Made by a program: the position numbers and the translations under genes. Of a DNA stretch of 49,310 nt, positions 1 through 49,310 are shown piece after piece. Each line of letters opens with the position of its first letter. Position 1 is the first letter of the stretch. Origin of the DNA: Methanobacteriota archaeon (GTDB lineage: Archaea; Halobacteriota; Methanomicrobia; Methanomicrobiales; Methanospirillaceae); the NCBI GenBank assembly GCA_029547605.1, contig JAKPPB010000071.1, positions 1-49,310 of the forward strand. The letters are read 5' to 3'. The notes below the pieces were generated by a model. It saw only the letters and a program-made list of their open reading frames with translations, did not search any database and was not told the DNA's origin.

Positions 1-90
1 TCCTAAGATCGATTCGAAAAATTGGGTCTGGGCATCAATTTTATCAATCAGCGCTACATTACCTAATGAGAAGGTTACGTTTTTTGTCAT
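1..90 (-). CDS. Partial transposase-like ORF, N-terminus only (left copy)
   Basis: An ATG at 90-88 on the minus strand opens 30 codons that run off the window. The product begins MTKNVTFSLGNVALIDKID and continues with a QTQFFESIL-like stretch. The same ORF starts at 49222 on the plus strand in the inverted copy. A short outward ORF inside a perfectly repeated contig end is what the 5' end of an IS transposase would look like. I cannot name the IS family from 30 residues; an IS4/IS1634-like DDE transposase is only a guess. Confidence 0.55.
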   Translation of the reverse strand, partial: MTKNVTFSLGNVALIDKIDAQTQFFESILG

Positions 91-141
91 GAAATTCTGT
101 AAACGTTACCTTCTCATCCTTCTTCTGGCGAAGTCAGGTTA
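2..141. repeat. Left copy of 140-bp inverted terminal repeat (insertion-sequence end)
   Basis: Bases 2-141 are the exact reverse complement of 49171-49310; identity stops sharply at 142 versus 49170. Each copy holds the 5' leader and first codons of an outward-reading ORF, so these look like the same end of one insertion sequence present on both sides of the window. The 140-bp length equals k-1 for an assembler run at k=141, so the contig probably stops here because the assembly graph branches in a repeat. The inner edge (141/142) is the informative junction. Confidence 0.85.
66..117 (-). promoter_or_regulatory. Hairpin enclosing the transposase start codon (left copy)
   Basis: Arms 66-82 and 101-117 form a 17-bp stem with a single mismatch, and the start codon (88-90) lies in the loop. 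In the transcript this would place the leader and the early codons in one foldback. It could limit translation or terminate read-through into the element, as known for some IS transposases. That role is inference; the inverted repeat is directly visible and is repeated at 49195-49246. Confidence 0.5.
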
Positions 142-158
142 AAAAGAATCGTCCATAA

Positions 159-203
159 CCCCTCACACATTTACAACAAGTGTGAAGAGAGGGGTCTTTT
201 CTT
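159..203 (+). terminator. Bulged hairpin followed by a T-rich tract
   Basis: TCACAC (163-168) pairs with GTGTGA (180-185), and CCCC (159-162) can pair with GGGG (191-194) across a 5-nt bulge. A tcttttctt tract follows. It resembles a terminator for plus-strand transcripts near the IS junction. No plus-strand gene reads into it within the window, so its role is unclear. Confidence 0.3.
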
Positions 204-345
204 ACAGGGTGAAAAGAATATTTCCCAAGGTGGGATTCTGTTATTCTCGGTCAGGGTTCCTGAAGGTATAGACCCCACCGGATTACCCACTGAATATAAA
301 TACCACACAATAAAGGGTCATCATCAACAGGATTCAGGCACCTCC

Positions 346-831
346 TCAAGTTTCAGGATTTCTGGGGAGTATCGTCTTGAGGAATGCGATTCCTTCCGCA
401 CCCTGGCTCACTATAGCCTGAAGTGCCCTATCAAGGTCCTTTACACAGAAGTCGGAATAAAATGGATAGATATACCTGGAAAGGGTGAATCCCACCACCT
501 TCCCATTTTCCATGATCCGTGAAAAGCCGGTGAGAGGTGAGGTGAATGCTTTAGTGAGCTCGAAGATGAAATGCTGATCCTTCTTTTCATAATACTCGTT
601 CAGTGCATCCTGTTCCGGTCCCAAAGGAAGCGTGATCTGGAATGCAACGATGAAATACCACTTTCCTTTCTGGTTCTCTATAAGAATTGGATAATCACCG
701 AATTTTACCCAGAATCCACGGAACTCTCCCTCGTCGAACTCTTTGACAATGGAAACGTCTATCTCCTGCAGGTACTGGCGCAGCTCATTTATCGCCTCTG
801 CATCTTCTTTCCTGGCAACTGCCCCCGCCAT
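346..831 (-). CDS. Conserved-looking hypothetical protein (161 aa)
   Basis: A soluble 161-aa protein with no signal peptide or membrane segment. It opens with an acidic helix (residues ~8-25), followed by strands rich in aromatics (EFRGFWVKFGDYPILIEN, KWYFIVAFQI), a charged helix and a C-terminal helix; this resembles a small alpha/beta fold like those of archaeal domain-of-unknown-function proteins. I do not recognise the family with certainty. The ATG at 831 has a GAGAGGA ribosome site about 10 nt upstream. A small palindrome (CATGAGA 833-839, TCTCATG 846-852) overlaps that site. It is the gene nearest the left IS. Confidence 0.7.
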   Translation of the reverse strand: MAGAVARKEDAEAINELRQYLQEIDVSIVKEFDEGEFRGFWVKFGDYPILIENQKGKWYFIVAFQITLPLGPEQDALNEYYEKKDQHFIFELTKAFTSPLTGFSRIMENGKVVGFTLSRYIYPFYSDFCVKDLDRALQAIVSQGAEGIAFLKTILPRNPET

Positions 832-1069
832 ACATGAGAATTTCCTCTCATGGGATGTTTAGTCTTTTCCCTTCACGGATCTTCATATGATACAAACCCC
901 ATGGTTCAATTATTATAAATACCGCATACCGCATAACACTCAATGGCGCCAGGAAAGTGCATACCCGCCACCTGACGCCCGGGAAAGGCAGCTTGGCCAT
1001 ACCTGCACGGAATATGGCCCATTCAGCGTCTTATTTCCCGAACGCGAAGATGTAGGAGGTGAACACACA

Positions 1070-1471
1070 TTGGAGTACCTGAACCGGAACCTCATACTGC
1101 CAGGATTCATTCTGATATGCATAGGGATTCTATCCCCGGCAGGAGCTTCACTGGTCACGGATTTCCAGGGAAATTCCGTCTATGACCCGCAGCTGGAATC
1201 CCCCCAACCCCTGGACGATCTCTACTCCTTATGCACCCTATCGTCCCTTCAGAATGAAGGAGATATGACCACGGCTCAAAGCGTGACCGACCATGTCGGT
1301 TCCGTCTCCCTGCCTCGTCCTTACGCACAGGGTACTGTATCTGCCTGGGTGAATCAGAATTCCATGCAGGGGAACGCAAACGGAGTATCTTCTCTGATCG
1401 AGTATCACCAGAAGGTGACCGCATCGGGAAAGATAGAGAAGTTTGTGTTCTCTGTGTCGTGTGTCCTGTAG
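1070..1471 (+). CDS. Small secreted protein, possibly truncated (TTG start)
   Basis: A 133-aa product begins at a TTG at 1070 placed 8 nt after an almost ideal AGGAGGTGA site (1054-1062). The reading frame is open further upstream, but the ribosome site and the signal peptide pick this start. Residues 1-26 (MEYLNRNLILPGFILIC...SPAGA) are a typical Sec signal with a hydrophobic core and an Ala-rich cleavage region. The mature part is polar and Ser/Asn-rich with no motif I know. It ends abruptly after a beta-strand-like segment (KIEKFVFSVSCVL), as if a longer secreted domain had been cut by a frameshift. Function unknown. Confidence 0.6.
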   Translation: MEYLNRNLILPGFILICIGILSPAGASLVTDFQGNSVYDPQLESPQPLDDLYSLCTLSSLQNEGDMTTAQSVTDHVGSVSLPRPYAQGTVSAWVNQNSMQGNANGVSSLIEYHQKVTASGKIEKFVFSVSCVL

Positions 1472-1478
1472 CAGTCAA

Positions 1479-1516
1479 GGAGTCCCCCGCAGGAAACTCC
1501 CACAATACTTTTTTTT
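1479..1516 (+). terminator. Hairpin plus T8 after the secreted-protein gene
   Basis: GGAGT (1479-1483) pairs with ACTCC (1496-1500), and a run of eight T follows at 1509-1516, just after the TAG at 1469-1471. The oligo-T tract is the usual archaeal termination signal; the stem is short. Confidence 0.5.
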
Positions 1517-1580
1517 CACACACATACCCGCCGACATGTCCTACCGTGGCCTGGCTCCAAAGGTCCCGCCATTTTCGAAG

Positions 1581-2741
1581 TCACCCGCAAAATTCCCCGA
1601 TTGTCGTCTGATTTCGATCGAGTTGTGAGAGGGATGAGAGACGAAGGCCTGCAAGCCTGACCCTGTTCTGCGAGATGAGAGGCAGGGCAAGATCCCTTGC
1701 GGCTGAGAGGATTGCCCGGACATCCCTGGTGGGGCACGGAAGCGAGCGTGACCTGCTGAACGTTGCAAAATCTGAAAACCTTATCTTTACGGTGACAGTC
1801 CTGGCATAGAGGTTCCGCTCTGCAAGGTCTTTGCCAAGTTCGCGGGCCATACCTTCGAGCGTCTCCAGTATAACGCTGGGAGAGTCAATATCGGTCTCAA
1901 ATGTCATCTCCCTGCTTATCGACTTGCTATCCGAATGTCCCCTCACCTCAGAATCATCTATCCCTTTTGCCATTTTCTGGAGCGGGACTGCCCATCTTCC
2001 CAATACCCCCATGAGCTGCTGAATATCCGCCTCTGCGAGATCTCCAACGGTGGAGATGCCTCTCTGCACGAGGGCGTCTCCAGTCTTTCTGCCTACTCCG
2101 GGAATCCTGGTTACCGGGAGCGGGTATAGGATTTCCTTTATCAGCCCGGGAGTGATCACGACCAATCCTCCGGGCTTCTGCATGTCGGACGCGATCTTTG
2201 CCACGACCTTTCCCGGGCCAATCCCTATCGAACAGCTGAGTTGCTCAGTGGCGAGGATTTCTTTCTTGATATCCCGTGCGACAAGCTCTGCATCTGCGAA
2301 GTTTTTCAGATATGAGAGATCAAGATATGCTTCGTCTATACTCACCTGCTCGAACTTTTCTGAATACCTACGCAGGACAGCCATTACCCTTTCTGATGCC
2401 CTGGTATACACTGGGAAACGCGGTGGCAGGAATACCGCATTTGGGCAGAGCTGGTATGCATGTGAGATGGGCATCGCGGAACGGACTCCGTACTTCCTGG
2501 CCTCGTAGGAACAGGTGCAGACGACCCCCCTTCCGCTCCCCTCTCTTGGGTCGGCACCGATCACGACCGGCTTCCCCTTGAGATCCGGATGTTCGCGCAC
2601 TTCCACGGACGCATAAAAACTGTCCATGTCCACGTGGAGGATGATGCGGTAATTGTGGCATATTTCTTTGGTCAGGTGCATGCCCGGGTCGGGATCCTGC
2701 AGAATGGGTTCCAGGGGGGTTGAGGGGACGTAGTCGTTCAT
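1581..2741 (-). CDS. dinB: DNA polymerase IV (Y-family translesion polymerase)
   Basis: Y-family DNA polymerase that copies past damaged bases. The 386-aa protein has ~30 residues before the palm start (ILHVDMDSFYASVE), which carries the first catalytic Asp pair. The second acidic motif is SIDEAYLDLS (~residue 140). A helix-hairpin-helix region (residues ~210-235, RIPGVGRKTGDALVQRGI) and the little-finger domain follow. The last residues (QTTIGEFCG) resemble a clamp-binding PIP box, Qxx(hydrophobic)xx(aromatic)(aromatic), with the last aromatic replaced by Cys. The ATG overlaps the TGA of the upstream coiled-coil gene by 4 bp (ATGA), so the two are translationally coupled. Length and motifs fit archaeal Dpo4/Dbh enzymes. 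Confidence 0.95.
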   Translation of the reverse strand: MNDYVPSTPLEPILQDPDPGMHLTKEICHNYRIILHVDMDSFYASVEVREHPDLKGKPVVIGADPREGSGRGVVCTCSYEARKYGVRSAMPISHAYQLCPNAVFLPPRFPVYTRASERVMAVLRRYSEKFEQVSIDEAYLDLSYLKNFADAELVARDIKKEILATEQLSCSIGIGPGKVVAKIASDMQKPGGLVVITPGLIKEILYPLPVTRIPGVGRKTGDALVQRGISTVGDLAEADIQQLMGVLGRWAVPLQKMAKGIDDSEVRGHSDSKSISREMTFETDIDSPSVILETLEGMARELGKDLAERNLYARTVTVKIRFSDFATFSRSRSLPCPTRDVRAILSAARDLALPLISQNRVRLAGLRLSSLSQLDRNQTTIGEFCG

Positions 2742-2968
2742 TCCTTCTGCAGCTCCGGATCGAAGCGAACGGGAGGATCAGCATCCACCAACGAGAGTTT
2801 CTTCCCAAGGTTATTTATTTCAGATTTGAGCTTCATGTTCTCCCTCATCATCTTATTCAGGGTGATGGTAAGGGCTGCATTCTCATTTGCAAGGATTTCG
2901 ATCCTCTGCTCGAGTTTCTCCACGTACTTCTCCAGATCTCCCGGTTCCATAGAGACTGTCCCTGTCAT
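2738..2968 (-). CDS. Small coiled-coil protein coupled to dinB
   Basis: A 76-80-aa acidic protein that is mostly one coiled coil (EKYVEKLEQRIEILANENAALT onward, heptads to about residue 60) with a short charged tail. The frame is open from a TTG at 2980, but a TATA-like AATTATATGA (2991-3000, minus strand) puts transcription start near 2969. I therefore prefer the ATG at 2968 or the one at 2950 (CAGGGA site upstream). Its stop overlaps the dinB start. The helix recalls the N-terminal coils of prefoldin or proteasome-activating ATPases, but nothing else of those families is present. A role as an oligomerising or clamp-side partner of DinB is only a guess. Confidence 0.6.
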   Translation of the reverse strand: MTGTVSMEPGDLEKYVEKLEQRIEILANENAALTITLNKMMRENMKLKSEINNLGKKLSLVDADPPVRFDPELQKE

Positions 2969-2990
2969 CACACATCTCAATGATCAATTC

Positions 2991-3000
2991 TCATATAATT
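2991..3000 (-). promoter_or_regulatory. TATA-like box for the coiled-coil/dinB pair
   Basis: AATTATATGA on the minus strand, 22-32 bp upstream of the first plausible ATG (2968), which is the normal archaeal TATA-to-start distance for a leaderless or short-leader transcript. Confidence 0.4.
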
Positions 3001-3347
3001 TTGCATCAGTCCCGCCTTTTTCCCTCGCCATCCCCACACCCTGGCCAGCGTTAATGAGAAGGAGCCACCCGTCGGGGTTTCCACTGTATGAGCGATAAAA
3101 GAACATCATCTCGAGAACCCGGCACCTGGCCCAGAGATACCATGGGAAGACGCATCGAAAGCTTCAGGAAATGAAGATACCGCCACTTTCACCTTCATCT
3201 TCCAAGCTACACCAGGTGAGAGAGGACCTGAGATCAACGCTGGTGGACAGGTGGGGATATGGGCTTTTGAGCGTACAAATCGTCTGGCAGTCCCGATCCC
3301 TGAAATTACGATATGCTTGTATTGATTCGTATCCATACCTTATTTAC
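3001..3347. other. Intergenic region between divergent genes
   Basis: About 350 bp between the minus-strand coiled-coil/dinB pair and the plus-strand NTF2-like gene. Reading frames are open through parts of it on both strands, but none has a ribosome site or a recognisable product. A weak TATA-like acgatatgc lies near 3309, about 30 bp before the inferred start at 3348. I see no other structure. Confidence 0.4.
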
Positions 3348-3764
3348 ATGAATCCGAGTCATCAGACCTGCCTCCAGGTACTTGATACCCTTGACCTCCT
3401 GGTACGGTACTGGAACCGGGCAGATATCCCCGCAATACTGTCGCACGCTGATCCGGGATGCTCGGGATTCGGTCCGGGAACCGCAAAGCTGTTCCAAGGC
3501 CTCGATCAATTCCAGGTCTTTCTCGAACGGGAAACAGAACATCTGCCCGATCTTCAGCTCTCAAACATCCAGATAGAGGCAACAGGTACCATCAGCTGGG
3601 TATTTGGTACGTTTCATGCCTCTTCCGCGGAGGATTCTTTGCTCAAGGAAGGCAGGTTCACTGCGGTTCTGAAAGGGACAGGTCACGCCTGGGTGCTTGT
3701 CCACCTGCACCTCTCATTCCCCGCGGTCCCTGTGATTTTTAAGAAGAGAGAGAATGGGATTTGA
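3348..3764 (+). CDS. NTF2-like (SnoaL-type) protein
   Basis: A 138-aa protein with the layout of a nuclear-transport-factor-2-like fold. An N-terminal helix (LQVLDTLDLLVRYWNRADI) is followed by a GPGTAKLFQGLDQF loop-helix and then paired beta strands, including SNIQIEATGTISWVFGTF and GRFTAVLKGTGHAWVLVHLHLS. The pattern matches SnoaL_3-type domains, which serve as small-molecule-binding or dimerising modules. The frame opens at 3171, but homology-like sequence begins at the ATG at 3348. No clear ribosome site precedes it, so it may be nearly leaderless. It ends 15 bp from the convergent aguB-aguA fusion. Substrate unknown. Confidence 0.7.
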   Translation: MNPSHQTCLQVLDTLDLLVRYWNRADIPAILSHADPGCSGFGPGTAKLFQGLDQFQVFLERETEHLPDLQLSNIQIEATGTISWVFGTFHASSAEDSLLKEGRFTAVLKGTGHAWVLVHLHLSFPAVPVIFKKRENGI

Positions 3765-3779
3765 AGGCCCGGTCTGCCG

Positions 3780-5684
3780 TCAGGGCGAGGGCAATTGCTG
3801 GCTCACGCAATGGATGGCTCCCATTCCCCTGATCATCTCACTGCATTCGATTCCGACCACCTCCCTTCCCGGGAAGACACCCTTGAGCGTCCTGATTGCG
3901 CGGCCGTCAGCAGGGTCACTGAACGTCGGGACCAGTACGACCCCATTTCCGATGTAGAAATTGGTATAACTCGCCGGGACCGGCTCAGGAAAAGATCGAG
4001 GCATGGGAAGCGGCACTACCCGGAGAGGTGAGCCATCATAGGCAGAAGAACTGCGCAGTATCTCGTAATTCTCCCGGAGGACCTCATGATTTGCGTCCGT
4101 CCTGTCCTCCTCGACGGCGCACACGACGGTTTTTTTGTTGACGAAACGGGCAACGTCATCGACATGGCCATCGGTATCATCGCCTTCTATCCCCCCCTTC
4201 AGCCAGATGAACCTGGATACACCGAGGAAATCCCGGAGCACCTTTTCGATTTGCTCCTTTGAGAGGGATGGGTTCCGGTTTGGATGGAGGAGGCACTGTT
4301 CGGTCGTCATAAGAGTTCCGCGACCGTCGACCTCAATCGACCCCCCCTCAAGCACCATGCCTGGTGTAAATGCAGGGATCTGCAATACCTTTTCCAGGAT
4401 CGACGGGACAATGTCATCGTGTTCCAGTTCCGGGTATTTGCCGCCCCATGCATTGAAATTCCAGTTCACCATTGCAATTTTCGGCTCCCGCTCGTGCACC
4501 AGGAACGTGGGGCCATAATCTCTGAACCATACATCACAATAGGGATGGATATGGTATTTTACCTGGCCGCTGTTGATGCCGCCTGCATCAAGCAACTCCC
4601 GCACGCGCGACCGCATCTCCTGGTCCCTGACAAGGAGATAGACCCGCTCCCGGCCCTGTAGTGCCTGTATTATCTCGAGGTAGGTGCGTTCAACCGAGGG
4701 AAGATCAAAAAACGTCCCATTGTCGTGGGGCCATGAGAGCAGGATTCCCTGGTGAGGTTCCCATTCCGCGGGCATGCGAAAGCCGCAGGCCTTGGGGGTG
4801 TCGCCCTGTGCAAATCCGATACTGCCGGAAAGGATGCCATAAGTCTCAGGCCGCCGGTTCCGGAGAAATCCCCACCCTTCTCGCACGAGTTCATTCAAAG
4901 AGAGGTCTATATCTGCGATCAGCACCTCCTCTCCTCTCCCTGCCTTCGCCACAAGGTTTCCAAAGGCATCGCAGACGAACGATCCCCCGAAGAATGAAAG
5001 TTCCCCCTCTATCCCCACACGGTTCACCGCTGCCAGGTGAACTCCATTTGCAATCGCGTGGCCCCGCTGAACTGTCTGCCATGCATCATGCCAGTCACCC
5101 TCGACGGGGTCCTCCATATTCCGGATTGTACCGAGGGCTGTAGGGTAGAATATGACCTGGGCCCCCATCAGCGATACCGCCCTCGCTGCTTCAGGAAACC
5201 ACTGGTCGTAGCAGATGAGAACCGCCAGACGTCCGAAAGGGGTATCCTCCACCAGATAAGAAGACCCAGGTGAGAAATACTCTTTCTCGTAGTAATACAA
5301 GTCATGCGGGACATGTACCTTGCGGTACACGCCACCCGCTGTGCCGTCCCTGCGGATAATGACCGCTGAGTTATAGAGACGCCCTTCATCTCCCTGTTCG
5401 AAGATGGGCGCGATGATCACGCCGCCATGCTGCTTCGCAAGAAGCCCCAGCACGCGAGTCGTCTCTCCCGGTATCCGCTCTGCATACTGTCTCGCGTCAA
5501 TACCCTGGGCCCTTGGAAAATAAGGCGCGGAAAAGAGCTCCTGGAGGCAGACGACCTGCGCCCCCTTGGAAAAAGCCTCTTTGATCATCGTTCCTGTCTT
5601 CTCCAGGTTCTCCCCAGGATCCTGTCCGGCAGTTGCCTGGACCAGTCCCAGGCGAATGCGGGGTGATCCCTTCGCCGAGTTCAT
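3780..5684 (-). CDS. Fused N-carbamoylputrescine amidase / agmatine deiminase
   Basis: A 634-aa two-enzyme polypeptide for agmatine to putrescine. Residues ~8-290 are a carbon-nitrogen hydrolase (nitrilase superfamily, AguB-like) with the Glu-Lys-Cys triad visible at E49 (CLQELF), K122 (YRKVH) and C158 (LICYDQW). Residues ~300-634 are a porphyromonas-type peptidylarginine-deiminase-fold agmatine deiminase (AguA). Its key positions are D389 (WFRDYGP), the GDDTDGHVDD segment with H507, and the catalytic Cys C626 (GAIHCVSQQ). In most organisms AguA and AguB are separate genes. Here the amidase comes first although it acts second. The linker is short. Start: ATG with an AGAGGG site. Confidence 0.93.
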   Translation of the reverse strand: MNSAKGSPRIRLGLVQATAGQDPGENLEKTGTMIKEAFSKGAQVVCLQELFSAPYFPRAQGIDARQYAERIPGETTRVLGLLAKQHGGVIIAPIFEQGDEGRLYNSAVIIRRDGTAGGVYRKVHVPHDLYYYEKEYFSPGSSYLVEDTPFGRLAVLICYDQWFPEAARAVSLMGAQVIFYPTALGTIRNMEDPVEGDWHDAWQTVQRGHAIANGVHLAAVNRVGIEGELSFFGGSFVCDAFGNLVAKAGRGEEVLIADIDLSLNELVREGWGFLRNRRPETYGILSGSIGFAQGDTPKACGFRMPAEWEPHQGILLSWPHDNGTFFDLPSVERTYLEIIQALQGRERVYLLVRDQEMRSRVRELLDAGGINSGQVKYHIHPYCDVWFRDYGPTFLVHEREPKIAMVNWNFNAWGGKYPELEHDDIVPSILEKVLQIPAFTPGMVLEGGSIEVDGRGTLMTTEQCLLHPNRNPSLSKEQIEKVLRDFLGVSRFIWLKGGIEGDDTDGHVDDVARFVNKKTVVCAVEEDRTDANHEVLRENYEILRSSSAYDGSPLRVVPLPMPRSFPEPVPASYTNFYIGNGVVLVPTFSDPADGRAIRTLKGVFPGREVVGIECSEMIRGMGAIHCVSQQLPSP

Positions 5685-5918
5685 GTGGCCCTCTTTTTTG
5701 GATGGATATTCCTTCGTGGTATCAATTCTTTCTGCATATGCATCCGTTATTCATTTCCCATTCGGCATGAGAACCGCACCCGGGGCTTCACATCAGCACG
5801 GATATGTGACCAGATGGTCCCACGTGTGTTTCATTCTGTATGCGTGCATCACGAAATCAATGATGTGATCCTTTTCATCTTTTATCCCAAAAATCCGGAT
5901 ATGCCGTTTTTATTCCAT

Positions 5919-6998
5919 TCATTCAAAACAACTCCAGTACGGTGAAAGGTTCGCGCGGAGGGCCGCGGCGTGCTCTCTCACCTTTGCATGGGCTGAAGGG
6001 TCCTTTGCTCTCACCAGCCATCCCTGGTAGGCTTCCGGTTCGCGGATATTCGAAAGATCAAGTCCTGCCATCGCGGCAATGATCCCAAGGTTTGTGTATG
6101 GCAGCCCTCCTTCCACGCTGTATCCCCCCTCGAGGACTGCAACCAGCCTCCCCCCGCAGAGCGTTTCAGCCAGGTCAACGGCCTTCTTCATAAGTTCTGC
6201 ATAGCCCCTCGCGGTGAGGGCAAGCCCCGTGAGTGGGTCGGTGAAATGGTTATCCTGACCCGCAGAGATGGCAATCAGGTCAGGGGAAAACTCCCTTGCG
6301 AGTGGAGCAATCACGGAATCAAAGAGGAAATGGTAGCTCTCATCGCCGGTCCCTGCAGGGACTGGCATGTTCGCAGTGAACCCCTCGCCTTCGCCAGACC
6401 CGATCTCGTCAACACTGCCTGATCCCGGGTAAAACGGCCACTGATGAATGGACGTGAAGAGGACAGACGGATCTTCGTAGAAGATCTGCTGGGTTCCGTC
6501 CCCATGGTGCGCGTCCCAGTCAAGGATCATCACTCTTCTCATTCCCTTCTCCTGCACGTGCCGGGTCATGATGGCAATATTGTTGAGGTAGCAGAACCCC
6601 GCACCTGTCCCCTGGCGGGCATGGTGTCCCGGGGGCCTTACCAGGGCAAATGCGTTCACCGCCTCCCCTGAAATCACCGCATCAGCGGCCCGAATGGCTC
6701 CCCCAGCCGCGAGCAACGCGCTGGAGAGGAGACCAGTGGGAACGCTGGTGTCAAAGTCGATGAAACCCCCCCTCTTACTCGCTTCTTCCAGGAAGCAGAG
6801 GTATTCCGGAATATGCACCCGTGCAGCCGCGTCCCATGGGGCTTCTGTGGGTGTGAGGTTCAGTATCAGGGGGTGGTCGAACAGGCCTTCTTCCCTGACC
6901 TGGTCGATGGTGTAAGAGAGCCTCTCACGCCGCTCGGGGTGGTCGCGTGACTGCTCGTGGAGAAGATACCTCTGATGAAATACCAGCGCGGTCCTCAT
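5919..6998 (-). CDS. Histone-deacetylase-family hydrolase
   Basis: A 359-aa zinc hydrolase of the HDAC/acetylpolyamine amidohydrolase superfamily. Visible family motifs are RPPGHHA (catalytic His pair), DWDAHHGDG (zinc Asp and His), SAGQDNHFTDP (zinc Asp; the usual Tyr of SAGYD is Gln here) and LEGGYS (transition-state Tyr). The frame is open to 7172, but the true ATG is at 6998, where it overlaps the TGA of the upstream hydantoinase-like gene (ATGA). Proteins of this family remove acetyl groups from lysines, polyamines or small molecules. Nearby polyamine genes (agmatine pathway, 235 bp downstream) make an acetylpolyamine or related amide a reasonable but unproven substrate. Confidence 0.92.
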   Translation of the reverse strand: MRTALVFHQRYLLHEQSRDHPERRERLSYTIDQVREEGLFDHPLILNLTPTEAPWDAAARVHIPEYLCFLEEASKRGGFIDFDTSVPTGLLSSALLAAGGAIRAADAVISGEAVNAFALVRPPGHHARQGTGAGFCYLNNIAIMTRHVQEKGMRRVMILDWDAHHGDGTQQIFYEDPSVLFTSIHQWPFYPGSGSVDEIGSGEGEGFTANMPVPAGTGDESYHFLFDSVIAPLAREFSPDLIAISAGQDNHFTDPLTGLALTARGYAELMKKAVDLAETLCGGRLVAVLEGGYSVEGGLPYTNLGIIAAMAGLDLSNIREPEAYQGWLVRAKDPSAHAKVREHAAALRANLSPYWSCFE

Positions 6999-8437
6999 GG
7001 CGCCTCCGCAGTGATGCCCGGGGCGATCTGGACCACCACGTCCGCGATGCGTGCGCTCCTGTAAGTACCCCTGATGACATCGTAGGAATGGAAGAAAAGC
7101 ACCTGCACGTCCTCTACGTCGCGTGGATCTGCCCCTGCTGCGAGCGCCCTTTGCTGCACTTCTTCCTTGCACCGATCAAGCACTGCCTCCTCATCTCCCA
7201 TCTTCCGCAGTTCCTGTGGCTCACCATTGAAGACCACACAGCCCCGACCCGAATCGAACCTCGCGTGAAGAGTGAGGCTTACGCGGGAGATCGCCACCCC
7301 CACGGCATTCGCACAGTCCCAATGTGGAGGGATTGTGACAGAAGTCCCTGTGCGGCGCGCGATCTCAGGCACCAGGAACGGTGCGAGATAGCCGGTACCG
7401 ACAAGTCTCCGTGCACCATGCATGGCGACAGCCTGAGATACGAGGGAATAATACTCTTCCAATGCCTCAAAAGCGATAAGAGGGGTAATTTTTCGGGATG
7501 CCATGGCATCCCCTATCCCGCAACCTGTTACGTTCAGCGCGTCGGTGAGGGTTGGACGTTCTCCCCCGAATGCGATGGCATTTCCCACCCGTGTGGGACA
7601 AAGCCTCTCTTCTATCAACGAATCACCACCATACGGGATAGATTGTGCGGCGACCGCGGTCGTGACGGTTCTCTCGTTCTCTGAAACGATGGTCTCCATC
7701 ACGGGCCTGCCTCCGGAAAGGGGGACCAGGTCCGTCGTGGTTCCCCCAACGTCCACCACCAGGCACTCCGCGATTCCACTCAGATAGAATGCCCCGAGTG
7801 CAACCGCTGCCGCACTCGAACGATACAGGACTGAAGGATTCCTGACCGCGTGGTCAGGTGGAATGAGGCCCGCGTCACCCTTGAAGAAGAAAAAATCGCG
7901 ATATTCTGCTCCGATCTCTTTTGTGAGGAGAGTGACTGTCTCCATGAGCTGGGCATTCAGCCTTGTGGTTGCCACTCTCGCTGGAAAGTTGAGGGTACCG
8001 AGATGATGACTGACCGCGATCTTCTCCGCGGTATAGTAGTGCAGGGCACGCGCAGCCACTTCCTGCTCGAGTGAAGGGTTCCTCACCGAGAACTTACCGG
8101 CGATGGCGAGGACGTCGCCGCGGACAGCAAGCGCCACGTCGACTTCTTCGAGATCAATACTCTCAACGACCTCACCCCTGTGGTTGACTGCACCGCGGAT
8201 GCTGCCTGGCCATGAGAGGCCGGGGCCGGGGATAAGGATTGTCTGCACTTTCATGGGGGGACCGGCCAACACCCTGTTGAGGGGAGTCGACGTACTCACC
8301 GCGAGTCGCCCCGGCCTGCGGATGCGGCCCAGAACCTGACGGACACCAAGGGTATTAGGGACTTTTACTGAGGTGACCTCATGGTCCACCATGGCAATGT
8401 CTGTATTGGTCCCGCCGACGTCCATACCAATGAGCAT
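6995..8437 (-). CDS. Hydantoinase/oxoprolinase-family (HyuA-like) protein
   Basis: A 480-aa protein with the actin-like ATPase architecture of the N-methylhydantoinase A / 5-oxoprolinase family. The phosphate-1 loop is MLIGMDVGGTNTD at the N-terminus and the second phosphate loop is VVDVGGTTTDLVPL (~residue 240). Most family members are ~650-700 aa, so this is a short version lacking part of the C-terminal region; short forms are common in methanogens. An ideal GGGTGATC ribosome site lies 7 nt before the ATG. The TGA overlaps the deacetylase ATG, so both should be made together. ATP-dependent opening of a cyclic amide is the family reaction; the substrate is unknown. Confidence 0.88.
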   Translation of the reverse strand: MLIGMDVGGTNTDIAMVDHEVTSVKVPNTLGVRQVLGRIRRPGRLAVSTSTPLNRVLAGPPMKVQTILIPGPGLSWPGSIRGAVNHRGEVVESIDLEEVDVALAVRGDVLAIAGKFSVRNPSLEQEVAARALHYYTAEKIAVSHHLGTLNFPARVATTRLNAQLMETVTLLTKEIGAEYRDFFFFKGDAGLIPPDHAVRNPSVLYRSSAAAVALGAFYLSGIAECLVVDVGGTTTDLVPLSGGRPVMETIVSENERTVTTAVAAQSIPYGGDSLIEERLCPTRVGNAIAFGGERPTLTDALNVTGCGIGDAMASRKITPLIAFEALEEYYSLVSQAVAMHGARRLVGTGYLAPFLVPEIARRTGTSVTIPPHWDCANAVGVAISRVSLTLHARFDSGRGCVVFNGEPQELRKMGDEEAVLDRCKEEVQQRALAAGADPRDVEDVQVLFFHSYDVIRGTYRSARIADVVVQIAPGITAEAP

Positions 8438-8609
8438 TGCGACAGATCACCCTTCACCACTCGTTCCGCATCCCATTCAAAAATAATCTTTGGAATATAT
8501 TTTCAGGATCTTGGAACCATTTTTGACCTGTTGTGCCGGCATTTCCCGGTGCCCTTCCAGTGGGGCAGAGGAACGCCCTCATTTGCATCCTTACCCGGGT
8601 AAACACTTG

Positions 8610-10517
8610 TCACCATGTTTTTCGGGGGTATCCTATTCCCTTGAGACTCTCGGCCACCTCGCCGAGTACGGAAGCGTCCTCGATGGTCGGGGGAACAGAG
8701 TATTGCTGGCCATCGGCTATCTTCTTCATCACGCCGCGGAGTATCTTTCCTGAACGCGTCTTTGGGAGTCTCCTGACCACGACGGCCGTCTTGAACGAGG
8801 CGATGGGGCCAATGCGATCTCTGACCATCTGGACAAGCTCCCGGATCACGTCGCCATTCTCCCGCTGTACTCCTGCCTTGAGTACCACGAAACCTACTGG
8901 GATCTCCCCTTTCACCTCATCTGCAACGCCGGTAACAGCGCATTCCGCCACGTCAGGATGCGAGGCGAGGACTTCCTCCATCGCACCGGTGGAGAGCCGG
9001 TGGCCGGCGGTGTTGATGATATCGTCGGTCCTGCCCATGATCCAGAGATACCTGTCTTCATCGATAAAACCGGCATCGCCTGTGAGGTAATACCCCGGGT
9101 ACGCGGAATAATAGGTCTTTATACACTCGTCATCCTTCTGCCAGAGTGTGGTGAAGCAACCGGGAGGCAGGGGGAGGCGAACAACGATGTTCCCCGTAAC
9201 CCCCGGGGGAACTTCCCTTCCGCTGTCATCGAGGATGCGGACATCGTAGCCCGGCATGGCCCTTGTACATGATCCGGGTTTCACAGGGAGCGGGGATATT
9301 CCGACAGGATTTGCCCCGATCGCCCACCCTGTCTCTGTCTGCCACCAGTGATCGATGACTGGGACCGATAGCCGTTTCTGTGCCCAGGCCAGGGTATCAG
9401 GGTCGCACCGCTCCCCGGCTAAAAAGAGGGTGCGGAGCTTCGAGAGGTCGTATTTCTCCAGGTACTTCCCTTCGGGGTCTTCGCGCTTTATTGCGCGGAG
9501 GGCCGTCGGTGCACAGAAGAGCACGTTCACGCCATGTTGTGACGCGACTCTCCAGAACGCGCCGGGATCCGGAGTCCCTACGGATTTCCCTTCGTAGAGG
9601 ATACTCGTGCTGCCGAATGCAAGGGGTGCATACACGATGTATGAGTGCCCGACCACCCACCCGACATCTGAAGCTGCCCAGAAGACTTCGCCAGGGGAGA
9701 GGCCGTAGAGGTATCTCATGCTCCAGAGGAGCGCGGCAAGGTGCCCCCCGTTGTCCCGCACCACGCCTTTTGGGATTCCTGTCGTGCCGGAAGTATAAAG
9801 GATATAGAGCGGATCGGTGGACTGCATATTGACGCAAGCTGCAGGTGGTGCAGTATCCATGAACCCTCTCCATTCCCTGTCGCTTCCAGCCGTGAGTTCT
9901 GCGGGGCATTCGGGCCTCTGCACGATCACGCAATGCGCTACAGGGACCCCGGCGAGAGACACCGCCTCGTCGATGAGCGGCTTGTATGGGATGATGCGGT
10001 TGACTTCGATACCACACGAAGCAATCAGGACGACCTTCGGGCGTGCATCGCGGATTCTCGATGCCAGCTCTTTGGGGGCAAAACCCCCAAAGACCACCGA
10101 GTGGATCGCGCCGATTCGGGCACAGGCGAGCATCGAGATGACCGCCTCCGGTATCATGGGCATGTAGATGACCACGCGATCCCCTTTCTTCACCCCAAGC
10201 TGAAGGAGTCCTCCTGCACATTTCGCTACAAGGTCCCGGAGCTCGGCATACGTGTACCGTATCACAGTCGCCGTTACGGGACTGTCATATATAAGGGCTA
10301 TCCGGGAGCCATTTCCCGCCTCCACATGCCGGTCGATGGCATTCTCGCAGGTATTGAGGACACCTCCAGGAAACCACTTCACGAATGGCAGGTTGGATGT
10401 ATCAAGAACCCGGTCATACTGACGCGTCCACGAGACATTTTCTGCCGCCTCAGCCCAGAATTGCTCCGGGTCACGGAGCGAGCGGGTATATACTTCGTCA
10501 TACCCGGTATACGGAAT
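8610..10517 (-). CDS. prpE: Propionyl-/acyl-CoA synthetase (AMP-forming), apparent ATT start
   Basis: An AMP-forming acyl-CoA ligase, closest in motif to PrpE/ACSS3. It has the phosphate loop YTSGTTGIPKG, the PrpE-like FWAASDVGWVVGHSY stretch, the adenylate motif WWQTETGW, the YLTGDAG and GRTDDIINTAGHR motifs, and the C-terminal catalytic lysine in TRSGKILR. The first standard start is GTG at 10382, but conserved family sequence continues upstream in frame (YDEVYTRSLRDPEQFW and VLDTSNLPFVKWFPGG). In-frame TGA is at 10535-10533, and the only start-like codon between is ATT at 10517-10515, 7 nt after GGAGG. I therefore extend the gene to 10517 (635 aa, normal length). A frameshift from the ATG at 10536 is the alternative. 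Confidence 0.88.
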   Translation of the reverse strand: MPYTGYDEVYTRSLRDPEQFWAEAAENVSWTRQYDRVLDTSNLPFVKWFPGGVLNTCENAIDRHVEAGNGSRIALIYDSPVTATVIRYTYAELRDLVAKCAGGLLQLGVKKGDRVVIYMPMIPEAVISMLACARIGAIHSVVFGGFAPKELASRIRDARPKVVLIASCGIEVNRIIPYKPLIDEAVSLAGVPVAHCVIVQRPECPAELTAGSDREWRGFMDTAPPAACVNMQSTDPLYILYTSGTTGIPKGVVRDNGGHLAALLWSMRYLYGLSPGEVFWAASDVGWVVGHSYIVYAPLAFGSTSILYEGKSVGTPDPGAFWRVASQHGVNVLFCAPTALRAIKREDPEGKYLEKYDLSKLRTLFLAGERCDPDTLAWAQKRLSVPVIDHWWQTETGWAIGANPVGISPLPVKPGSCTRAMPGYDVRILDDSGREVPPGVTGNIVVRLPLPPGCFTTLWQKDDECIKTYYSAYPGYYLTGDAGFIDEDRYLWIMGRTDDIINTAGHRLSTGAMEEVLASHPDVAECAVTGVADEVKGEIPVGFVVLKAGVQRENGDVIRELVQMVRDRIGPIASFKTAVVVRRLPKTRSGKILRGVMKKIADGQQYSVPPTIEDASVLGEVAESLKGIGYPRKTW

Positions 10518-10521
10518 ACCA

Positions 10522-10530
10522 GACCCTCCC
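10522..10530 (-). promoter_or_regulatory. Strong Shine-Dalgarno site deciding the ATT start of prpE
   Basis: GGGAGGGTC on the minus strand; 7 nt separate its GGAGG from the ATT at 10517. The position is right for that codon and is much too far from the GTG at 10382. Confidence 0.6.
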
Positions 10531-10634
10531 TGTCATGCTATAACATGGCAGATCTTTCTCCGTTCCTGTAAAATACCTTTCCAGGGTATCCATTTCATGT
10601 CCGGGATTGGGAGCTCACGCAGAGTGTCTTTGGG

Positions 10635-10642
10635 GTATATAT
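10635..10642 (+). promoter_or_regulatory. TATA-like box upstream of mntP
   Basis: GTATATAT lies about 50 bp before the ATG at 10688, predicting a leader of roughly 25 nt. No good ribosome site is visible in that leader. Confidence 0.4.
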
Positions 10643-10687
10643 GGACGCAATCACTTTTGGTTGCTTACCGCGTAACAGTTATGGCAG

Positions 10688-11251
10688 ATGGACTTCATTT
10701 TGATTGTCCTCGTTGGCATATCGCTTGCGGTGGATTGTTTCGCGGTATCACTCGCAGCCGCGTCATCCACGCCCACACGGAGGATGAACATTGCCCTGGG
10801 GCTCGGGACGACGTTTGGGCTGTTCCAGGCGGGGATGATGGTGCTTGGATGGCTGGCAGGTTCAGCCCTGGTGGAACAGATATCCGGTATCGATCACTGG
10901 CTCGCGTGTGTAATTCTCCTGATCATCGGGGGAAAGATGATCTATGAAGGGGTGATGGGCGGAGAAGAGCGTGAGAGGCGCGACTGCCTCCTCCTCCCGA
11001 CACTCGTCCTCCTCGCGGTTGCGACCAGTATAGACTCCCTGGGGGTGGGCTTAACCCTCGCGTTCGTAACCCAGGATATACTCCTTTTCGCTTCTGTCGC
11101 AGGGGTCATGGCATTTTTCTTCGCCTGTGCGGGGGCAATGCTCGGTGGTATCCTTGCAGCGAAATATGGTGAGGGTTTCGAGGTTCTTGGAGGGATCATT
11201 CTCATCGGTATAGGTATACGAATTCTCCTCGAACATATTGCAGGCCTGTGA
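10688..11251 (+). CDS. mntP: MntP-family putative Mn2+ efflux pump
   Basis: A 187-aa inner-membrane protein with six predicted membrane helices. It has two repeat halves that each carry the family signature of an Asp in the first helix of the half: SLAVDCFAVSLAA near residue 14 and VATSIDSLGVGL near residue 113. This is the DUF204/MntP pattern and length. In bacteria MntP exports manganese; the archaeal members are less studied. It is transcribed alone, divergent from prpE. No metal-responsive RNA element is recognisable in the short leader. Confidence 0.9.
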   Translation: MDFILIVLVGISLAVDCFAVSLAAASSTPTRRMNIALGLGTTFGLFQAGMMVLGWLAGSALVEQISGIDHWLACVILLIIGGKMIYEGVMGGEERERRDCLLLPTLVLLAVATSIDSLGVGLTLAFVTQDILLFASVAGVMAFFFACAGAMLGGILAAKYGEGFEVLGGIILIGIGIRILLEHIAGL

Positions 11252-11429
11252 TGCGGCTCCTGAAGAAAAGCTTCACTGGGGAATTATCCTCCCCTTGCGA
11301 CACACTCGTTTCACCAGGAATGCCCTTCCATGGTGGAATACCCCCCCATGTGACTGCCGGGCGATTGCCTGAGAATATTTATCATTCCGATCCTCTCACC
11401 TATTGAGCAACAGGAGCCTTGGAGAGGAG

Positions 11430-11798
11430 ATGCCAGATATTTACCAGTCAATCTACAAAAAACTCGAGAAGATCGGGGTCCTCGATGTCCGCCAATATGC
11501 CGTGATAGAGATGCCGCCATTCGTTCCGCTCTGCATTGACCGGCTGTCTGAAGATGTGTACGCACTCTCCCAGAACCCCGAAGTGGATGGTATCATGATC
11601 GCTGATCCTGACATTGAGATACGGATCGACCGTGTCAGGAAGACCGCTGAACCACTCACCTTCCAGGCAGGCGAGATAAAGAGAGAAGTGTATACCGCAC
11701 CTGGAAAAGTGGATCTCAAGGCAAGGAACGAACTCTCCCGTTTCCTTGATTCATGGCTTTCAGATCTTATTGAGAAAGGCTTTATCCGGGATCAGTAG
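11430..11798 (+). CDS. Hypothetical protein (122 aa)
   Basis: A soluble 122-131-aa protein with a helical N-terminus (MPDIYQSIYKKLEKIGVLD), a region of alternating strand-like segments (PEVDGIMIADPDIEIRIDRV) and a C-terminal helix (LSRFLDSWLSDLIEKGF). It looks like a small alpha/beta protein of the kind found widely in Methanomicrobia as uncharacterised families; I do not recognise it. A TTG at 11403 also opens the frame, but the GGAGAGG just before the ATG at 11430 favours the latter. It faces the convergent 1.6-kb gap. Confidence 0.65.
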   Translation: MPDIYQSIYKKLEKIGVLDVRQYAVIEMPPFVPLCIDRLSEDVYALSQNPEVDGIMIADPDIEIRIDRVRKTAEPLTFQAGEIKREVYTAPGKVDLKARNELSRFLDSWLSDLIEKGFIRDQ

Positions 11799-12690
11799 AT
11801 TAGTCCGTTGAACACGCACACTACCAGCGGGCAGATTAGAGAAGGGGCGGGACGGATTCGCTCCCACGAACTAGCGTGAACCGGGAAATTTTCCACTTAC
11901 CCCACCTTTTTCACCGTGCATGAAATGCATTGGGCAGGATGGATCATGACGAGGGCCACCGCCCTAACGGCCGGCCGTTCGATCACCCGCATTTGAGGAG
12001 GCTGCCCGGTATCTTACTGGCAATTATACCATTCCTACAAGATTTCTCACAAGAATTATGCTCTCTGCTCCAAGGAAACCCTGCAGCCACAGTAAAAAAT
12101 CATATTCTCTTCCAGCGGCTGAAATGCGATGTGTTCTCTGCAGGGAAGAATTTCCTGGGGGTCATTGGCACGCTGCGAACGGTCGCGGCCGAACAAGTAC
12201 TCCTATATCCTTTTGCCCCCGACCATTAGATGCGTCAGTGTGCTTTTTGCAGAGGAATATTTGGTAGGACGATAGTTCATATGCCAAGGAGAAGCAAGGT
12301 AGCCCTCGATCTCCTCCTTCATTCACACTCACTCATCGAACAAATGCATAATCCATACATTCCAATTCCCGAGAGGTTACCCTGAATAAAAGAGTAAATG
12401 GATGTATTCAGGAAAGCGTTACTCATTGTGAGGGATTGACAGAATTCCCATGTGATGAGGATTCTCTGCCCTGACCCAGGAATTGTGCCCTATTCAACCG
12501 GACATGGAAAGTTCAGGAATAATCACACAGAGGTTCTTGCAGGGGTGTTAATATCTACACCTGGTCTTGCATGAATATCTCCCCGTTCTTAAAGATGGTG
12601 ACTCATTTTTGGGAAATAGACGTTTTCCGAGGCCCTGATTATTCCAAAAGGTTTAATTATTATTGCTCTCCATGTTATATCAGGTGTATT
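11799..12690. other. Non-coding gap, first part
   Basis: About 0.9 kb between convergent transcription units. Short open frames (for example 11930-12229) lack ribosome sites and recognisable products. It is AT-richer than its neighbours toward 12640 (ggtttaattatta), which could be a TATA-like element for a plus-strand transcript into the hairpin region. Otherwise I see nothing specific. Confidence 0.4.
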
Positions 12691-12736
12691 AGTGTCCAAC
12701 TAAATCACCGACTGAACGTTCCAATCCATGGTGGAA

Positions 12737-12761
12737 ACCCTGCCCCGAAAAGGGGTGGGGT
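12737..12761 (+). other. GC-rich hairpin with GAAAA loop
   Basis: ACCCTGCCCC (12737-12746) and GGGGTGGGGT (12752-12761) form a 10-bp stem closing a GAAAA loop. Two of the pairs are G.U wobbles when read on the plus strand and would be A.C mismatches on the minus strand, so plus-strand RNA is favoured here. A weaker relative sits at 44979-44996. There is no T-tract, so it is not an obvious terminator. Confidence 0.45.
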
Positions 12762-12932
12762 GGACGCCTCCTGTTGATGCCACCCATCTCCTTTTGCCAC
12801 CTGTTCCAGGAAGTCTGCTGTCATGCTTACTCGTCCCTGCAGGCAACACCCATCACTTGTGAGAAAGAAGCGTGAAGACCCAGAATCCAAAGGGATGGAT
12901 GTGCCCCGTGAGGTCCCTTGCGGATACACATG

Positions 12933-13240
12933 TTCGGCCCCAGGATATATCGTCTTTCCCACCTGCATCTCTTACGCCGTTTTGGGATGCAGGTTCGATG
13001 CGTCCCGGCATCATGTTCCTTGAACATACCTCTTCGGCCCCCGTCATGGAATGTCTCTGCCGCCCATGGCCTTTTTCGCCGCTCTGGACCATGGCCTCAT
13101 TCCATACTGGAAGTATGTTACCTGAACATTTGTTCGGCCCCACGGTGAATCGACATGTACGCGCCCATATCGTTGAGCCGTTTGGATATGGGTGCTCGTT
13201 TCACCATGGCAGGTATCCCCAGATTGTTCCTCACTGAGGC
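12933..13240. repeat. Hairpin array with 100-bp phasing; possible structured RNA
   Basis: The octamer TTCGGCCC occurs at 12933, 13033 and 13133, exactly 100 bp apart. A hairpin follows each: 12961-12969/12986-12994; 13046-13053/13098-13105 enclosing 13064-13071/13087-13094; and 13140-13149/13200-13209 enclosing 13161-13171/13185-13195. Stem sequences differ completely, but the apical loops share CGGC preceded by A-rich sequence on the minus strand (GCCGTTT-like on plus). Conserved loops on unrelated, self-complementary stems suggest selection for structure. Wobble positions point to the minus strand in two stems and the plus strand in one, so the coding strand is unresolved. No protein frame explains it. 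Confidence 0.4.
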
Positions 13241-13264
13241 GATTCTCCTATTGCTTCTATAGTA

Positions 13265-13290
13265 TAAATATTTTTTCTTTTTATATCCGT
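13265..13290 (-). promoter_or_regulatory. Possible promoter for a minus-strand transcript through the hairpin array
   Basis: The AT-rich stretch around 13261-13285 (tataaatatttttt on plus; aaaaaatatttatacta on minus) contains a TATA-like box oriented toward the array. Initiation would fall near 13245, just ahead of the first hairpin. It is inference from sequence composition only. Confidence 0.3.
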
Positions 13291-13331
13291 ATAGGATAAT
13301 CTAATGGGGTTTAAATACCCTCACCGCGCAT

Positions 13332-13363
13332 AAAAACCCTCTCATTACGCCAGGAGGTTTCGT
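13332..13363 (-). terminator. Weak terminator after the symporter gene
   Basis: On the minus strand a short CCTC/GAGG stem is followed by TTTTT at 13336-13332, 57 bp downstream of the symporter stop. Confidence 0.3.
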
Positions 13364-13419
13364 GCATTTTTCCCCAACAGTACCTGACCCAATCAACGTG
13401 ATTCTAGAGAGATGGGAGG

Positions 13420-14922
13420 TTATTTGACCTTGATATACCACCCCGTGTGGGTTTCATCAAGGATCGTGCCCTCAACTGGTCTTGTTGCAAGACTTGCGAC
13501 AATCATGGCGACTACCGCAATGACTACACCGTAGAGGCTGAAATGAACAGGAAGCGGGGCGATCTTGAAGTATGTGATCCCCCCAAAGATGCAGGATGAG
13601 ACCAGGCCAAGCGCCATTGCCGCGAGTGCCCCCTCGCGGGTCGCCCTCCGCCAGTAGAGCCCTGCAAGGAGGGGAACCGCAAATGTGGCAAACATTATAC
13701 CAATGCCGGCCCAGATCAGCCAAACCAGCATCGCGGGTGGATCAAGTGCCAGGGCGACAGTGATGATCGCGGTCGCTGCGACCGCGATCCTGCTGACCAC
13801 GAGCACCTGGGCATCAGACGCTTCTGGCCGGAAGACGTTTCGGTATATGTCCCAGCTGAAATAGGTCCCGATGGTCAACATCAGCCTATCCGTAGTTGAC
13901 ATCACTGCGGCAAGAATTACAACGGCAAACAGACCCCAGACGATGATATTGGGAATCGCCGACTGAATTCCATAGATAAAGACAAAATCACCCGCATTCT
14001 TCACCTGCGGAAGTGTGATGATTCCCTCCTGGACAAGGACGATGCCGGCAAAACCGCCGAATTTCAGGAGGAACATAACCGCCCCGTAAATGAGGAACGC
14101 AATAAGCGGCGCCCACCCGAAGTATCGCGCATCCTTGACAGCAAGAATATTGTTAATCACATGGGGTGCACATGCAAGACCGACCATGAGCAGGAGGGAG
14201 AACGACACCACGTATGCGGGGGTGAAGAGGCCGGCTGCAACCCATGGTTGCATGAGGTCAGGGCTGGTTGCCGCCATCACATCGTTAATGTGGGTGAATC
14301 CCCCGGCTTTCATGATCACCAGGGGCGCCATGACCACCACGCCCACGATGAGGATGAGCCCCTGGATCAGGGTGGTCCAGGTTACGGCATAGAGACCCCC
14401 GATAACTGTGTAAATGGTCACGATGAATGCACCAAGAAGAAGCGCAATCCAGTGAGGAAGTCCAAAGATCCACATCAGGACGATGCTGACCGCAGTATAT
14501 TGCCCGGCAAGGTAAATCATCGAGACAACGATGCCCGAAAGGGCCGAGAGCGATCGGAGCGCTTTGGGGCTGTTATACCGGTGCACGAAGTAATCCTGGA
14601 CAGTCAGGTACCCGTTCTTTTTGGCCAGACCATGGATCTTCACCCCGAAGAAGATGATGCAGAACGCCACAGAGAGGGGAACGAATATCTGCTCCCATAT
14701 GGTCGGCCAGCCAAAATTGAACCCAAGCCCCGAAACACCAAGAAGAGACATCCCACTGCATACCGATCCGACCATGAGCATGGTGAAAAGCCAGAACCCG
14801 AGAGAACGTCCTGCCACCACATAGTCGCTCATGGAATGGATCTTCTTTGACGCCCAGATGCCAATGCCTACTAGCCCGACGAAATAAAGCGCGACTATCG
14901 CAGCATCGACTGGATCAATCAT
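13420..14922 (-). CDS. Sodium:solute symporter (SSS family)
   Basis: A 500-aa integral membrane protein with about 13 predicted helices and the LeuT-fold SSS signature. Visible features are the N-terminal DYVVAGRSLGFW segment, the GGLYAVTWTTLIQG helix (family motif near residue 190) and the STTDRLMLTIGTYFSWDIYR stretch typical of PutP/PanF-like carriers, which holds the Na+-site Ser/Thr residues. It should import an organic solute with Na+. The substrate cannot be read from sequence; proline, pantothenate or short acids are options. Its ATG overlaps the stop of a 35-aa membrane ORF, an arrangement known for two-component SSS carriers. Confidence 0.92.
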   Translation of the reverse strand: MIDPVDAAIVALYFVGLVGIGIWASKKIHSMSDYVVAGRSLGFWLFTMLMVGSVCSGMSLLGVSGLGFNFGWPTIWEQIFVPLSVAFCIIFFGVKIHGLAKKNGYLTVQDYFVHRYNSPKALRSLSALSGIVVSMIYLAGQYTAVSIVLMWIFGLPHWIALLLGAFIVTIYTVIGGLYAVTWTTLIQGLILIVGVVVMAPLVIMKAGGFTHINDVMAATSPDLMQPWVAAGLFTPAYVVSFSLLLMVGLACAPHVINNILAVKDARYFGWAPLIAFLIYGAVMFLLKFGGFAGIVLVQEGIITLPQVKNAGDFVFIYGIQSAIPNIIVWGLFAVVILAAVMSTTDRLMLTIGTYFSWDIYRNVFRPEASDAQVLVVSRIAVAATAIITVALALDPPAMLVWLIWAGIGIMFATFAVPLLAGLYWRRATREGALAAMALGLVSSCIFGGITYFKIAPLPVHFSLYGVVIAVVAMIVASLATRPVEGTILDETHTGWYIKVK

Positions 14923-15026
14923 GAGAGCGCCGCCCTGTAATGGAGGCCCCAGAAGAGGAGGAGGAGGACGACTATCAGTACCGTGCCACCGACTGTGGCA
15001 ATCGTGAGCATTGGCAGACCGAACAT
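14919..15026 (-). CDS. Small membrane partner of the symporter (35 aa)
   Basis: ATG at 15026 opens MFGLPMLTIATVGGTVLIV and continues through a Val/Leu-rich helix to FWGLHYRAALS, ending in a TGA that overlaps the symporter ATG (ATGA). It is one transmembrane helix with an N-out short tail. SSS-family carriers in archaea are often preceded by a ~35-aa one-helix 'symporter small accessory protein', which this matches in length, topology and coupling. The ribosome site is weak (GAAGATC). It is likely needed for assembly or stability of the carrier; that is inference. Confidence 0.75.
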   Translation of the reverse strand: MFGLPMLTIATVGGTVLIVVLLLLFWGLHYRAALS

Positions 15027-15211
15027 GTGTAGATCTTCATTATTTCCGCTATGTGTGAGATAATGGATTCGATTTTTTTTTTGAATTACAACCCTTCGGA
15101 GCCCCGGTTATGATATGGTTCACGCGGTTATTGCCAGCATATGCAGCCATTCAGCAACACAATAGTTCCCTGTATATGGATATGGTAAGGGTGAGATCTC
15201 GGCGTGAATAA

Positions 15212-15221
15212 AAAGTATATG
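15212..15221 (+). promoter_or_regulatory. TATA-like box for the first rotary ATPase operon
   Basis: AAAAGTATAT in an AT-rich patch about 125 bp before the chosen start of the E subunit; a second AT patch (gattatattgg, ~15287) is nearer. Either could serve the operon. Confidence 0.35.
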
Positions 15222-15342
15222 AATTATACGTCTCCAGTGGTCGTTACCCGTGGCACCAAAAAGCGCGAATGCGGGAAAGAATCGAGCTGATTATATTGGT
15301 GTATCCCATCTTAATATGCAGGAAAACGGGAAGGGGCACAGA

Positions 15343-15954
15343 ATGGCAGAGGATGTCAGGGACCTGATCGAGAAGATACGCGAAGAGGGTATCAGGGCTG
15401 GAGAAGAAAAAGCCCGCGAGATCGAGGCCCATGCCAGGAAGGACGCCGAGGAGATACTTGCTTCGGCGAGGCTCGAAGCAGAGAGGATCCTTTCTGAAGC
15501 ACAGGAGAGGATACGTCGTGAAGAGGAGAGGGAGAAGGCATTGCTCATCCAGGCAGGCAGAGATCTGCTCCTTTCGCTCAGGAACGAAATTTGCACCATG
15601 CTCGAGCGTATTATCCTCATGGATGTACGGGATTCTCTCACACCTGAAACCCTGTTCAGACTGCTCTCTTCAATCGTCACTCAGTGCTCTGCGGATGTGA
15701 CGGGCAGTATCGAGATAGAGATGAAGAGAGAGGATTTCGAGATATTTGAGAACTCTTACCTTTCGCGTCTCAAGGAGCAGACGAAGCGGGAGATTGTCTT
15801 ACGACCATCTGACAAGATCTCTGGCGGTTTCATCATAAGTTTCGACAACGGAAGGTCATGCTTTGAATTCTCAGATAAGAGCCTTGCAGAATATATCGGC
15901 GTATATCTCAAGCCAAAATTGCATGCGATTCTCCAGGAAGCCGCCAGGGAATGA
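15343..15954 (+). CDS. atpE: V-type ATPase subunit E (bacterial-type cluster)
   Basis: Peripheral-stalk subunit E, 203 aa from the ATG at 15343 (AAGGGG site upstream). An open frame from 15250 adds residues without family character. The N-terminal half is a long charged helix (EEKAREIEAHARKDAEEILASA onward to residue ~80), which forms the stalk with its partner. The C-terminal half is the globular domain (LRPSDKISGGFIISFDNGRS) that binds the A/B head. It opens the E-DUF2764-A-B-D-I-K operon. A second, archaeal E gene lies at 27315. Confidence 0.9.
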   Translation: MAEDVRDLIEKIREEGIRAGEEKAREIEAHARKDAEEILASARLEAERILSEAQERIRREEEREKALLIQAGRDLLLSLRNEICTMLERIILMDVRDSLTPETLFRLLSSIVTQCSADVTGSIEIEMKREDFEIFENSYLSRLKEQTKREIVLRPSDKISGGFIISFDNGRSCFEFSDKSLAEYIGVYLKPKLHAILQEAARE

Positions 15955-15960
15955 ATTAAT

Positions 15961-16500
15961 ATGGCCGATTTTTACCCCTATCTTGTTTCAAGCCTTCCAA
16001 CGCTGCATCTTGGCATGAAACCGCCGTTCTCCTTTGAAGGATTCCTCGGGATGTGCCGCGAATTCATCCCGGCCCATGATTACATAGTATTGTGCAACTT
16101 GCCTGAACCGGCACGATATCAGGAGGACCGCTCGCGGCAGGAGACTGTCAGGCGTTGGATAGAATTTGATACCACGCTCAGAAATGAGCTCGTGAAAGTC
16201 CGCAGCCAGAGAGTTCATCGGGAACCTTCGTCGTCTCTGCGGCCAGGCGCCTCACCTGATCCCACACTTACCGCTGCTGCAACGGCGGCTTTGGCCAATC
16301 CTTCTCTCCTCGCCGCCGAGATGTCTCTTGATGAGGTTCGCTGGAAAGCCCTCGATGAACTTGCAGCCGGGCACCACTTTGATTTGGTATTGCTGATAAC
16401 TTATGCCTTGAAACTGTTGATTCTCATCAGATGGGAGCCCATTCACAACGCGGACCCGGGCAGCATTCTTGAACACACACTACAGAAGGCACGGGGATAG
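15961..16500 (+). CDS. DUF2764 protein, probable V-ATPase C-like subunit
   Basis: A 179-aa protein that begins YPYLVSSLPTLHLGMKPPFS, the usual opening of DUF2764 proteins, which occupy this slot in V-ATPase operons of Chlamydia, spirochaetes and Bacteroidetes. It sits 6 bp after E, and its stop codon is directly followed by the ATG of A. It is all-helical, with WKALDELAAGHHFDLVLLITYALKLLIL near the C-terminus. The cluster has no recognisable C or F gene; DUF2764 is thought to replace subunit C as the socket between rotor and membrane ring. The members I recall from Chlamydia are longer, so this is a short form. Confidence 0.8.
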   Translation: MADFYPYLVSSLPTLHLGMKPPFSFEGFLGMCREFIPAHDYIVLCNLPEPARYQEDRSRQETVRRWIEFDTTLRNELVKVRSQRVHREPSSSLRPGASPDPTLTAAATAALANPSLLAAEMSLDEVRWKALDELAAGHHFDLVLLITYALKLLILIRWEPIHNADPGSILEHTLQKARG

Positions 16501-18237
16501 ATGACTGGATTGAGAAAGGGCAGGATAACCAGGATCAGCGGCAACATGGTGACGGTTAGGTTCGATTCTCCCGTCATGCAGAACGAAGTCGCCTACATCC
16601 AGCACGGAAAAGAGCGTCTCAAGTCCGAGATCATCCGTGTGCGCGGCAACCTTGCAGAGATGCAGGTCTACGAGGATACCAGCGGCCTGAAGATCAACGA
16701 GGAGGTAGAGTTTACGGGTGACCTCCTTTCAGTTGAACTGGGACCCGGCATGCTCGGGCAGATCTTCGACGGCCTGCAGAACCCTCTCCCTGATCTCGCA
16801 GCGCAATGCGGATTCTTCCTGAAAAGGGGTATCTACATGGAGGCACTCTCCGGTTCCGAGGCATGGGACTTCACTCCTGTCGCGAAAGCAGGTGACAAGG
16901 TACGCGCAGGGGATAAGATCGGGTTTGTACAGGAGAAGATGTTCAGGCACTACTGCATGGTTCCCTTTTCCTGGGAAGGTTTTTTCGAGGTTGTCTTTGT
17001 TGAAGGACCCGGAAAGTTCACGAAGAACCAGGCGATCGCCCACCTGAAGGATGAGAAAGGGAACGTGCACCATGTATCACTCTGCCAGCGGTGGCCGGTG
17101 AAGATCCCAATAAGGGCGTATCGAGAGAAGCTCAAGCCTACGGAACCGCTTGTAACCAAGATGCGCCTCATTGACTCGCTCTTTCCCGTCGCAAGGGGTG
17201 GGACGTACTGTATCCCTGGCCCCTTCGGGGCAGGGAAGACAGTGCTGCAGCAGCTGATCAGCAAACACGCAGATGCCGATGTGGTGGTAATCGCTGCCTG
17301 CGGCGAGCGTGCCGGCGAGGTTGTGGAGACAATCAAGACATTTCCCACGCTGGTCGATCCAAAAACCGGCCACCCACTGAGCGACCGCACCGTCATTATC
17401 TGTAACACGAGCTCGATGCCCGTCGCCGCAAGAGAGTCCAGTGTATATACAGCGGTCACCATCGCGGAATACTACCGCCAGATGGGCCTCCATGTACTGC
17501 TCCTTGCCGATTCCACCTCCCGCTGGGCCCAGGCCATGCGGGAGATGTCAGGGAGGCTCGAGGAGATCCCCGGTGAAGAAGCGTTTCCCGCATACCTCGA
17601 GTCTCACATCGCTTCATTCTACGAAAGGGCAGGGCTGGTGAGGCTTTACGATGGCGCGCTTGGCTCGGTGACCATAGGAGGAGCGGTGAGTCCGGCTGGT
17701 GGAAACTTCGAGGAGCCTGTCACTCAGGCAACACTGAAGGTGGTAGGGGCATTCCACGGACTCTCCCGAAGCCGATCCGATGCACGCCGCTACCCCGCAA
17801 TCGATCCACTTATCAGCTGGAGCAAGTACAGGAGTTTCATTGACCAGGAGCAGAAGGAAAGAGGCCAGTGGCTCCTCCGCAAGGGCAACGATATCGCACA
17901 GATGATGAGGGTTGTCGGGGAGGAGGGGACCTCTCTTGGTGATTATCTGGACTATCTGAAGTCAGAGTTCTTTGACTTTGTCTACCTCCAGCAGAACGCT
18001 TTTGACCCTGTTGACGAAGCGACCCCGGAGGAGAGACAGTCCTACGTCTTTGCTTTTATTGACGAGATAATACAATCAGACTTTTCCTTCAGCAACAAGG
18101 ACGAGGCACTCCACTTTTTCCAGCAACTGCGGCAGCTCTTCAGGGGATGGAACTCCGCCCCCTGGCAGAGCGAAGAATTCGAGAGAACAGAAACAGAGAT
18201 ACGAGCGCTCCTCGCTGAACGGACAAAGGCGGGATAG
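16501..18237 (+). CDS. atpA: V-type ATPase catalytic subunit A (bacterial-type cluster)
   Basis: The 578-aa catalytic head subunit that hydrolyses or makes ATP. The Walker A loop GPFGAGKT lies at ~240-247, the catalytic Glu region follows in [10 protein letters not shown], and [25 protein letters not shown] is the usual switch region. The non-homologous insert typical of A subunits is present at ~110-200. It differs clearly from the A subunit at 29272 (for example GPFGAG versus GGFGTG), so it is not a recent duplicate. The gene starts immediately after the DUF2764 stop and ends 1 bp before B. Confidence 0.97.
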
Positions 18238-18238
18238 G

Positions 18239-19543
18239 ATGCAAAAATTTTACTCGAACATCACCCAGATCGTCGGCGACGTCATTACCGTCGAGGCAGA
18301 GAACGTAGGCAATGCCGAACTCGCCCAGGTGATCACCCGGCGTGGAACCTCCCTTGCCCAGGTGATACGGCTGGACGAGAAGAAAGTCTTCCTCCAGGTA
18401 TTCGCCGGCAGCCGGGGCATCTCAACTGGAGACAGAGTCCGGTTCCTGGGTCACCCGATGCGAATCCCCACCGGAGAGATGCTCCTCGGCCGCATCTTCA
18501 ACGGGAGCGGAAGTCCCCTCGATGGCGGACCTGCTCTCGACGAAAACCTCGTGGAGGTGGGCGGACCTCCGGTAAACCCTGTAAAGAGGATCATCCCTGA
18601 GAAGATGATCAGGACGGGCATCCCGATGATCGATGTCTTCAACTCGCTTGTCGAGTCGCAGAAGCTTCCCGTATTTTCCATTGCCGGGGAACCTTACAAC
18701 GAGCTTCTCGCGAGGATTGCAATCCAGGCCGAGGTCGACATTATCATCCTTGGTGGCATGGGGCTCAAGTACGACGATTACCTCTTTTTCAAGGAGACAT
18801 TGGAAGAGCAGGGTGCACTCTCCCGGTCCATCGTCTTCATGCATACTGCCGCAGACCCGATAGTTGAGTGCCTGCTCGTCCCTGATATCAGCCTCGCGGT
18901 CGCAGAAAACTTTGCCCTCGCGGGGAAACGGGTGCTTGTTCTGCTGACGGACATGAGCAATTTCTGCGACGCGCTCAAGGTAATCTCGATCACCATGGAA
19001 CAGATCCCCTCGAACAGAGGGTACCCTGGTGACCTTTACAGCCAGCTCGCGTCGCGGTACGAGAAGGCAGTGGACTTTGATACTGCAGGATCGATCACGA
19101 TCCTTGCCGCAACCACGATGCCGGGAGACGACGTGACTCATCCCATCCCCGACAACACAGGATACATCACGGAGGGGCAGTTCTATCTCAAGAATGGCGT
19201 GATCGAGCCATTCGGCTCTTTGAGCCGCCTGAAGCAGCAGGTCAACGGGAAGACTCGCGAGGACCACAGGACAATCATGGATACCATGATCCAGCTCTTT
19301 GCCGAGTACCGGGAAACCCTTGAGAAGCAGGCTATGGGATTCGAGATGAGCGCCTGGGACCAGAAGCTTTTGAAGTACGGCAGGCTCTTTGAGAAGGAGA
19401 TGATGTCCCTTGAGGTGAATATTCCCCTTGAAAAAGCACTCGACCTCGGGTGGGAGATCCTCCATCAATGCTTCTCTCCTGAAGAGACGGGGATCAAGCG
19501 GTCTATGATCGACGCATACTGGCCGGGAACGCATGAAGGTTAA
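18239..19543 (+). CDS. atpB: V-type ATPase regulatory subunit B (bacterial-type cluster)
   Basis: The 434-aa non-catalytic head subunit. It lacks the Walker A loop ([16 protein letters not shown] replaces it) as expected, and keeps the arm sequence [19 protein letters not shown] and [22 protein letters not shown]. It is shorter than the 465-aa archaeal B at 31008. The overlap of its 3' end with the D start (11 bp) implies coupled translation. Confidence 0.96.
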
Positions 19544-20144
19544 ACTCTCCCAGGGGGAACTCAAGCGCCAGCGGGATGCACTCCGCCAGTTCGAGCGGTA
19601 CCTTCCGACTCTCCAGCTGAAGAAGCAGCAGATCCAACTTGAAATCCTCCACCACCAGTCTATCCTGAAGGGGGCCGAGGATGAGCTCTCCAGGAAGATG
19701 AAGGCTGCGATGGAGTGGTCTGCTCTCCTTGCCGAGGATCCGGGAATCGGGAGGTGGCTTGTGCCAGAAAACGTGGTGAGAGGAAAGAAAAATGTTGCGG
19801 GGGTAGACCTTCCCGTCTTTGAGCGTGCAGAGTTCGAGACGGCAATGTATGATCTCTTCCTTGAGCCGCTCTGGATCGATCGCGGCATTGAGGCATTGAG
19901 GGAGATCGTATCCCTGCAGGAAGAGATCCGTATCCTCGAGGAGGGAATATCGATTCTCAACCATGAACTCCGGATCACCACGCAGCGCGTAAACCTCTTT
20001 GAGAAAGTGAAGATCCCGGAGGCCAAAGAAGCGATTCGCCTGATTAAGATCCACCTTGGCGACCAGATGACCAATGCCGTAGGCAGGAGCAAGATTGCCA
20101 AGAAGAAGATAGAGGCAGCGGCGGCCATGGAGGCAGGGGTATGA
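19533..20144 (+). CDS. atpD: V-type ATPase central-shaft subunit D (bacterial-type cluster)
   Basis: The 203-aa rotor shaft, almost entirely two long helices. The N-terminal helix begins [19 protein letters not shown] and the C-terminal helix holds [20 protein letters not shown], the typical RVNxxE-like D signature. It overlaps B upstream and subunit I downstream (ATGA), so the last three soluble and membrane genes are translated as a block. Confidence 0.92.
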
Positions 20145-21928
20145 TCGTCCCGATGAAGAAGGTGAATATCCTTTGCGAGGCCCACGATGCAGAGTCAACG
20201 GTTAGATCACTGCGGGCCCTTGGCGTCATGCATGTGGAGCACGAGAACGCCCCTGAAAGCACTAACATCACGAAACTCCGGGAACAGGTGGGGGTAATAA
20301 ATTCCGCTCTCGATGTGCTGAACCAGGTAGGGTCATCAGAGAAAGAGAGAATTCCGCAGGAGCCTCTTTTGAATAAGGACTGGAGAGAGGTCGCAGGCCA
20401 GATCCTTGATTCCAGGAAACGCTATGAACAGCTGGAGATCGCCTCGAGAGGAGTAATCGGTCAGATCCAGGAATGGGAGGGCTGGGGGGATATCGAACCC
20501 TCGGAGGTGCAGTTCCTCCAGGAGAGAGGGGTCTACATCCGACTGTTTCTGGTCCCTCTCAAGGAGGTGAAATATTTTCCTGATGATGTCGTGGTAAAGA
20601 CGATTTTTGCTACTGGCGACATCGCACATTGTGTCGCGATAGCGAGGAGGAGATTCGAATGCCCCTACCCTGAGATCGCCCTGCCAAAGCAGAGCGTATC
20701 TGCAATGAAACGGCAACTGCAGGAGATGAATGAAGGGATGGAATCGGCCAGGAAGGATCTTCTCTCGTATGCCCGCTACCGTGATTCCCTCTCTAAAATC
20801 AGGAGGGAACTGGAGAAGGAGATCGAGTTCCAGGAGGTGCTGAGCGGGATGGGCCGGGATGGCCCAATCAGTTATGTCACAGGATACATACCGTTCGACG
20901 TGGAAGCGCAGTTGATAGCAGAAGCCAGAAAAAAGAGATGGGGGGTTTTAATCAATGATCCATCAGATATCGACGAAGTTCCGACGCTCATCCGCAATCC
21001 GAAGTGGGCAAGCCTGATCAAGCCTGTCCTTGGTTTGCTCGGACTCACGCCAGGCTACAGGGAACTTGATGTCAGTATCCCTTTCCTGGTATTCTTCAGT
21101 CTCTTCTTCGGTATCCTCATAGGTGACGCAGGATATGGAGTCGCGTATATCCTTATCACCCTGATATTACAGAAGGTTGTGCTCAAGAACTGGATCCTCG
21201 AGAATCCCGATCTGAAGACTACGTTCTCATTGTTTTACCTCCTTGGTTGCTCCGCGGTTATCTGGGGAGTTCTTACGGGGGTTTTTTTTGGCCAGACCTG
21301 GCTCCTTAATATTGGATATGTCCCTCCTGTCCCCGAATTGAATGATCCCAGTTTCATACAGACGTTCTGCTTCTTCATTGGAGCCCTGCACCTCTCCATT
21401 GCGCACTCATGGAGGGCGGTGCTGAAATTTCCATCGCTCACCTTTCTCTCTGACATCGGATGGATATGTGTCCTCTGGACCGCATTTTTCCTTGCAAGGT
21501 ATTTGATCCTCGGAGAGGCCTTTCCCTCTTTCGGAATAGGGCTGATCTCGGCCGGGGTACTCCTAGTAATATTCTTCACCCATCCTCAGCGGAATGTCCT
21601 TAAGGGGATTGGGACCGGGCTTGCAACAGTCGCGCTGAGCCTCATGAACAATTTTACCGATGTCATCTCGTATATCCGTCTCTTCGCGGTCGGCCTTGCA
21701 ACCCTTGCGATTGCAGAGACCACAAATACCCTTGCTTTTGGATTCGGAAATGGGATAGTGGCCCTTGTGGCAAGCGCAGTAATTCTTATCACAGGTCATG
21801 GCTTAAACATCATTTTAGGACCGATGTCCGTGCTTGTACATGGCGTCAGACTGAACGTGCTCGAATTTTCAGGGCATGCAAACGTGACCTGGAGCGGAAC
21901 GGCATTCGACCCGCTTAAAGAGGAATGA
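20141..21928 (+). CDS. atpI: V-type ATPase membrane subunit I/a (bacterial-type cluster)
   Basis: The 595-aa stator subunit. An N-terminal cytoplasmic arm (1-~300, coiled coil) starts with MKKVNILCEAHDAESTVRSL. About seven C-terminal membrane helices include FSLFFGILIGDAGYG and the ion-channel helix SYIRLFAVGLATLAIAETTN, where the Arg is the essential residue of the half-channels. It overlaps D by 4 bp and is 15 bp from K. It is shorter and divergent from the 650-aa I subunit at 24852. Confidence 0.95.
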   Translation: MIVPMKKVNILCEAHDAESTVRSLRALGVMHVEHENAPESTNITKLREQVGVINSALDVLNQVGSSEKERIPQEPLLNKDWREVAGQILDSRKRYEQLEIASRGVIGQIQEWEGWGDIEPSEVQFLQERGVYIRLFLVPLKEVKYFPDDVVVKTIFATGDIAHCVAIARRRFECPYPEIALPKQSVSAMKRQLQEMNEGMESARKDLLSYARYRDSLSKIRRELEKEIEFQEVLSGMGRDGPISYVTGYIPFDVEAQLIAEARKKRWGVLINDPSDIDEVPTLIRNPKWASLIKPVLGLLGLTPGYRELDVSIPFLVFFSLFFGILIGDAGYGVAYILITLILQKVVLKNWILENPDLKTTFSLFYLLGCSAVIWGVLTGVFFGQTWLLNIGYVPPVPELNDPSFIQTFCFFIGALHLSIAHSWRAVLKFPSLTFLSDIGWICVLWTAFFLARYLILGEAFPSFGIGLISAGVLLVIFFTHPQRNVLKGIGTGLATVALSLMNNFTDVISYIRLFAVGLATLAIAETTNTLAFGFGNGIVALVASAVILITGHGLNIILGPMSVLVHGVRLNVLEFSGHANVTWSGTAFDPLKEE

Positions 21929-21943
21929 AATCAGGAGAATATC

Positions 21944-22399
21944 ATGGATCCAAGTGTTGTAACACAATTTCAGGATATAGGGCTCAGTCTTGAGCTGGCC
22001 CTGGCCGCCTTCGGATCTGCCGCCGGAGCAGGGACAGCAGGCATGGCTGCGATAGGGGCATGGAAGAAAAACTACATCCAGAACAAGCCGGCAGCATTTA
22101 TGCTCGTTGCGTTTGTCGGTGCACCCCTTACCCAGACTATTTACGGGATGATTGTGATGAACCGGATGTTTGAACTAACGGCGCAGGGCTATTACCTGTG
22201 GGGGATCGGGGCCTTTTGCGGGGCTGCGATTGGCCTCTCAGCCTATTTCCAGGGCAAATGCGCGGCATGTGCCTGTGATGCGATGGGAGAGACCGGAAAA
22301 GGGTTCGGCAATTACATGATCGTGCTTGGAATGACCGAGACTGTCGCACTGCTGGTGATGGCTTTTACACTGGGGGTTCTTGGAAGGTTCGGGACATGA
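21944..22399 (+). CDS. atpK: V-type ATPase rotor-ring subunit K, four-helix, Na+-type ligands
   Basis: A 151-aa proteolipid with two fused hairpins (four helices). Only the last hairpin keeps the ion-binding Glu (E132, GMTETVALL); helix 2 has L62-T63-Q64 (PLTQTIYG), and helix 3 has Q103 (YFQGKCAA). T63, Q64, Q103 and E132 line up with T64, Q65, Q110 and E139 of the Na+ V-ATPase of Enterococcus hirae, including the exact 29-residue gap from the last Gln to the Glu. This suggests Na+ coupling and a ring with one ion site per four helices, an architecture seen in ATP-driven pumps. The archaeal K at 27025 is a single hairpin. Confidence 0.93.
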   Translation: MDPSVVTQFQDIGLSLELALAAFGSAAGAGTAGMAAIGAWKKNYIQNKPAAFMLVAFVGAPLTQTIYGMIVMNRMFELTAQGYYLWGIGAFCGAAIGLSAYFQGKCAACACDAMGETGKGFGNYMIVLGMTETVALLVMAFTLGVLGRFGT

Positions 22400-22630
22400 A
22401 TCGTCCCAAAATACAAGGGTGAGACCAGGAAAGATCCCCGTTCTTCTCTTTTTCCGGAAACAGGCACACATATGCAAGGATAAACCTCAGGAATTGGGAA
22501 TGCCACATTTACCATATACTCTCCGGTCTTATTCAACGGAGAGATGGGATCTTTTCAAATCTGGCAGGTGCATTATTTGAAAGGAGAGATCGCCGGACAA
22601 AAGATGATGCGCCGGCCTGTAGCCTGGAAA

Positions 22631-23500
22631 TCAGGACTCTTTCGAGCGGATGATGAACACCGGTCTCCTTGAGTTCACTGCAACGGCATCCGCGGTACTG
22701 CCGAGAAGGAGCTCGCGGAACCAGCCCCTCCCGACAGAACTCATCCAGACAGCGGACACGTCCTCCTCCTCGGCAACCCTGAGTATCTCGGAGGAGGGGT
22801 TTCCAATCTTGACGAGAGCCCTCGCCATGATTCCCTGCATGGCAAGATCGCTTTGGATCTTCTCGATCCCTTGCTTCGCCCTCTGCTTGTAATACTCGAT
22901 CTCTTCCTCTGTCTCCCCGCGCGAGACCACGCAGAGGAGAATGGCTTCTCCCACTCCTGGAGTTGCACAGAGCCGTGCAATCGCATTGTCGGAGTACATG
23001 GAGAAATCGACAGGGCAGAGGACACGGGAGAGGATCATCGGGCAGAACATCTCGTAAGTCTTCCCTTGCAGGCCCCTGGTAATCTTATGGCGCATGATCA
23101 GCACGCTTGTACGGCTCCTGCGGACGACTGCCTTTGATACGCTGCCAAGAAGAATTTCCTCGACAAGGCTGCTCCCGCGTGCGCCAATGACTATCAGAGA
23201 GACCGCGTTCTCCTCTGCGGCCTGAACAATTGCCCCGGCAACATCTGACGCGACTTTCACTTCGGTGCGGACCCTGATATTCTCTCCAAGGCTCTCGAGA
23301 TGGCGTTTCTCCTCCTTGAGAGTGATTTTTCCCTCATGGAAGAGGGCACTCCCTATCTCGCCGCCTCCACGTGGAGATATCGTCTCCTTGATCACATGCA
23401 GCAGTATCACGTCACGGACACCGGGAAATCCCGCAATACAGTCGAGCGTCTTTGCTGCATATTCCGAGAAATCGGTAGGAAACAGGATCTTTGAAAACAT
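22631..23500 (-). CDS. Tandem universal-stress-protein domains (UspA family)
   Basis: A 289-aa cytosolic protein with two USP domains, residues ~1-140 (MFSKILFPTDFSEYAAKTL opening) and ~150-289 (RVLCPVDFSMYSDNAIARL opening). The first has the ATP-binding pattern GARGSSLVEEILLGSVSKAVVRRS; the second has a degenerate SSVGRGWFRELLLGSTADAVA. The frame extends to 23578, but the ATG at 23500 has a GGGAAAGGT site and family sequence begins there. It lies between the two ATPase operons on the opposite strand. In archaea USPs bind ATP or AMP and respond to energy stress; a link to the ATPases is suggestive only. Confidence 0.9.
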   Translation of the reverse strand: MFSKILFPTDFSEYAAKTLDCIAGFPGVRDVILLHVIKETISPRGGGEIGSALFHEGKITLKEEKRHLESLGENIRVRTEVKVASDVAGAIVQAAEENAVSLIVIGARGSSLVEEILLGSVSKAVVRRSRTSVLIMRHKITRGLQGKTYEMFCPMILSRVLCPVDFSMYSDNAIARLCATPGVGEAILLCVVSRGETEEEIEYYKQRAKQGIEKIQSDLAMQGIMARALVKIGNPSSEILRVAEEEDVSAVWMSSVGRGWFRELLLGSTADAVAVNSRRPVFIIRSKES

Positions 23501-23530
23501 ACCTTTCCCTGATCTACCGCTGCGCGGTTC

Positions 23531-23538
23531 TTTATAGT
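23531..23538 (-). promoter_or_regulatory. TATA-like box for the UspA gene
   Basis: CTATAAAG on the minus strand, 31-38 bp upstream of the ATG at 23500, predicting a very short leader that holds the GGGAAAGGT ribosome site. Confidence 0.4.
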
Positions 23539-23539
23539 T

Positions 23540-24032
23540 GTGGATCGCATTCGCAGTTCGTCCGGTGAACATCGTCAAATATCATTAATGTGGGGATTGC
23601 TGGGGATGATAACCCTGCCCCGCTCCCTTTTTCGATATCGTATGAAAAATATCCGTCGACTGCGGTTATGCGATGGAAGGGTTCCCAGTGTGCACGCAGA
23701 CTCATCCTTTGCACCCAATGCATCCGATGAGGACAGGCAGTATCGATGGGCGTCTCCTGCAAATGAATTTCAGCGCAGCCAGAATATTCAAGGGAGGATT
23801 AACCTTTCAATGGAATTTTTTTATCGTGATGTGAACACAATCCAGGGCGCCAGATGTATTCCACCACACAATCTGAGATTTTATCGATATCCCAGAACTG
23901 GGTCTATCATTTGGACGCACCTTGTGAGAAAATTTTAATAGAGTGTTATTCAATTGCGCGCATTTACCATAAAAATTAAAAACAAATTAAAAAATATAAA
24001 AAATTAACTGCGTATTTGAGTGGAACTATAGT
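23540..24032. other. Intergenic region upstream of the A1AO operon
   Basis: About 0.5 kb. A plus-strand frame (23540-23938) is open but has no ribosome site or recognisable product, and I do not call it a gene. From 23935 the sequence becomes strongly A-rich (aaaaattaaaaacaaattaaaaaatata, 23971-24000), unlike any other intergenic stretch here. It looks like an upstream promoter or nucleosome/architectural-protein binding region. Confidence 0.45.
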
Positions 24033-24042
24033 AAAATATATA
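24033..24042 (+). promoter_or_regulatory. TATA box of the A1AO ATP synthase operon
   Basis: AAAATATATA preceded by the A-rich tract. Transcription should start near 24067, giving a ~25-nt leader with a GAGAGGTG ribosome site before the ATG at 24093. Confidence 0.6.
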
Positions 24043-24092
24043 TCTTAAGATAGATACTTAGACAGTCCTTCAAAGAGAGGTGTAGGTGCGAC

Positions 24093-24269
24093 ATGGTGAA
24101 CGAAAAGGCGCTTCAGACAATCGAGAAAATGAAACTACTGGTCCTGAAACGCTGCGAAGAGCGGATCCAGGACGCTTCGAGAAGTTCGCCCTACAAACCT
24201 CAAGAGAGATTTGCATATCCACAATGCCACGGCGTGACTGCCATACTTCGCCATCGCCACGGACTTTAA
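24093..24269 (+). CDS. Small ORF (58 aa), first gene after the A1AO promoter
   Basis: ATG at 24093 follows a GAGAGGTGTAGGTG leader and opens MVNEKALQTIEKMKLLVLKR, a basic amphipathic helix, then CEERIQDASRSSPYKPQERF and a His-rich end, stopping at TAA 24267-24269. It is well placed (TATA box 50 bp upstream) and has a plausible ribosome site. I recognise no family. It could be a short accessory or leader peptide of the ATP synthase operon, or a decayed gene. Confidence 0.45.
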   Translation: MVNEKALQTIEKMKLLVLKRCEERIQDASRSSPYKPQERFAYPQCHGVTAILRHRHGL

Positions 24270-24340
24270 ATCGGTGAAGGATTTTATCGGAGGAGGAAGG
24301 CCAAATAATCGCTCATTCGGGAGAGATGGAGGTTCATACA

Positions 24341-24523
24341 ATGGCAAGTGCACTGCAAATCCTACATTGGGAAAAAATGAGGCGCGTGGGAGTCGCTTAC
24401 CGTACGGGCAAACGCACGGGACTGGGGCGAGCACTTGGCGATTTTCCTGTTCTTGATGGTAGCCTGTCGACTCCTGTGAAAGACAGAGCAGTGCAGAACA
24501 TGCGAAACGGTGAGGGGACATGA
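24341..24523 (+). CDS. Small ORF (60 aa) immediately upstream of atpH
   Basis: ATG at 24341 is preceded by GGAGGTTC with 6-7 nt spacing, one of the best ribosome sites in the window. The product starts MASALQILHWEKMRRVGVAY and is basic (RTGKRTGLGRALGDF). The stop TGA (24521-24523) is 1 nt from the atpH ATG. Position and ribosome site argue for translation; composition does not resemble any ATPase subunit I know. An in-frame ATG at 24326 is a weaker start. Confidence 0.45.
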   Translation: MASALQILHWEKMRRVGVAYRTGKRTGLGRALGDFPVLDGSLSTPVKDRAVQNMRNGEGT

Positions 24524-24524
24524 A

Positions 24525-24845
24525 ATGATAACGGAAAAATCATTGCTGCAGAAGATACGCGAGAAGGAACTCGAGATGAGCGTGAAGATCGATGAAGCCA
24601 GGAATCTGGCCGATCAACACCTCTCCCGTGTAAAAAAGGAATCGTTGGCAATACTGAAGCAGGGTGAGGAGGAAGGGAGAACTGCCGCAGAAGACCTGGT
24701 AAAGAAAGAGATGGAGAGGGTCCGGGGAGAAATAAATGTCCTCCGAGCAAAGACCGAAGAAGAAATTCAGGGGATTCGCACGAGAGGAGAGGCGAACCTC
24801 CGCCCTGCTGTCGACCGGATCGTCTCCTTAATACTCGCAGAGTAG
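24525..24845 (+). CDS. atpH: A-type ATP synthase subunit H (peripheral stalk)
   Basis: A 106-aa protein, essentially one long charged helix (KIREKELEMSVKIDEARNLA through LRAKTEEEIQGIRTRGEA). This is the length and composition of AhaH, which pairs with subunit E in the two peripheral stalks. The start ATG at 24525 has GAGGGG upstream; an in-frame ATG at 24510 is also open. It begins the canonical H-I-K-E-C-F-A-B-D order. Confidence 0.88.
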   Translation: MITEKSLLQKIREKELEMSVKIDEARNLADQHLSRVKKESLAILKQGEEEGRTAAEDLVKKEMERVRGEINVLRAKTEEEIQGIRTRGEANLRPAVDRIVSLILAE

Positions 24846-24851
24846 TGTGCC

Positions 24852-26804
24852 ATGCTTCAGAAGATGGTGAAAATCCAGGTGATAGGGCCGAAAAAAGATC
24901 TCCACAGCGTGGTCGATCACCTCTACCGGAAGGGAACGATCCATGTCGAGGATGCGTCTGCCAAGGTGGCATCGGGGGATACCATACTCCGGCGAATGAG
25001 CGTCGAACAGGCCGGAGATATCGCGAATGCACTTGCCAAGATCGGAGGCATACTCCTGACCCTCCCAAGGGGAAAAGAGGACAAGGAAGAGACATTTGCG
25101 ATATACAACAGGCTCAAGGCAATGTCCCACGATGACCTGCTCGGCCACGCACACTCGATAATCGCAGAACTCGAGACTGAAACAAGAACACTGGCTTCTG
25201 AAAAGAGCGATCTCGAGATGAACCTCGAGAATCTGATCAGGTATGAGAAGATAATCGAGAAGTTACGGCCGATCGAGAGCACCCTCCCCGTTCTCGAAGG
25301 GTTCGAAGTTGCGGTCATCCTTATCCAGAAGGAATTCAAGGATGTCATCGAGATAATACGCAACTCGCTCTCCGATATAACGAGGAAGCAATTCGAACTC
25401 ATATCGGCGGATGTGGATGACACCACCATCGCAGCCGTCACTATATTCAACAAGCGGTACTCCGAACAGGTGCACTCGTTCATATTCACCCAGAACGTGA
25501 ACGAGATCCGCCTTCCCCCGGAATACCTTGGAAAACCGTTCGGTGAAATATTCACCCTGATCGAGGAGAGGAAGAAGAAAGCGACCGGAGAGATGGACCG
25601 CATCAACGCGGACCTGGCAAAGATCTCGTCCGAATATTACACAGAACTCAAAGCCCTTTACCAGATACTCGAGGACAGGAACGAAGAGCTCGGCGTCTTC
25701 TCAAAGATTGGCCAGACTGACTATACCTTTGTCATCCTCGGCTGGATCCCAAAAAAATTCCTCAAAGACACAGTGAATGAACTGAGAGAGGCGTTCGGCG
25801 GCAGGGTTGTTGTCAATGAACTCATCGTGAGTGCCGAAGAGATGGCAGATGCACCGACGTTCTATGATAACCCACGGATCGTCAAACCCTTCGAATACCT
25901 GATGCGCGTCATAAGCCCTGCGAAGTCTCATGAGATCGACCCAAGCCCCATCCTCGCGATATTCTTTCCCATTTTCTTCGGGATCATGGTCGGCGACATC
26001 GCGTATGGCCTGATCATTCTTGGTTTTGCTCTCATCGTGAAATGGAAGTTTCGCGACCGGGACTGGCTGCAGCACCTCATGAACATCCTGATTATCGTAT
26101 CGTTCCCGACCCTGTTCTTCGGCTGGCTGTACGGGGAGTTTTTTGGTGATTTCGGTGAACACATGGGTTGGATCCATCCGCAGGAGCTCTTCGGCATCAC
26201 GTGGAACCGGATCGAGATCATCGTTCCGCTCCTTATATTGTCAATCGCGATAGGGATCTTTCACGTCTTCCTCGGTCTCGGAATCGGGATCCTCAATTCA
26301 TACACTGAAATCAGCTGCAAACGGCATGTCGCCAAGGCAAAAAAGCACATCTGCGAAAAAGCCGGCATGATTGTTGTCATAACCGGCCTGATACTCGTGA
26401 TAGGCGCTGCAGCAAAAGCGCTTGCTGACCCCCTCCTTATACTGGGAGTGATATTGATCTTCATCGCCCTCCCTCTCCTCATTTATGGCGGAGGATTCTT
26501 TGGGATATTCGAGATCATGAGCACCGTGGGAAATATCCTCTCGTACGCCCGTATCATGGCGATCGGAATGGCATCGGTCATTCTTGCCGCGGTCGCCAAC
26601 AAACTCGGAGGAATGATGGAAGTGGCAATCCTCGGGCTCCTGATTGCGGCACTCCTCCACACGCTGAACATAGTGCTCGCGATGTTCAGCCCGTTCCTTC
26701 ACTCCCTGCGTCTGCACCTGGTGGAATTCAATTCAAAATTCTACGAGGGAGGAGGAAAGATGTACAAACCTTTCAAGAAGGAGGAAGGAGGCCAATCGTC
26801 GTGA
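24852..26804 (+). CDS. atpI: A-type ATP synthase membrane subunit I/a
   Basis: A 650-aa stator. The cytoplasmic arm (1-~360) has coiled coils (ELETETRTLASEKSDLEMNL); about seven to eight membrane helices follow. FFPIFFGIMVGDIAYG starts the membrane part, and the channel helix LSYARIMAIGMASVILAAVAN carries the essential Arg. The start may be the ATG at 24852 or the next at 24864 (MVKIQVIGPKKDL). A 220-nt gap separates it from K, unlike the tight spacing elsewhere in the operon. Confidence 0.95.
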   Translation: MLQKMVKIQVIGPKKDLHSVVDHLYRKGTIHVEDASAKVASGDTILRRMSVEQAGDIANALAKIGGILLTLPRGKEDKEETFAIYNRLKAMSHDDLLGHAHSIIAELETETRTLASEKSDLEMNLENLIRYEKIIEKLRPIESTLPVLEGFEVAVILIQKEFKDVIEIIRNSLSDITRKQFELISADVDDTTIAAVTIFNKRYSEQVHSFIFTQNVNEIRLPPEYLGKPFGEIFTLIEERKKKATGEMDRINADLAKISSEYYTELKALYQILEDRNEELGVFSKIGQTDYTFVILGWIPKKFLKDTVNELREAFGGRVVVNELIVSAEEMADAPTFYDNPRIVKPFEYLMRVISPAKSHEIDPSPILAIFFPIFFGIMVGDIAYGLIILGFALIVKWKFRDRDWLQHLMNILIIVSFPTLFFGWLYGEFFGDFGEHMGWIHPQELFGITWNRIEIIVPLLILSIAIGIFHVFLGLGIGILNSYTEISCKRHVAKAKKHICEKAGMIVVITGLILVIGAAAKALADPLLILGVILIFIALPLLIYGGGFFGIFEIMSTVGNILSYARIMAIGMASVILAAVANKLGGMMEVAILGLLIAALLHTLNIVLAMFSPFLHSLRLHLVEFNSKFYEGGGKMYKPFKKEEGGQSS

Positions 26805-27024
26805 AGTATGAGATTGGAATTCCTTCTGGAAAGAAGTCGGCCTCTATGCGAAAACTCAAGAGGAGTTGTGCCATGTAACCTGATTGATCCATGAATGGCC
26901 TTTCTCCATGGTCATCAGCCATGCGGAGTCTCCACCCGGGTCTCCCACATGGCAGGGAGCGTATGTTGAAAAATGTATGCCGCATATGCACAGTGCGGCG
27001 AGTCGAAAAAGGGAGCTGGTGTGA
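26805..27024 (+). promoter_or_regulatory. Structured untranslated spacer before atpK
   Basis: 220 nt with no convincing gene. A 26-codon frame begins at GTG 26801 after GGAGG but has no recognisable product. Two small hairpins are visible, CATGG/CCATG near 26920-26935 and a perfect GCCGCA (26979-26984) / TGCGGC (26994-26999). The second ends about 25 nt before the K ATG and its GGGAGCTGGTG ribosome site. Because many K copies are needed per complex, this spacer may stabilise or boost K mRNA, or hold an internal promoter. Confidence 0.4.
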
Positions 27025-27243
27025 ATGGTTGATTTCGGAATCCCCATTGGGGCAGGCATTGCATTCGGGCTTGGAGCGCTCGGCACCGGTATCGCACAGT
27101 CGAAGATTGGCGCAGCAGGGGCAGGAACGATCGCAGAAAAACCGGAGACTTTCGGGTTGATGATCATCCTTGTGGCAATCCCGGAGACCCTGGTCATCCT
27201 GGGCTTTGTCGTCGCCTCCATGATCATGATAATGCTGGTGTGA
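27025..27243 (+). CDS. atpK: A-type ATP synthase rotor-ring subunit K (c subunit)
   Basis: A 72-aa single-hairpin proteolipid. Helix 1 is GIPIGAGIAFGLGALGTGIA with Q25 at its end; helix 2 is FGLMIILVAIPETLVILGF with the ion-binding Glu E54 (PET). Q25 and E54-T55 keep the same 29-residue gap as the Na+-type K of the first cluster, so Na+ and H+ coupling are both possible. One ion site per hairpin is the usual layout for ATP-making enzymes, in contrast to the four-helix K at 21944. Confidence 0.94.
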   Translation: MVDFGIPIGAGIAFGLGALGTGIAQSKIGAAGAGTIAEKPETFGLMIILVAIPETLVILGFVVASMIMIMLV

Positions 27244-27314
27244 AGGGTGGGCGACTCTTGCAGGGAGGGGTACCGGAGGAATCGTCCCAGAGACTCTGAA
27301 AGAAGGGTTCAACC

Positions 27315-27896
27315 ATGGCTATCGAAGAACTGATCCGGGCAGTGGAGGTGAGTGCAGAGGAGCGGATAAAGGAGATACAGGAACGCTCACACGCTGAAGC
27401 GGAAGAGATGATCAGGGAGGCGAAGGCAAAAACCGGGCCGATGAAGAGCCGTTATCTCGAAGAAGCACAAAAATCAGTGGAGCACCAGAGGAACAGGATG
27501 CTATCCCTCGCCAGGGAGGAGAACCGCAAGAAGGTCATTGCTGCAAAGAATGAGATCCTGGAACGGGCTTTTGAAGAGGCATCCAAGGCACTTGCAACGA
27601 TCCGCAGCCACCCGCGTTATCGAAACGCACTTGCAACTTTCATCAACGAGGTAACCGGGACGCTTCCCGCAGGGGATCTGATCCTCCACGTCGACCCTCG
27701 TGATGAGGCCATCTGCAGGGAGATACTCCGCGAATTGAAACTGGATTGTGAGATAATCAGCGACCTTACCTGTTCAGGGGGAGTGAATGCATCCACACGC
27801 GACGAACGCTTCCTGGTGCTCAATACCATCGAGGCACGCATACAGAGAGCAAAAGAACTCTACAGGCCTGAAATTTCCAATATCCTTTTTGGGTGA
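27315..27896 (+). CDS. atpE: A-type ATP synthase subunit E (peripheral stalk)
   Basis: A 193-aa protein. The N-terminal half is a charged stalk helix (RIKEIQERSHAEAEEMIREAKAKT region) that pairs with H. The C-terminal globular domain (DLILHVDPRDEAICREILRE onward, with SGGVNASTRDER) binds the A3B3 head. The end overlaps the C start by 4 bp. It shares architecture but little sequence with the E subunit at 15343. Confidence 0.93.
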   Translation: MAIEELIRAVEVSAEERIKEIQERSHAEAEEMIREAKAKTGPMKSRYLEEAQKSVEHQRNRMLSLAREENRKKVIAAKNEILERAFEEASKALATIRSHPRYRNALATFINEVTGTLPAGDLILHVDPRDEAICREILRELKLDCEIISDLTCSGGVNASTRDERFLVLNTIEARIQRAKELYRPEISNILFG

Positions 27897-28954
27897 GCGA
27901 CATGGAGTATGCATACGTAAATGCGCGGATAAGGGCCATGAAGAGCAGGCTCCTCGGGCGACCCTTTCTTGAGCAGCTCATCAACAAGCCTGATGTCGAC
28001 TCCATTATCGCGGATCTCGAGAGAACCTCATACAGGGAGGAGCTGGAGAGAGCAGGAGTCCAGTTCTCAGGCATCAACCGTGTCGAGGTTGCGATACGAA
28101 ATGACCTCATCCGGGCATTCCGGGCGATACTCGGCTTCATCAAGGGCGGTGAGGAGGAGAACCTCCTCACCCTAATTCTCCAGCGGTGGGATGTCCAGAA
28201 CATCAAGACAATACTTCGGGGAAAGAAGATCCATGCACCCGCATCGGAGATCCTCGACTGCCTTATCCCTGCAGGTGAACTAGGCGAGGCTGCGCTCACA
28301 GAACTTGTCAAACAGCCAGACGTGAAGGCAATTATTGACCTCCTCGCGACATGGGGCGTCCCTTATGCACGTCCTCTGACGAGGAATTTCAAGGAATATT
28401 CCGAGACCAGGGACATGCTCGTGCTCGAGTACGCAATCGACACGTTCTATTTCGAGCACGCGCTCTCAACTCTGAAGAGCCGCGATACTGAGGATAACCG
28501 AATAATCCGGGAGATGCTGGTCACGGAGATCGATATCAACAATCTTCGGACGGTATTCAGGGTAATCAGGGACCGCATGGACCGGGAGGATGCAAAAAAG
28601 TTCTTCATGAAAGGGAGCTCCGAACTCGATACCGAGACCCTCTATTCGATGGTAAAGGCTGGAACTCTGGAAGGTGCGCTGAAACTGCTCGAGCCGACGT
28701 CCTACAGATTCCTCAGTGGAATACCGCAGGAGTATGTCTCTGCAGAGAAGATCTCTGCATTCGAGAAAGAGCTGGACAGGTATCTTGTCAGGAAAGGTAT
28801 CAGCCAGTTCCTTGGAGATCCCCTCTCCATTGCCATCCCAATAGGCTACATCTGGGCAAAGTACGCCGAAGTCACGAATATCAGGATAATCGCCCGCTGC
28901 AAGCAGAGCGGTGTGCCAGATAAAGAGCTCAGGGAGGCCCTGATCAATGTATAA
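27893..28954 (+). CDS. atpC: A-type ATP synthase subunit C
   Basis: A 353-aa all-helical funnel subunit joining the D/F shaft to the K ring. It begins MEYAYVNARIRAMKSRLL and has the repeated helical units with LILQRWDVQNIKTILRGK, VTEIDINNLRTVFRVI and YIWAKYAEVTNIRIIARCK, the last being a strong subunit C signature. The first ATPase cluster has no equivalent other than the DUF2764 protein. Overlaps E by 4 bp and F by 8 bp. Confidence 0.94.
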   Translation: MSDMEYAYVNARIRAMKSRLLGRPFLEQLINKPDVDSIIADLERTSYREELERAGVQFSGINRVEVAIRNDLIRAFRAILGFIKGGEEENLLTLILQRWDVQNIKTILRGKKIHAPASEILDCLIPAGELGEAALTELVKQPDVKAIIDLLATWGVPYARPLTRNFKEYSETRDMLVLEYAIDTFYFEHALSTLKSRDTEDNRIIREMLVTEIDINNLRTVFRVIRDRMDREDAKKFFMKGSSELDTETLYSMVKAGTLEGALKLLEPTSYRFLSGIPQEYVSAEKISAFEKELDRYLVRKGISQFLGDPLSIAIPIGYIWAKYAEVTNIRIIARCKQSGVPDKELREALINV

Positions 28955-29267
28955 ATTCGTCGTGGTTACAGACCCAGATACCGCACCAGGTTTCCGTCTC
29001 GCCGGAGTTGAAGTGATGGAGGTGCCAAGCCCGGAAGAGGCGGGAAAACTGCTCCCTGCACTCCTGAATAAGGATGACACCGGTATAATCGCCATGAACG
29101 AGGAATACATGCAGACCCTTGATGAGAAGATGACTGAGAAGATCGAGAAATCGTATCGCCCCATCATCATTCCAATCCCGGCAGGACAGAAGAGAATGGA
29201 CCGGACGAGCTACATCGAGGGACTCCTTCGACGGGCCATCGGATACAACATCGTGTTGAGGAAGTGA
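28947..29267 (+). CDS. atpF: A-type ATP synthase subunit F
   Basis: A 106-aa Rossmann-like subunit bound to the central shaft. [20 protein letters not shown] is the usual opening, followed by [20 protein letters not shown] and the PIIIPIPAG strand. F tunes shaft rotation in A- and V-ATPases. No counterpart is present in the first cluster. 4 bp from A. Confidence 0.93.
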
Positions 29268-29271
29268 GAGT

Positions 29272-31007
<1,736 letters not shown>

Positions 31008-31011
<4 letters not shown>

Positions 31012-32405
31012 CTCGCCCAACGCTCTTCACGAAGGAAGCAAGGACAGTCAATTACGTATCAGGCCCGCTGATATTTGTGAAGGATGTCAAGGGAGTTTCG
31101 TATGGCGAGATCGTCCGGATAATACTCACGAATGGAGAAGAAAGGACGGGGCAGGTGCTTGACATCTCAAAGGATCTCGCGGTTATCCAGGTCTACGAGG
31201 GGACCAGCGGGATCGACAATATGAATACCAGGGTCAGGTTCACCGGCGAACCCCCGATGATCAAGGTCTCGATTGATATGCTGGGCCGCGTCTTCAATGG
31301 GGTTGGCAAACCCAGGGACGGGGGACCTGAGATCATCGAGGAGGCGAGTCTTGACATCAACGGCATGCCCATCAATCCTTCTGCAAGGGACAAGCCCGCG
31401 GACTTCATCCAGACGGGAATGTCAACAGTGGATGGCCTGAACACCCTCGTCCGGGGGCAGAAACTTCCCATCTTCTCTGGCGCGGGACTCCCTGCCAACA
31501 AACTCGCTGCACAGATAGCCCGCCAGGCCAGGGTACTTGGAGAGGACGAGAAGTTCGCGGTGGTCTTTGTCGCGATGGGGATCACCTACAAGGAAGCATC
31601 ATTCTTCATGAAGGATTTCGAGAGGACCGGTGCACTGGAGCGCGTGGTCTTCTTCATGAACCTTGCCGATGACCCCACCATCGAGAGGATCGCGACCCCC
31701 CGCTGCGCCCTTACCGTCGCCGAGTTTCTTGCCTACACCCATAACCTCCATGTCCTGGTCATCCTGACCGACATGATCAACTACTGTGAAGCCCTGCGCG
31801 AGATCTCAACCGCACGCGAGGAAGTACCGGGTCGGCGGGGGTACCCCGGATACATGTACACCGACCTTGCATCCATTTACGAGCGTGCAGGCCGGATCAA
31901 GGGGATCGCAGGGTCCATCACCCAAATTCCGATCCTCACCATGCCTGACGACGACATCACTCACCCGGTTCCAGACCTCACCGGGTATATCACGGAGGGG
32001 CAGATCGTCCTCTCGCGTGACCTCTTCCGCCGGGGCGCGGATCCGCCGATCGACGCACTCCCGTGCCTCTCAAGGCTGATGAACCTTGGAATCGGGCCCG
32101 GGAAGACAAGAGAAGACCACCGGAATGTTGCAGACCAGCTCTACGCATCGTACGCCTATGGCAGAGACCTCAGGAAACTGGTCGCAATCGTCGGGGAGGA
32201 GGCGCTGACCGAACTCGACAAGAAATACCTCAAGTTTGCAGATGACTTTGAGCGTCACTTCATCACACAGGGAGACGAGAACAGGTCCATCACAAGGACG
32301 CTGGACACGGGGTGGGACCTCCTCTCCGCATTACCCGAGGAGGAACTAAAGCGGATCAAGCGCGAGTATATCAAGAAGTACCATCCAGCCTACCGCAAGG
32401 AGTGA
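31008..32405 (+). CDS. atpB: A-type ATP synthase regulatory subunit B
   Basis: The 465-aa non-catalytic subunit. [19 protein letters not shown] replaces a true P-loop, and [24 protein letters not shown] and [20 protein letters not shown] are canonical. Three base pairs separate it from D. Confidence 0.98.
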
Positions 32406-32408
32406 CCG

Positions 32409-33059
32409 ATGGAGCAGATTAACCCCACCCGGATGGAGCTAATCAGGAAGAATGCACAGATCAAACTCGCAGAGCAGGGCAGGGATCTCCTGCGCCAGAA
32501 AATGGACGCACTCATTCAGGAATTCTTCCACATCATGGAATCGGTCTCGCAGTCCAGGGACGAACTTGAGAGGCGTGCAGATGTTGCGCAGCACTCGCTG
32601 CTCATCGCCATGGCAGTCGACGACCCTGTCACCCTGAAATCTGCATCCTTTGCGACGAGGAGGGGTGTCACCCTTGAGATCAAGGGCAAGAACATCATGG
32701 GTGTCCCGGTCCCAATCATCGAGAAGAAACGGTTCGTGAAGGGGCTCCTCGAGCGGGGATATAGCATCCTTGGAGTGAGCGGGAGAATCGACGAGGCAGC
32801 CGAGAACTTCGAGGCGGAACTTGACCTGATCATCAGCCTCGCAGAGACCGAGACCTCCCTTCGGAGGATAGGAAGCGAAATCCAGATGACCCGCCGGAGA
32901 GTGAATGCCCTGGAGCAGGTGCTTATCCCTGAACTGAAACGACAGGCAAAATATATCGAGATCACGATCGACGAACGTGAGCGCGAAGACCTTTACCGGT
33001 TGAAAAAAGTGAAGAAGATCATCGAGCGGAAGAAGAAAGCCGCATCACCGCAATTGTGA
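32409..33059 (+). CDS. atpD: A-type ATP synthase central-shaft subunit D
   Basis: The 216-aa shaft subunit. It has long N- and C-terminal helices (NPTRMELIRKNAQIKLAEQG opening; TRRRVNALEQVLIPELKRQA carries the RVNALE signature) and a lysine-rich tail. It is the last gene of the operon; no small G-type subunit follows. The 3' end overlaps the convergent unknown gene by 15 bp. Confidence 0.95.
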   Translation: MEQINPTRMELIRKNAQIKLAEQGRDLLRQKMDALIQEFFHIMESVSQSRDELERRADVAQHSLLIAMAVDDPVTLKSASFATRRGVTLEIKGKNIMGVPVPIIEKKRFVKGLLERGYSILGVSGRIDEAAENFEAELDLIISLAETETSLRRIGSEIQMTRRRVNALEQVLIPELKRQAKYIEITIDEREREDLYRLKKVKKIIERKKKAASPQL

Positions 33060-33383
33060 ACTCCTGGAAAGAATCTCTGCCACGTGCACGACCGCATCGC
33101 TCTCCAGCCTCTCCTTTCTCTTCACCTCTTTTGCGGTCCTGATTATCTCGTCAATATCCTCCTTTGAAAGCCGGGTGAATATGAAACTATCCCATTTCCT
33201 GCGGTCCATGGATATCCAGCTCTCCCCCAGCATGTACTTGAGGAGAGCGATGTCTGTCGCGGAATAGATCTTCCAGTCCTGCCCCAAGCTCTCCCTCAGC
33301 CGGGCTATCGCCTTCTCGACTGCCATATCCCTGTGGATCTGGAAGACTCTCCGGCCCCGTTCATCATCCGTTACTTCTGGCAT
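33045..33383 (-). CDS. Hypothetical protein, paralogue 1 (112 aa)
   Basis: A basic soluble helical protein. GRRVFQIHRDMAVEKAIARL, then LGQDWKIYSATDIALLKYML, GESWISMDRRKWDSFIF and a C-terminal helix (TAKEVKRKERLESDAVVHVA). The gene at 33923 encodes the same pattern (GRR-[MV]-[FY]; LG-x-DW; LKY-[MV]-[LI]-GE-x-W; FTRL/YTRL), so the two are paralogues about 0.5 kb apart in the same orientation. I recognise no named family; I take it to be a lineage-specific family. It has its own TATA box and overlaps the atpD 3' end. The start could be the GTG two codons earlier. Confidence 0.75.
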   Translation of the reverse strand: MPEVTDDERGRRVFQIHRDMAVEKAIARLRESLGQDWKIYSATDIALLKYMLGESWISMDRRKWDSFIFTRLSKEDIDEIIRTAKEVKRKERLESDAVVHVAEILSRSSQLR

Positions 33384-33415
33384 GCCCACCAGCTCACTCT
33401 ACAATCCCCGTGAGG

Positions 33416-33425
33416 GTATATATCT
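33416..33425 (-). promoter_or_regulatory. TATA box of paralogue 1
   Basis: AGATATATAC on the minus strand, 33-42 bp upstream of the ATG at 33383, giving a leader of about 10 nt. Confidence 0.5.
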
Positions 33426-33922
33426 TTTCGGACACCGACGCCCCACAAGAGAATTTGTGCCCCGGATGAAAATTACGGATGAAATCTGAAAGTTTGAAAA
33501 AAAAGTGTGCTTCGGAGGAGACGTACGGATCTGTTTATTTCTTCGCGCGTGGTTTTCGAATATCGGGAAAATAAATCCTCTTATCCTCTCTGCCGGGGTG
33601 CCCTCTAAAAGACTCAGTAGAAACCCTGGCACCGGGGAATATCAGTCCCTGCGCGAGCCTTTCCTCTCGATCCTCTCGTATATGGTAATCAGCCCCCGCT
33701 GATCAGTTTCCCGGCAGAACCCGTGACCGGCACGGGATGTTGCCAGCACATGTCGCAGGTGGCGGTACGATTTCATGCGAGTGTCTCCTCCATGTTCTTG
33801 CTGATCCCCGGGAGCGTTGCGATCCCGTTGATGAAACATCAGAAATATCTGTGAAATGTGTGAATAAACCCTTGCATTGCACTCGTGCACTGCAAAGTGT
33901 CTCCAACATCCCTCCCAAGATT
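33426..33922. other. Intergenic region between the paralogues
   Basis: About 0.5 kb. It contains an A8 run (33495-33502 region) and several short frames on both strands without ribosome sites. I see no hairpin array, repeat or recognisable gene; it may be the remains of a sequence inserted between two once-adjacent duplicates. Confidence 0.4.
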
Positions 33923-34264
33923 TTACGCTCCCTGTCCTGAACCCAGACGCAGAATCTCTGATGCCTCTTCAACAGATTTTCTTGGATCTGACTCGTGCGA
34001 CATCAATTTTCTCCCTATTGATACGATATCAAGGATCGCTTTCACGGTAAGACGGGTGTACTGAACCATCTCCCAGAAATCCCGCTCCCTGTAGACCCAG
34101 ACTTCACCTATCACGTATTTCAGTACGTTCTGGTCTTCCTGCGAGATGTAGACCCAATCAGAACCAAGCTGCTTCCTGATCTTCTCGATAACACGTTCCA
34201 CGTTCTTCTCTTTCTGCAGGGAATACATCCGCCTCCCAATCTCTGTCCTGGACATATCTGCCAT
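33923..34264 (-). CDS. Hypothetical protein, paralogue 2 (113 aa)
   Basis: Paralogue of the 33045 gene. EIGRRMYSLQKEKNVERVIE, LGSDWVYISQEDQNVLKYVI, GEVWVYRERDFWEMVQYTRL and a C-terminal helix. The frame is open to 34309, but the ATG at 34264 has GGGGTGAT 6 nt upstream (match to the methanogen anti-SD), and both paralogues align from this point. It is divergent from the ech operon, sharing a ~200-bp intergenic region with it. Function unknown; the adjacency to energy genes on both sides is the only clue. Confidence 0.75.
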   Translation of the reverse strand: MADMSRTEIGRRMYSLQKEKNVERVIEKIRKQLGSDWVYISQEDQNVLKYVIGEVWVYRERDFWEMVQYTRLTVKAILDIVSIGRKLMSHESDPRKSVEEASEILRLGSGQGA

Positions 34265-34357
34265 CTGCCAATCACCCCTTTCGACAGGTGTCGAGGATGT
34301 AGACTTCAAAAACTTAAAAAGTGTTGCCAGGTCCTATCTTGCGACGTATAGCGAATG

Positions 34358-34369
34358 GGGGACGTCCCC
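34358..34369. promoter_or_regulatory. Perfect 12-bp palindrome upstream of ech
   Basis: GGGGACGTCCCC lies between the divergent paralogue 2 and echA, about 105 bp before the echA start and ~40-50 bp after an AT-rich TATA-like aaacttaaaaag (34307-34318). A 6+6 perfect dyad here is a good candidate operator for either unit. No regulator gene is identifiable nearby. Confidence 0.4.
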
Positions 34370-34473
34370 TCACCCGGAGAATGAAAAATGCAATGGTATC
34401 ACCCCTTTCGCGTCAAATTGGAATGATTAATAATGACAGAAATCTAGACTTTACCCCATTCGAGGGCGAGTTT

Positions 34474-36378
34474 ATGATCACACTGCCATTTCTGGTACTC
34501 TTTCCTGCCGTAATCGCCATCCTCCTCCTCCTCGTCTCTGCCGATGCGTGGCGGAGGCTGGTTGTAAAAGCAGGTGCACTCATCATCGGGATTGCGTCCC
34601 TCTACCTCCTGTTCATCACTCCTGAGACCGGGCCGGGATTCTTTCCGGTCGAGTTCGATTCAATCTCGGAGCTGATGTTCCTGGCGGAGATGGTTATTGC
34701 CGCGTTCCTGGTCTACCTTGGTATCAAATACAAGAAATACCTGGCCATCTTCCTGGTTGTCGCACAGGCCGCCCTGCTTGTATACTATGAGAGTCTTGCT
34801 GCGACTGGGACGCATATCGTCCCGAACCTCTTCATCGACCAGTTCTCCCTTATCCTGGCCCTGATCATCGGGATTATTGGAAGTCTCATCTGTGTATATG
34901 CCCTGGGATACATGGCCACCTACCAGGAGCACCACCCCGAAGTGAGGGACCGGAGAAGGACGTTCTTCTTCCTGATGTTCTTCTTCCTCTCATCAATGTT
35001 CGGCCTGGTCTTTTCAGATTTCCTGCCATGGGTCTTCTTCTTCTGGGAGCTCACCACCCTCTGTTCCTTCCTCCTCATCGGATACTCGGGAACAGGAGAA
35101 GCTATCAACAATGCGTTCCTCGCACTGAACATGAACCTGCTCGGAGGAATCGCCTTTGTGGGTGCCCTCCTTTACCTGGCTTTTGTCAGTCCCGGGGGCG
35201 AGCTCCTGAACATCAGCACCCTCATCCATTCAGGCCACATGGTCGCACTGGTTCCGGCTGTCCTGATCGCGTTTGCAGGGATCACCAAGGCGGCGCTCAT
35301 GCCGTTCTCTGCATGGCTCGTCGGGGCAATGGTCGCACCCACCCCTGTCTCGGCGCTCCTGCACTCGAGCACGATGGTAAAGGCCGGTGTCTACATCATC
35401 GTCAGGTTCGCACCCGTCCTGACCGGGACGATGGAGGGGCTCATCATCGGGCTCATTGGCGGGTTCACATTCCTGCTTGCATCCGCAATTGCCATCTCCC
35501 AGAGCAACGCAAAGAAGGTGCTTGCCTATTCTACCATCGCAAACCTTGGCCTCATCGTTGCCTGCGCAGGCGTGGGAACCTACAAACTGGTCTGGGCAGC
35601 GATCCTCCTGATCATCTTCCACGCAATTGCCAAGTCACTCCTCTTCCTCTGTGTTGGCACAGTCGAGCACCGTATCGGCAGCAAGGACATCGAGGACATG
35701 ACCGGCCTGATCGTGCGCATGCCGCATGTGGCCGTCATGATGTTCATAGGCATCGCAGGGATGTTCCTTGCCCCCTTCGGGATGCTGATTTCCAAGTGGG
35801 CTGCGATCGAGGCCTTCATCGAGGCCCAGTTCGGCCTCATCTTCGTCGCCATCCTTGCCTTTGGTGGTTCGATCACGGTCTTTTTCTGGTCGAAATGGAT
35901 GGGGAAGATCATCTCGGTCTGCCCAGTGGCCGCAAAAGTTGAGAACCGGATACCTCAGGAGAAGTGGATTGCGCTTTCGCTTCTGACCGCCATGACAGTG
36001 TTCATATGCCTTGCATTCCCACTCATCTCCTCATACCTCATAGAGCCGTTTGTCCTCTCTGTGTACGGTGCGACCACGCGGCTCTCGCAGGACAACGTCA
36101 CCATCATGGTCATGATGCTCTTCCTCCTGATGATCATGCCATTCTCGCTGCTCTGGTTCAGAAAAGAGAAGAATATCGTCCCTCCCTACATGGCGGGGAG
36201 GCCTGCGACGCCAGACCTCCATTTCCTCGGCTCCATGGGAGTCACACGGCAGGTGACTCTCGGGAATTACTACCTTGAGGAGGTCTTCGGAGAGAAGAGA
36301 CTCTTCATGGCCGGGACAGCCCTCTGTTTCGGGCTTATACTCCTGGTCGGGACACTCACCGCGGGGGTGGCATTATGA
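34474..36378 (+). CDS. echA: Energy-converting hydrogenase subunit A (antiporter-like)
   Basis: A 634-aa membrane protein with about 14-16 helices, homologous to NuoL/HyfB/MrpA. Key features are the WELTTLCSFLLIGY helix, KAALMPFSAWLVGAMVAPTPVSALLHSSTMVKAGVY (proton/Na+ channel Lys and broken helix; residues ~265-300) and HAIAKSLLFLCVGTVEHR. The frame opens at 34321, but the ATG at 34474 (GAGGGCGAG upstream) fits the family start. It moves H+ or Na+ as electrons pass from ferredoxin to H2. Overlaps echB by 4 bp. Confidence 0.93.
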   Translation: MITLPFLVLFPAVIAILLLLVSADAWRRLVVKAGALIIGIASLYLLFITPETGPGFFPVEFDSISELMFLAEMVIAAFLVYLGIKYKKYLAIFLVVAQAALLVYYESLAATGTHIVPNLFIDQFSLILALIIGIIGSLICVYALGYMATYQEHHPEVRDRRRTFFFLMFFFLSSMFGLVFSDFLPWVFFFWELTTLCSFLLIGYSGTGEAINNAFLALNMNLLGGIAFVGALLYLAFVSPGGELLNISTLIHSGHMVALVPAVLIAFAGITKAALMPFSAWLVGAMVAPTPVSALLHSSTMVKAGVYIIVRFAPVLTGTMEGLIIGLIGGFTFLLASAIAISQSNAKKVLAYSTIANLGLIVACAGVGTYKLVWAAILLIIFHAIAKSLLFLCVGTVEHRIGSKDIEDMTGLIVRMPHVAVMMFIGIAGMFLAPFGMLISKWAAIEAFIEAQFGLIFVAILAFGGSITVFFWSKWMGKIISVCPVAAKVENRIPQEKWIALSLLTAMTVFICLAFPLISSYLIEPFVLSVYGATTRLSQDNVTIMVMMLFLLMIMPFSLLWFRKEKNIVPPYMAGRPATPDLHFLGSMGVTRQVTLGNYYLEEVFGEKRLFMAGTALCFGLILLVGTLTAGVAL

Positions 36379-37241
36379 TCCTGCTCGAGTATGCAGTCCT
36401 CTTTATCGTCCTGGCCCCATTCATCGGCGGACTCCTGGCAGGAATCGACCGCAAGCTGACGGCGAGGATGCAGGGGCGTGTCGGCCCGCCGATCCTCCAG
36501 CCCTTCTACGATGTGGGGAAGCTCTTCCAGAAGGAGCAGATCGTGGTGACGCCATCTCAGCACTTCTATGTGCTCTCATACCTCGTCTTCATTGTGGCAA
36601 GCGGAGCCCTCTTCTTTGCGGGGGGAGATCTCCTGCTGGTGATCTTTGCCTTCACCCTCGCCCACATATTCCTGGTGCTGGGCGCCTACTCGTCGTACTC
36701 CCCTTACAGCTTCATCGGTGCCGAGAGGGAGCTGATCCAGATCATCGCTTACGAGCCGATGATTATTCTTGCAGCTGTCGGGATGTACATGGTGACAAAG
36801 AGTTTCTTTGTCTGGGAGATCATGACAAGTTCTCTGCCGCTGATCCTGTATCTGCCCGGAGTCTTCCTCGGGTTCCTTATGGTCCTTACCATCAAGCTCA
36901 GGAAATCCCCCTTCGATCTCTCTACCTCGCACCATGCACACCAGGAGATCGTCAAAGGAGTAACCACAGAGTTCTCCGGCCCGATGCTCGCACGGGTGGA
37001 GATCGCACACTGGTATGAGAACGTCTTCCTGCTGGGGTTCATCTATCTCTTCTTTGCATGGAACCCGCTGGTCGGCATCATCGCCATCATTGTCGCCTAC
37101 CTGCTCGAGATCCTGATAGACAACACCTTCTCCAGAGCCACCTGGAAGTTCACGCTGAAGAGTGCATGGATCATCGCGGGGATGATGGGACTCGTCAATC
37201 TCGGGGTGCTCTATTATCTCTCAGGGGTGGTGCCGGTATGA
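36375..37241 (+). CDS. echB: Energy-converting hydrogenase subunit B (NuoH-like)
   Basis: A 288-aa membrane protein with eight predicted helices. It has the NuoH/HyfC hallmarks: GRVGPPILQPFYDVGKL (first loop), SAERELIQIIAYEPMI-like segment (AERELIQ), and SPFDLSTSHHAHQEIVKG. It anchors the hydrogenase head to the membrane and completes the ion path. Overlaps echC (ATGA at 37238). Confidence 0.95.
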   Translation: MILLEYAVLFIVLAPFIGGLLAGIDRKLTARMQGRVGPPILQPFYDVGKLFQKEQIVVTPSQHFYVLSYLVFIVASGALFFAGGDLLLVIFAFTLAHIFLVLGAYSSYSPYSFIGAERELIQIIAYEPMIILAAVGMYMVTKSFFVWEIMTSSLPLILYLPGVFLGFLMVLTIKLRKSPFDLSTSHHAHQEIVKGVTTEFSGPMLARVEIAHWYENVFLLGFIYLFFAWNPLVGIIAIIVAYLLEILIDNTFSRATWKFTLKSAWIIAGMMGLVNLGVLYYLSGVVPV

Positions 37242-37693
37242 CGCACCTCTCCAAGTCTCCATGGATACTGCATTATGACGCGTCGAGCTGCAACGGGTGC
37301 GACATCGAGGTGCTCGCATGTCTCTCGCCACTCTACGATGTCGAACGGTTCGGGATAATCAACACGGGCAATCCCAAGCACGCCGACGTACTTGTAATTA
37401 CCGGTGGAATCAACGAGCAGAACCGCCAGGTCGTCCAAAACCTCTATAACCAGATGCCTGATCCGAAAGTGGTGGTCGCGGTCGGGATATGCGCCTCAAG
37501 CGGAGGGGTCTTCAGGGAGTGCTACAACGTGGTGGGGGGAATCGACTGCATCATCCCCGTGGACGTCTATGTTCCGGGATGTGCGGCGCGGCCTGAATCG
37601 ATCATAGACGGCATCGTCCGGGCGCTTTCGATCCTCGAGGAGAAGAAGAGGATGCCTGCGCACGGGAGGGCGACTGGGGGAGGTGAGAGATGA
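37238..37693 (+). CDS. echC: Energy-converting hydrogenase small subunit C
   Basis: A 151-aa NuoB-like subunit with one [4Fe-4S] cluster proximal to the NiFe site. Ligands are in SSCNGCDIE, GICASSGG, FREC and YVPGCAARPE. The frame is open upstream to 37058, but the ATG at 37238 overlapping echB is the real start. Short, as in Ech enzymes. Confidence 0.95.
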   Translation: MTHLSKSPWILHYDASSCNGCDIEVLACLSPLYDVERFGIINTGNPKHADVLVITGGINEQNRQVVQNLYNQMPDPKVVVAVGICASSGGVFRECYNVVGGIDCIIPVDVYVPGCAARPESIIDGIVRALSILEEKKRMPAHGRATGGGER

Positions 37694-38070
37694 TTATGGA
37701 CGCAGACCAGACCACCGTGATAGAGCGGGACTACCTGATCGGAAGAGTGGAAGAGTTCAAAAAGCAGGGATACCGGCTGGTGCAGCTGAACTGCACGAAA
37801 GTCGGAGAGACGTATGAGATCAATTATTCCTTTGACCTGGATTATCAGTTCAGGAACCTGAAGATCATGGTGGACGGGCAGACAGAGGTTCCGAGCATTT
37901 CCGGGATTTACTGGGGAGCGTTCATCTATGAGAACGAGATGCACGACCTCTTTGGTATACGGGTTGTAGGAATGAACGTTGACTTTGGCGGAAATCTCTT
38001 CAGGACCGCGAAAAAGAACCCCTTTGCAAATCCCACGTTCAGGGGGGAGGAGCCATGTCCCGGAGAATAA
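37690..38070 (+). CDS. echD: Energy-converting hydrogenase subunit D (NuoC-like)
   Basis: A 126-aa NuoC/30-kDa-like subunit. The C-terminal SGIYWGAFIYENEMHDLFGIR is the family signature. Overlaps echC by 4 bp and echE by 16 bp. Joins the small and large subunits of the peripheral arm; no cofactors. Confidence 0.92.
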   Translation: MIMDADQTTVIERDYLIGRVEEFKKQGYRLVQLNCTKVGETYEINYSFDLDYQFRNLKIMVDGQTEVPSISGIYWGAFIYENEMHDLFGIRVVGMNVDFGGNLFRTAKKNPFANPTFRGEEPCPGE

Positions 38071-39134
38071 TCGTCCCCTTCGGGCCCCAGCACCCTGTGC
38101 TCCCCGAACCTATCCACCTTGACCTGGTGCTCCAGGATGAGCGGGTAGTGGAGGCCATCCCCTCCATCGGGTATATCCACAGGGGCCTCGAGACGCTGGT
38201 CGCAAAACGCGAGTATCCTGAATACGTCTACATCGCCGAGAGGACCTGCGGTATATGCAGTTTCATCCATGGGATGACCTACTGCCAGGCAGTAGAACAG
38301 GTCATGAACCTCGAGGTGCCCGAACGCGCGCTCTATCTCAGGACCATATGGTCTGAATACTCCAGGATGCACTCGCACCTCTTATGGCTCGGGCTCTTTG
38401 CCGACGCCATCGGCTTTGAGAACCTCTTCATGGCGTCGTGGAGATTGCGTGAGTCCGTGCTCGATGTCCTTGAGGAGACCACCGGCGGGCGCGTCATCCA
38501 GGGGAGTTGCAAGGTAGGCGGGGTGAGAAGGGATATTCCAGGTGAGACTCTCGATCGCATGGTCGGCGACCTTGCAGGATTCGAGCGGGACTTCAAGGAG
38601 ATCGCGAATGTCTTCCTTCGCGATGAGTCCATCATCGCCCGCACGCGCGGTGTAGGGGTGCTCTCACATGGTGATGCGTATCACCTGGGGGCGGTGGGGC
38701 CAACTGCCCGTGGAAGCGGAGTGGCCATTGACCTGCGGAAGACCGGATACGCCGCGTATGGGAAGATTCACTTCAAGCCAGTTGTAGAGACCGATGGGGA
38801 TTGCTATGCAAGATGCGCGGTAAGAGTAAAGGAGGTCTTCTCTTCAATTGACATCGTGCGCCAGGCTGCAGCAAAGATCCCTGAAGGAGAGATCGAGGTC
38901 AAGCCAAAAGGAAATCCAAATGGTGAATGCTTCTCCCGCGCCGAGCAACCTCGCGGTGAACTAGTGCACTATGTAAAGGGGGATGGGAGCAGGCACCTTG
39001 TCCGCTCGCGAATCCGGACCCCGACCCTCACGAACGTCCCGCCCCTTGTGAAGATGCTTGCAGGATGTGAGCTTGCCGATGTTCCGGTCATCGTGTTGAG
39101 CATTGACCCCTGTATCGGGTGCATGGAGAGGTGA
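38055..39134 (+). CDS. echE: Energy-converting [NiFe] hydrogenase large subunit E
   Basis: The 359-aa NiFe-site subunit. The two CxxC pairs that hold the nickel are present: RTCGICSFIHG (~residue 62-72) and SIDPCIGCMER at the very C-terminus, so it is a true hydrogenase rather than a Nuo-type relative that has lost the metal. Unlike many NiFe large subunits it ends 3 residues after the last Cys, so no C-terminal cleavage by a maturation protease is expected. FGPQHPVLPEPIHLDL is the usual start. Confidence 0.96.
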   Translation: MSRRIIVPFGPQHPVLPEPIHLDLVLQDERVVEAIPSIGYIHRGLETLVAKREYPEYVYIAERTCGICSFIHGMTYCQAVEQVMNLEVPERALYLRTIWSEYSRMHSHLLWLGLFADAIGFENLFMASWRLRESVLDVLEETTGGRVIQGSCKVGGVRRDIPGETLDRMVGDLAGFERDFKEIANVFLRDESIIARTRGVGVLSHGDAYHLGAVGPTARGSGVAIDLRKTGYAAYGKIHFKPVVETDGDCYARCAVRVKEVFSSIDIVRQAAAKIPEGEIEVKPKGNPNGECFSRAEQPRGELVHYVKGDGSRHLVRSRIRTPTLTNVPPLVKMLAGCELADVPVIVLSIDPCIGCMER

Positions 39135-39141
39135 ACAGATC

Positions 39142-39540
39142 ATGGCATTCTTTGAGATGGCAAAAACCGCGATACTGACCACACTGAAGAGCCCGGCAAC
39201 GAGGAGATACCCGGCGGTATCCGCGAAGGTGGCCGCCATATCACGGGGACGGGTCACGATCGACCCTTCCAGGTGCATCTCATGCGGCATGTGTATGAGA
39301 AAATGCCCATCGGGGGCGATTTGCGTAGTCAAGGACGATAAAACCTGGAGTATCGACCGCCTGAAGTGCGTGGTCTGCAACTGCTGTGTTGAGGTATGCC
39401 CGGCCCATTGCCTGGTCATGGAGACGGGCTATTCCCCCAGCATAACCGTTCACGAGGGTATCGAGTTAGTCCACATTACCTATGTGAAGCCAGAACGCCC
39501 ACCCCGCAAAGAACCGGAAGAGAAGAGCGAGCAGGGGTAA
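39142..39540 (+). CDS. echF: Energy-converting hydrogenase ferredoxin-like subunit F
   Basis: A 132-aa subunit with two [4Fe-4S] binding motifs, CISCGMCMRKCP and CVVCNCCVEVCP, as in EchF/NuoI. It passes electrons from soluble ferredoxin to EchC. Start at ATG 39142 with GAGAGGTGAAC upstream. The C-terminal tail is charged (PRKEPEEKSEQG). Completes the set A-F, so the enzyme should be functional. Confidence 0.95.
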   Translation: MAFFEMAKTAILTTLKSPATRRYPAVSAKVAAISRGRVTIDPSRCISCGMCMRKCPSGAICVVKDDKTWSIDRLKCVVCNCCVEVCPAHCLVMETGYSPSITVHEGIELVHITYVKPERPPRKEPEEKSEQG

Positions 39541-39543
39541 GGA

Positions 39544-39580
39544 GCTGGGAGGGACTCACCCCCCTCTGCATTTTTTTAAT
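39544..39580 (+). terminator. Putative terminator after echF
   Basis: A GGG/CCC-rich dyad (gggagggactcaccccc) followed by ATTTTTTTAAT at 39568-39578. The oligo-T run shortly after the last ech gene is the main support. Confidence 0.5.
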
Positions 39581-39743
39581 CTTCCCTGATTTTGACATAT
39601 ATGCAAACCCATATCCCCCGCCCATTCTTTCTTCTTTGTCAAAACCCTGATGAGATGAAAGGCCTGCGTATTCATGCACCTGAGGGAACAATTTCGAAAA
39701 GAGCGGTTCTCTCTCCTGGGTTGTATCAGGTCTGTCCCCGCTC

Positions 39744-40313
39744 TCAGTCGAGCCCAAGTTCCCCGCGAATCTCCTGGATGGCAGCAAGAGAGAGTGAAAA
39801 GAACTCATTAAGTTCCATAAACCTGGTAATTCCCATCACTTTCTCTCGCCTGCACCCCGCCGCAAACGCCTTCTCTTTGAACTTCTTTTGGAGAGTCTTT
39901 TCAGACACTTCTGTAATGTGTCCCTGCTTCACTGCTGCAGCTGCGATGATGAGTCCGGATAAGTTGTCGGCCGCCTGCAGGGCCACGTCCACCGGCTCTT
40001 GTGAGTCTCCATAGAGGAGATCGTTGTGTCTCCTGACCGCGCCTGCGATATCCTCGCCGATCCCTCTTTCTATCAGCATCCGGTACCCCACCTCACCGTG
40101 CCGCTGCATGTCTCCTCCCACCAGTTCGTAATCGATATCGTGGAGAAGCCCCGTTATCTCCCACTGAACAGGGTCTTTCCCCATGCGGTGTGCAAGCGCC
40201 TTCATTATCGCAGCAGTGGACAGGCAATGCGACCTGAGACTCTCCTTTTTAAGGAACGCGCACATGAGGGCCCGGGCTTCTTCTGTCTGCATGCCCACGA
40301 GAATATCTCCCAT
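39744..40313 (-). CDS. HD-domain metal-dependent phosphohydrolase
   Basis: A 189-aa protein of the HDIG/HD family. The metal motif is visible as SHCLSTAAIMKAL (first His) and GLLHDIDYELV (His-Asp pair), with RRHNDLLYG and AADNLSG supplying later ligands. Such proteins hydrolyse phosphates of nucleotides or other small molecules. The frame is open to 40481, but ATG 40313 (GAGGGA site) or 40292 is the likely start. It follows the endonuclease V stop by 7 bp, so the two probably form an operon linked to nucleotide or DNA repair. Confidence 0.85.
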   Translation of the reverse strand: MGDILVGMQTEEARALMCAFLKKESLRSHCLSTAAIMKALAHRMGKDPVQWEITGLLHDIDYELVGGDMQRHGEVGYRMLIERGIGEDIAGAVRRHNDLLYGDSQEPVDVALQAADNLSGLIIAAAAVKQGHITEVSEKTLQKKFKEKAFAAGCRREKVMGITRFMELNEFFSLSLAAIQEIRGELGLD

Positions 40314-40320
40314 GATCCCA

Positions 40321-40995
40321 TTATCCCTCGCATCGCCTGCGCATCCTCGCTGCGGCGCGGTCGGCGAGCACCAGCGGAAGAGGGAACCGCGTGTCCCTGC
40401 AGCACGCGAGCGTGATCTCTTCGGCCTGCGCAAGCGTGGTCCGGTATCCGGCAGAGACCACGACAGGGACACTCCCCTCACGGGTCCGAAGGATTGTTCC
40501 TACCTGCTCCCCCTCCATCATCAACGGCGAGGAATCTCCCCTCGACTCTCCCGGTTCCCGGGCATGCATCCCCGCCATTTTCCGACCGGCGATGCCAATG
40601 CTCGCGATCTTCAGGAGATATCCAAGATGCGTGGCCAGGCCTGCTCTCCGTGGATGCGCATACCCATGACCATGCACAAGGATGAGATCCGGGGGATCGG
40701 GGAGCAGCGAGAATGCCTCAAGGAGGGGCGGGATCTCCCGGAACGAAAGATACCCTGGGATATAAGGGAACTCAATTGCTCCCCTGGCCTCGACGCGTGA
40801 AAAGAAGTCCAGGTGCGGGTATCCAACGAGTACTACTGCGGCGTATGCGGATGAGACACCGTAACTTATATCCATCCCCCCAACAAGTGCCGGGTTTATA
40901 TCGAAAACGTTCGGATTCTCATCAATTTTTCTTCGGATATCCACTTGGATCCGCCTGGCTTCATCGAGGTCCCCTGGCACATGGAACTGTTCCAT
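40321..40995 (-). CDS. nfi: Endonuclease V (deoxyinosine repair)
   Basis: A 224-aa nuclease that cuts near deoxyinosine in DNA. Motifs are GGMDISYG (catalytic Asp), the wedge YIPGYLSFREIPPLLEA, LILVHGHGYAHPRRAGLATHLG (second Asp replaced by His at the usual DGxG, HGHGYAHPR), and SAGYRTTLAQAEEIT. The usual GxDGxGxAHPR shows GHGYAHPR here: the Asp before GxG is His, which deserves a check because it normally binds the metal. ATG 40995 has GGGTGAGA upstream. Pairs with the HD gene downstream. Confidence 0.9.
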   Translation of the reverse strand: MEQFHVPGDLDEARRIQVDIRRKIDENPNVFDINPALVGGMDISYGVSSAYAAVVLVGYPHLDFFSRVEARGAIEFPYIPGYLSFREIPPLLEAFSLLPDPPDLILVHGHGYAHPRRAGLATHLGYLLKIASIGIAGRKMAGMHAREPGESRGDSSPLMMEGEQVGTILRTREGSVPVVVSAGYRTTLAQAEEITLACCRDTRFPLPLVLADRAAARMRRRCEG

Positions 40996-41134
40996 CTTCT
41001 CACCCGCTGATGACACCTGGCAGCTCTTCTATTCTTCCTGCACGATCCGTTCCTATCGTAAACAGGATACCGCATCTTTCTCCGGAGATAATGCAACCAT
41101 AGCCGGCCCTCATCAACTCTGCGTGCGTTTAGTC

Positions 41135-41142
41135 TTTTATAT
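41135..41142 (+). promoter_or_regulatory. TATA-like box for the HTH-FHA/kinase pair
   Basis: TTTTATAT, 93 bp before the ATG at 41235; start of transcription expected near 41167, followed by two palindromes in the leader. Confidence 0.45.
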
Positions 41143-41175
41143 CGAACTCCTTCTGTGGCAGCCCACCCCAGACTT

Positions 41176-41186
41176 TCCGGTCCGGA
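41176..41186. promoter_or_regulatory. Palindrome TCCGGTCCGGA upstream of the HTH-FHA gene
   Basis: An 11-bp dyad centred on one base, close to the predicted transcription start. Candidate operator. Confidence 0.35.
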
Positions 41187-41211
41187 GAATATTTTAGTTC
41201 CTGCAGTTGCA

Positions 41212-41223
41212 TTCTATATAGAA
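41212..41223. promoter_or_regulatory. Palindrome TTCTATATAGAA next to the ribosome site
   Basis: A perfect 12-bp dyad ending just before the GGTGGAGGTGG ribosome site of the HTH-FHA gene. It could be an autoregulatory operator for the winged-helix product. It is too close to the ATG to act as the TATA box. Confidence 0.4.
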
Positions 41224-41234
41224 GGTGGAGGTGG

Positions 41235-42026
41235 ATGACCAGGGAACCCCAGGACGCAGCCAGGACCGTTGTACTCGATGAGATACCTGACTATTACCAC
41301 GAGCTCTCCGAGTACCTGGAAGTCCTCTCCAACAGCCAGCGCCTTAAAATCCTCAAGATGCTTGAGAGGAAACCCCGCGACGTGCGCATGATTGCGTCCG
41401 AGATATCCACTAGCTACGAGAACACGAAGAAGCACCTGGACAAGCTGATGGGGATGGGTCTCATAAGGAAGGAAGTGGGACTCGGCCAGCAGACATCGAA
41501 AGGCGTGCACCCTGTCTGGAAATACTCGCTTGTTCCGGGGGCAATGGAGGCGGTTGTACGGAACCTGGGCATCTTCTCCAACATGCGGATCAAGATGACT
41601 GATACAGACCTCAAGAGGCGTCTCGATGAGGTCAGGCATGCAATCGAGGGAGATATCACGGGCAACCACCCTATGCTCATCCTCCTTGGAGGGCCAGATG
41701 ATGGGAAGTGTTTCTGCATCCCGGAGACCGGTGTTCGCATCGGGCGGGTAGATCCCAGTGTGGCAGGACCAAACGAGAATGAGGGGGATGTGATACTATC
41801 CCGCGAGTACACGTCTGTCAGCAGGGTGAGCAAGCCGCATGCAGTCTTCAGGAAGGAGGGGACCAAGTGGCTGTTAGAGGACAGGGGAAGCACGGGGGGT
41901 ACCTACCTGAACAGCAACCCCCTGCAGAAGCGGGTCCCTGTGGAGGTATGTGACGGGGACTTGATCGAGCTTGCAAAGGGAACCGCGGGGGCCCGCCTGC
42001 TTCTCATCCTCCCAGGCAGGAAGTAA
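41235..42026 (+). CDS. Winged-helix regulator with C-terminal FHA domain
   Basis: A 263-aa DNA-binding protein. Residues ~20-105 form an ArsR-like winged helix (LSNSQRLKILKMLERKPRDV, then a recognition-helix stretch ISTSYENTKKHLDKL and wing). Residues ~150-260 form a forkhead-associated domain with the phosphothreonine-binding landmarks in order: VRIGR, SRVSKPHAVF and DRGSTGGTYLN. FHA domains bind phospho-Thr, so a Ser/Thr kinase should control this protein or its partners. The next gene, 28 bp downstream, is such a kinase. GGAGGTGG site before the ATG. Confidence 0.9.
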   Translation: MTREPQDAARTVVLDEIPDYYHELSEYLEVLSNSQRLKILKMLERKPRDVRMIASEISTSYENTKKHLDKLMGMGLIRKEVGLGQQTSKGVHPVWKYSLVPGAMEAVVRNLGIFSNMRIKMTDTDLKRRLDEVRHAIEGDITGNHPMLILLGGPDDGKCFCIPETGVRIGRVDPSVAGPNENEGDVILSREYTSVSRVSKPHAVFRKEGTKWLLEDRGSTGGTYLNSNPLQKRVPVEVCDGDLIELAKGTAGARLLLILPGRK

Positions 42027-42054
42027 CCTGGACTGTCCCGTTCATTCGCGTTCC

Positions 42055-44385
42055 ATGTACCACTCACACCTGCGCTTTCCTGTTTTCATCCTCATAATCG
42101 CCCTCATTTCCCTGCCTGCATCTTCATTTGCCGCTGATACGTACACCATCAGAGCCACTGCAGGGACAGGTGGGAAGATCTCCCCATCAGGCGATGTGTC
42201 AGTCTTGAAAGGCAGCGACCAGCTCTTCGTGATCGAGCCATTCCAGGGCTACCGGATAGAGAACGTGATGGTGGACCAGAGGTCACTCGGGGCGATCCCC
42301 CTTTACACGTTCAACAAGGTCAATACCAATCATGTCATCTCTGCAACTTTCATGCCGTTGTTCGGTTCGCTGCAGGTTCATTCGAGACCTGGGGGGGCAG
42401 ATGTATATATCGATAATATCTTTTACGGGACAACCGATCCCGGCGGACCAGTGACATTCTCGCGAATCAGTCCCGGCATGCATTCCATCCGCATACTCCT
42501 TGCTGGATTCCAGGAATTCAGGACCGAAGCACAGGTAAACGAGGGACAGACGACGATACTCCCAACCGCAGTGCTTGTCCCTGTTCCGACCTCTCCCACC
42601 ACTACTGTCACCACCACTGTCCCTACCACCTCTCCCACCACTACTGTCACCACCACCGCCCCTACCACCTCTCCCACCACTACTGTCACCACCACTGCCC
42701 CTACCACCTCTCCCACCACTACTGTCACCACCACTGTCCCTACCACCTCTCCCACCACTACTGTCACCACCACTATCCCTACCACCTCTCCCACCACTAC
42801 TGCCACCACCACTGTCCCTACCACCTCTCCCACCACTACTGCCACCACCACTGCCCCTACCACCTCTCCCACAACTACTGCCATTCCCGGAACCCCCACT
42901 ATTATTGTACCAATCTCTGAACAGACCCCACGCCCCAATTTCACGGTCCCGACAACGCCAGACAACGGCACGATGCCTCCTTCCTCACCGATAATTCCAG
43001 GAGTTTTCATTATACTCACAGCGGGTGGCCTGGCAACACTCCTCATCACCAGGGACGTGTTCGCTTCACGCCGCCAGAGCGGGGTTCCTTTCTTCATGCG
43101 CCTCGTGCCCTTTGCACTCTTTGCCATCCCCTGCATCGCGATGGCGGTAGTCCTCCACTGGTACCTCACTTACCCCGCGGAGAGTGGAGGAGGCCTCAAT
43201 CCCGAACTGGTTGCAGTGGCGATGCCCATTGTCATTTACATGATCCTCTCATCGATCGCACTGATGATCGGGGCCATCTTCTCGTGGCCGTTCCGGGGGA
43301 CGCTGAAGGTCCATACCGTGGCAGGGATCATACTGATCTTCCTTGCGTTCATGGGTCTCATCACCGGCGACCCTTCACGGCGGTTCATCACCGGTGTCAT
43401 GCTCCTTGCCGGGATACTCTCCACTCTTGCAGCCCGGTGGCAGGACGAGACATTCCAGGCCGGCCAGGAAGAAGGACGAGGTCCCGCGGAAACGCGCAGT
43501 GGCCCCTCCGAGGGGCAGGCTGAACCCCGCACACCCGCTATTGCCGCAAACGGGATGTTCCCCCAGGAGCTCACCGAGAAGTATCAGGTGATGGAATTTG
43601 TCGGTTCAGGTGGGCTCGCCAGGGTCTACAGGGCAAGAAACCTCCAGTCAGGGCAGGAGGTCGCACTGAAGATACCCCTGCAATCGGACGAGAAAACAGG
43701 CAGATCATTTCTGAAGGAGATCGTGGGGTGGGAAGGACTGAACCATGAGAATATCGTACGGGTGAGCGGGGTCAATATCCTTCCCGTCCCTTACGTCGAG
43801 ATGGAGTATGTCCCAAAGACCCTTGCCGATGTCCACAAGCCCCTCCCGGTCAGATCTGCCGCACGGTTCTGCCGTGACGTAGCGAGGGGCCTCCTCTTTG
43901 CCCATGAAAGGGGGATTATCCACCGGGACATAAAGCCTCATAATATCCTCGTAACGAATGAAGGAGTACCCAAGATCACCGACTGGGGGATGAGCAAGGT
44001 AATGGGGGTCACCGGGATGCCCACCATCACAGGCTTCTCCCTCGCGTATGCTGCCCCCGAGCAGCTGGCACCCCAGACATTCGGAGAGACCGACCAGCGG
44101 ACAGATATCTACCAGATAGGGTGCGTACTGTATGAGTTGCTTACAGGAACGGTCCCCTTCCCAGGCAACGATATGGTTAAGGTCAGTGCACTCATCCTCT
44201 CGGAGGTGCCAAAGCGTCCTTCGATCTTGAATCCCGATGCCCTGCCACTCGACACGATTGTCATGCGCTGCCTTGAGAAGAGGCCCGACGACCGATATCA
44301 GAATGTCCGGGACCTGATTGGGGACCTCGACGCATTCCTCCTTCGCGAAGATACTGAGGACCGCTATCACATTTTCGAGGATTAA
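42055..44385 (+). CDS. Membrane Ser/Thr protein kinase with PEGA sensor and Thr/Pro stalk
   Basis: A 776-aa protein. Signal peptide (MYHSHLRFPVFILIIALISL to ~28); an InlB-like glycine-rich repeat (TGGKISPSGDVSVLKGSD, ~40-95); a PEGA domain (GSLQVHSRPGGADVYIDNI onward, ~103-170); eight 13-residue Thr/Pro repeats (~178-280); about four to five membrane helices (~320-465); and a cytoplasmic Hanks-type kinase (~508-776). Kinase residues are GSGGLARVY (Gly loop), K539 (VALKI), HRDIKPHN (H623-N630), D643 in DWG (not DFG) and AAPEQL. It reads as an outside sensor driving an inside kinase. The upstream HTH-FHA gene is its likely target. The frame is open to 41971; the signal peptide selects ATG 42055. 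Confidence 0.9.
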   Translation: MYHSHLRFPVFILIIALISLPASSFAADTYTIRATAGTGGKISPSGDVSVLKGSDQLFVIEPFQGYRIENVMVDQRSLGAIPLYTFNKVNTNHVISATFMPLFGSLQVHSRPGGADVYIDNIFYGTTDPGGPVTFSRISPGMHSIRILLAGFQEFRTEAQVNEGQTTILPTAVLVPVPTSPTTTVTTTVPTTSPTTTVTTTAPTTSPTTTVTTTAPTTSPTTTVTTTVPTTSPTTTVTTTIPTTSPTTTATTTVPTTSPTTTATTTAPTTSPTTTAIPGTPTIIVPISEQTPRPNFTVPTTPDNGTMPPSSPIIPGVFIILTAGGLATLLITRDVFASRRQSGVPFFMRLVPFALFAIPCIAMAVVLHWYLTYPAESGGGLNPELVAVAMPIVIYMILSSIALMIGAIFSWPFRGTLKVHTVAGIILIFLAFMGLITGDPSRRFITGVMLLAGILSTLAARWQDETFQAGQEEGRGPAETRSGPSEGQAEPRTPAIAANGMFPQELTEKYQVMEFVGSGGLARVYRARNLQSGQEVALKIPLQSDEKTGRSFLKEIVGWEGLNHENIVRVSGVNILPVPYVEMEYVPKTLADVHKPLPVRSAARFCRDVARGLLFAHERGIIHRDIKPHNILVTNEGVPKITDWGMSKVMGVTGMPTITGFSLAYAAPEQLAPQTFGETDQRTDIYQIGCVLYELLTGTVPFPGNDMVKVSALILSEVPKRPSILNPDALPLDTIVMRCLEKRPDDRYQNVRDLIGDLDAFLLREDTEDRYHIFED
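42585..42896 (+). repeat. Eight tandem 39-bp repeats encoding VPTTSPTTTVTTT
   Basis: In-frame repeats of 39 bp inside the kinase gene. Units are nearly identical at DNA level (VPTT/APTT/IPTT SPTTT VTTT/ATTT), with the first and last degenerate. They encode a Thr/Pro stalk of the kind usually O-glycosylated outside the cell. Near-identity suggests recent slippage, so copy number may vary between strains. Confidence 0.85.
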
Positions 44386-45447
44386 CCCACCCAACATCCA
44401 GACCTTTCATAAAACATTCTTCAAGGTCAAGCTATTCCTCATTCATGGGGATATTCTTCAGAGAACATGGAAAGTCCTGTGAAATCCTTAGTTTGGGCAA
44501 TCATGGGATTTCCCGGCCAAAATCCTGGTATTCAACCACATGAATCTTCACAGAGTTCATGCATTGATAAGGGACCCCGGATTTCAATTTAACACACGCA
44601 GTGCCTGACACTCTTCGCAATTCAAGTGCCGAACAGACGTCCCGGGGATGATGAAAAAATGGGTATTCGTGCTCCCTGCAGCGAAAGTTACTGCCGGGAG
44701 CGTGGTCTGCATCTATTGTGAGTGTGCAATTTTTCAGGATCTGGCATGCGCTACAAGTGTCCAATTGCCGATAGGGTGTGATGCTCCAAGGATGTGTGCG
44801 TTCCTCTGACGGTTTGGTGGATGTCATTCGGGGTGGTGTTGCATGCTGTCCCAAGCCTCCTCGCAGGGGACAGCAAGGCACGGGGATTCCTCGGCACGTT
44901 AGGGACGGGCATCGTGCCTCTTCGGTGGACGGGATGAACATGATTCCTTTTACCGCCACATTGAATCCTGTCACCGATCGCCCCTGCTTCGGGGTGGCAA
45001 TCCTCCGGCCTCACTTCCATGCCTCACCACACCACTGTCATTCTGCCTCTCACTTAAATTGGACACATCATGAAAGTGCGAACAAGATTGTGCATGATTC
45101 GATGATTTAACCGCATGGTTCAATAAGAGTATCAGAGGCATTGATCTCCTCAAGGCATGAATCATCATCATAGACCTGATTCACGCCCAAGACACCTGCG
45201 GAGGCGATTCTTTTACCATACTCCTTGATTGAGAACAGACCTGTACTTCTCCCCACAATAATATCGGGACTCGAACGGGGAGTCAATCGCAGGGTGGGAC
45301 CCAGGCAGGGTGTCGCAGGGAGCACCTTCTCTCTCCAAAAGGTGGCATGCTCCCCCCGGATGATGAAGATGTGGTCATGCGTGATTCCTCGCCAACGACA
45401 ATAAATTCTCCTTGCCTGGCCAGGACTGGTATCTGTGTACGCGTGAC
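44386..45447. other. Non-coding region with stacked hairpins
   Basis: 1.06 kb between convergent genes. Hairpins on the plus strand are GCTCCC/GGGAGC (~44669-44702), a perfect 9-bp TGCTGTCCC (44844-44852) / GGGACAGCA (44867-44875), then after one base GGCACG (44877-44882) / CGTGCC (44913-44918), which could stack on it, and CGCCCC (44979-44984) / GGGGTG (44991-44996). The minus strand repeats CCGAAGAGG, also seen in the 13.0-kb array. A short minus-strand frame (45107-45325) has family-like composition but no start signals and may be a gene remnant. Confidence 0.35.
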
Positions 45448-47520
45448 TTACCTCATCATATAGGGACGCGTGGAGAGCGCTCTCCCTACAGCCCTGAATG
45501 CCCCGTCTATCTCACGGTAATTCGGGATATGCCTCTCCCGCAGCACCCGTTCACCGCTCTTCATGCTATCGCCCCCGAGGATGCAACCTATGACCATTTT
45601 GTGGGTATTCTTTGAGAACCTTGCTATCTCCTGGCCAAGGTGGGCAGGGTCGAGAATTGCCGAAGGGACCGCGATCACAACGGCAATGTCCCAGTAGTCC
45701 TGGAACCGGCTGAGTACGTCAAATACCCTTGCATACCGTTCTGCTCCGCCGTCACCTATGATGTCAAGGGGGTTCTCCCTGCTCCACATCGGGGGAAGGA
45801 ACTCATCGAGGGCCTTGATCATCTCCTCGGGGAGGGGCGGGAGGGTGATACCGTACCAGTCCGCGTAATCGGATGCCATCACTGCAAACCCGCCTGCCGT
45901 CGTAATTACAAGGGCCCTGTTCCCTTTCGGGTATCCTTCTGAAGCGAGGAGTTCTGCGACGTCGAAGGCCTCCTGAATGGTATAGACAGGGATGATTCCG
46001 GCCTGGCGGAATGCAGCCTGGTACACCTGATAATTCCCTGCGAGCGACCCGGTGTGCGAGGCGGCCGCTCTCTGGCCTTTGCGTGAAGACCCTGACTTGA
46101 GCGCAATAACCGGCTTTGTTGCTGTAATCTCCTTGACTGTATCGAGGAACTCTCTCCCGCGCCGTATTTCCTCGATGTAAAGGATAATGGCCCGGGTATG
46201 GGGATTGGCTGCAACCACTCGGAGGTATTCAACAAACCCCAGGTCAACCTGGTTTCCCACGCTTATCACCATTGAAAAACCTATGTGTTCAGGAATACTC
46301 CAGTCGACGATAGTCGTGACGACCGCACCACTTTGGGAGATAAAACCGATATGGCCATCCATAGGTGAGACGGGATCAAACGTGGTATTGAGGTTTATAT
46401 GGGGAAGAATGATCCCAAGGCAGTTCGGGCCCACGATGCGCATATTCCCTTCCCTTGCGATCTCCAGGATCTCATTCTCGAGCGCCGCACCTTCATCCCC
46501 ACTCTCACGGAACCCTGATGAGAGGATGATGGCAAGCTTCACGCCTTTCTCCGTACACTGGCGAAGTGCACCAGGGACTCCCGGGGCAGGAATTGCGATG
46601 ACTGCAGCATCCACTTCACCAGGCACTTCCGTGATGCGGGGGTAGGCACGTTTCCCGAGGATCTCCTGACTCTTCGGATTCACAGGATAGACCGCCCCGG
46701 GGAACTGAAGCAGGTTCCGAAGGACCACGTAGCCAATCTTTTGAGGATCTGATGAGGCGCCGATAACGGCAACTGAACCTGGGGAGAAGAGGGCTTCACC
46801 GGGGTAAGGGAGGAGAGCACCTGTCGCTTTCTCCTTTCCATGGGAGAGATACACCCTTGCATCCACCGCGATACAGCCGCGTGTATACAGGATCAGGGGA
46901 TTGATGTCGAATTCATCCCAGTCAGGATCCTTCTCGAAGAGATGCGCAAGTCGCAGGATCGCATCGACGAGGGCTTCCCTGTCAAGAGGGTCCGAACCCC
47001 GGAAACCCCGTATGATCCGGGACCCGCGGATCTCGTCGATCATCTCCTCAACAGTTGCCCTGTCGACTGGAAGCACTCTGATCGACACATCTCGGAGGAG
47101 TTCGACGAGCGTGCCTCCAATGCCGATGGTAATCACCTTCCCGAATGCAGGGTCTGTCCTTCCCCCTACAAGGAGTTCAAGACCTTGAGGATACTGTTTT
47201 GCCACGAGTATTCCAGAGATCTTCGCCCCGGGGATCTTCTCCAGGACCGACCCGGATATTGACTGGAACACATCTCTTGCCTCCTCCACAGAGTGGATAC
47301 CTGTAACAACACCCCCTGCATCGCTCTTGTGCACCACCTGGGCCGAAACCACTTTCATCACCACCGGGAATCCTATCGACCCGGCAATCCTTCCCGCCTC
47401 CTCCGGTGATGTCGCAACACCGTGCTCCGGGACTGGGATCCCTGCCCTCTCGAGGAGTGCCATCCCCTCATGCTCGGGAAGGAGCCGCGGAGTATCATTT
47501 CCTTTCATTTCTTTCTTCAC
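45448..47520 (-). CDS. ADP-forming acyl-CoA synthetase, fused beta-alpha order
   Basis: A 690-aa NDP-forming acetate/acyl-CoA ligase. The ATP-grasp beta part comes first (GFPVVMKVVSAQVVHKSDAG, residues ~45-75; to ~230), and then the alpha part begins with the CoA-binding Rossmann motif SVAVIGASSDPQKIGYVVLR (~250) and holds GPNCLGI and the presumed phospho-His loop AAASHTGSLAG. Many fused archaeal forms are alpha-beta; this is reversed. It makes ATP from acyl-CoA or the reverse. GTG start at 47520 with GAGAGGCGG 7 nt upstream; ATG 47508 is an alternative. Confidence 0.9.
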   Translation of the reverse strand: MKKEMKGNDTPRLLPEHEGMALLERAGIPVPEHGVATSPEEAGRIAGSIGFPVVMKVVSAQVVHKSDAGGVVTGIHSVEEARDVFQSISGSVLEKIPGAKISGILVAKQYPQGLELLVGGRTDPAFGKVITIGIGGTLVELLRDVSIRVLPVDRATVEEMIDEIRGSRIIRGFRGSDPLDREALVDAILRLAHLFEKDPDWDEFDINPLILYTRGCIAVDARVYLSHGKEKATGALLPYPGEALFSPGSVAVIGASSDPQKIGYVVLRNLLQFPGAVYPVNPKSQEILGKRAYPRITEVPGEVDAAVIAIPAPGVPGALRQCTEKGVKLAIILSSGFRESGDEGAALENEILEIAREGNMRIVGPNCLGIILPHINLNTTFDPVSPMDGHIGFISQSGAVVTTIVDWSIPEHIGFSMVISVGNQVDLGFVEYLRVVAANPHTRAIILYIEEIRRGREFLDTVKEITATKPVIALKSGSSRKGQRAAASHTGSLAGNYQVYQAAFRQAGIIPVYTIQEAFDVAELLASEGYPKGNRALVITTAGGFAVMASDYADWYGITLPPLPEEMIKALDEFLPPMWSRENPLDIIGDGGAERYARVFDVLSRFQDYWDIAVVIAVPSAILDPAHLGQEIARFSKNTHKMVIGCILGGDSMKSGERVLRERHIPNYREIDGAFRAVGRALSTRPYMMR

Positions 47521-47580
47521 GCTTGGACCGCCTCTCGTGCAGGGTGAATTCTCTCGTTCTCACCTTTGGCCCGGTAAGTT

Positions 47581-49170
47581 ATGTACGTATCGTCCTGTTT
47601 TCTGGAAGGGATTATCTCCCTGGCAGCAGATTCTTCCTGCATGCCTGAACAGGGTCCGCGAGAGTTCTTGGCGGAATATGCGCAAAATAAGGGAGTATTC
47701 CTCCTCTCTGAAGTCCTTGCCAGGGCAGGCAGTAGAAGTCCTGTCTCCTTGGCGGCAGCCGAACTCTGGCCTCTGTTCACCACCCTTGATCTTGTCGCAG
47801 AGCGTGTCCCAGGCGACATTCGCCTCCTGAAAAAGCCTCCCTCCTCCCAGAGGACTCTCTCCCCCGGCGAATGCCAGAGGCTGGACGCCTTTTTTACGTA
47901 TCCTTCTCTTCCCCTCGAGATCGAGAATTGCATCCGCCAATATATCCATGCAAAGACCGGCAAGGAATGGAATGATCCATACGTCCTGCAGAAAATAAGG
48001 GAGGCTATCGCATCTCAGAAGGACGAATACTGGCGCGAGGGAAAGAAAAAAAGAGTGGTGTACAGGAAAGGGTATGCCGTTCTTGGGTACCTTGCCTACC
48101 AGGCCCCTGTCTTCTTCGTCCAGACTGAGCATCTCATGTATGACCTTGCCCTTGCCGGGCTCCTGAAACAGTCTATGCGGGTGCTCGATCTCGGGTGCGG
48201 TCCCGGTGTTGTTACGCTTGCGATCAATGACTTCCTTCGAAGGATTGGTGGGTGTTCTGCAGATGTGTACGCAATTGAGCAGTCGGAGGAGTTTATCGAG
48301 GCCTACCGATTCCTCGCCAAAAAAACTCTTTCCAGAGGAGATCCTGTCACATTTCATCCACCTGTCAGAGGTGATATCAGCACGGTGCCCCTGCACAACG
48401 TCCCTACGTCACTCGACCTAATTGTATTTCAGAATACGCTGAACGAGATGACCGCGCTCACTCACGAAGAGAGGGGGAAGCTGGTGCAGAGGTATGCAAG
48501 GGCTCTCTCTTCGGACGGCAGCATCCTGATTGTTGAACCGGCCGACATGGTTAATTCGATGGAGTTGAGGCAGGTCGCACACTATGCATCGGCGTCTGGC
48601 CTCTATCTTCATGCCCCATGCCGCTTCCTCTGGAACATCCCCTGTATTCCTCAGCACTGCTGGAGTTTCGTTGAAAAACCTCCGATACTCGCGACAGAAC
48701 TCATGGTAGCTCTGGCATCCGGAGATGAAGGCTACCGCTACCGGAACACCGATATCAAGTACTCGTATGTATTACTCCGAAAGGCACCCCCCCCACCGGT
48801 CGGAGGGCTCCCTCTTTCGCCACGCGGTTATGCCCGGCTCTCCTCACTGTCGCGACACCTGCACAGGAGGATCAATGTTGCAGGGGTGGTTCTGTCAGGA
48901 AACCTTGGCGACCACAGGACATATGTATTCAAAATCTGTGACGGGACCACCGGACAACCAGTCTATGCGATCCTTCCCTCATACCATATCTCTGGGAAGA
49001 ACAACGCGCTTCTTTCAATCTCCTATGGATCTATTGCTGAATTCACGTCCGTTCTGGTCAGGTTCAACCAGAAACACCATGCCTACAACCTGCTGGTCAC
49101 GAGGGAGAGTCAGGTGAAAGAATATACTGGCAGGAGGAGGCCCGCTTCCCGGCGCCAGTCACACCTTTAA
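47581..49170 (+). CDS. Rsm22/METTL17-like SAM-dependent methyltransferase
   Basis: A 529-aa class I methyltransferase with the SAM motif VLDLGCGPGVV (~residue 200), and family-like VQTEHLMYDLALAGLL and FQNTLNEM segments. The C-terminal half carries C347, C355 and C360 in APCRFLWNIPCIPQHCWSF, YSYVLLRK, and C453 in FKICDGTTGQ, which parallels the four [4Fe-4S] cysteines of Rsm22/METTL17, ribosome-assembly proteins. It is divergent from the acyl-CoA ligase across 60 bp. The TAA is directly followed by the right IS copy, so the C-terminus might have been altered by insertion. The start is uncertain (ATG 47581 or 47641). Confidence 0.8.
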   Translation: MYVSSCFLEGIISLAADSSCMPEQGPREFLAEYAQNKGVFLLSEVLARAGSRSPVSLAAAELWPLFTTLDLVAERVPGDIRLLKKPPSSQRTLSPGECQRLDAFFTYPSLPLEIENCIRQYIHAKTGKEWNDPYVLQKIREAIASQKDEYWREGKKKRVVYRKGYAVLGYLAYQAPVFFVQTEHLMYDLALAGLLKQSMRVLDLGCGPGVVTLAINDFLRRIGGCSADVYAIEQSEEFIEAYRFLAKKTLSRGDPVTFHPPVRGDISTVPLHNVPTSLDLIVFQNTLNEMTALTHEERGKLVQRYARALSSDGSILIVEPADMVNSMELRQVAHYASASGLYLHAPCRFLWNIPCIPQHCWSFVEKPPILATELMVALASGDEGYRYRNTDIKYSYVLLRKAPPPPVGGLPLSPRGYARLSSLSRHLHRRINVAGVVLSGNLGDHRTYVFKICDGTTGQPVYAILPSYHISGKNNALLSISYGSIAEFTSVLVRFNQKHHAYNLLVTRESQVKEYTGRRRPASRRQSHL

Positions 49171-49194
49171 TAACCTGACTTCGCCAGAAGAAGG

Positions 49195-49246
49195 ATGAGA
49201 AGGTAACGTTTACAGAATTTCATGACAAAAAACGTAACCTTCTCAT
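49195..49246 (+). promoter_or_regulatory. Hairpin enclosing the transposase start codon (right copy)
   Basis: Arms 49195-49211 and 49230-49246, one mismatch, loop contains the ATG at 49222. Mirror image of the left copy. Confidence 0.5.
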
Positions 49247-49310
49247 TAGGTAATGTAGCGCTGATTGATAAAATTGATGCCCAGACCCAATTTTTCGAAT
49301 CGATCTTAGG
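49222..49310 (+). CDS. Partial transposase-like ORF, N-terminus only (right copy)
   Basis: Identical to the left partial ORF, reading outward to the window end (29 codons plus 2 bases). Together they show that the IS copies flank the contig in inverted orientation, with transposase genes pointing away from the window. Confidence 0.55.
   Translation, partial: MTKNVTFSLGNVALIDKIDAQTQFFESIL

Follow-up and report, generated by a model that had tools for sequence, protein, structure and literature searches.

A conserved membrane kinase and winged helix-FHA regulator in Methanomicrobiales: a candidate phosphothreonine signalling pair

The window analysed here is a stretch of 49,310 nucleotides from a methanogen of the Methanospirillaceae (contig JAKPPB010000071.1), in which two genes follow each other on the forward strand; all features described below lie on this strand. 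The upstream gene (41235..42026), recognised as an open reading frame with Pfam profiles and with homologues in relatives, encodes a regulator of 263 aa. Its ArsR-like winged helix (HTH_5, residues 34-79, 41334..41471) scores 30.6 bits against a cut-off of 22, is also seen in the predicted model, and matches the solved structures 2p4w (ArsR family) by sequence profile and 2oqg by fold. The FHA domain (residues 168-246, 41736..41972), assigned by Pfam, alignment and fold, scores 43.8 bits against a cut-off of 20.7, so the fusion of an FHA domain to an ArsR-like winged helix, as the original prediction had it, is borne out by both Pfam domains. The predicted structure of the whole protein has a mean pLDDT of 74.3 and a pTM of 0.52. 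ArsR/SmtB metalloregulators carry a Cys metal site within the winged helix; the regulator has no Cys ahead of residue 159, leaving its winged helix without such a site, and the ArsR metalloregulator model NF033788 reaches 30.9 bits, under its cut-off of 55. The OdhI equivalog model of NCBIfam (NF041660) likewise stays under its cut-off of 200, with 26 bits. A reading of the locus as a defence system was rejected; PADLOC matched kinase models, PD-T4-6 among them, and, over the HTH, models of the Csa3/CasR-like kind. The neighbouring genes inside the window (nine proteins) were scanned with Pfam only.

The downstream gene (42055..44385) encodes a membrane Ser/Thr (Hanks) kinase of 776 aa, identified from its reading frame, Pfam and its closest solved kinase, PknB. 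Its likely start is the ATG at 42055, 28 nt past the regulator stop; the TTG at 41971 of the mechanical reading frame overlaps the regulator gene and was rejected. By hydropathy, with a threshold that we set ourselves, the protein has one N-terminal signal or anchor segment (residues 8-26, 42076..42132) and a membrane-segment cluster (residues about 313-464, 42991..43446) with four segments over the threshold and a fifth seen by eye. Between them lie a PEGA domain (residues 104-167, 42364..42555; 44.5 bits, cut-off 20.8) and a Thr/Pro stalk encoded by a 39-bp tandem repeat of 7.5 units (42589..42880). An odd number of membrane segments after an external PEGA domain would place the kinase domain in the cytoplasm. 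The membrane kinase with PEGA domain and Thr/Pro stalk of the original prediction is thereby confirmed, whereas its InlB-like sensor part is weak: the InlB B-repeat-like segment (42142..42354) scores 18.6 bits with PF18998, below the cut-off of 23.6.

The PknB-like kinase domain (residues 510-748, 43582..44298; Pkinase 142.2 bits, cut-off 31.7) retains all catalytic residues (K539, H-R-D625, N630, D643-W-G and A-P-E). Among the kinases of the pairs, the pattern HxD-[KR]PxN-DxG-[AS]PE fits 40 of 41; in the 40 that were read (L059 was left out), D-W-G replaces D-F-G throughout, HLD or HCD stands in place of HRD in seven, and 30 have a Thr at most five residues before G[FY] in the activation loop. 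Pfam found no PASTA domain in the window's kinase, PEGA being present instead, and the Stk1/PknB PASTA kinase model NF033483 gave 224.8 bits, under its cut-off of 450. The sensor parts of ten kinases scanned showed PEGA in one, NosD in two and no sensor match in seven. To judge from these sequences, kinase domain and regulator stay together and the sensor part differs (PEGA, NosD/beta-helix, short stalks, membrane segments).

Regulator homologues (E<1e-20) were found in 77 of 101 related genomes, the window's own counted, at 120 places once weak rows with E above 1e-20 are excluded; at 110 of these a kinase lies downstream on the same strand, at least 150 kinase matches being listed. Nine of the ten unpaired copies are about 2 kb or less away from the end of their contig, and the tenth is convergent with a kinase. 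Because the pair is kept at 110 of 120 homologous places, a chance association is excluded, and a check that could have overturned the prediction of a conserved pair came out in its favour. In the host genome, two FHA proteins and two Hanks kinases exceed the Pfam cut-offs, and together they make up two such pairs. Regulator and kinase distances correlate (r 0.76; 0 of 2000 permutations), with a contribution from shared ancestry, and true partners beat swapped partners in four of the five genomes with two pairs, one genome failing; rows L048 and L049 (mis-cut kinases) and L065 (two regulators) were dropped from this test. As far as sequence comparison can tell, the pairs co-evolve. Of 392 genomes from the phylum, 64 have profile matches, all within the window's order. 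By their titles, the 80 listed of 140 GTDB relatives belong to genera of the Methanomicrobiales or to higher ranks within this group, with five exceptions, four of them labelled only Euryarchaeota archaeon and one (L112) Thermoplasmata.

The tail of the regulator is variable as a whole and the residues neighbouring Thr11 vary, but Thr11 itself (codon 41265..41267) is invariant in the 52 rows of the regulator alignment. It is present in 57/57 rows of a second, partly overlapping set, one row of which is doubtful, and a crude index count, uncorrected for insertions, finds Thr at this position in 76 of 80 GTDB loci; read by eye, all 80 tails contain a Thr with hydrophobic residues behind it. Of the 52 rows, 50 have I, V or L at +1, 49 at +2 and 46 at +3. 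Residues 1-17 have a pLDDT below 50 and are predicted to be disordered, so that the N-terminal tail combines what is looked for in self-binding FHA proteins: predicted disorder, a conserved Thr, and hydrophobic residues following that Thr. At the same pLDDT, nothing about the position of Thr11 in the FHA cleft could be read from the model.

The FHA domain keeps G170, R171, H202 and N226 in all 57 aligned rows, with S (47 rows, as S199 in the window) or T (10 rows) at position 199. Its closest folds (VIA-align) are those of DgcB (Z 15.6), OdhI (14.7) and GarA (14.7), and the FHA domain of ArnA (5a8i) matches with Z 14.5. The regulator's FHA domain looks built for phosphothreonine, which it would read, and the phosphothreonine in question is probably the one in its own tail. 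The 'NGT' loop of FHA domains has a canonical Asn, common yet not universal; in 53 of 57 rows this position is held by Gly (Gly221 in the window), and with this replacement the affinity for phosphothreonine is not assured.

A 17-bp palindrome, GGTT-N9-AACC, lies upstream of the regulator gene in Methanoregula and allies, sometimes in tandem with 21 bp spacing; it was derived from seven seed rows. A half-site spacing of 9 gives 26 sites, and every other spacing from 3 to 15 gives 0-2. Searched for genome-wide in its tandem form only, it has five exact sites in 101 genomes, four of them just upstream of the regulator gene and the remaining one (G040, L170) flanked by a DUF4349 gene and another that diverges from it. 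The window copy lacks the palindrome (best 10/16, the chance level), and 11/16 is reached by a single Methanoculleus-labelled row (L148) and a single Methanolinea-labelled row (L087). Near the window's start codon stands TTCTATATAGAA, seen among the upstream regions compared only in the window and in two sisters whose regulators are 95-98% identical to the window's. The upstream palindromes that had been predicted are thus weak in the window itself and convincing upstream of the gene only in sister lineages. Of the 120 regulator places, 13 (in 12 genomes) have a PP2C match no more than 3 kb away, against 0.5 expected, always on the same strand. In most genomes PP2C does not adjoin the pair, in the window's genome it is located elsewhere, and 12 of the 77 regulator-bearing genomes gave no PP2C match.

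We consider it reasonably probable that the two genes form a dedicated sensor kinase-regulator pair signalling through phosphothreonine, in which Thr11 would be phosphorylated, gripped by the FHA domain, and DNA binding changed. An external PEGA domain on its Thr/Pro stalk would sense a surface or envelope cue and shift the activity of the PknB-like cytoplasmic kinase. By analogy with GarA and PknB, the kinase would autophosphorylate and may serve as a docking site for the regulator's FHA domain. Invariance, predicted disorder and motif point to Thr11 in the flexible tail as the residue phosphorylated by the kinase; the FHA domain would bind it, either within one subunit or between the two, in the manner of DgcB, OdhI and GarA. 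This capture would alter DNA binding by the winged helix of ArsR type, which presumably forms a dimer. One target would be the promoter of its own operon, for which the site seen in Methanoregula and allies is the candidate, and the PP2C phosphatase, which adjoins the pair in some lineages, may reset the switch.

Alternatively, the FHA domain might bind an autophosphorylated Thr of the kinase, in the activation loop or juxtamembrane region, so that docking keeps the regulator at the membrane or offers other sites for phosphorylation, with Thr11 having another role. Such recruitment has a parallel in EmbR, whose FHA domain is needed for phosphorylation by PknH according to the part of the source drawn on here (PMC4601284), and the activation-loop Thr of 30 of the 40 kinases read and PknB as nearest solved kinase agree with it. 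That Thr is less conserved than Thr11, however, and one invariant tail Thr amid varying neighbours would be left unexplained, which makes this arrangement unlikely in our view. It is quite improbable that the regulator mainly controls its own operon and the level of the kinase, with the main kinase substrates elsewhere and no linear path: four of the five exact tandem operators do lie at the regulator gene itself, but one, in a search of the tandem form, lies between the DUF4349 gene and its divergent neighbour. A mere relic of gene neighbourhood, with no direct functional link between the two genes, is extremely improbable given 110 of 120 paired places, one more convergent, and the co-evolution of the partners. 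The sequences support the original reading of kinase and regulator as a candidate phosphothreonine signalling system.

To our knowledge, few archaeal Hanks kinases have a known partner. Such kinases are present in many archaea, as stated in the accessible part of one source (PMC7226565). Here the kinase is given a partner, together with a likely phosphosite and reader domain and candidates for both operator and phosphatase, so that a full phosphothreonine path from membrane to promoter becomes testable in an archaeon with few purified proteins. Tentatively, though it seems quite possible, we propose that an order of methanogens has cognate, co-evolving phosphothreonine pairs akin to two-component systems: a kinase with an exchangeable sensor, a tail Thr, an FHA grip within a dimer, and switched binding to a tandem operator with 21 bp spacing. 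This would give methane-producing archaea a short signalling route from cell surface to gene, and suggests that two-component logic (cognate pairs, varied sensors, fixed output) may have arisen a second time with different chemistry.

In the open literature searched, with subscription papers mostly outside the search, we recognised no description of a winged helix-FHA/kinase pair from archaea. The idea has precedents: by its title, Duan and He 2011 (cited in PMC7226565) reports promoter binding by an archaeal FHA protein under the control of phosphorylation. EmbR and PknH are encoded by neighbouring genes. EmbR of Mycobacterium tuberculosis is an OmpR-type DNA-binding protein with an FHA domain, controlled by the Hanks kinase PknH, and its phosphorylation, which requires the FHA domain, stimulates promoter interaction, as far as the portion of the source used here goes (PMC4601284). 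On that portion, EmbR-PknH is the bacterial precedent for a winged helix-FHA regulator with a kinase, sharing with the window's pair a winged helix protein, a C-terminal FHA domain and a Hanks kinase partner. Unlike EmbR, which combines an OmpR-type domain with BTA, the window's regulator is of ArsR type, with no OmpR-type or BTA match in Pfam up to E 0.1 and HTH_5 found instead, and has the invariant tail Thr. Rv2175c, associated with PknL, likewise has a winged helix and a disordered, Thr-bearing N-terminal tail, in which Thr9 is the sole phosphorylated residue and its change to Asp abolishes DNA binding; the same portion describes it without mention of an FHA domain (PMC4601284). The archaeal FHA protein ArnA of Sulfolobus acts in phosphorylation-dependent control of gene expression; unlike the window's regulator it has a vWA partner (ArnB), and the available part of its source names no winged helix and does not describe a kinase-regulator pair (PMC4858521).

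With GarA, OdhI and DgcB, its best structural matches, the regulator shares the FHA domain and the tail Thr. The targets of GarA and OdhI are other proteins, namely metabolic enzymes, and DgcB carries a GGDEF domain; unlike the window's protein as predicted, none of the three is a DNA-binding regulator. In all three, the N-terminal tail Thr, once phosphorylated, is gripped by the protein's own FHA domain, and in DgcB the +3 residue after this Thr is important, according to the part of the source available (PMC6733907). What is new here is the invariant Thr11 in a variable tail, together with an FHA fold nearest to those of DgcB, OdhI and GarA.

The window carries two consecutive genes on its forward strand. 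The first (41235-42026, 263 residues) encodes an ArsR-type winged-helix protein with a C-terminal FHA domain, each domain scoring above its Pfam cut-off, and the second, which most likely starts at the ATG at 42055, 28 nt after the stop codon of the first, and ends at 44385 (776 residues), encodes a membrane kinase. The kinase has a hydrophobic segment at its N terminus, then a weak InlB-like segment and a PEGA domain. A 39-bp tandem repeat encodes the Thr/Pro stalk that follows, and beyond it lie clustered membrane segments and the Hanks kinase domain, for which the nearest solved structure is PknB. This agrees overall with the gene-by-gene description in the original prediction, which overstated the InlB-like part, whose Pfam score falls below the cut-off, and the upstream palindromes. 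An Endonuclease V gene lies on the reverse strand (40321-41016) and is transcribed away from the pair; the stretch between them (41017-41234) may thus be shared by both. Further upstream, genes with Proton_antipo, NADHdh, Complex1_49kDa/NiFe hydrogenase and ferredoxin domains (34321-39540) probably form an energy-converting membrane hydrogenase operon.

In the host genome, which is 100% complete in 128 contigs, just two FHA domains and just two kinase domains pass the Pfam cut-offs (two more kinase-like matches stay below), and these FHA and kinase domains adjoin as two paralogous pairs, one in the window and one on contig C33. The regulator of this second pair (G000:C33:7118-9561; loci L038 and L168) is 39% identical to that of the window, and its kinase has a short Thr/Pro stretch without a PEGA match. 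Among 101 genomes (the host and 100 relatives), homologues of the regulator at E<1e-20 were found at 120 places in 77 genomes; these were set against at least 150 PF00069 places, and a regulator was counted as paired if a kinase domain lay no more than 5 kb downstream in the same orientation. Such a kinase domain follows the regulator in at least 110 of the 120 places among the matches listed (109 distinct kinases). Nine of the ten remaining regulators sit about 2 kb or less from the downstream end of their contig, and the tenth (G055:C63, L075) is convergent with a kinase gene ending about 0.1 kb away. It should be noted that no clear homologue of the regulator was found in 24 of the 101 genomes searched; the pair is not universal within the order. 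Regulator and kinase distances are correlated (Mantel r 0.76 for 38 pairs, reached by none of 2000 permutations), and because shared ancestry alone yields some correlation, swapping partners inside one genome was preferred as a control for coevolution. True partners fit better in four of the five genomes with two pairs, and not in the fifth (L074/L077). One locus (L065, G018:C23) combines two regulators, the second strongly diverged (26% identical), with a PP2C match and a single kinase, all encoded on one strand.

A profile search across the phylum recovered the regulator family in 64 of 392 genomes, every one in the order of the window, which the genera named for 80 GTDB loci with the family (Methanolinea, Methanoregula, Methanoculleus, Methanofollis, and Methanomicrobium) identify as Methanomicrobiales; one of these loci, L112, is labelled Thermoplasmata. 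FHA domains outside the order are rare in the phylum (10 of 74 FHA-matching genomes). In another Halobacteriota genome outside the order (L160), genes read by eye as zinc-ribbon FHA, vWA, kinase-FHA, and PP2C adjoin, and may represent another phosphothreonine cluster of different arrangement.

The motif pattern applied is fitted by 40 of 41 kinases, all 40 of which have DWG in place of DFG; HRD is replaced by HLD or HCD in seven of them, and in 30 a Thr precedes the conserved activation-loop G[FY] by at most five residues. The C-terminal kinase domain and the regulator are constant while the sensor parts differ: A Pfam scan of ten kinases found PEGA in one, NosD in two and no sensor match in seven, and the number of hydrophobic segments ranges from one to seven. 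The kinase-regulator pairs thus follow a pattern of fixed output with exchangeable inputs.

Residues 1-10 of the regulator's N-terminal tail vary, but Thr11 (codon 41265-41267) is invariant in all 52 aligned members and in 57 of 57 of a second, partly overlapping set, where one row is doubtful (the second copy of L065, with the Thr upstream of the nearest Met). Of the 52 rows, 50 have I, V, or L directly after Thr11 (+1), 49 at +2, and 46 at +3, and acidic residues are frequent after these positions. In the AlphaFold model (mean pLDDT 74.3, pTM 0.52), residues 1-17 have pLDDT <50. The FHA residues Gly170, Arg171, His202, and Asn226 are kept in 57 of 57 members, position 199 is always Ser or Thr, and a Gly occupies the place where the NGT loop usually carries Asn. 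The predicted FHA fold best matches Bdellovibrio DgcB (Z 15.6), OdhI (14.7), and GarA (14.7) with an rmsd of 1.8-1.9 over 99-100 residues, a ranking that is only suggestive because MDC1, ArnA, and EmbR lie within 1 Z of OdhI and GarA. DgcB, OdhI, and GarA recognize their own N-terminal phosphothreonine tail, with position +3 a determinant in DgcB (PMC6733907). The conservation of Thr11, the low-confidence tail, and the likeness to tail-binding FHA domains suggest that Thr11 is likely the phosphosite and the FHA domain likely its reader, within one chain or across a dimer.

A candidate operator was spotted by eye as a palindrome upstream of seven regulator genes, that of L148 and six from a single clade. 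Scores of at least 12/16 were reached in 25 of 81 upstream regions versus 38 of 3028 tiles taken from other parts of these loci; the 25 comprise the seven seeds and 18 nonseeds, 16 of the latter outside the seed clade, including 12 with Methanoregula record titles. Written as GGTT-N9-AACC, the motif was counted 26 times, spread over 20 of the 104 upstream stretches (a few genes taken twice); with the spacer set to any other length from 3 to 15, the count is zero to two. Six promoters carry a pair of copies at a distance of exactly 21 bp. As the genomes are related, these counts are not independent. The exact tandem form was found at five places in the 101 genomes; at four of them (G022, G037, G044, and G050), a regulator gene lies about 0.1 kb downstream. 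The fifth (L170:1501-1538, G040:C31) lies between a gene for a DUF4349 protein and a divergent gene, a possible regulon member. Allowing one mismatch adds ten places, of which two are at regulator genes (G040:C6 and G060:C34) and eight at other sites; a control search with the reversed pattern gave a match in two genomes. The palindrome was not found upstream of the regulator gene in the window. Across regulators, the TSYENTKKH segment of the putative recognition helix hardly varies, yet the operator is seen in some lineages only (upstream regions, L105-L150).

PP2C_2 matches at E 0.001 or better occur in 80 of the 101 genomes and were not found in 12 of the 77 with a regulator. At 13 of the 120 regulator places (12 genomes; the two places in G018 share one PP2C and are both counted), PP2C_2 lies within 3 kb, always on the same strand, where 0.5 would be expected, and in three further genomes it lies 105-135 nt behind a kinase match on a contig without a regulator. 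In most genomes it lies away from the pair, as in the host, where the sole PP2C_2 gene above the cut-off (G000:C9:73334-74113; L159:2835-3614) is on another contig, next to what by eye are dnaJ and a methyltransferase gene; its product is a candidate partner phosphatase.

Our search of open-access literature returned no recognized description of an archaeal winged helix-FHA/kinase family; among archaea, the FHA precedent is ArnA/ArnB (PMC4858521). The parts of the plan are known singly: EmbR-PknH shares the winged helix-FHA protein with its kinase and Rv2175c-PknL the control of a wHTH by a tail Thr (both PMC4601284), and GarA, OdhI, and DgcB share the binding of a tail phosphothreonine by the protein's own FHA domain (PMC6733907). 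The archaeal pair is a variant on a known kind of system.
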